Virus record (IMG/VR): IMGVR_UViG_3300032087_002364
Location: 1 to 25,193 of that record
Length of the DNA: 25,193 nt
DNA from: a virus
Strand: one strand, 5' to 3'
Position numbers and translations under genes: made by a program. Shown here one piece after another: positions 1 through 25,193 of the stretch (the first letter of the stretch is position 1; every line of letters begins with the position of its first letter). The notes beneath the pieces are model-generated. The model had not been told where the DNA came from. It was given only the letters and a program-made list of their open reading frames with translations, and ran no database searches.

Positions 1-1250
1 ATTATATTTTCATTAGTTAAGTTATAATTAACAGAATCTAAAGCAATCTCAGTAATCGCTCCTGCTGATACGTCAAATAAATTTAAAGATACACCTAAAG
101 AGTCTAAGTCTACGTTAGAGTTAGCGTTTACGGATATATCATTTAAAAGCTCAGAAAATAAGATAGAATCTAAATCTACTGATACAGCATTATCTAACGA
201 TACCGATATATCATTTAAGCTAACGATAATAGACAAAGAATCTAAATCTGTTTCTACAGATTGAGACGTCGATACTCCTAAGTCGTTTAAAGATTCATTA
301 AATGATAAAGAGTCTAATTCATGAGTTAAACTAACCCCAAGAGATACTAATATATCCTCTAAATTTATGTTAAAAATTATAGAGTCTAATAATGTATCAG
401 AGGTAGTGGTAGTGGATACTGTAATATCTTCCTGAGTAATAGCTAAGGCTATAGAGTCTAAATTGACTACCGAGTCTTCTACAGTAAAAACCGTAATATC
501 CTCTAAAACAGAGCTAAAAGATAAGGAGTCTAATACTATAGAAACGCTCTCAGTAGTAGATATTGTTAAATCATTTAAAGCCTCTACAAATGCTAAAGAG
601 TCTAACTCTGTAGATGTATTTATCTGCCCCGTAGCGTCTATATTATTTATAACTTCAGAGTAAGATAGGGAATCTATCGTAACATTTTCACTTACGGGAA
701 TAGTTACTGTTATATCGTTTAAAGACTCTGTAAAAGATTGAGAATCTAAGTCTACAGATACATTAGAAGTAGGAGCGTCGGGGACTTCAAACTCTACCCA
801 ACTTATAGCTCCACCTCGCCTATTAGAAGGAGAGCCCCCACCACCCTCTATCGTAAATCGTATTCTTAAATCAGAGTAATCTGTTATGTTTGCTATATCA
901 CCTGAAAACGAGCCTATTGAAGTGGTGCCCCACGCTCCCATGTTAAAAGTACCTCCCTGAGATATTTGGGTAGCACCTTGATATATCTCATAACTAATAG
1001 TAGAGGTACTCCCTGATGTGTTATTAGGCACACCATTATCAGCTCTACTATGTCTGAATCGTATAGTATGGTCGGTATCTATGTTTGGGTTAACCCCTGC
1101 TGATAAAAGAACTTCAAAAACCGCTGTAGTATTATTATTAGACCATACAAAATCTGAGTCATTTGCCGTTATTTCGTCTACGTCTAAATGAGTACCGCCA
1201 CCTATTTCAGTAGCGGTTATAGTTGATATAGGTCTTAAATACTGAGGCAT
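1..1250 (-). CDS. Repeat-bearing tail fibre/adhesin-like virion protein (3' end cut by window edge)
   Basis: An uninterrupted frame runs from an ATG at 1250 off the left edge, so 416 residues are visible and the C-terminus is missing. Residues 1 to about 155 look like a beta-sandwich of a kind seen in phage appendage proteins, with the stretches IRFRHSR, EIYQGATQ and DYSDLRIRF and a glycine-rich turn (GGGGS). From residue 168 the protein becomes a tandem repeat whose anchor is Leu-Asp-Ser, at residues 168, 192, 216, 240, 264, 288, 312, 336, 360, 382 and 404. The first eight steps are exactly 24 residues and the last two are 22. It starts 4 bases after the stop of the preceding gene, so it belongs to the same virion operon. 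A surface adhesin or fibre role is inferred from repeats and position; no enzymatic motif is visible. Confidence 0.8.
   Translation of the reverse strand, partial: MPQYLRPISTITATEIGGGTHLDVDEITANDSDFVWSNNNTTAVFEVLLSAGVNPNIDTDHTIRFRHSRADNGVPNNTSGSTSTISYEIYQGATQISQGGTFNMGAWGTTSIGSFSGDIANITDYSDLRIRFTIEGGGGSPSNRRGGAISWVEFEVPDAPTSNVSVDLDSQSFTESLNDITVTIPVSENVTIDSLSYSEVINNIDATGQINTSTELDSLAFVEALNDLTISTTESVSIVLDSLSFSSVLEDITVFTVEDSVVNLDSIALAITQEDITVSTTTTSDTLLDSIIFNINLEDILVSLGVSLTHELDSLSFNESLNDLGVSTSQSVETDLDSLSIIVSLNDISVSLDNAVSVDLDSILFSELLNDISVNANSNVDLDSLGVSLNLFDVSAGAITEIALDSVNYNLTNENI
34..749 (-). repeat. Array of 72-bp (24-residue) coding repeats
   Basis: The DNA words gaatct or gagtct, encoding the Asp-Ser of each unit, start at 34, 100, 166, 238, 310, 382, 454, 526, 598, 670 and 742. 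Spacing is exactly 72 bp from 166 to 742 and 66 bp for the two leftmost steps. The protein consensus is roughly (L/I)-D-S-(L/I)-x-(F/Y)-x3-(L/I)-x-(D/N)-I-x-V. Nucleotide sequence between units has diverged although the period is kept, which suggests selection on the protein fold. Confidence 0.9.
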
Positions 1251-1254
1251 ATTA

Positions 1255-1674
1255 TTAAGCTAAAGTCAATAATCCTGAAGCATTAATAGTTAATGTAAAG
1301 TCTCCTGCTGAAGATGTCCTATCAGTTACAAAATCATAATAAGCTACTAATATATCTGTAGCTGAGTTACCCGTATCTTTATATAGTACGCAACCTCTCG
1401 CTGTTATAGTTGATGCTGACCATGTAATGTTGTTACAATCTAATACTGCATTATCATTAGTATCGTTTTCTAAAGCTGTTACTCCTGCGATAGCCTGCCC
1501 TCCTGCCGTGTAGCCTGCGCCTACTACTTCATTTGTAACTTCACTTCTAAAGTCATGATTATTGTCAGGTATATACGCTGAGGTTACTAACATTATCTTA
1601 AATGTATCAGTACCGAAATTTAAGTCTCCTTTTATAAAAGCCTCTTTACCTTTGTTGTATTTTACGTTTGGCAT
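1255..1674 (-). CDS. Conserved phage virion-associated protein (tail or decoration type)
   Basis: The 139-residue product carries a pattern I recognise from many tailed-phage genomes: FKIMLVTSAY near residue 26, then GAGYTAGGQA, then the WSASTITARG stretch followed by VLYKDTG, and an SSAGDFTLTINASGLLTLA-like end. Homologues are usually annotated as minor structural, decoration or tail-fibre-associated proteins; their exact role is not known to me. No signal peptide or membrane segment is visible. The start is preceded by the 36-bp TTTA tract that also overlaps the upstream stop, so this tract is the whole intergenic leader. It lies between the fibre-like protein upstream and the repeat protein downstream, which supports a virion role. 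Confidence 0.7.
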   Translation of the reverse strand: MPNVKYNKGKEAFIKGDLNFGTDTFKIMLVTSAYIPDNNHDFRSEVTNEVVGAGYTAGGQAIAGVTALENDTNDNAVLDCNNITWSASTITARGCVLYKDTGNSATDILVAYYDFVTDRTSSAGDFTLTINASGLLTLA

Positions 1675-1676
1675 TT

Positions 1677-3109
<1,433 letters not shown>

Positions 3110-3113
<4 letters not shown>

Positions 3114-3757
3114 TGCAAAGTACTTTTAATTAAGTCTAATATCTCTTGAGCTTCTGACTCGGTTAACTCTCTATCTAAAGCTAACAACTCCTCAGCTCTC
3201 TCTTCAGTCATTACAGAGTTATCGTATTTAGAAGCCTCTAATAATTTATCTGAAAACCTACCTTCTATACTGAACCCTTTATAAGTCCCATTTTTTACTT
3301 CCTGCCATACCTCATCATTTTCCACCTTGAATATTACAGCCCAACCTCCTTTAACGGCTTTTAAGTTGTATAGGTTTATCTTATCTAACTTCTCGTCTTC
3401 TATAATCCAAGACTCCACAACCGTAACGCCTTGAACTTTGTCATTGTGGTCTGTAGTAGTATTAGATAGGTTTAAGTTTTTCATATATAAATGAGAGGCT
3501 TTTCTTACGGTGTCCTGACTAAACATTACGTTATATTTCTCTCCTTTATTAACCCTAAGTATCTTCTTATCAGGCACTAAAGCTAACCCTACGACTAACC
3601 TTTTATCGTCGTTTATAGATTTAAACTCTATCTTATGTTTAGCTAAGTGTATAAAATCCTCCTCTATAGCAGGCTCTTCTACAAAACTTATAGCGAAAAT
3701 CCCGTCGTTATCTTCGGTTTCGTCTATAAATAACTCTATTAATTTTAACTCACTCAT
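3110..3757 (-). CDS. XkdF-like prohead serine protease
   Basis: The 215-residue product resembles the XkdF-like putative phage serine protease family (Peptidase_S78_2). The diagnostic core is DHNDKVQGVTVVESWIIED (about residues 103-121), then KGGWAVIFKV and TYKGFSIEGRF (159-168). By family analogy His104 and Ser163 are the likely catalytic residues. Such proteases cleave scaffold and capsid precursors inside the prohead. The N-terminal 50 residues (ISFVEEPAIEEDF) also match this family; the C-terminal 35 residues are acidic and helical. Its place, between the tape measure gene and the fibre genes, is unusual because head proteases normally sit between portal and major capsid genes. No scaffold or capsid gene is adjacent in this window. 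Confidence 0.8.
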
Positions 3758-3795
3758 ATATTTAAAACGTTTATTTAACTAATTTATATCATTTG

Positions 3796-5829
3796 TTAGA
3801 ATGTAGCACCGTCTATTCTATTCCTTTCAAGTCCCTGAGCTGAAACTATATCTGTAGAGGTTACATAAGCCTGAACGGGAGTGTTATTACCTTGAGCTGT
3901 AGCTATAGCATTTAAAGAGCCCGAATCTGTATTAACACCATCGAAATTATCGACCTTAGCGAAAGAACCTCCACCTATAGCACCACCACCGCCTGAAGAT
4001 ACTCCTCCTGATATACTACCTCCCGTAGAATTTAAAGAGGTAGCTGTAATCTGAGCAATACTTAAGCCCGCTCCTATTTTAGTTTTAGCTACACCTCCTA
4101 AAGTCTTTGCTAAAGATATAGGCTTAACAGGGTTAGGTATAGGAATACCCGTAGGACTTGGTATGAAGGCGGGTATTTTAGCCTCGTTACTATTTTGAAC
4201 TGCTATTGACTCCTGAGCTGAGGTTATAACTTTCGCTATAGCTGAGCCCTTCTCAATAAGTAGCCCTGCTAAAGCTACGGCTCTATTTTTACCCGTAAGC
4301 TGACCTAATAAGCCCGTTATTCCGTTAGCGAATGATAGATACTGCTCGTTTATTTCTTGTTTCTTTTGTTTCTCTTCAGCTTCTAAATCTATTTTTTGTT
4401 GTGCCTGCTCTTTAAGTCTCTCTATCTCTGCTAACCTCTGCTCTTCTGCCCTCTCCTTCTCTTCAGCTTCTTTTTCAGCCTTAGCTTCTGCTCTCTCATT
4501 TTCTAACTCTACTTCAGCTTCGTAAAACTCTTGCTTTTTTTCGTTAAGCTCTATCTCTGCGTCTACATAGGCTTGAGTACCTTCCTTATATAAAGCTTTT
4601 TTATCCTCTAACCTTTGTAACTCTATTAACTTCTCCTCTTCTAAAACAGACTTTAAAGCGTCTATTCTCATTTCATCGTCTGATATTTGCTCAGCTAAAA
4701 ACCTCTTCTTTTGAATAGCTAATGAGTTCTCGGCCTCAGCTTTACTATTAATTAAGTCTATAGCTTCTTTATCTAAGCCTAAATCGTTTATTTTCTGCTC
4801 AGATATAAAGCCTTCTATTTGAGCTAAGACTCCCTTCCTTTCATTTAAAGCCGATATAAGAGCTATCTCATTCTCTATATTCTTATTGGCGTTAAACTGA
4901 GCTCTTGCATTAGCTATAACTATATCCGCTTGCTTTAACATAGCTTCGCTTTGCTCTTCTAAAACCTTTTTTAATTTATCGTTAGCCTCTCTTCTCTCCT
5001 CTATAGTTAACCTCTCTTCGTCTCTAACTTGTCTAAGCTTCTCAGCCTGCCTATCATACTCCTCTATAAGTCCTGTAATACGTGCCTCTGCAATTTGTGA
5101 AGCGTTAGCAAGCTCAGTCATAGCCTTAGCACTATCGACCAACTTACCTACCTCTATCTTTGATACTCCTTTAGCTACTCCTACCACTAAGTCACCTACT
5201 TCGCTAACAGCACCGCCAAAACCTTTTACAACGTCTTTGCCTGCTTGAACAAAATCCTTACTTAACTCCTTTATAGTGTCCTGAGTCTCTTTTAAATCCG
5301 CCTTAGCCTTCTTTACGCTCTCATCGTCTCCGAAAACTTGCTCATAAGCCACTCTCAACCCTTGCAAACCTAACTTAATAGCGTTAAACTGAAGCCTTAA
5401 AGGAGTTAATACTAAGTTAATAAGCCCTAAGCCTACCTTCTTTAGTGATTCAAAACCTCCCGTAGCCTCTGAAACGCTCTTAAATACTCCTGATATTACA
5501 TCTGATACAGCGTTAAAGCCCAACTGTAAGGTATTCATAGCAGTAGATAAGGTGTCTACTACCTTCTGATTTTTGCTAAATACAGCCATTAACCCCGCTA
5601 TAGCTGAAACTATTAAGCCTATTCCCGCTACTTTCATAGCCGTTCCTATGCCTTTTATCCCTTTAGAGGCTAATTCTGAAGCATTATTAAGCCCTTTAAA
5701 TGATTTAGCTCCTTTTTCATTTGTAGACTCTACACTCTTCAGCTCTTCATTAAGGTTTTTTACGTCCTTAGTTACGTCTTTAGCGTTAGACTTTACTTCT
5801 AAGTCTATTATTTTTTTGCTTTTAGCCAT
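3796..5829 (-). CDS. Tail tape measure protein
   Basis: The 677-residue product has typical tape-measure features: a lysine-rich helical N-terminus, a hydrophobic segment (AMKVAGIGLIVSAIAGLMAV, about residues 64-83), a long helical body, a charged coiled coil (about 385-500, rich in Glu, Lys, Ala and Gln), then a Gly/Ser-rich stretch around 600-630. It would set tail length and be ejected through the tail tube, with the hydrophobic part possibly acting at the host membrane. It is modest in size; if about 1.5 angstroms per residue holds, it fits a tail near 100 nm. I see no peptidase or lysozyme domain. The start overlaps the end of the upstream 58-residue gene by 22 bases, with a slippery A7 run in the overlap. 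Confidence 0.85.
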   Translation of the reverse strand: MAKSKKIIDLEVKSNAKDVTKDVKNLNEELKSVESTNEKGAKSFKGLNNASELASKGIKGIGTAMKVAGIGLIVSAIAGLMAVFSKNQKVVDTLSTAMNTLQLGFNAVSDVISGVFKSVSEATGGFESLKKVGLGLINLVLTPLRLQFNAIKLGLQGLRVAYEQVFGDDESVKKAKADLKETQDTIKELSKDFVQAGKDVVKGFGGAVSEVGDLVVGVAKGVSKIEVGKLVDSAKAMTELANASQIAEARITGLIEEYDRQAEKLRQVRDEERLTIEERREANDKLKKVLEEQSEAMLKQADIVIANARAQFNANKNIENEIALISALNERKGVLAQIEGFISEQKINDLGLDKEAIDLINSKAEAENSLAIQKKRFLAEQISDDEMRIDALKSVLEEEKLIELQRLEDKKALYKEGTQAYVDAEIELNEKKQEFYEAEVELENERAEAKAEKEAEEKERAEEQRLAEIERLKEQAQQKIDLEAEEKQKKQEINEQYLSFANGITGLLGQLTGKNRAVALAGLLIEKGSAIAKVITSAQESIAVQNSNEAKIPAFIPSPTGIPIPNPVKPISLAKTLGGVAKTKIGAGLSIAQITATSLNSTGGSISGGVSSGGGGAIGGGSFAKVDNFDGVNTDSGSLNAIATAQGNNTPVQAYVTSTDIVSAQGLERNRIDGATF

Positions 5830-5984
5830 TTGTATTGTCTTCTTATTTGATTAATACCTTCTTTTATTGTGGTAGGGATTTTATTTAAACCTTTAGCTAC
5901 CTCTATATGATACGAAAAACCCTCGTATTTATGCTCCGCAAGTAGCTTTAATGTTTCAGATATATCTATACTATTCTTATTCAT
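5808..5984 (-). CDS. Small conserved-looking peptide overlapping the tape measure start
   Basis: A 58-residue frame starts with ATG at 5984, 5 bases after the stop of the 880-residue tail gene, and ends with TAA at 5808-5810, inside the tape measure gene. The product has an internal stretch HIEVAKGLNKIPTTIKEGI and ends in QYKWLKAKK, basic and probably helical. It fills what would otherwise be a 160-bp gap in a tightly packed operon, and its frame is open throughout with A-rich sequence before the ATG. In many phages the gene just before the tape measure is a tail assembly chaperone, but this one is very small and I cannot assign it to that family. Confidence 0.7.
   Translation of the reverse strand: MNKNSIDISETLKLLAEHKYEGFSYHIEVAKGLNKIPTTIKEGINQIRRQYKWLKAKK
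5811..5817 (-). other. Candidate -1 frameshift heptamer (A AAA AAA)
   Basis: The run of seven A on the minus strand is phased as X XXY YYZ in the 58-residue gene, immediately before its TAA stop. A -1 slip leads exactly into the tape measure frame (AAA AAA ATA ATA). Occasional slippage would give a fusion of the small peptide to the tape measure protein. A-runs are frequent in this AT-rich DNA, so this may be chance. Confidence 0.4.
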
Positions 5985-5989
5985 TTTTT

Positions 5990-8632
5990 TTAAGGTAAAG
6001 TTTGGGTTACAGTAGAGGTTATTGTTTGGTTATTTACCATATCCTTAATAACAGCCCTGAAATTATAAGTAGAACCACTAACCAAGCCTTTATATATAAA
6101 AGTCCCTGAGTAACTTGTAGTGATACCTCCTAAATTTTCAGTTTTCTTAACAATCCAATCAGAAGAGCTTGAGAGCTTATACTGATACTCAATATTACCT
6201 AAACCTGAGCCTAAATCCTGAAAATCGTAGTTAACCGTACAAGTCGTAGATGTTTTACTGTTAAAAGACCAAGTTATAGCCGTAGGGTTAGAAGTGTCTT
6301 CTACTATTACAGTCCTTGTAGCTATAGTAACGTTATTATCTGAGTCAACCGCCTTATATCTTATATGATACGTACCCGCAGAGGATATATCACTTAAAGG
6401 CTGTATAGTTTCTACTGTTAGAGCTCCGTCTTCAGTATCGTTAGCCGTAGCTCCTGAGTCTGTATAACCAAAAGACGAGACGCTAACTGTATGAGGGTTA
6501 CTACCTAAAATTGTTATTATAGGAGCGTCCCCTACAGTTAAAACCCCAAACTCTGTATTCTCGAAAACAGAATCTGTTAATAACTCTATGTCAGATTTAC
6601 CGTCCTGAAGATTAGTCTTTATTGAGTTTATTCTATAAGGCATATTTTTATAGATAAATCTATCAGCTAAGCTAAAGTCTGTTAGTATAGATAAAGGTAG
6701 ATAGGCTGTTACTTTTAAAATACGACCTCTGATATTAAATAAAGGAGATATAACTCTATTATAATACCTACTCCACAAAGTGCCGTTAAAACCTCTGCTA
6801 AAGGTGTAGGAGTCGGTTTCTACGCCAAAGGTTATAGTTTTATTAGAGTCGTTAGAATAAAGCTCTAAATTATTAGAAGGTATATTAACACCCCTTAACT
6901 CTATAGATGAGCTTACAGATTCTCTATAAGATATAGCTATATCTACTTTTTGAGGGTAATAAATTATAGGCTTAGTTATTATAGAGTTATTATTTTCGTC
7001 TACAACCTCTCCTATCTGAATATCCGTGCCTGAGCCGTCTACGTCATCTGTTAGCTTACGGTATCTTAATAATTGAAAAGGTACTCTGATTGAATACTCA
7101 GAGCCTCCTACATTTATATCTACAGCCTTGTAAGAATACTCTCCATATTCCTTGCCTTGAAAATTATTTATAGCTAAAGAGTTTTTGTCTTTAGACTCCT
7201 CATAATTTAATCTAACTCCTGAATACTGATAAGAGCCGTCTATAGAAGCTGAAGAGTCGTCTACATATTTAGTTATATCCGTGTCTTTGCCTGACGCTAT
7301 ATAATCGACAAAAGGCTTAAACATTATATCTCCTGAGGACTGCTCAATAGCTACTAAGTTAAACATTCCTATAAGCCCTTTCAAAAAAGTCTCTATAGTA
7401 ATATCAGGTAAATTATTTGTTATAGAGTAAGGTATATTTTCAGTAGACTGAGCTGAGCCTGATAAAGTAAAGTTGTTACCCGAGCCCGTTAATATATATT
7501 CTAAATCTACAGCTATATTATTATCTCCTTCTATGCCTGCTCTTATAATTATATCTCCTGTTAGAGTGTTACCTTCAAACTCTAATTGGTAGTCTCCTTT
7601 ACGCCACTCATCAACCAATAAGTCTCCGTTAGTTAACCTATATACTCTTAATTGATACTCTAAGTTAGGGTTTTCAGGAGTTATGCTTAAAACTGTTCTA
7701 ACATACCTCGTTATAAAAGTCTCAGGCTCGTTTATAGTTATCCTTCCTGCTGAGTTAGGAGTTATATCATACCAATCAGAAGACGTGCCTCCGCCTGAAG
7801 CGGTTAAGCTCCAATCTGTAACAGAGTAGTTAGTCTGTAAATAAGAGTCGTCCTCATCACTTGTTTTTATCTCTCCTTTTTCTTTGTTTAAGTACATGAA
7901 TAGCTTATTCATTTCAGGTACATTGTCATTCTTAAAAAAGTCGTTTGTAAAAGTAATGTTATAAACCTCTTCTATAGACCTTATAATAGCGTTAAGTCTT
8001 ATACTCGGCTTTATGTTTTTATAATAAAGCCCGTTATCTGTAGCTACGTTATAGCTTGCGTTAGGAGTGTCGTTTAAATAAGAGCCTGAGTTAAAAAAAA
8101 CACCGCCCTCAGTAGTTATTAGAGATGCAATTAAATCGAAACCATTAGGCAAATTAACAGACGTTAAAGAAGCGTCTCTCTGAAGTAATGATTTTATGCT
8201 ATTAGCTGATATAGATAAGTAGTTAGAAGGACTGTCTAAAGTTGTTAAACTCGAAAGCTTATTACTTTTTAATGTACTCTTTAAATTAGATAAGCCTCCC
8301 GTAAATTTAATTGAATATGACTCTGCTACTCCGTTCTTAATTTTTACGTCGTTAACTTGTACATAACCCGTCTTAAAAACAGAGCCTCCAAGAGTAATAA
8401 CCGCCTCATGCTTAATTCTATTATCGTAACCGTTAGCTCTATTAACGTCCTCATACCTTTTAAAGGCTTTTTGATTTTGTTTTGAGTTTGCGGGAATTGA
8501 GAAGTCCTGAGAGTAATCTGAAAAAATAGAGTCTATCTTTTTAATATTCTTTAACGTTTGGGTTAAAGTAATAACCTCGTCATCAAATAACTCTAATTTA
8601 ATTCTATCTACATATACCTCTAACTTATTCAT
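5990..8632 (-). CDS. Large tail tip/baseplate-like protein with Ig-like C-terminal domains
   Basis: The 880-residue product has an N-terminal region (about 1-125) with DYSQDFSIPANSKQN and GYDNRIKHEAVITL, a pattern I recall from tail structural proteins of bacteroidetal phages. The middle (125-700) is a long beta-rich body including FKPFVDYIASG. Residues about 703-779 resemble a DUF5011/HYR-type Ig-like domain (FGYTDSGATANDTEDG, GTYHIRYKAVDSDNN). Residues about 783-880 resemble a fibronectin type III domain (NYDFQDLGSGLGNIEYQYK, SGSTYNFRAVIKD). Such add-on domains often decorate virions and may bind surface glycans. It starts one base after the upstream tail gene ends and precedes the tape measure gene. 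A distal-tail or hub role is inferred from size and position only. Confidence 0.7.
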   Translation of the reverse strand: MNKLEVYVDRIKLELFDDEVITLTQTLKNIKKIDSIFSDYSQDFSIPANSKQNQKAFKRYEDVNRANGYDNRIKHEAVITLGGSVFKTGYVQVNDVKIKNGVAESYSIKFTGGLSNLKSTLKSNKLSSLTTLDSPSNYLSISANSIKSLLQRDASLTSVNLPNGFDLIASLITTEGGVFFNSGSYLNDTPNASYNVATDNGLYYKNIKPSIRLNAIIRSIEEVYNITFTNDFFKNDNVPEMNKLFMYLNKEKGEIKTSDEDDSYLQTNYSVTDWSLTASGGGTSSDWYDITPNSAGRITINEPETFITRYVRTVLSITPENPNLEYQLRVYRLTNGDLLVDEWRKGDYQLEFEGNTLTGDIIIRAGIEGDNNIAVDLEYILTGSGNNFTLSGSAQSTENIPYSITNNLPDITIETFLKGLIGMFNLVAIEQSSGDIMFKPFVDYIASGKDTDITKYVDDSSASIDGSYQYSGVRLNYEESKDKNSLAINNFQGKEYGEYSYKAVDINVGGSEYSIRVPFQLLRYRKLTDDVDGSGTDIQIGEVVDENNNSIITKPIIYYPQKVDIAISYRESVSSSIELRGVNIPSNNLELYSNDSNKTITFGVETDSYTFSRGFNGTLWSRYYNRVISPLFNIRGRILKVTAYLPLSILTDFSLADRFIYKNMPYRINSIKTNLQDGKSDIELLTDSVFENTEFGVLTVGDAPIITILGSNPHTVSVSSFGYTDSGATANDTEDGALTVETIQPLSDISSAGTYHIRYKAVDSDNNVTIATRTVIVEDTSNPTAITWSFNSKTSTTCTVNYDFQDLGSGLGNIEYQYKLSSSSDWIVKKTENLGGITTSYSGTFIYKGLVSGSTYNFRAVIKDMVNNQTITSTVTQTLP

Positions 8633-8633
8633 A

Positions 8634-9758
8634 CTATCTAATATTACCTAATGTATTAAAAGAAAACTCAGCCTCTATCTTAAAAGCTATCAACTTATCA
8701 TTTACTGACGTCTTATACGTTAATCCTGAGTCTGTAATATTCAGAGGTAGCGTCATATTTTCTACCTCTACCCAAACATACTTACTTAAAAGTAATTGCT
8801 TAAAGACCTCGTTATAACTCTCATCTACAAACCCCGTACTAATCGATAAGGTCTCTACTCCGTTTTTAGTTTGAGTTATTCTATTATGACTACTTATGTT
8901 ATACGAGTCGTTAGATAATATGTTACGCCTATAAGAGTTCCCTGCCTCAACTTTTAATTTAACAGAAGACTTACCCGTAAACCATATATCCTGAAGAGCT
9001 CCAAACTTATTTATAAAAGTAACCTTATACTTTTTATCTATAGTCTCAGGAAAGTTTTTAACCTCTATAATCTCGTCTCCTACAGATACCCTTTTTAAAT
9101 TCTCAGAATCTAAACATAAAATATCCTCTAAATAAGCTGAGCCCTCAAATATACCTCCGTCTACTAATACCCTATCTTTAAATGAATCTACTCCTGCTGA
9201 GGCGGTGTCATTTATGTAAATCATTTTACTTGTAGATAAAGAAGAGTTAACTACGGCTCCTTCATGAATAAGGTAGCCATTTGAATCTACAAACATATAA
9301 CTATAAGAGCTATCTGCTATTATAGGTATATTTATATGAGCGTCTTTAGGCTTATAGATTATCCTCGTACTCATTAATATTTTATCTTCGTCGTTTGCAA
9401 AAGAAATATTCTGAGCTCCTTCCGTATAGTCTCTATAACCTAAATAACCCTCTAAAGCTACTAAAGTCTCAGGAGTCTGAGCCACCTCTAAAACATAAGG
9501 AGTTAACTGATAGTCAACCCAAATCATATTAGAGTCGTAATTACCTGAGAAGTTTACGTCTATATAATCCTCTACATACTGAGAGATATCTACTACTATT
9601 TTATCGTCGTAAGCCTCTACCTCTAAAGCTATATTAGGAGTTATAGGTCTTGAAGTTGTCTTAGTCCCCTCGTATAGGTATATCTCTATTATTACTGAAG
9701 TTAAATCAGTCTCTGTATGATATATTAAATAAGGACTCCTGCTCTGTAGTCTATTCAT
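8634..9758 (-). CDS. Tail structural protein, partner of the 880-residue tail protein
   Basis: The 374-residue product begins NRLQSRSPYLIYH and continues with alternating hydrophobic strands (VIIEIYLYEG, KIVVDISQYVEDYIDV), a pattern typical of a beta-rich tail protein that I recall as a neighbour of the large tail protein in related phages. The middle has LVALEGYLGYRDYTEG and the C-terminal half KYVWVEVENMTLPLNI. No catalytic motif, signal peptide or transmembrane segment is visible. It lies between the HK97-gp10-like gene (1 base away) and the large tail protein (1 base away), so the three are cotranscribed. Whether it forms the tube, the tip or a collar cannot be decided here; its position would also suit a major or minor tail protein. 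Confidence 0.6.
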   Translation of the reverse strand: MNRLQSRSPYLIYHTETDLTSVIIEIYLYEGTKTTSRPITPNIALEVEAYDDKIVVDISQYVEDYIDVNFSGNYDSNMIWVDYQLTPYVLEVAQTPETLVALEGYLGYRDYTEGAQNISFANDEDKILMSTRIIYKPKDAHINIPIIADSSYSYMFVDSNGYLIHEGAVVNSSLSTSKMIYINDTASAGVDSFKDRVLVDGGIFEGSAYLEDILCLDSENLKRVSVGDEIIEVKNFPETIDKKYKVTFINKFGALQDIWFTGKSSVKLKVEAGNSYRRNILSNDSYNISSHNRITQTKNGVETLSISTGFVDESYNEVFKQLLLSKYVWVEVENMTLPLNITDSGLTYKTSVNDKLIAFKIEAEFSFNTLGNIR

Positions 9759-9759
9759 G

Positions 9760-10320
9760 TTATGTTAAATTATCCGTTATAGTTAAGTTTAAGAAGGCTT
9801 CTAAATCTAAACCGTAAGCCTCTATAAGCTCGTCAGGTAGATTATTGAACTCTGACTCAAAAGGCTTAGTAAAAAATAAAGAAGGTTTTATCCCTTTTTT
9901 CTTTATAGTGTTAGCTAATATATAGCCCATTGTTTTATAACTCCCGAATCTGCCTTTTTTGTCTCTACTCCTTATTCCTATATGTTTAGCCCACTTACTA
10001 AGGGCTCCCGTATGATACTCTACACCTACTAAATTAGAAGACTCCTTAAACCTGAAATTATCTAAAGACCTACCCGACTTAGTTCCCTTAACCCCTCTAT
10101 CCTGAAAAACACCGTGAGGGCTCATAAAGAACTGAAGACCGAATGAGTTAGGATTAACAGTTATAGATGAGTTGATAGAGTTCCAAAGCTCCTTCGTAAA
10201 GTTCTTACCTCCTTTAGTTAGGTTTCTCCTCGACTGAAAAACAACCCTCTGAGCAAACTCCCTTAAAGCTTCGTTAATATTTTTATTATCTATCTTATCG
10301 CTACTCACAATCTCGGTCAT
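9760..10320 (-). CDS. HK97 gp10-like tail completion protein
   Basis: The 186-residue product resembles HK97-gp10-type head-tail connection or tail completion proteins: a basic helical N-terminal half (QSRRNLTKGGKNFTKELWNSI, shown in part), a central FFMSPHGVFQDRGVKGTKSG and a final TIKKKGIKPSLFFTKPFE (about 138-155), the characteristic motif where the chain packs at the ring. In known phages such proteins sit at the neck or tail top. The gene overlaps the end of the preceding tail-terminator-like gene by 20 bases, which fits translational coupling. Family assignment rests on motif memory and on the usual pairing with a tail terminator. Confidence 0.6.
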   Translation of the reverse strand: MTEIVSSDKIDNKNINEALREFAQRVVFQSRRNLTKGGKNFTKELWNSINSSITVNPNSFGLQFFMSPHGVFQDRGVKGTKSGRSLDNFRFKESSNLVGVEYHTGALSKWAKHIGIRSRDKKGRFGSYKTMGYILANTIKKKGIKPSLFFTKPFESEFNNLPDELIEAYGLDLEAFLNLTITDNLT

Positions 10321-10756
10321 TAAATATATCTACCTCAAACGTCACAACCCAACCCGCTAAAAGATTTTCAAACCTATCTACAAAAGGCTCTATGTTAGGA
10401 GTACCTGATAACTGATATAAATTATCGTTTAAGTCTCCGTTGTTTAAGTCGTCTAATAAGCTTACTATTAAATCCTGCTGAGTATTAAATACGTCATGCT
10501 CGTTATTATTACCTATAAATAAATCTAACACGGGCTCTTTAGTTTCATCTACTAAGTCCATACAGATAATACTTACATTATAAGTAAGAACGTCGGGTGT
10601 ATATGATACATTATTAACCATGAAATGAGACAAAGGAAATATAGTCCTCTTTTGAAGGTCTACTCTCGTAATGTCTCCATAGGTTACAGTATTACAGAAG
10701 TCACTCTCTTTCAGTTTAGTCTGTATAGCTTTTAAAAAGTTGTAGAATCCCGTCAT
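10301..10756 (-). CDS. Tail terminator-like protein
   Basis: The 151-residue product has the layout of tail terminator/minor tail proteins of siphophages: an N-terminal helix (FYNFLKAIQTKLKESDF), then TVTYGDITRVDLQKRTIFPL, VLTYNVSIICMDLVDETKEP, and a helix containing TQQDLIVSLLDDLNN, ending in a strand WVVTFEVDIF. I recall the TIFPL...NVSI.CMD pattern from bacteroidetal phages. The gene overlaps its upstream neighbour by 4 bases and its downstream gp10-like neighbour by 20 bases. A ring protein that stops tube growth is the likely role; this is inferred from pairing with the gp10-like gene and overall pattern. Confidence 0.55.
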   Translation of the reverse strand: MTGFYNFLKAIQTKLKESDFCNTVTYGDITRVDLQKRTIFPLSHFMVNNVSYTPDVLTYNVSIICMDLVDETKEPVLDLFIGNNNEHDVFNTQQDLIVSLLDDLNNGDLNDNLYQLSGTPNIEPFVDRFENLLAGWVVTFEVDIFNDRDCE

Positions 10757-10986
10757 TTTTTATTCATTTTTTTATTTAAGTCTATAGCTTTATCTGTCTC
10801 AAAGGCTAAGTACATTAAACAAGCGTGTAACTTAAGCCTACTTATCTCGTCAAACCTTCTTATATCTCCCTGAGCTAAAGTATAGAGACCTCTGTAAGCT
10901 CCCCACTTCAGCCCAAAATTATTCACTTCTCCTGATACGTCGTATATCTCAGGATATAACTCTGTAATTCGTTTGTTAAAGTCCAA
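10753..10986 (-). CDS. Second part of a frameshifted tail-chaperone-like pair (GT analogue)
   Basis: This 77-residue frame has no ATG or GTG start; the only start-like codon is the TTG at 10986, lying directly on the T9 run. It overlaps the preceding 164-residue gene by 64 bases in the -1 frame. The product, with NNFGLKWGAYRGLYTLAQGD and KLHACLMYLAFETDKA, is helical and of the kind found as C-terminal extension in tail assembly chaperones. It is best read not as a separate gene but as the extension reached by -1 slippage at 10986-10992, giving a fusion of about 145 plus 77 residues. Independent initiation from TTG is the alternative. It ends overlapping the ATG of the tail-terminator-like gene by 4 bases. 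Confidence 0.6.
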   Translation of the reverse strand: MDFNKRITELYPEIYDVSGEVNNFGLKWGAYRGLYTLAQGDIRRFDEISRLKLHACLMYLAFETDKAIDLNKKMNKK

Positions 10987-11417
10987 AAAAAAACCTTCAT
11001 ACCTAACGCTATATCCACATCTACGTCTAACATTATCTGAGCGTACTTAGAGCTACCCTCGTAGTCTTCTATAAGATACTTAGAGCCTTGCTTCTTTATT
11101 ATAGGTCTATAAGCTACGGCCATAGCTCGGTTAAGTTCTTTGTCATCTGAGATGTACTTACACAAATCCTGATTCTCTCCGTAGGTTAAATCGTCGTCTA
11201 AATTAGGTATGAATCCATACTCTACTCCGTCATGAATAAAAGTCTGTTTAAATTCTCTATGCTCCTTATTAAACCACACCCTCATATCTTCTATAAGCTT
11301 AGTAGCTTCCTTATTCTTTAGTTTATTTATATTAAAGCCTACTAAAGTAGAAACACAAACCTCCTCAGGAGCCCCTTCAGGTAAGTTTAGATAGTCTATA
11401 TAGTTTTTGATTGTCAT
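10923..11417 (-). CDS. Tail assembly chaperone-like protein (G analogue)
   Basis: The 164-residue product includes YGFIPNLDDDLTYGENQDL, then NRAMAVAYRPIIKKQGSKYL, then a GMKVFFWTLTNELQ end. I recall this FIPNLD...TYGE..DL...MAV.YRPI pattern from a family of bacteroidetal and other phage proteins that sit just before a short helical frame; the arrangement and the slippery T-run near the 3' end suggest a tail assembly chaperone that binds the tape measure protein. After the slippery site about 18 more residues are read in the zero frame. It lies 35 bases after the large terminase gene rather than next to the tape measure gene, which is an unusual place. Function is inferred. Confidence 0.6.
   Translation of the reverse strand: MTIKNYIDYLNLPEGAPEEVCVSTLVGFNINKLKNKEATKLIEDMRVWFNKEHREFKQTFIHDGVEYGFIPNLDDDLTYGENQDLCKYISDDKELNRAMAVAYRPIIKKQGSKYLIEDYEGSSKYAQIMLDVDVDIALGMKVFFWTLTNELQSYILRYTTYQEK
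10986..10992 (-). other. Candidate -1 programmed frameshift site (T TTT TTT)
   Basis: Nine T residues (10985-10993 on the minus strand) follow ATGAAGG in the 164-residue gene. The seven T at 10992-10986 are phased X XXY YYZ for that gene. A -1 slip enters the next frame at TTG GAC, exactly where the 77-residue frame opens, and that frame lacks any good start codon of its own. This matches the geometry of lambda G/GT-type tail chaperone frameshifting. Confidence 0.6.
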
Positions 11418-11452
11418 ATTATTATAACGATGTTAAGTTGTTTTTATAGCGT

Positions 11453-12631
11453 CTACCAAATATGATACTCGCCTCTATTCTTATTCTCTAACATACTTAC
11501 AAAAGCATACCTCAAGGCATCTATACAATGGTTATAAGCATCTACAGGAATATTTAAAGTTACCCCCTCTCTTGTAACCTTCCAAATATAATTCTGAAGC
11601 TCTGTTATTAGGTTTTTACTTCGACTCGTAACTCTTATGCCGTTCTGATTTATTGCGTTTATTCCGTAGACTATAGAATCCCTGCCTTTTTTAACGCCTT
11701 CAATATTATGCCCGTAACTAAAAAGCTCGGCGATAGACTTAGGCTCTGAGGAGTCTGCAAAAATCATAGCTTCTTTAAGATGAGGGTTATCATTTATTAT
11801 ATCTGATATCTCTACATTATGAAGCCCTTTTTTATATAGAATCTCGTCGGCTATATACTCTCCGTTATAACTATAAAGAGCCACTAAAGAGGAAGGGTCA
11901 TTAGTAAAACCAAAATCTAAACCTACAGATAAAAGCTTAGCTCCTTCAGGAACTTTATCTATAATAGACCACTCTGTTACACATGCCCCCATTAAAGAGC
12001 CTATCTCTCCTAAGCCGTAGACACTCCACCAATTAGACCAATAATCAGAGCCTGCCTCAGCCTTAGCCTTTGCTATCTCAATCTCATCTATAATACTTTG
12101 AGGTAAAGCTTCGTTATCCTTATATGTTAGTTTAAGTAATTCTGAGTCGTCTTCAGTTAGTACTTCTGTATGAGCCCAAAATCTATTCGTAGGGTTAAAG
12201 TCTATCCAAATATCCCCGCTTGTCCTCATTGCTAATTGTTTATAAGAGTCAAAGGGTATGTTATTAGCTTCGTTAACGTATAAGTCAGTCCTACGAGCCC
12301 CTCTAAGCTTATCAGACTGCTCCACGCTAAAAAACTCTATATAAGAGCCGTTACTAAAAGTGTACTTCATTTCAGATTTATTTAGCTTACTCTCGCTAAA
12401 CCTACCTAAGCTCATCATAATTTTTAAGAAGTCTTTGTAAGCTCCTCTTTTTAGATGAGGTATAGACTCTGAGACTATACTTATTTCAGAGCCTTTTACC
12501 TTTATAGCTTTATCTATTAATATAGGCAGTATAGAGAAAGTCTTACCCGCTGACGAACCTCCCTGAATTACCTTCTTACGTTTAGTTAGTTTTAATAGCT
12601 TCTTTAAAGCTGTAGTAACCTTAAATGTCAT
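11453..12631 (-). CDS. terL: Terminase large subunit
   Basis: The 392-residue product is the packaging motor and headful or cos nuclease. The ATPase part has a Walker A motif GGSSAGKT (about residues 24-31), a Walker B-like DLYVNEAN (116-123) and the coupling region WIDFNPTNRFWAH. The nuclease part has the RNase H-like acidic residues in SVGLDFGFTND (Asp239), FADSSEPKSI (Asp293) and NHCIDALRYA (Asp371). The overall pattern is that of PBSX/Terminase_3-type large subunits, and the length is near normal for the family. The start overlaps the end of the small subunit-like gene by 11 bases. Its closeness to the sigma factor and terminator marks the beginning of the late operon. Confidence 0.95.
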   Translation of the reverse strand: MTFKVTTALKKLLKLTKRKKVIQGGSSAGKTFSILPILIDKAIKVKGSEISIVSESIPHLKRGAYKDFLKIMMSLGRFSESKLNKSEMKYTFSNGSYIEFFSVEQSDKLRGARRTDLYVNEANNIPFDSYKQLAMRTSGDIWIDFNPTNRFWAHTEVLTEDDSELLKLTYKDNEALPQSIIDEIEIAKAKAEAGSDYWSNWWSVYGLGEIGSLMGACVTEWSIIDKVPEGAKLLSVGLDFGFTNDPSSLVALYSYNGEYIADEILYKKGLHNVEISDIINDNPHLKEAMIFADSSEPKSIAELFSYGHNIEGVKKGRDSIVYGINAINQNGIRVTSRSKNLITELQNYIWKVTREGVTLNIPVDAYNHCIDALRYAFVSMLENKNRGEYHIW

Positions 12632-12944
12632 TTATAATATTATCTATGTTATCGTCATCTATTACCGCCTCCTCTGATACCTCGTCATAATCGATAGAAA
12701 AAATTGGCTGTTCTTGAAATACCCTTACGTCTTTAGTCTCTTTTGGTTTGCCGTAGAAGTATTCGTAAAACAACTTAATAAACTTAAAATCTCCTGAGGC
12801 TATACCCTCCTTAAGTTTTAAGAAGGCTGTCTGCTCTAAAGGTGTAAGTCTCTCTATCATCTTAATCTCCTCGCTTTTTGGCTTCCTGCCTGACACCCCT
12901 TTGTGGCCTCTGTTGAATTTTCGTCTATCTATTTTTTCGCTCAT
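12621..12944 (-). CDS. Terminase small subunit-like protein
   Basis: The 107-residue product starts with a basic region (KIDRRKFNRGHKGVSGRKPK), continues with two predicted helices (EIKMIERLTPLEQTAFLKL and FKFIKLFYEYFYGKPKE) and ends in a strongly acidic tail (DDDNIDNIINDI). The GRPKS-like start, ERLTPL and YGKPKE stretches match small proteins encoded immediately upstream of terL in bacteroidetal phages. DNA recognition for packaging is therefore likely. It overlaps terL by 11 bases. The assignment rests on position and general pattern, because terminase small subunits are poorly conserved. Confidence 0.7.
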   Translation of the reverse strand: MSEKIDRRKFNRGHKGVSGRKPKSEEIKMIERLTPLEQTAFLKLKEGIASGDFKFIKLFYEYFYGKPKETKDVRVFQEQPIFSIDYDEVSEEAVIDDDNIDNIINDI

Positions 12945-12982
12945 AAATAAAATCGATTAAATTTGTTAACGATATAGATAAT

Positions 12983-13420
12983 CTATATAGTACTGTTATA
13001 TTTATTAACTAACCGAGCTAAAGGATTATATATCTTTTTAACAAAAGAACATGATAGACAAGAGCTACCTAAGTTTACTTTAAAGACTCTCTCATATATC
13101 TCTCTCATTCTTAGCTGTTGTTTAGGAGTTATCTTTGTTGAGCCATGCATTACATTGTAGATAAAAATATAGTCCTCTTCTGTTAGAGGCTCTATAGGTT
13201 TACCATAGTATCTATTAAGCTCCTCGTGTCTCTCTTCGCAACCACAATCCTCCCCAAATAACTTTTTAACAAGATACTGAACCCCCGTTAGTTTAGTTAT
13301 GTCAGCTACTACGTCCCCGACTCCTTTGCTTTTTTGGTAGTTCTCCTTCCAATCTCTATACTCCTTAACTCTTTTGTCCAATGATAGATAATAAGCTTCG
13401 TCCTTTTTTTTACTCATCAT
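12983..13420 (-). CDS. Conserved phage protein with paired cysteine motifs
   Basis: The 145-residue product contains GVGDVVADITKLTGVQYLVKK followed directly by DCGCEERHEELN (about residues 58-69), and near the end SSCLSCSF. The four cysteines in two pairs could hold a zinc ion. I recall this GDxxAxxTKxTGI...CGCxxRxxxLN arrangement from bacteroidetal phages and prophages, encoded near the terminase genes, but know of no established function. The N-terminus is highly charged and basic. The ATG at 13420 overlaps the end of the coiled-coil peptide gene by 11 bases. A role in packaging or head-tail assembly is possible from its place alone. Confidence 0.65.
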   Translation of the reverse strand: MMSKKKDEAYYLSLDKRVKEYRDWKENYQKSKGVGDVVADITKLTGVQYLVKKLFGEDCGCEERHEELNRYYGKPIEPLTEEDYIFIYNVMHGSTKITPKQQLRMREIYERVFKVNLGSSCLSCSFVKKIYNPLARLVNKYNSTI

Positions 13421-13583
13421 TTTTATTTTTACAATTATTACTACAGTTTGATTCTAATTCTGATACCCTCTTTTGAAGTCTACCTACTTCATTGGCTAAG
13501 TTCTGAATAGTTACTACAGCGTCTACTACTACAGATTGAAGTTGAGATATCTCTTGTCTTTGTGTTAGTTTTTTAAGCTTCAT
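13410..13583 (-). CDS. Small coiled-coil protein
   Basis: A 57-residue frame begins at ATG 13583 and ends with TAA at 13410-13412, just inside the Cys-motif gene. The product has a heptad-like pattern (LQSVVVDAVVTIQNLANEVG, then LQKRVSELE) and two cysteines near the end (NCSNNCKN). It fills an otherwise empty 160-bp gap, and its 11-base overlap with the next gene suggests translational coupling. It is the first gene of the virion operon, after the sigma-factor terminator. Short coiled-coil proteins are frequent before terminases in phages, but no function can be given. Confidence 0.7.
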   Translation of the reverse strand: MKLKKLTQRQEISQLQSVVVDAVVTIQNLANEVGRLQKRVSELESNCSNNCKNKNDE

Positions 13584-13615
13584 TAATGTTTTTTTTATTT
13601 ATATATATCTATAAA

Positions 13616-13649
13616 ACGAATAAAAGAGGCAGGCGTTCACACCCGCCCC
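13616..13649 (-). terminator. Rho-independent terminator after the sigma factor gene
   Basis: On the minus strand a 10-bp GC-rich stem (arms 13640-13649 and 13626-13635, with G-U pairs) encloses a TGAA loop and is followed by TTTTATTCG. It starts 7 bases after the sigma factor stop codon. It separates the replication/regulation unit from the virion operon, whose promoter must lie between here and 13584. Confidence 0.85.
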
Positions 13650-13656
13650 TACCGTA

Positions 13657-14199
13657 TTATATTGTCTCTAAATATTCTAAGTAATCTTTACCTAAAGCTT
13701 CTCTTAATTTTTGCTTACACGCTTTTATAGTTGTGAATATAGATGTCTTAGATATCCCCGTATCGTCTGCGAGCTTCTGCATAGAATGAGTGCCCTCCTT
13801 ATATAGCTTAAATAATTGCTTATCGTACCAATGCCAAGAATTAACCTCTTTATTCATCTTATCTACTAAAGACTCAAAATCTTTATTAACCTCATCTATA
13901 ACGTTTACTATATAGGTTTCGTCTGCGTCTTTTACAAGTCTTTTAACTTCTCTTTGATTTATCCTTAAGTAGTCATAAGATACGCTTCTTATAGCTAAAT
14001 ACATATAAGACCTATTAATATCTCCTGAGTCAGATACTACAGAGTCAATCTTATTAGTATCTAATAGCTTTATGTAAGTATCTTGTACTATATCTTCAGC
14101 CTCAGAGACTCCGTTACTATTACTGATAAATGAATATGCCGTTTTAACCCATTGGGTATTTAATTCGCTTAATACTTTTATTTTTTCGTTTGTTACCAT
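13657..14199 (-). CDS. Sigma-70 family (ECF-like) RNA polymerase sigma factor
   Basis: The 180-residue product has region 2-like sequence with EAEDIVQDTYIKLL (about residues 33-46, the core-binding DxxQDxF-type motif), then SYMYLAIRSVSYDYLR, and a region 4-like helix-turn-helix QKLADDTGISKTSIFTTIK (about 141-159). Region 3 is missing, as in ECF sigma factors. The linker (90-125) is charged. It would direct host RNA polymerase to selected promoters. Its place just before the terminator and the virion operon suggests control of late transcription, which is inference. Similar small sigma-like proteins occur before terminase genes in other bacteroidetal phages. The start follows the nuclease gene by 13 bases. 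Confidence 0.75.
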   Translation of the reverse strand: MVTNEKIKVLSELNTQWVKTAYSFISNSNGVSEAEDIVQDTYIKLLDTNKIDSVVSDSGDINRSYMYLAIRSVSYDYLRINQREVKRLVKDADETYIVNVIDEVNKDFESLVDKMNKEVNSWHWYDKQLFKLYKEGTHSMQKLADDTGISKTSIFTTIKACKQKLREALGKDYLEYLETI

Positions 14200-14212
14200 G
14201 TTTTATATTATT

Positions 14213-14758
14213 TTATTTGGTTAAGTCATAAGTGTAAAACTCTACATTTTTTTTAAAGATTCTCATAAAGTTTTTATGGTTAGCTTTATGAATAGCCCTA
14301 TCTCTAAGTAAAGAAGGGTTAGGATTTGCAGTAAAGTAAGACTTAGGTTTTACCTGATAAGCTGAGGTACTACCTACTATATCTACAGAGTATTTCGAGT
14401 CCTCTTCATTAGTAGCGAATCTTATAGATTTATCTATCTTCTTTAGCTCCTTATAAGCCTTAGCCTCTTGCTGAAACCCTACCCACGTATCTATAACTAA
14501 CCTTTTATCTATATACTCCTTAGCTATACTTTCAGGTAAACTAAATTTATTCATAATATATTCCTTAGTCTCTGTTAGGTTTTTTAAGGACACTCTATTA
14601 TAATAGAAGAGTCTCCAACTTTTAACCGTCGGCTCTGCCTGAATTAAATATAACTCCTTTATAAGCCCCATAGTATAACCTACTCTGTTTGAGTAGAAAT
14701 GTTTATTGAGCTCTTTGCAGGCGTTTAGTTCTCTGAATTTTGCTTCTTTATTTTGCAT
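14213..14758 (-). CDS. PD-(D/E)XK nuclease, MjaI-like restriction endonuclease
   Basis: The 181-residue product has TWVGFQQEAKAY (Glu98), then SKYSVDIVG (Asp126) and AYQVKPKSY (Gln135-Val-Lys137), which together give an E...D...(Q)xK arrangement as in PD-(D/E)XK nucleases. The TWxG..xE and VD...YQ(V/I)KP combination reminds me of MjaI-type restriction endonucleases. It would cut DNA, but no methyltransferase is encoded nearby, so a standalone phage nuclease (host DNA attack, competitor exclusion or homing-like function) is more likely than a restriction-modification system. It overlaps the HNH gene upstream by 34 bases, indicating that the two nucleases are co-translated. Confidence 0.6.
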   Translation of the reverse strand: MQNKEAKFRELNACKELNKHFYSNRVGYTMGLIKELYLIQAEPTVKSWRLFYYNRVSLKNLTETKEYIMNKFSLPESIAKEYIDKRLVIDTWVGFQQEAKAYKELKKIDKSIRFATNEEDSKYSVDIVGSTSAYQVKPKSYFTANPNPSLLRDRAIHKANHKNFMRIFKKNVEFYTYDLTK

Positions 14759-15282
14759 ATTAAATCTTTATATCTTTTAGTTAGTTTTTTCTTATCCCAT
14801 TGTAGCGGGCTTAAGTCTGACTTCATTCTGTTAATCTCAGGGTGCAACGGCTGAAGGTTTGTATAATGACACCTCGCTCTCAAATCCTCTAAATCCTTAG
14901 CTTTTGAAAGTGGTTTAATATGGTCTATAACCCATGTCTCAGGCTTATCCCATGACATATAGTCTTTAAACTTTGACTCAAAGTGTTTGGATACCTCTCT
15001 CCAAGTAGCCCCGAGTAAAGCGTGAGCTCTACCTCCAAAGTTTATATTTTTATATTTAAAGGCGTTATAAGTTACACCTCTATACAAATTGCTTTTATAT
15101 ACAAGTTTGTTACTTCTCGAATAACTCCTTCTTTGTTTAAGTATCTTTAGTTTATTTCTCTTATAGTACTCTTTTAGATACTCCTTATTACAGTCTATAC
15201 ACTTAGACTGAAGACCTGAGCCTCTTCTCGGGTTAAACTTATCCTCAGGCAATATTAACCTACACGATGAACACTCTTTCAC
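14725..15282 (-). CDS. HNH endonuclease with N-terminal zinc ribbon
   Basis: The 185-residue product begins with a zinc finger, CSSC (Cys4, Cys7) and CIDC (Cys28, Cys31), followed by a basic linker (about 35-60). The HNH core is WVIDHIKPLSKA (Asp120-His121), CHYTNLQPLHPEINRMKSD (Asn142, His147, Asn151), with KYMSWD-like sequence before it (DYMSWDKPETW). Such proteins are common in phages as homing or packaging-associated nucleases. I chose the GTG start at 15282, which overlaps the upstream TGA in GTGA; the upstream ATG at 15284 leads directly to a stop. Overlap with both neighbours points to translational coupling. Confidence 0.85.
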   Translation of the reverse strand: MKECSSCRLILPEDKFNPRRGSGLQSKCIDCNKEYLKEYYKRNKLKILKQRRSYSRSNKLVYKSNLYRGVTYNAFKYKNINFGGRAHALLGATWREVSKHFESKFKDYMSWDKPETWVIDHIKPLSKAKDLEDLRARCHYTNLQPLHPEINRMKSDLSPLQWDKKKLTKRYKDLICKIKKQNSEN

Positions 15283-15725
15283 ATTTCTTTATTTAAGGTT
15301 AATTGTACCTTTAAAGCTATTTTAAAAGCTTCTAAGACCTTTTTATATGACTCGTAAGGTAAACTATTAAAAGCGTCTAAATAGTCTCTTAAATCGCCTA
15401 CTTTATCATTAAGTAATCTTAGCTCCGTTCTCGCCTCTTCTAATTCAATATCAGAAGGGCTTTTGTCTGATGCTAAACAGATGTACTTTTTCTTAAAGGT
15501 ATAATCCATTCTTAGCGAGTTAATAGCATTATCATATAATTTAACCGCTGAAGCGTGGTTCTTATATCCTAAATCTTTAGCTATAAAGTCAAAGCTCCTG
15601 CCGTGAATATCTCTATAATAAAGAGTGTAAAGCTCTCTACTCTCTATATACTTCCTAACCCTACTCTGTCTCCTAATATCATCTACATTAGTTAGCTCTT
15701 TAATTCTATCTTCTATTGTTACCAT
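15279..15725 (-). CDS. DnaA C-terminal-like DNA-binding protein
   Basis: The 148-residue product contains SRELYTLYYRDIHGRSFDFIAKDLGYKNHASAVKL, given here only in outline: residues about 28-62 resemble DnaA domain IV (helix-turn-helix followed by a basic helix, with K-N-H-A-S-A-V where DnaA has R-D-H-S-T-V). The C-terminal half (about 90-148) is a predicted helical, leucine-rich segment that might dimerise. A role in origin recognition is a reasonable guess, because the gene lies just after the helicase gene and overlaps it by 7 bases. It lacks an AAA+ domain, so it cannot act as a full DnaA. It could instead be a transcription regulator. Confidence 0.55.
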   Translation of the reverse strand: MVTIEDRIKELTNVDDIRRQSRVRKYIESRELYTLYYRDIHGRSFDFIAKDLGYKNHASAVKLYDNAINSLRMDYTFKKKYICLASDKSPSDIELEEARTELRLLNDKVGDLRDYLDAFNSLPYESYKKVLEAFKIALKVQLTLNKEM

Positions 15726-18091
15726 AGTTTTAATTGTTTATTGTATTTAATTAATTGTTTCTCGTTTGTTTTTATTTTAGCCTCTGACTTAAACCAACCA
15801 TCGACGCCCATGTAGGTAAAAGAGCCGAGCTCATCGCCATTAAATAAGCTGTTAAAAAGTAATAGAGAGTCATGTCTTCTAACTCCCTGCCCTTCAAAAT
15901 AACGCCAATTTACATTGTGGCATATTTTAGCCTCATGAAATGAGCAGTAGTTAAATAAAGCTGAAGGCTCTCTATTAAAAAACTTATCTATAAGAAACTC
16001 TATAGCCTGATAGCTTACTCCCGCCTTTTTGAGGTTATACTTCATGTTAGCTTTATATTGTGCCTCGCTATACTTCCCGTTATTAGAGTGTTTAGATATT
16101 AGATTTAAAAGAGTGTTTATTTTATCTTTATTTACTTTCCCTTCTCCGTAAAAGTTATCAGGTAATGCTTGCCCTACTGATGCGTATATAATTCGAGGGT
16201 TACACGCTTTTATATCATACTCCTGAACTGTTATCCTTAAAAAGTGACAAACCTCTATAATAGTACTCATGCTCATTTTTGTTAGTAGATTATAGTCTCT
16301 ACTGCCTATTAAGTTCTCAGGGAATATAGGCTCATCATTTATTAAAATAGATATTAATATTAAAGCGTCTCTCTGTAAATTGTCTTTGGATTTAGATATC
16401 TTATCTTTTAAATCTTTTAATCTCTTAGGAGAGTTTCTAAGAGCTCTTAATTCTTTTGACTTACTCTTAATATAGTTTGTCTTTAAAGCTTCTAAAAACT
16501 TCTCTAAATCTCCTGAGAAGGACTGTTTGAGTAACCTCATCTGTCTATCTGAAGCAAAGATTAAGTTTTTATCTTCATACTGCATATAATTAATAAAACT
16601 TAAATGAGTCTTATACTGAGAAGCGAAAGCGTCTATAAGTCTTTTTAGAGAATAGTTTTTCTTATAAGAGTCCTTAGGAGGATTAAATAAAAAATCCTTC
16701 TCATTAAGTTTGTTAAATAATATAGCTTCTCGGTTAATGTAGCAGTAGTATTCTACATTTCTTGTAGATATTAACTTAATGCCCTTAGATATTGATTTAG
16801 AGTCTATAAGCTTTATATTTCTATTAAGTAAAAAGGTCTTATACTCTTCAGCATGAATACCCTTGTTAATCATAACCTCCTTCTCTCTCTCAAGATTTAA
16901 CCTATCTTCGTTTATATAGTAGTCTACTCCTGAAGGATATACTACAGAATCTAATAAGCCTATAAACCTAAACTTATCCTCATTAGTTAAGTGATTAATA
17001 TTACTTAGCTTAGAGAATGAGCCCCAATTATTTTTATTGACCTTCTTAGAATTAATGACCTGAGATATAATCCAATCAATACTTTTTAATATATCTCTCT
17101 TTGGAGTCTTTGTATATGTAGCCGAATTATAGCCGTTTCTCGTTCTATTAATAGCCTGATATATATTACCAACGTTAAAGCCGTCTTCAGTCTCTACGCT
17201 TAAATCCTGAAAAAAATATACCCTTATGTTAGACTCTTCTATATCAAACCCTTCAAAAGCCTGAGAGCTACCTATAGTTAATTTAGAGCTTACATTATCA
17301 ATCTCAAATCTCTTACATATAGATTCTAATAAGCGAGAGCCTACCTTTAAGTCTGCTCTTAATACTCTTTTATTATCTGACGTCTCTTCTGAGAATTGAC
17401 TAATGACTGAGATAGAGTTTGTAAAAACTATAACGCTCTCATTCGTCTCTCTTAAATAATACTTAGCCTCCTCTATAACCTCTTCATAGTTATCATTACA
17501 TACTATATCGTATCTCCTATAGTAGGAGGTAGGTATTAAAGTTATATCCACTTTAGAAAATAATAGAGGTGTAGCTGATACTGTAGATATAGCTACGTCT
17601 TTAGATAACCAATCCTTACGTATCTTATCTAAAAATCCCCTTAATGAGTTTCTATATAAAGAACCTTGTATCGTGCTATGGTACTCATCTATTAATACCA
17701 TGCCTTTTTTGAGGTTTGATAAAGAGTTAAACATCTTCAAACACGTATCTGTAGTAGTGACTACTATCTCTGTATTAGGTAGTAAAAAGCTGTCTGAAGA
17801 GCCCGTACAAAAGAACTGAATATTGTTTTTAAAAGAAGCTCTGTTTTTTCTATAGCTCTCTTCTTTACTTAATACTACTTGTCTATTAGGAGCTATTAAT
17901 ATGTTAACGCTTCCTGATTTAGGAGTAGTAGTTAAAAAGGAGTGACTCATTCCTGAGCCTGCTATAGTTTTATCTATATGTAAAAGCTCCCCTTTTTTAA
18001 AACACTTTAAAAATACCTCCTTAGGTAGATACTTTGCGTTTAACTCCTCTTTACCTTCTTTGTTTATTGGATTGTATCTTATTACTTTCAT
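15719..18091 (-). CDS. SF2 DEAD/DEAH-type helicase with atypical P-loop
   Basis: The 790-residue product has motif I-like TIAGSGMSHSF (about residues 42-52), motif Ia-like NILIAPNR, DEYH (135-138, motif II), STVSATPLL (motif III, 169-177), SSQAFEGFDI (motif V, 275-284) and QAINRTRNG (motif VI, 312-320). This is the order of a superfamily 2 helicase, close in style to origin-binding-protein-type helicases. The canonical P-loop lysine is replaced by Met in GSGMS. Residues 340-790 contain no domain I recognise. It likely works in phage DNA replication. It is preceded by a 208-bp AT-rich intergenic region and followed by the DnaA-like gene, overlapping it by 7 bases. No polymerase or primase is visible in the window. 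Confidence 0.75.
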   Translation of the reverse strand: MKVIRYNPINKEGKEELNAKYLPKEVFLKCFKKGELLHIDKTIAGSGMSHSFLTTTPKSGSVNILIAPNRQVVLSKEESYRKNRASFKNNIQFFCTGSSDSFLLPNTEIVVTTTDTCLKMFNSLSNLKKGMVLIDEYHSTIQGSLYRNSLRGFLDKIRKDWLSKDVAISTVSATPLLFSKVDITLIPTSYYRRYDIVCNDNYEEVIEEAKYYLRETNESVIVFTNSISVISQFSEETSDNKRVLRADLKVGSRLLESICKRFEIDNVSSKLTIGSSQAFEGFDIEESNIRVYFFQDLSVETEDGFNVGNIYQAINRTRNGYNSATYTKTPKRDILKSIDWIISQVINSKKVNKNNWGSFSKLSNINHLTNEDKFRFIGLLDSVVYPSGVDYYINEDRLNLEREKEVMINKGIHAEEYKTFLLNRNIKLIDSKSISKGIKLISTRNVEYYCYINREAILFNKLNEKDFLFNPPKDSYKKNYSLKRLIDAFASQYKTHLSFINYMQYEDKNLIFASDRQMRLLKQSFSGDLEKFLEALKTNYIKSKSKELRALRNSPKRLKDLKDKISKSKDNLQRDALILISILINDEPIFPENLIGSRDYNLLTKMSMSTIIEVCHFLRITVQEYDIKACNPRIIYASVGQALPDNFYGEGKVNKDKINTLLNLISKHSNNGKYSEAQYKANMKYNLKKAGVSYQAIEFLIDKFFNREPSALFNYCSFHEAKICHNVNWRYFEGQGVRRHDSLLLFNSLFNGDELGSFTYMGVDGWFKSEAKIKTNEKQLIKYNKQLKLW

Positions 18092-18299
18092 TGTTTTTTT
18101 TGTTTTATATTATGCTTAAGTATAAGCTAAAGGCTACCTAAACATTCTTTTTATTTATGATACCACCTAAAATAGTAGTTAGTATATATATATACTATAA
18201 TATAACGTTATCTCTGTAATGCGTTCAGAATCAGTAAACTATTTATCAGGAATCGTGACACTTTTTAAAATCTGTCACGTTTTTTGATAGATTTTTAGA
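18092..18299. other. AT-rich intergenic region with palindromes (possible origin/control region)
   Basis: This 208-bp gap before the helicase gene is very AT-rich. It holds the palindrome agtatatatatatact (around 18180-18196), a short inverted repeat gctta/taagc near 18113-18126, and the CGTGACA inverted repeat at 18254-18279. It must include the helicase gene leader. I see no ORF of useful length and no TAnnTTTG box on the minus strand. An origin of replication is plausible from the neighbouring helicase and DnaA-like genes, but nothing here proves it. Confidence 0.4.
18254..18279. repeat. Perfect 7-bp inverted repeat CGTGACA/TGTCACG
   Basis: Arms at 18254-18260 and 18273-18279 are perfectly complementary around a 12-nt, self-complementary AT-rich centre. 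On the plus strand it is followed by TTTTTT, so it looks like a terminator facing rightwards, although no gene on the plus strand is evident. As a dyad it could equally be an operator. It lies 21 bp after the stop of the 73-residue gene. Confidence 0.6.
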
Positions 18300-18521
18300 T
18301 TAATTTTTAATAAACTTATGGCTCAAAATATGATATAGGCTTACTATTTTTTCAGTCACGCTATCCGCAGTATAGACTTCTTTAGATTTTTGAATACAGA
18401 CGCCTTTTTTATGTAGCTCTAACCTCAGCTTAGCCCCTAAACTATCTAAGGGTATAGGGACTATTTTTATATCATTATCTAAGCAAATCCTCATTGCCTC
18501 TGCGTCTCTCTTATTATACAT
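18300..18521 (-). CDS. Hypothetical small protein
   Basis: A 73-residue product with an N-terminal KRDAEAMRICLDNDIKIVPI stretch, mixed alpha/beta character and a basic C-terminus (ILSHKFIKN). No motif is recognised. The ATG overlaps the preceding small gene by 8 bases, and together with the exonuclease gene they form one tightly packed unit. It is the last gene before the AT-rich intergenic region. Confidence 0.6.
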   Translation of the reverse strand: MYNKRDAEAMRICLDNDIKIVPIPLDSLGAKLRLELHKKGVCIQKSKEVYTADSVTEKIVSLYHILSHKFIKN

Positions 18522-18720
18522 TGTCTTTGTTTTTTAAATTGAAATCTCTTAAAGCTTCCTTAATGCCTAAGCAAGCCTCATAATTCTCCTCGTCCTCATA
18601 CACTTCTAAAAAGTCTTCAATATACTTGATAGAATAACCCGTCTTTAAATCACTCATGCACGCCTTATACAGCTTTTTATAAATTTCTGAATCCCTAATA
18701 TTAGTGTTTTTTTTATCCAT
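18514..18720 (-). CDS. Hypothetical small acidic protein
   Basis: A 68-residue, largely helical, acidic product (YIEDFLEVYEDEENYEACLG) with no recognised domain. It overlaps the exonuclease gene upstream and the 73-residue gene downstream by 8 bases each, so translation is likely coupled. A function in recombination or as a nuclease partner is possible only by position. Confidence 0.6.
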   Translation of the reverse strand: MDKKNTNIRDSEIYKKLYKACMSDLKTGYSIKYIEDFLEVYEDEENYEACLGIKEALRDFNLKNKDNV

Positions 18721-19501
18721 TGTCTTTAATATTTCTGTTATTAATTATGACTCTATAAACATCTTTTAAAGTGTGTTTATTTTTAATAAAAATATCTATA
18801 GCCTTATCTAATTTATCCTGACCTCTTTTTAACTCAGAATTAGTAAGTCTTCTAACAGTTACCTCTCCTGTCCTTTTATCTACGGGAATAAAAGAAAACT
18901 CATCAACCCCGAACATTCTTAAATATAAAGCTCCTTGTAAATCATAATCAAACATATCTATAGAAGACTCAAACCTATTTATATCTGAAGTAGTTTTTAA
19001 GTCTATTACGTGAGCAGGAAGCAAAGCGTCAGCTTTACCTCTAAAAGGAAGTTCTCTATAATGCATAAAGCCTGATATTTCTTTTTTAGCGTCATCTAAT
19101 AATAAGAAGCTATCAAAGTCTCCCGTAACATTAGAAGCTATCTCTAAGCATTTCTTATATTCTGAAGCTGTATATACGTAAGCCTCTCCAAAAGACGCTA
19201 CAGCGTCCTTAAATTCTCTTGAGCCTTTATTCTTTTCTGTTATGATTAAGTCAGGAAGTTTCTCGGGCTCTAATACAGCCAAGTGAACTAACCTACCGTC
19301 TCTTAAAGCTTGCTTAGGTATATCAGGAGACAAACCTAAAAGCTCATCTATATATAAGTCCCACCCTTTTAATATTGTTTTTAATGAAGAGCTACTCAAG
19401 GAGAATTTACCTAAATATCCATAATAAAAAGAGTCTTCTACCATGTGGTTAAGGAGCTCTGCTCTGTCCCATTCTTTGTTATCTAATGTTTTATATGTCA
19501 T
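18713..19501 (-). CDS. RecE/Cas4-like PD-(D/E)XK exonuclease (DUF3799-type)
   Basis: The 262-residue product shows the RecB-like nuclease layout of phage RecE-type exonucleases: SLSSSSLKTIL near residue 34, DGRLVHLAVLEPE with His73, an acidic residue in KKEISGFM (Glu141), FRGKADAL (Asp158), VIDLKTT (Asp167, Lys169) and the QxxxY-like YDLQGALYLRMFG (Gln189, Tyr193). It would resect double-stranded ends to give 3' overhangs for the annealing protein encoded upstream (ERF). The length is typical for the stand-alone phage form. It overlaps the 66-residue gene before it by 11 bases and the 68-residue gene after it by 8 bases. Confidence 0.85.
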   Translation of the reverse strand: MTYKTLDNKEWDRAELLNHMVEDSFYYGYLGKFSLSSSSLKTILKGWDLYIDELLGLSPDIPKQALRDGRLVHLAVLEPEKLPDLIITEKNKGSREFKDAVASFGEAYVYTASEYKKCLEIASNVTGDFDSFLLLDDAKKEISGFMHYRELPFRGKADALLPAHVIDLKTTSDINRFESSIDMFDYDLQGALYLRMFGVDEFSFIPVDKRTGEVTVRRLTNSELKRGQDKLDKAIDIFIKNKHTLKDVYRVIINNRNIKDNG

Positions 19502-19691
19502 GTTTGACTAATTTTAATAAATAATTATATAGCCTTAACTCTCTATGAGATGCCTCTATTACCTTATTTGCTATATCCTCGCTAACTCTGTCATTAATAC
19601 TATCTATAAATCTACTGCTACTCTGTAGGTTTATATTAAGGACGTTTATCTTAGCTTCTAAATGAAGTATAGCGTTATCTCTTAAGCTCAT
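19491..19691 (-). CDS. Hypothetical small helical protein
   Basis: A 66-residue helical product (LHLEAKINVLNINLQSSSRF, then RELRLYNYLLKLVK) with coiled-coil character and no recognised family. It sits between the diphosphohydrolase-like gene (4-base overlap) and the exonuclease gene (11-base overlap). The close packing argues that it is a real gene. No function can be assigned. Confidence 0.6.
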   Translation of the reverse strand: MSLRDNAILHLEAKINVLNINLQSSSRFIDSINDRVSEDIANKVIEASHRELRLYNYLLKLVKHDI

Positions 19692-19984
19692 ATCTGTTCA
19701 GTTAAAGTTCTCTCTAACATAGCTAAACTACGCCAAGCTACCTTCGTTAAATGTCTAACTCCGTCATCGTCTAACACCTCTCCTGAGGCATGGTCTGTTA
19801 AGTGTCTCATTAAAGAGTCTAACTCTTGTTTACTTTTACTCTTGTCCCAATGTAGAGGCTTACCTTCATGGTGCTGTCTATTCCCTACTACTGAAGCCAT
19901 ACTAACCTCTCTAATAGCGTTAGGGAAGTATTTTATAAAGCCTGAATATATAGGCGTCTGTTTTCTTAAATCGTCTTTTGTCAT
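19688..19984 (-). CDS. DUF5664-type dATP/dGTP diphosphohydrolase-like protein
   Basis: I take the ATG at 19984 (98 residues) rather than the upstream TTG, because the TTG would lie inside the TATATTTG promoter box. The product has FIKYFPNAIREVSMASVVGN (about 16-35), then HHEGKPLHW, a KSKQELDSLMRHLTDH stretch and DDDGVRHLTKVAWRSLAML. These H/D/R positions match the DUF5664 family, now described as the N-terminal domain of dATP/dGTP diphosphohydrolase. Members hydrolyse dGTP and dATP, and in some phages (MazZ) supply base-modification pathways. No PurZ is visible here, so general dNTP-pool adjustment is the simpler reading. It opens a transcription unit that also contains the exonuclease. Confidence 0.75.
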   Translation of the reverse strand: MTKDDLRKQTPIYSGFIKYFPNAIREVSMASVVGNRQHHEGKPLHWDKSKSKQELDSLMRHLTDHASGEVLDDDGVRHLTKVAWRSLAMLERTLTEQI

Positions 19985-20000
19985 CTTGTTTAGTTTTATG

Positions 20001-20008
20001 CAAATATA
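20001..20008 (-). promoter_or_regulatory. Bacteroidetes-type -7 promoter box TATATTTG
   Basis: TATATTTG on the minus strand fits TAnnTTTG and lies 16 bases before the ATG at 19984, just after the terminator at 20013-20039. The next base pair CA is shared with the second such box at 23703-23710. A clear -33 TTG is not visible, since the right spacing falls in the terminator stem, so strength is uncertain. Confidence 0.55.
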
Positions 20009-20012
20009 CAAT

Positions 20013-20039
20013 AAAAAAGAGGCTTAATTTTTAAGCCCC
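20013..20039 (-). terminator. Rho-independent terminator after the SSB-like gene
   Basis: A 9-bp stem (arms 20031-20039 and 20019-20027, one G-U pair) with a 3-base AAA loop on the minus strand is followed by six T. It lies 24 bases downstream of the SSB-like stop codon and closes the ERF/SSB unit, with a new promoter box directly after it. Confidence 0.9.
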
Positions 20040-20062
20040 TTTCATGTTAAATTCTATTGTTT

Positions 20063-20326
20063 TTAAAAGTCCATCTCTTCTTTTTCAGCTACAGATATTT
20101 CTCCGTCAGTCCAAACGACCTTACCATTACCTACATACGCTCTGCTCTCTTTAGCCTCTCTTTGTTCTTTAGTTTGAGAAGCCATAAAAGATACATTGTT
20201 ACCGAATTTAGATTCGTTGTTTACTGAAGCTGTAAGGTTAACATACTTCGCTCCGTTTTTACCTTCAAAAATAGGCAATGATTCTAACTTACTTAAATCT
20301 ACCGAAAAATTAATAATTGCACTCAT
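20063..20326 (-). CDS. Single-stranded DNA-binding-like phage protein
   Basis: The 87-residue product is short for an SSB but has an OB-fold-like beta pattern (IINFSVDLSKLESLP, KYVNLTASVNN, NNVSFMASQTKEQREAK, AYVGNGKVVWTDG) and ends in an acidic tail with EEMDF, reminiscent of the SSB C-terminal tip that recruits partner proteins. I recall the FGNN(V)SF..SQTKEQREAKE and YVGNGKVVWTDG stretches from bacteroidetal phages, encoded near ERF or recombination genes. It probably protects single strands made by the exonuclease. The 119-bp gap to the ERF gene contains a strong hairpin. Confidence 0.7.
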   Translation of the reverse strand: MSAIINFSVDLSKLESLPIFEGKNGAKYVNLTASVNNESKFGNNVSFMASQTKEQREAKESRAYVGNGKVVWTDGEISVAEKEEMDF

Positions 20327-20395
20327 AATGTTTTATATTGTTTCTTTTGCGTACTATATTATTATAGGCTGTTCCGCTTCTACCTTGTTAGTATA

Positions 20396-20432
20396 ATACG
20401 AGGTTGTTATACTTTTGTTCACAACCCCGTAT
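20396..20432 (-). other. 12-bp hairpin between ERF and SSB-like genes
   Basis: Arms at 20421-20432 and 20396-20407 form a 12-bp stem with one G-U pair and a 13-nt loop. It starts 14 bases after the ERF stop. There is no T-run after it, so it is not a typical terminator; it may shield the 3' end of the ERF mRNA, be a processing site, or a 5' leader structure for the SSB-like gene, whose ATG is 70 bases further on. Confidence 0.6.
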
Positions 20433-20445
20433 CAAAAAGCTAAAT

Positions 20446-20973
20446 TTACTGAGGCTCACAGTCTTTTAACTGTTTAAGCTCGTTAGCTGTTAAGCTGTAT
20501 TTCTGTCTTACACTATTAATATTCCCTCCGCCTGACACGTATTTAATAGCTTTACTTAAAGCTTCTTTAGTTATTGGCTGTTTAGCTTCAGGTGTAGGCT
20601 TAGCTAAAGCGTCAGCGTCATCTGTATCGTCTATCATAAATAAATTACCTAAAGCGTATTTCTTAGCGTAAGAACTCGCTGAGCCGAACCTCTGAGGCAT
20701 ACTCATTCCCCTCTGCTCTAAATCAACCCCGACTACAGCTTTAGCTGACTTCCACTCTTCTCCGTTAGATATTATAGCTTCAGAAGTAATAATCCCGTTA
20801 TCTAAATATTTTTCTTTAATAATTACAGTGCAACCCTCTCTCGCAAGGAGAGGCTTAAGAGTTTCTAATATTTGCTCAGCAGTTCTATAAGAATATCTAA
20901 GCCCCTGCTTTTTGATGTTTTTACCTATTTTTAACTCTTGCTGAATGTTTAATAATGATTTTTGTAATTTCAT
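20446..20973 (-). CDS. erf: ERF family single-strand annealing protein
   Basis: The 175-residue product has the ERF/Rad52-like annealing signature: GLRYSYRTAEQILETLKPLL (about 24-43), then QRFGSASSYAKKYALGNLFM (94-113), a highly typical ERF stretch, and DDTDDADA (115-122). The C-terminal 50 residues are a helical extension (EALSKAIKYV and ANELKQLKD). It pairs complementary single strands exposed by the RecE-like exonuclease. It lies one base after the 64-residue gene, and its stop precedes a hairpin at 20396-20432. The annealing protein is normally next to its exonuclease; here SSB, a terminator, a promoter and the diphosphohydrolase gene lie between. Confidence 0.9.
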   Translation of the reverse strand: MKLQKSLLNIQQELKIGKNIKKQGLRYSYRTAEQILETLKPLLAREGCTVIIKEKYLDNGIITSEAIISNGEEWKSAKAVVGVDLEQRGMSMPQRFGSASSYAKKYALGNLFMIDDTDDADALAKPTPEAKQPITKEALSKAIKYVSGGGNINSVRQKYSLTANELKQLKDCEPQ

Positions 20974-20974
20974 G

Positions 20975-21169
20975 TTATTGTTTATTTTTAATGTTATTAA
21001 TTTTGTTTTTATTTATTTTTTCTTCTTTAATAAAAATTGGGTCGTATCTATAACTTAAATACAGTCTATAATTACTCAATGTCATCCATCCTCGTTCTTT
21101 GGTTTTAACCCAATTTCCACCTTTTTTCTTTCTATAAAACTTAAACTCATTCCAAAAATATGTTTTCAT
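20975..21169 (-). CDS. Hypothetical small basic protein (cassette gene)
   Basis: The 64-residue product is highly basic and aromatic-rich (NEFKFYRKKKGGNWVKTKER, YRLYLSYRYD) and ends in a Lys/Asn-rich tail that looks low-complexity. No domain is recognised; a nucleic-acid-binding role is conceivable. Its ATG lies exactly at the end of the 46-bp repeat shared with the next gene upstream, so both genes start with the same leader and ATGAAAA. It precedes erf by one base, yet it appears unrelated to recombination. Confidence 0.6.
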   Translation of the reverse strand: MKTYFWNEFKFYRKKKGGNWVKTKERGWMTLSNYRLYLSYRYDPIFIKEEKINKNKINNIKNKQ

Positions 21170-21208
21170 AATTCCGTATTTTTACTATTCATATACTTTA
21201 CCGTTGTA
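21163..21208 (-). repeat. 46-bp direct repeat, copy A (leader and ATGAAAA)
   Basis: Identical over 46 bp to copy B at 21512-21557. On the coding strand it covers part of the hairpin arm, the whole 5' leader, and the first bases of the 64-residue gene, including ATGAAAA. Copies are 349 bp apart, so recombination between them would delete the intervening 87-residue gene. Confidence 0.95.
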
Positions 21209-21239
21209 AAACATTAAAACGATTTTACAACACAGTATA
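21192..21239 (-). repeat. Intergenic hairpin element E1
   Basis: Inner arms gttgtaaaa (21203-21211) and ttttacaac (21223-21231) are perfectly complementary across an 11-nt loop. Outer arms tatac (21192-21196) and gtata (21235-21239) also pair, with unequal spacers of 6 and 3 bases. The same plan occurs in E2 with compensating base changes. Confidence 0.75.
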
Positions 21240-21254
21240 TAAATAATGCTTAGT

Positions 21255-21518
21255 TTATCCATCACTCAACGCTATATCTATTGCCATTTCTACATCGTAA
21301 TGATGTATTACATAAAATCCAATAGGAGTGTCAGGGTAAACTTGCAACCTAACACAAGTATCTAATTCAATCATTTTAGCCCATACATCATTACTAATAT
21401 CTTCTCTATCATCAGGCTCAATGTGTTGTTCAATAGTTTCGTAGTAATCCCTATGGTTGTTTATGTCAATAGAAACGCTACATTTTGTTTTTTTAATTAA
21501 GTCTTGTAATTTTTTCAT
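21255..21518 (-). CDS. Hypothetical acidic protein (cassette gene)
   Basis: The 87-residue product begins KKLQDLIKKTKCSVSIDINN, then DYYETIEQHIEPDDREDISN, and ends with FYVIHHYDVEMAIDIALSDG. It is a soluble, acidic protein with no recognised domain. Its ATG is at the end of repeat copy B, whose 46 bp are identical to the leader of the neighbouring unrelated gene. The gene is therefore bracketed by direct repeats and by two hairpin elements, and looks like a discrete inserted unit. Confidence 0.65.
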   Translation of the reverse strand: MKKLQDLIKKTKCSVSIDINNHRDYYETIEQHIEPDDREDISNDVWAKMIELDTCVRLQVYPDTPIGFYVIHHYDVEMAIDIALSDG

Positions 21519-21557
21519 AATTCCGTATTTTTACTATTCATATACTTTACCGTTGTA
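21512..21557 (-). repeat. 46-bp direct repeat, copy B (leader and ATGAAAA)
   Basis: The identical partner of copy A at 21163-21208. It forms the leader and start of the 87-residue gene. Outside these 46 bp the two elements differ, including the second hairpin arm, but the base pairing is kept. Confidence 0.95.
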
Positions 21558-21590
21558 TGCAATTAAAAAAGACATACAACAACGTGTATA
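21541..21590 (-). repeat. Intergenic hairpin element E2
   Basis: Inner arms gttgtatg (21552-21559) and catacaac (21573-21580) are perfectly complementary across a 13-nt loop. Outer arms tatac (21541-21545) and gtata (21586-21590) pair, with spacers of 6 and 5 bases. Relative to E1, bases change on both arms together (aaa/ttt to tg/ca), which is covariation. Confidence 0.75.
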
Positions 21591-21595
21591 GGTAA

Positions 21596-21733
21596 TTATT
21601 GCCCTTTAATCCATTTATCAAACAAAGATATTGCATACATTCTTGATGCGTTATCGAATATTAAATTGCTTGATTCAGCCCTTTGTTTATATCCTTCTAT
21701 AAAGGCTTCTTTTATTATTTCTATATTTTCCAT
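21596..21733 (-). CDS. Hypothetical 45-residue protein
   Basis: A 45-residue frame from ATG 21733 to TAA 21596. The product starts ENIEIIKEAFIEGYKQRAES, is helical, and ends SLFDKWIKGQ. I recall similar short AF..GY proteins in bacteroidetal phages, with no known function. It overlaps the end of the membrane protein gene by 13 bases, which supports translation. It is followed by element E2. Confidence 0.65.
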   Translation of the reverse strand: MENIEIIKEAFIEGYKQRAESSNLIFDNASRMYAISLFDKWIKGQ

Positions 21734-21990
21734 CTGCTTTCAAGATACTTTTTCCACACATCAAGAGCGTAAGAAATTCCTTCCATAGTCCATATCAAAC
21801 CTACACCTCTAATTACCCAATCACTTGTTTTTTCAGGTACTATTAGCATTCCTAAGCCTGCACTTATACTTACTATGGTTAGTATAATTAACCTTGCATA
21901 CCCGTTTTTAAATTTATTCCATTTCTTACTTCTTACACTACCTATGCGTAATGCCTTGTCTACTTCTGCTGATGTATGTTCGTAATCCAT
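21721..21990 (-). CDS. Small membrane protein with two transmembrane segments
   Basis: The 89-residue product has a charged N-terminal part (about 1-30) and two hydrophobic segments, ARLIILTIVSISAGLGMLIV (about 32-51) and WVIRGVGLIWTMEGISYAL (about 58-76), joined by a short charged PEKTSD loop, then a basic C-terminus. It resembles small two-helix membrane proteins found near early phage genes. It could be a host-modifying or superinfection-exclusion protein or a second holin; no evidence here decides. It overlaps the downstream 45-residue gene by 13 bases and follows element E3. Confidence 0.6.
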   Translation of the reverse strand: MDYEHTSAEVDKALRIGSVRSKKWNKFKNGYARLIILTIVSISAGLGMLIVPEKTSDWVIRGVGLIWTMEGISYALDVWKKYLESRWKI

Positions 21991-22029
21991 TGTCTTATAT
22001 TTTTATTAAAGTTAATGCGTTATTTCAAT

Positions 22030-22068
22030 AAGGCACTACGCATAGCCTTGTCCGTTATAAACAATAAA
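22030..22068 (-). repeat. Intergenic element E3, diverged relative of E1/E2
   Basis: On the coding strand TTTTATTGTTTATAACGG followed by ACAAGGCTATGCGTAG aligns with TTTTAATGTTTTACAACGG and the GTATATGAATAG part of E1. Its own hairpin is aaggc (22030-22034) with gcctt (22045-22049). It lies directly after the 59-residue gene. Similarity is partial, so relationship to E1/E2 is likely but not certain. Confidence 0.5.
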
Positions 22069-22069
22069 A

Positions 22070-22249
22070 TTATTTAGTTTTTATGTATTCAATAAACGCT
22101 TTGTCCATCTCAAACAACGTATTGGATGCTTTCAATCTTCTATCTTGGTCGCCTGCATAATCAACACTTATATCTAATAAATCTTCGTATTCATCCAATC
22201 TACCAATACTTTCTGCCCATTTAAAAAATTCCTCGCTTCTATTTACCAT
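22070..22249 (-). CDS. Hypothetical 59-residue acidic protein
   Basis: A 59-residue frame, ATG at 22249 and TAA at 22070. The product reads VNRSEEFFKWAESIGRLDEY, then LDISVDYAGDQDRR, and ends AFIEYIKTK. It is acidic and helical with no recognised domain. It is flanked by elements E3 (downstream) and E4 (upstream), so it fits the one-gene-per-element pattern of this zone. The open frame and A-rich leader make it a probable gene. Confidence 0.6.
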   Translation of the reverse strand: MVNRSEEFFKWAESIGRLDEYEDLLDISVDYAGDQDRRLKASNTLFEMDKAFIEYIKTK

Positions 22250-22264
22250 AAATTTCTGTTTAAT

Positions 22265-22300
22265 AAAATTCTATTTATACTTGTCATTATACACAATTAA
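22265..22300 (-). repeat. Intergenic element E4, weak relative of E1-E3
   Basis: On the coding strand CTTAATTGTGTATAATGACAAG then TATAAATAG (split here for length) aligns with E3 and the E1/E2 leader. A weak hairpin TTGT/ACAA with further ACTT/AAGT pairing is possible. It separates the 47- and 59-residue genes. Relationship is suggested by order and partial identity only. Confidence 0.35.
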
Positions 22301-22304
22301 GTTT

Positions 22305-22448
22305 TTAATCAAAATACCCCCCTTCTTGCAGTCTAATCCAAGCCTCGCAATCTGATAAGCTACCTTGATGCATTTGTTCGTATGTTTCTCTGTTTAATAC
22401 TTGGTAGGTGCTATTAATGTACCAAGCCACTTTATATTCTCCATTCAT
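22305..22448 (-). CDS. Hypothetical 47-residue protein
   Basis: A 47-residue frame from ATG 22448 to TAA 22305; the product begins NGEYKVAWYINSTYQVLNRE and ends CEAWIRLQEGGYFD. Its ATGA overlaps the upstream stop codon (22445-22448), a classic coupled start. A second ATG does not occur in its first 25 codons. No domain is recognised. Its base usage, with less AGA/GAG-type bias than the core phage genes, resembles that of the downstream cassette genes. Confidence 0.65.
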   Translation of the reverse strand: MNGEYKVAWYINSTYQVLNRETYEQMHQGSLSDCEAWIRLQEGGYFD

Positions 22449-22651
22449 AGTGTATTTTTTAAATTGTTATTTTCAAAATATATTACACAGATAATTGATA
22501 CTACGTACATAAGAATTATAAATGAAGTCATTAACAGATTTTTTATATTTTCTCTTCTCTTAATACGTTTCTCAGTCTCTAAGGCAGTCTCTACTATTAT
22601 TCGAGTCCTGCCTTTTAATTTTTTCTCAGTTATGTTTAGCTTATTCATCAT
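22445..22651 (-). CDS. Small single-pass membrane protein
   Basis: The 68-residue product has a strongly basic N-terminal half (KKLKGRTRIIV, KRIKRRENIKN) and one hydrophobic segment LLMTSFIILMYVVSIICVIYF (shown in part, about residues 39-58), then NNNLKNTL. The positive half should stay in the cytoplasm. It starts within the end of the 163-residue gene (11-base overlap) and its stop overlaps the next start. Function unknown; spanin or holin roles are not supported by sequence. Confidence 0.6.
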   Translation of the reverse strand: MMNKLNITEKKLKGRTRIIVETALETEKRIKRRENIKNLLMTSFIILMYVVSIICVIYFENNNLKNTL

Positions 22652-23132
22652 AAGTATCTATCTCTTTAACAAACTCCTTAATCCTTCCTGAGCTCCAATC
22701 AATCATATCTTCCCAAATAGGAGTTTCTTTTTGCAGTTCTTGATAGCTTAAAAGGGTTTTTGTTGAGTTATATAAACCTAATAAAGACCTATATTCTTTC
22801 ACGCTAATTTTTACATGTCTATTTAACCTCTCCTCTTGCTTCAACTCCTCTATAACCTCTAAATAATTAGAGACTGATATTTGAATACTCTTAAAGGATT
22901 CATCTTTAGTTACAATGACAAACTTTAAAGAGTTTCTTTTTGGATTGAGTTTAAGCCATTCTAAACAGCTTTCAAGCCCTTTTATAACCCCTCTGTCTGT
23001 AGTGTACCCTAATTCAGTCATTTGAGTCTCTATATAAGCTAAGTCTTCTCTTGCTGTTAAGTCCCGTAGTAGGGATTTTAATTTATTTTCGATTTTTGTA
23101 CTTACGTTTTCTGTTTCGTTTTTTGTTTTCAT
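22641..23132 (-). CDS. Hypothetical helical protein
   Basis: The 163-residue product is charged and helical with possible coiled coil at the start (ENVSTKIENKLKSLLRDL), a middle part LKFVIVTKDESFKSIQISVS and an end WSSGRIKEFVKEIDTYDE. I recognise no domain or catalytic motif. It is 17 bases after the 69-residue gene and overlaps the small membrane protein gene by 11 bases, so it is a member of the early unit started by the promoter upstream of the structured RNA or by read-through. Its function cannot be given. Confidence 0.6.
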   Translation of the reverse strand: MKTKNETENVSTKIENKLKSLLRDLTAREDLAYIETQMTELGYTTDRGVIKGLESCLEWLKLNPKRNSLKFVIVTKDESFKSIQISVSNYLEVIEELKQEERLNRHVKISVKEYRSLLGLYNSTKTLLSYQELQKETPIWEDMIDWSSGRIKEFVKEIDTYDE

Positions 23133-23148
23133 AATTTCTATTGTTTTA

Positions 23149-23358
23149 TTATATTGATTTTAAAAATTTAGCGAATGAGTTATATTTTACTCCGTTTACA
23201 AAGACACGCATAAGCTCCGCCTCTGTCTTTGTTGGTCTCGGTAAGCGAGATATTTTATATACGTTCCCGTTAACCTCTATTACTTCTGTATTAGTTGTTT
23301 CTGAATAAGGCACTATAACCTTGTACTCTATTCCGCAATGTTTTACTATAGTTTTCAT
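23149..23358 (-). CDS. Hypothetical small beta-rich protein
   Basis: The 69-residue product (IVKHCGIEYKVIVPYSE, EVNGNVYKISRLPRPTKTE, VFVNGVKYNSFAKFLKSI) has two strand-rich halves with repeated G-x-x-Y-K turns. No family is recognised. It is the first gene downstream of the structured RNA and begins about 20 bases after its terminator-like end, with an A-rich leader. The RNA could therefore be either an independent transcript or a long 5' leader controlling this gene. Confidence 0.6.
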   Translation of the reverse strand: MKTIVKHCGIEYKVIVPYSETTNTEVIEVNGNVYKISRLPRPTKTEAELMRVFVNGVKYNSFAKFLKSI

Positions 23359-23375
23359 TTTGTTTGTGTTTTAAT

Positions 23376-23697
23376 TATTAAAAAGCTCCCTTCAATGCCA
23401 CGATTCGTAACGTTATAACCTGAATCGAACACATTACCTGAGGAGCTTGTAGTGGTAGCGTAAGAATCGAACTCACTTTAGTAACCATACACTACCATTT
23501 AGTATAGAGATTTACTTATCAGGTAAACCCTTTGCTATACTTTTCGTTTTATACTATATGTCAAGGAACTGCTCTTTTGATGAAGAGGTTTTAATTTTTA
23601 TGCGGTAAGGTTTATTATTAGCTTAGATTTGTAGCCGAACCCAATCGGCAAACTTGTCTCAGGTTTCATTAACCCCGCATTCAGTAATTAAAAGAAC
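23376..23697 (-). ncRNA. Candidate structured RNA with tRNA-like acceptor/T-arm element
   Basis: No convincing ORF exists in this 320-bp stretch, yet it is rich in nested stems on the minus strand. In order: ATGCGG/CCGCAT (23675-23680, 23600-23605) enclosing GCCGA/TCGGC; AGTATAG/CTATACT (23535-23541, 23501-23507) enclosing a TTTAC/GTAAA hairpin with a 7-base CTGATAA loop; TGGTAGT/GCTACCA (23491-23497, 23453-23459) enclosing a perfect tRNA-type T-arm with loop TTCGATT (23460-23476); and AAGCTCC/GGGAGCTT (23442-23448, 23383-23390) enclosing CGATTC/GAATCG and followed by TTTTT. A promoter lies just before it. It is not a normal tRNA and I find no tmRNA tag frame. A leader or attenuator for the 69-residue gene is the main alternative. 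Confidence 0.5.
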
Positions 23698-23702
23698 ATA
23701 TG

Positions 23703-23733
23703 CAAATATACATAGCAACATAATCAAATGCAA
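23703..23733 (-). promoter_or_regulatory. Bacteroidetes-type promoter upstream of the structured RNA
   Basis: TATATTTG at 23703-23710 matches TAnnTTTG, and a -33-like TTG at 23731-23733 lies 20 bases before it, within the normal spacing. Transcription would start near 23697 and run into the structured RNA. The -33 element is inside the first operator-like repeat. Confidence 0.65.
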
Positions 23734-23784
23734 GAAAAAACTAATATTTTCGATGAAATGCAAAAAAAATCCGATTAAATGTAA
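23722..23784. repeat. Three operator-like repeats (GATnAAATGcAA)
   Basis: Plus-strand copies aatcaaatgcaa (23722-23733), gatgaaatgcaa (23752-23763) and gattaaatgtaa (23773-23784) are spaced 30 and 21 bp apart, close to whole DNA turns. The first covers the -33 element of the promoter. They look like binding sites for a repressor or activator of the structured RNA/early unit. No gene lies here. Confidence 0.5.
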
Positions 23785-23810
23785 TTATTTGTAGGAAAAG
23801 TATGAGAATT

Positions 23811-24206
23811 TTATATTTCAGTTAAAGTAACCTCGCATCGAGGGTTATACTTGTCAATCTCAGTAGGTAATATAGTTTCTGTTTTAATAAAATCGTCGTT
23901 ATCGTCTTCTAAGCAGTTAAGCTCTACTAAGGCGTCCATTAAGTATTTAGAGACAACCCCTACCACATTCATTTTATCTAACCTTCTGTTAGAAGCCTTA
24001 AATACTTTATAAGTAACCTCTATAGGCTTATCTATATATATGTCCTTTATTAAAGGAGTTATTATTTTCTTATACTGTATTTTAGCTTCGTTGTTTAGGA
24101 AGGTATTAGTATTGCCGTATGCGTTCATATTTAATTTAATAACTCTATCTTTTGTAGTTTTACGAGGTAAAGAAACCTCTAACGGAGATACTATTTTATA
24201 TTGCAT
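23811..24206 (-). CDS. rusA: RusA-like Holliday junction resolvase
   Basis: The 131-residue product has the RusA pattern: LNMNAYGNTNTFLNN near residue 25, a strand YKVFKASNRRLDKMN (Asp77, Asn80), then VVSKYLMDALVELNCLEDDNDDF with Lys87, Asp91 and Asp101-Asp102. RusA uses three Asp and one Lys around these places to cut four-way junctions. Its length is typical. It would resolve recombination intermediates made by the exonuclease, ERF and SSB-like proteins. The start is 18 bases after the terminator of the lysis unit, so it must use read-through or a promoter I cannot see; the operator-bearing promoter is downstream of its stop. Confidence 0.85.
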   Translation of the reverse strand: MQYKIVSPLEVSLPRKTTKDRVIKLNMNAYGNTNTFLNNEAKIQYKKIITPLIKDIYIDKPIEVTYKVFKASNRRLDKMNVVGVVSKYLMDALVELNCLEDDNDDFIKTETILPTEIDKYNPRCEVTLTEI

Positions 24207-24223
24207 ATACTAAAAATATTAAT

Positions 24224-24254
24224 TAAAAAAAGCCTCCCAAATGTAGGAAGGCTT
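24224..24254 (-). terminator. Rho-independent terminator of the lysis unit
   Basis: On the minus strand a 9-bp stem (arms 24246-24254 and 24230-24238, one G-U pair) with a 7-base loop is followed by seven T. It lies about 80 bases after the 27-residue membrane peptide and closes the transcript that enters from the right edge. The 24255-24335 stretch before it shows no gene; a weak TAGATTTG box occurs at 24277-24284. Confidence 0.9.
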
Positions 24255-24335
24255 CTAAAACAATTTAAAATCAAAACAAATCTAAGTAATCAGAATACAT
24301 CTATAATACGACTATCCTCTACTTTTGTTCTTTTT

Positions 24336-24419
24336 TTAACTAAAAAAAGTAATAATACCCGTAATAGCTAAAGCCGTTAATACTAACCAAACTAAAGCTC
24401 TCTTCATTTTTTGTGTCAT
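24336..24419 (-). CDS. 27-residue single-pass membrane peptide
   Basis: A short frame from ATG 24419 to TAA 24336, ten bases after the holin gene. After a basic start (TQKMKRA) nearly the whole peptide is one hydrophobic segment, LVWLVLTALAITGIITFF. Such micro-proteins occur beside holins, and it could tune lysis timing, but it is also possible that it is not translated. The open frame and its A-rich leader support a gene. Confidence 0.5.
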   Translation of the reverse strand: MTQKMKRALVWLVLTALAITGIITFFS

Positions 24420-24429
24420 AATTCTATAT

Positions 24430-24909
24430 TTATTTGTTATTGTGTTTATCCTTCCAAGTCTGAGCTACCTTCTCTACTGACCTCATCCCAAAGTAACCTC
24501 CGTAAACTAAAAGTAATAAAGAGCCAAGTAATTCTATCCAATTATCAGCTACAGAGAAGCCATTTAAAGAGCTATCTAATATTATATATATAAATAGACT
24601 TATCGTTAAAAAAGCTAAGCTTAGAGGTCTTATATTTTTACTTAACCATGAGTCAGAGTTCATATCAGACTGCCACCTTTTTGTGACTTCCTGCATTTCT
24701 ACTACGTCCATTTCTAACTCCTTTAAAGCCATTTCTAACTGCTGAGGAGATAAGTCTGAAGAGCCCTTTAGAATATCTATAGCTCCTTTTACATTGCCCG
24801 TAACTACGTTAGTAACAACTCCTGCTACGTCCTTAAAATTAATACTTCTTAGGAAGTTGCCTACTTTAGTCCCTTCGCCTCCGTTTTTTAATAATTTATC
24901 TTTACTCAT
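24430..24909 (-). CDS. Holin of the 3TM (GTA_holin_3TM) family
   Basis: The 159-residue product has the typical family layout: an N-terminal helical part with DVAGVVTNVVTGNVKGA and LEMALKELEMDVVEM, the signature RWQSDMNSDSWLSKNIRPL (about residues 79-97), then membrane segments LAFLTISLFIYIIL (about 98-111) and IELLGSLLLLVYGGYFG (about 125-141), and a basic tail including RSVEKVAQTWKDKH. This holin type makes the membrane hole that frees endolysin at the end of infection. No endolysin gene lies beside it in the window. It overlaps the preceding 65-residue gene by 8 bases. Confidence 0.8.
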   Translation of the reverse strand: MSKDKLLKNGGEGTKVGNFLRSINFKDVAGVVTNVVTGNVKGAIDILKGSSDLSPQQLEMALKELEMDVVEMQEVTKRWQSDMNSDSWLSKNIRPLSLAFLTISLFIYIILDSSLNGFSVADNWIELLGSLLLLVYGGYFGMRSVEKVAQTWKDKHNNK

Positions 24910-25099
24910 TATTTATAAGTTTTTTAAATTCATTTAATACCACTACATGAGCCTCCCAACCTTTGTTTAAGAAAAAATCTATAAGCCCGCTAACTTCATA
25001 TATATCTATCTCCTCATGAAGAGAATATAACCATTTTTGAAAATCTAAAGGGTTTTCTAATAGTAATAGGTCGTCTTCTAATATTTCGTAATCGTCCAT
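24902..25099 (-). CDS. Hypothetical small acidic protein
   Basis: The 65-residue product is very acidic (DDYEILEDDLLLLENPLDF) and probably helical, with no recognised domain. It overlaps the upstream partial gene by 22 bases and the holin gene by 8 bases, so it belongs to the lysis unit. It might be a holin regulator or a small virion-associated protein; nothing in the sequence decides. Confidence 0.55.
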   Translation of the reverse strand: MDDYEILEDDLLLLENPLDFQKWLYSLHEEIDIYEVSGLIDFFLNKGWEAHVVVLNEFKKLINNE

Positions 25100-25193
25100 A
25101 GTTTAACCTTTTTAATCTTTAATCTAAATGTAGGTCTTGTATGATAGCCTATCTGTAGCTCTATCCAAAAATCATTTAATATATTTTTAGCTA
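25078..25193 (-). CDS. C-terminal end of an unidentified gene cut by the right edge
   Basis: Only one minus-strand frame is open across the right edge, ending with TAG at 25078-25080. The visible 37 residues (FWIELQIGYHTRPTFRLKIK, then KVKLWTITKY) are basic with no recognised motif. The stop lies inside the 65-residue gene, as is usual for coupled genes here. Too little is visible to name it. Confidence 0.45.
   Translation of the reverse strand, partial: AKNILNDFWIELQIGYHTRPTFRLKIKKVKLWTITKY

Follow-up and report, generated by a model that had tools for sequence, protein, structure and literature searches.

We describe a stretch of about 317 bases which, in a Bacteroidota phage, very probably constitutes the 5' leader of the early genes, a structured RNA, and which, judged from its sequence, probably serves the early operon in cis as an antitermination signal of the boxA type. 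With three members found, this leader RNA defines a new RNA family and adds a new variant to the antitermination leaders of the boxA/nut type. An earlier sequence-only reading had proposed a candidate new structured RNA in the phage early region; this observation is confirmed and its interpretation is supported by homologues and covariation. The boxA and the leader role are additions to that reading, which recognised neither.

In the window, i.e. the whole 25,193-nt stretch of viral DNA analysed here, minus-strand genes flank a gap at 23359-23810 (452 bp), which is the longest internal gap. The about 320 bp without an ORF noted before in this packed genome lie in a gap that contains no plausible ORF, and protein-coding content of the leader stretch was rejected; of the listed ORFs with 40 aa or more, a single one falls inside the gap (46 aa, TTG start), on the opposite, plus strand. 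Upstream of the leader lies a RusA-like gene (23811-24206, minus strand). The promoter previously placed at one end of the stretch corresponds to a Bacteroidota-type sequence match, TTG-N20-TATATTTG, at 23733-23703 (minus strand), the single minus-strand match in 25 kb compared to a chance expectation of 0.66 per strand. An identical -7 box also precedes flavobacterial rRNA as well as the RNA in the two homologous phages described below. As the minus strand from the leader to position 21803 contains no further TA..TTTG match, it is probably the leader promoter from which the first early genes are transcribed. The first of them (23149-23358, minus strand) encodes 69 aa without family match and starts, with its ATG at 23358, about 20 nt past the U-tract of the leader. 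Elsewhere in the window, a strong terminator-like hairpin is found at the holin/RusA-like gene junction, where the lysis genes end (24256-24228, minus strand; 6674-6702 in the homologous phage L064), and a hairpin, GTGACAGATTTTAAAAAGTGTCAC, lies at about 18280-18252 (minus strand) within a 208-bp gap separating early genes.

Based on folding and on the homologues L003 and L064, the predicted RNA extends on the minus strand from a 5' end near 23697 to the end of the U-tract at 23380, with the order promoter, 5' domain, P3, boxA, P4/P5, tRNA-like mini-helix, terminal hairpin, TTTTT and first early gene. Its conserved 5' end TGTTCTTTTAA (23688-23698), a degenerate boxA-like stretch, is identical in all three phages and directly follows the promoter. 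In the predicted fold, the 5' domain (23600-23680) consists of a stem ATGCGG/CCGCAT around the hairpin GCCGA-TTGGGT-TCGGC (23649-23634), which covaries with GCAGA-TTAGGT-TCTGC of L064, while L003 lacks such a hairpin. The P3 hairpin (CTCTT/AAGAG, 23572-23587), supported by covariation, is placed 2 nt 5' of the boxA GTTCCTTGACATA (23557-23569), which is the position of boxB in rrn leaders. It is followed by P4/P5 (23502-23540; GTATAG/CTATAC, a CAAA bulge, GGG/TCT and TTTAC/GTAAA), for which covariation and shuffled sequences both speak, by the mini-helix (23454-23496) and by the terminal hairpin AAGCTCC...GGGAGCTT with the subsequent TTTTT (23380-23448). The latter, whose outer stem of 8 bp ends at 23383 and whose U5 occupies 23384-23380, occurs with its U5 in all three phages and accounts for the long terminator-like stem reported at the other end of the stretch. 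Compared to a typical terminator its stem is longer and interrupted, and a simple terminator scan missed it.

Folding of the whole region on the minus strand is modestly better than that of dinucleotide shuffles (z -1.7 to -2.2), while two subdomains fold clearly better than shuffles, namely P4/P5 plus mini-helix (z -3.6) and the terminal hairpin (z -3.5). Since the plus strand folds equally well (z -2.4), folding energy alone is indecisive, and strand and reality of the RNA were settled by the homologues. A plus-strand RNA of comparable folding was rejected, as it would lack promoter, terminator and conserved motifs. With respect to the at least four nested stem systems on one strand that had been described from the sequence, several stable stems are indeed predicted on the minus strand, but they are mostly arranged in series and not nested.

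Homologues at the same locus are present in two uncultivated phages, L003 (IMGVR 3300034374_004719) and L064 (IMGVR 3300006029_000035), to which relatives of the holin and RusA-like genes led. In both, the element is located between the RusA-like gene on one side and small early genes on the other, and the elements follow each other as TATATTTG promoter, TGTTCTTTTAA, hairpin, GTTCTTTGACATA, GCAAAGGG within a helix, and terminal hairpin with U5. In L064, boxA and P4 are separated by an additional domain of about 100 nt (7616-7715), the ends of which, GTGTAAGT and ACTTACAT, can pair; L003 has a short hairpin at this place. The wider search made use of DNA patterns, of RusA-like, holin and ERF neighbours, and of a covariance model that was scanned against 400 genomes (the family of an Aequorivita MAG) and 100 further sources. 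At the other retrieved loci with RusA-like, holin or ERF relatives the motif is absent in this setting, a search starting from the neighbouring early protein yielded no further homologue, and a genome scan with the RusA alignment returned one MAG (L119, Aequorivita), in which the RNA is absent. Those additional pattern and covariance-model matches that were inspected had arisen by chance, in several cases from terminator hairpins. In two pattern scans, 80 of 117 stretches were among the matches listed, and further members may exist.

The covarying pairs that the earlier reading had named as a check are found in these homologues. In a core alignment of the three phages (A4, which omits the L064 insertion), 10 of 19 base pairs are changed on both sides, a value reached by none of 500 shuffles, and 94.6% of the cells pair, compared to 33-56% when the partner is slid by 1-3 columns. 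Two-sided changes affect four of the five P3 pairs and six pairs of P4/P5. In shuffled flanks, the P4+P5 layout arises in 0.3% (window), 0.6% (L064) and 0.01% (L003) of cases, and a hairpin at the P3 position in 2%, 9% and 27%, respectively. As the structure was drawn with the same three sequences in view, the covariation supports the helices and is not a full test; with only three homologues known, the structure rests on few sequences.

The element matches no known RNA class, in line with the sequence-only reading. Rfam gave no match, rRNA included, at the gathering threshold in the window (among others none to 6S-flavo, Flavo-1, Bacteroidales-1 or EAR, RF01735), and no match at E<=10 for 651 bases around the window element or for the L003 element; on L064 only sub-threshold matches were obtained. 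ARAGORN detected neither a tRNA nor a tmRNA in the leader stretch, GenBank phage records contain no real DNA match to it, and a literature search, with most subscription journals outside its scope, retrieved no paper on such a boxA leader element.

The motif between P3 and P4 reads GTTC(C/T)TTGACATA and is kept in all three phages, with C at position 5 in the window vs T in L003 and L064. Because it is shared with rRNA leaders and 16S-23S spacers of Bacteroidota, we identify it with high confidence, by sequence comparison, as the rrn-type boxA of this phylum, and thus as a putative NusB/S10 site. Among 148 Bacteroidota genomes, 10 contain GTTCTTTGACATATTG, compared to 1 for the reversed control; of its 11 loci, 9 lie in the 16S-23S spacer right before the 23S rRNA. 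The L003 and L064 motifs match this spacer motif exactly over 13 bases, that of the window with one change. In flavobacterial rRNA leaders, GTTCATT(G/A)ACATATTG, AAGTTCATT(G/A)ACATATTG and close variants appear soon after the TATATTTG promoter; this form differs by 1-2 bases from the phage and spacer boxA. In E. coli, the second rrn boxA likewise sits in the 16S-23S spacer before the 23S rRNA (PMC10250234). Compared to the published gamma-proteobacterial consensus GYTCTTTAANA (PMC5725501), L003 and L064 agree at 10 and the window at 9 of 11 positions. In the leaders of two further phages, L213 and L239, this boxA lies 19 and 42 nt, respectively, downstream of TATATTTG.

Related motifs were also observed in other settings. 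boxA has been reported in CRISPR leaders, and a boxA-like GTTCTTTGACATACTG is present in the leader directly before a flavobacterial CRISPR array (L319, 1501-1516). In 21 loci of large phages (L202-L273, e.g. L240 at 5743 and L273 at 10782), GTTC(C/T)TTGACATA(C/T)AGGAG is found 27-29 nt upstream of an ATG that starts a small protein whose N-terminal part includes a hydrophobic stretch. A tRNA gene precedes 11 of these 21 loci by at most 300 nt, mostly ending within about 12 nt, which places a boxA-like motif at the end of a phage tRNA array.

As the leader boxA corresponds to the host signal that keeps the polymerase going through the rRNA genes, the phage probably borrows the host machinery to get past terminators. 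Host RNA polymerase would initiate at the TATATTTG promoter and transcribe the leader. The nascent boxA, beside P3 and before the CAAA-bulged P4/P5, would then recruit host NusB-S10 and other Nus factors, and the polymerase thus modified would pass the terminal hairpin, which lies about 20 nt upstream of the first gene, and perhaps a second hairpin farther downstream. Unmodified polymerase, in turn, would stop at the terminal hairpin and leave a short RNA only. A candidate for the second target is an intrinsic-terminator-like hairpin in the early gene run (20043-20015, minus strand; 13-bp stem and T-run), to which similar hairpins in L003 (8096-8117) and L064 (about 11105-11127) correspond at the same gene junction. 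A TATATTTG follows this hairpin at 20008, so that it may simply separate two transcription units. In known cases boxA mainly counters Rho but can also repress, and the suhB boxA promotes Rho termination (PMC5725501). For this reason the sign of the regulation by the leader is not certain, and further RNA or protein elements would be required for passage of an intrinsic terminator. An N-like protein was not recognised; the two gene products beside the leader match no Pfam or PHROG family, N-type proteins being short and hard to detect. It is conceivable, if rather doubtful, that the leader is a self-contained RNA antiterminator in which an rRNA-type boxA, an RNA module of its own and a tRNA-like elbow suffice without a phage protein. 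Such an element in phages of Bacteroidota, no less tentatively, would combine the mechanism of rrn antitermination with that of put-type RNA antitermination.

The strong terminal hairpin with its U5 in all three phages, the compact structure and the location of boxA outside the stable stems would also suit a free-standing phage small RNA that ends at the U-tract and whose boxA serves as a NusB-S10 decoy lowering host rRNA synthesis. We consider this unlikely, since the next gene starts about 20 nt further on without a promoter match in between, so that transcription must partly continue, and since the leader position is kept in all three phages. Alternatively, the RNA could be a regulatory attenuator that is switched by another signal (alternative pairing, a protein or a metabolite), in which case boxA would merely belong to the background of a long operon. 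In L003, strong pairing (-20.0 kcal/mol, attained by 0.1% of shuffles) links the 5' end of the RNA to the 3' arm of the terminal hairpin and would thereby compete with the terminator. In the window and in L064, however, this pairing is no better than in shuffles (17% and 28%, respectively), and a conserved long-range pairing was rejected because it holds in L003 only. Moreover, no ligand-pocket-like conserved core exists beyond boxA and CAAAGGG, which leaves an attenuator of this kind with a low probability as well.

The mini-helix upstream of the terminal hairpin raises the question of a relation to tRNA. It comprises a 6-bp acceptor-like stem (GGTAGT/GCTACC) that is joined straight to a 5-bp T-stem (GTGAG/CTTAC, T-loop TTCGATT) without anticodon arm and D stem; the linker keeps GGTTA in the window and L064, which could serve as the GG of a D-loop. 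L064 shows the same layout with compensated stems (7768-7806), while L003 lacks the mini-helix. In shuffled flanks the acceptor/T-arm layout arises in 0.12% (window) and 0.05% (L064) of cases; MFE folding chooses the mini-helix in L064, while a competing pairing wins in the window. It forms neither a full cloverleaf nor a tmRNA with tag frame, ARAGORN and Rfam being negative. We speculate that it is probably accessory, e.g. an element for RNase P type processing or stability. The T-arm-like GTTCGATTC and the acceptor-like stem in the window and L064, together with the weak resemblance of L064 to the T-arm of a tmRNA, could likewise mean that the leader is a tRNA-gene remnant or a tRNA-derived attP whose stems were left by descent. 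This is very improbable and largely refuted by the blank tRNA and tmRNA search, by the two acceptor strands having changed together, and by L003, which keeps the remaining elements without a mini-helix; in addition, the T-arm and acceptor stretch of L064 is absent, at up to 2 mismatches, from 61 genomes of a Flavobacteriaceae MAG's family. That all stems arose by chance within an AT-rich non-coding gap, as a whole-region z of only about -2 on either strand might suggest, is hardly credible in view of the conserved element order and boxA, and the covariation across three sequences refutes it for the core.

We therefore return to the boxA-type antitermination leader. Most of the detailed knowledge of phage antitermination comes from phages of Proteobacteria; if our interpretation is true, Bacteroidota phages also capture the rRNA antitermination machinery, and the leader offers a short, mutable RNA for testing such capture. 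The analysis furthermore puts the rrn boxA of Bacteroidota on record, and it suggests use of this motif by other phages as well.

The put RNAs of HK022 are structured phage early leader RNAs, and EAR elements structured operon leaders, which like the present leader lie ahead of terminators; to our knowledge, neither is built round a boxA. Nor do we know of boxA leaders of suhB or CRISPR arrays that carry the conserved helix set of the phage leader. The latter has no Rfam match to EAR (PMC2864571), and it shares with the suhB leader (PMC5725501) and the CRISPR-array leader L319 a boxA in a non-rRNA leader. As in lambda nut (boxA and boxB, N protein), the boxA is part of a phage early-operon leader upstream of terminators. 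In contrast to nut, one phage hairpin precedes boxA on its 5' side, and no short boxB adjoins boxA in the place of the 3' helix: P4/P5 follows at a distance of at least 16 nt in the window and L003 and of more than 100 nt in L064, which does not correspond to a nut-type 3' boxB. With the rrn leader (boxB-boxA-boxC) the phage RNA has in common the rRNA-type boxA of its phylum downstream of the same promoter type, and a hairpin directly 5' of boxA in all three phages, corresponding to the E. coli order boxB-boxA (PMC10250234). It differs from the rrn leader in that it precedes early genes, with no rRNA downstream and no recognised boxC, and in that its boxA is followed by a bulged helix, a mini-helix (two phages) and a terminator. 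The covarying hairpin 5' of boxA, the CAAA-bulged helix 3' of it and the mini-helix in two of the three phages are thus the unusual extras of this leader.
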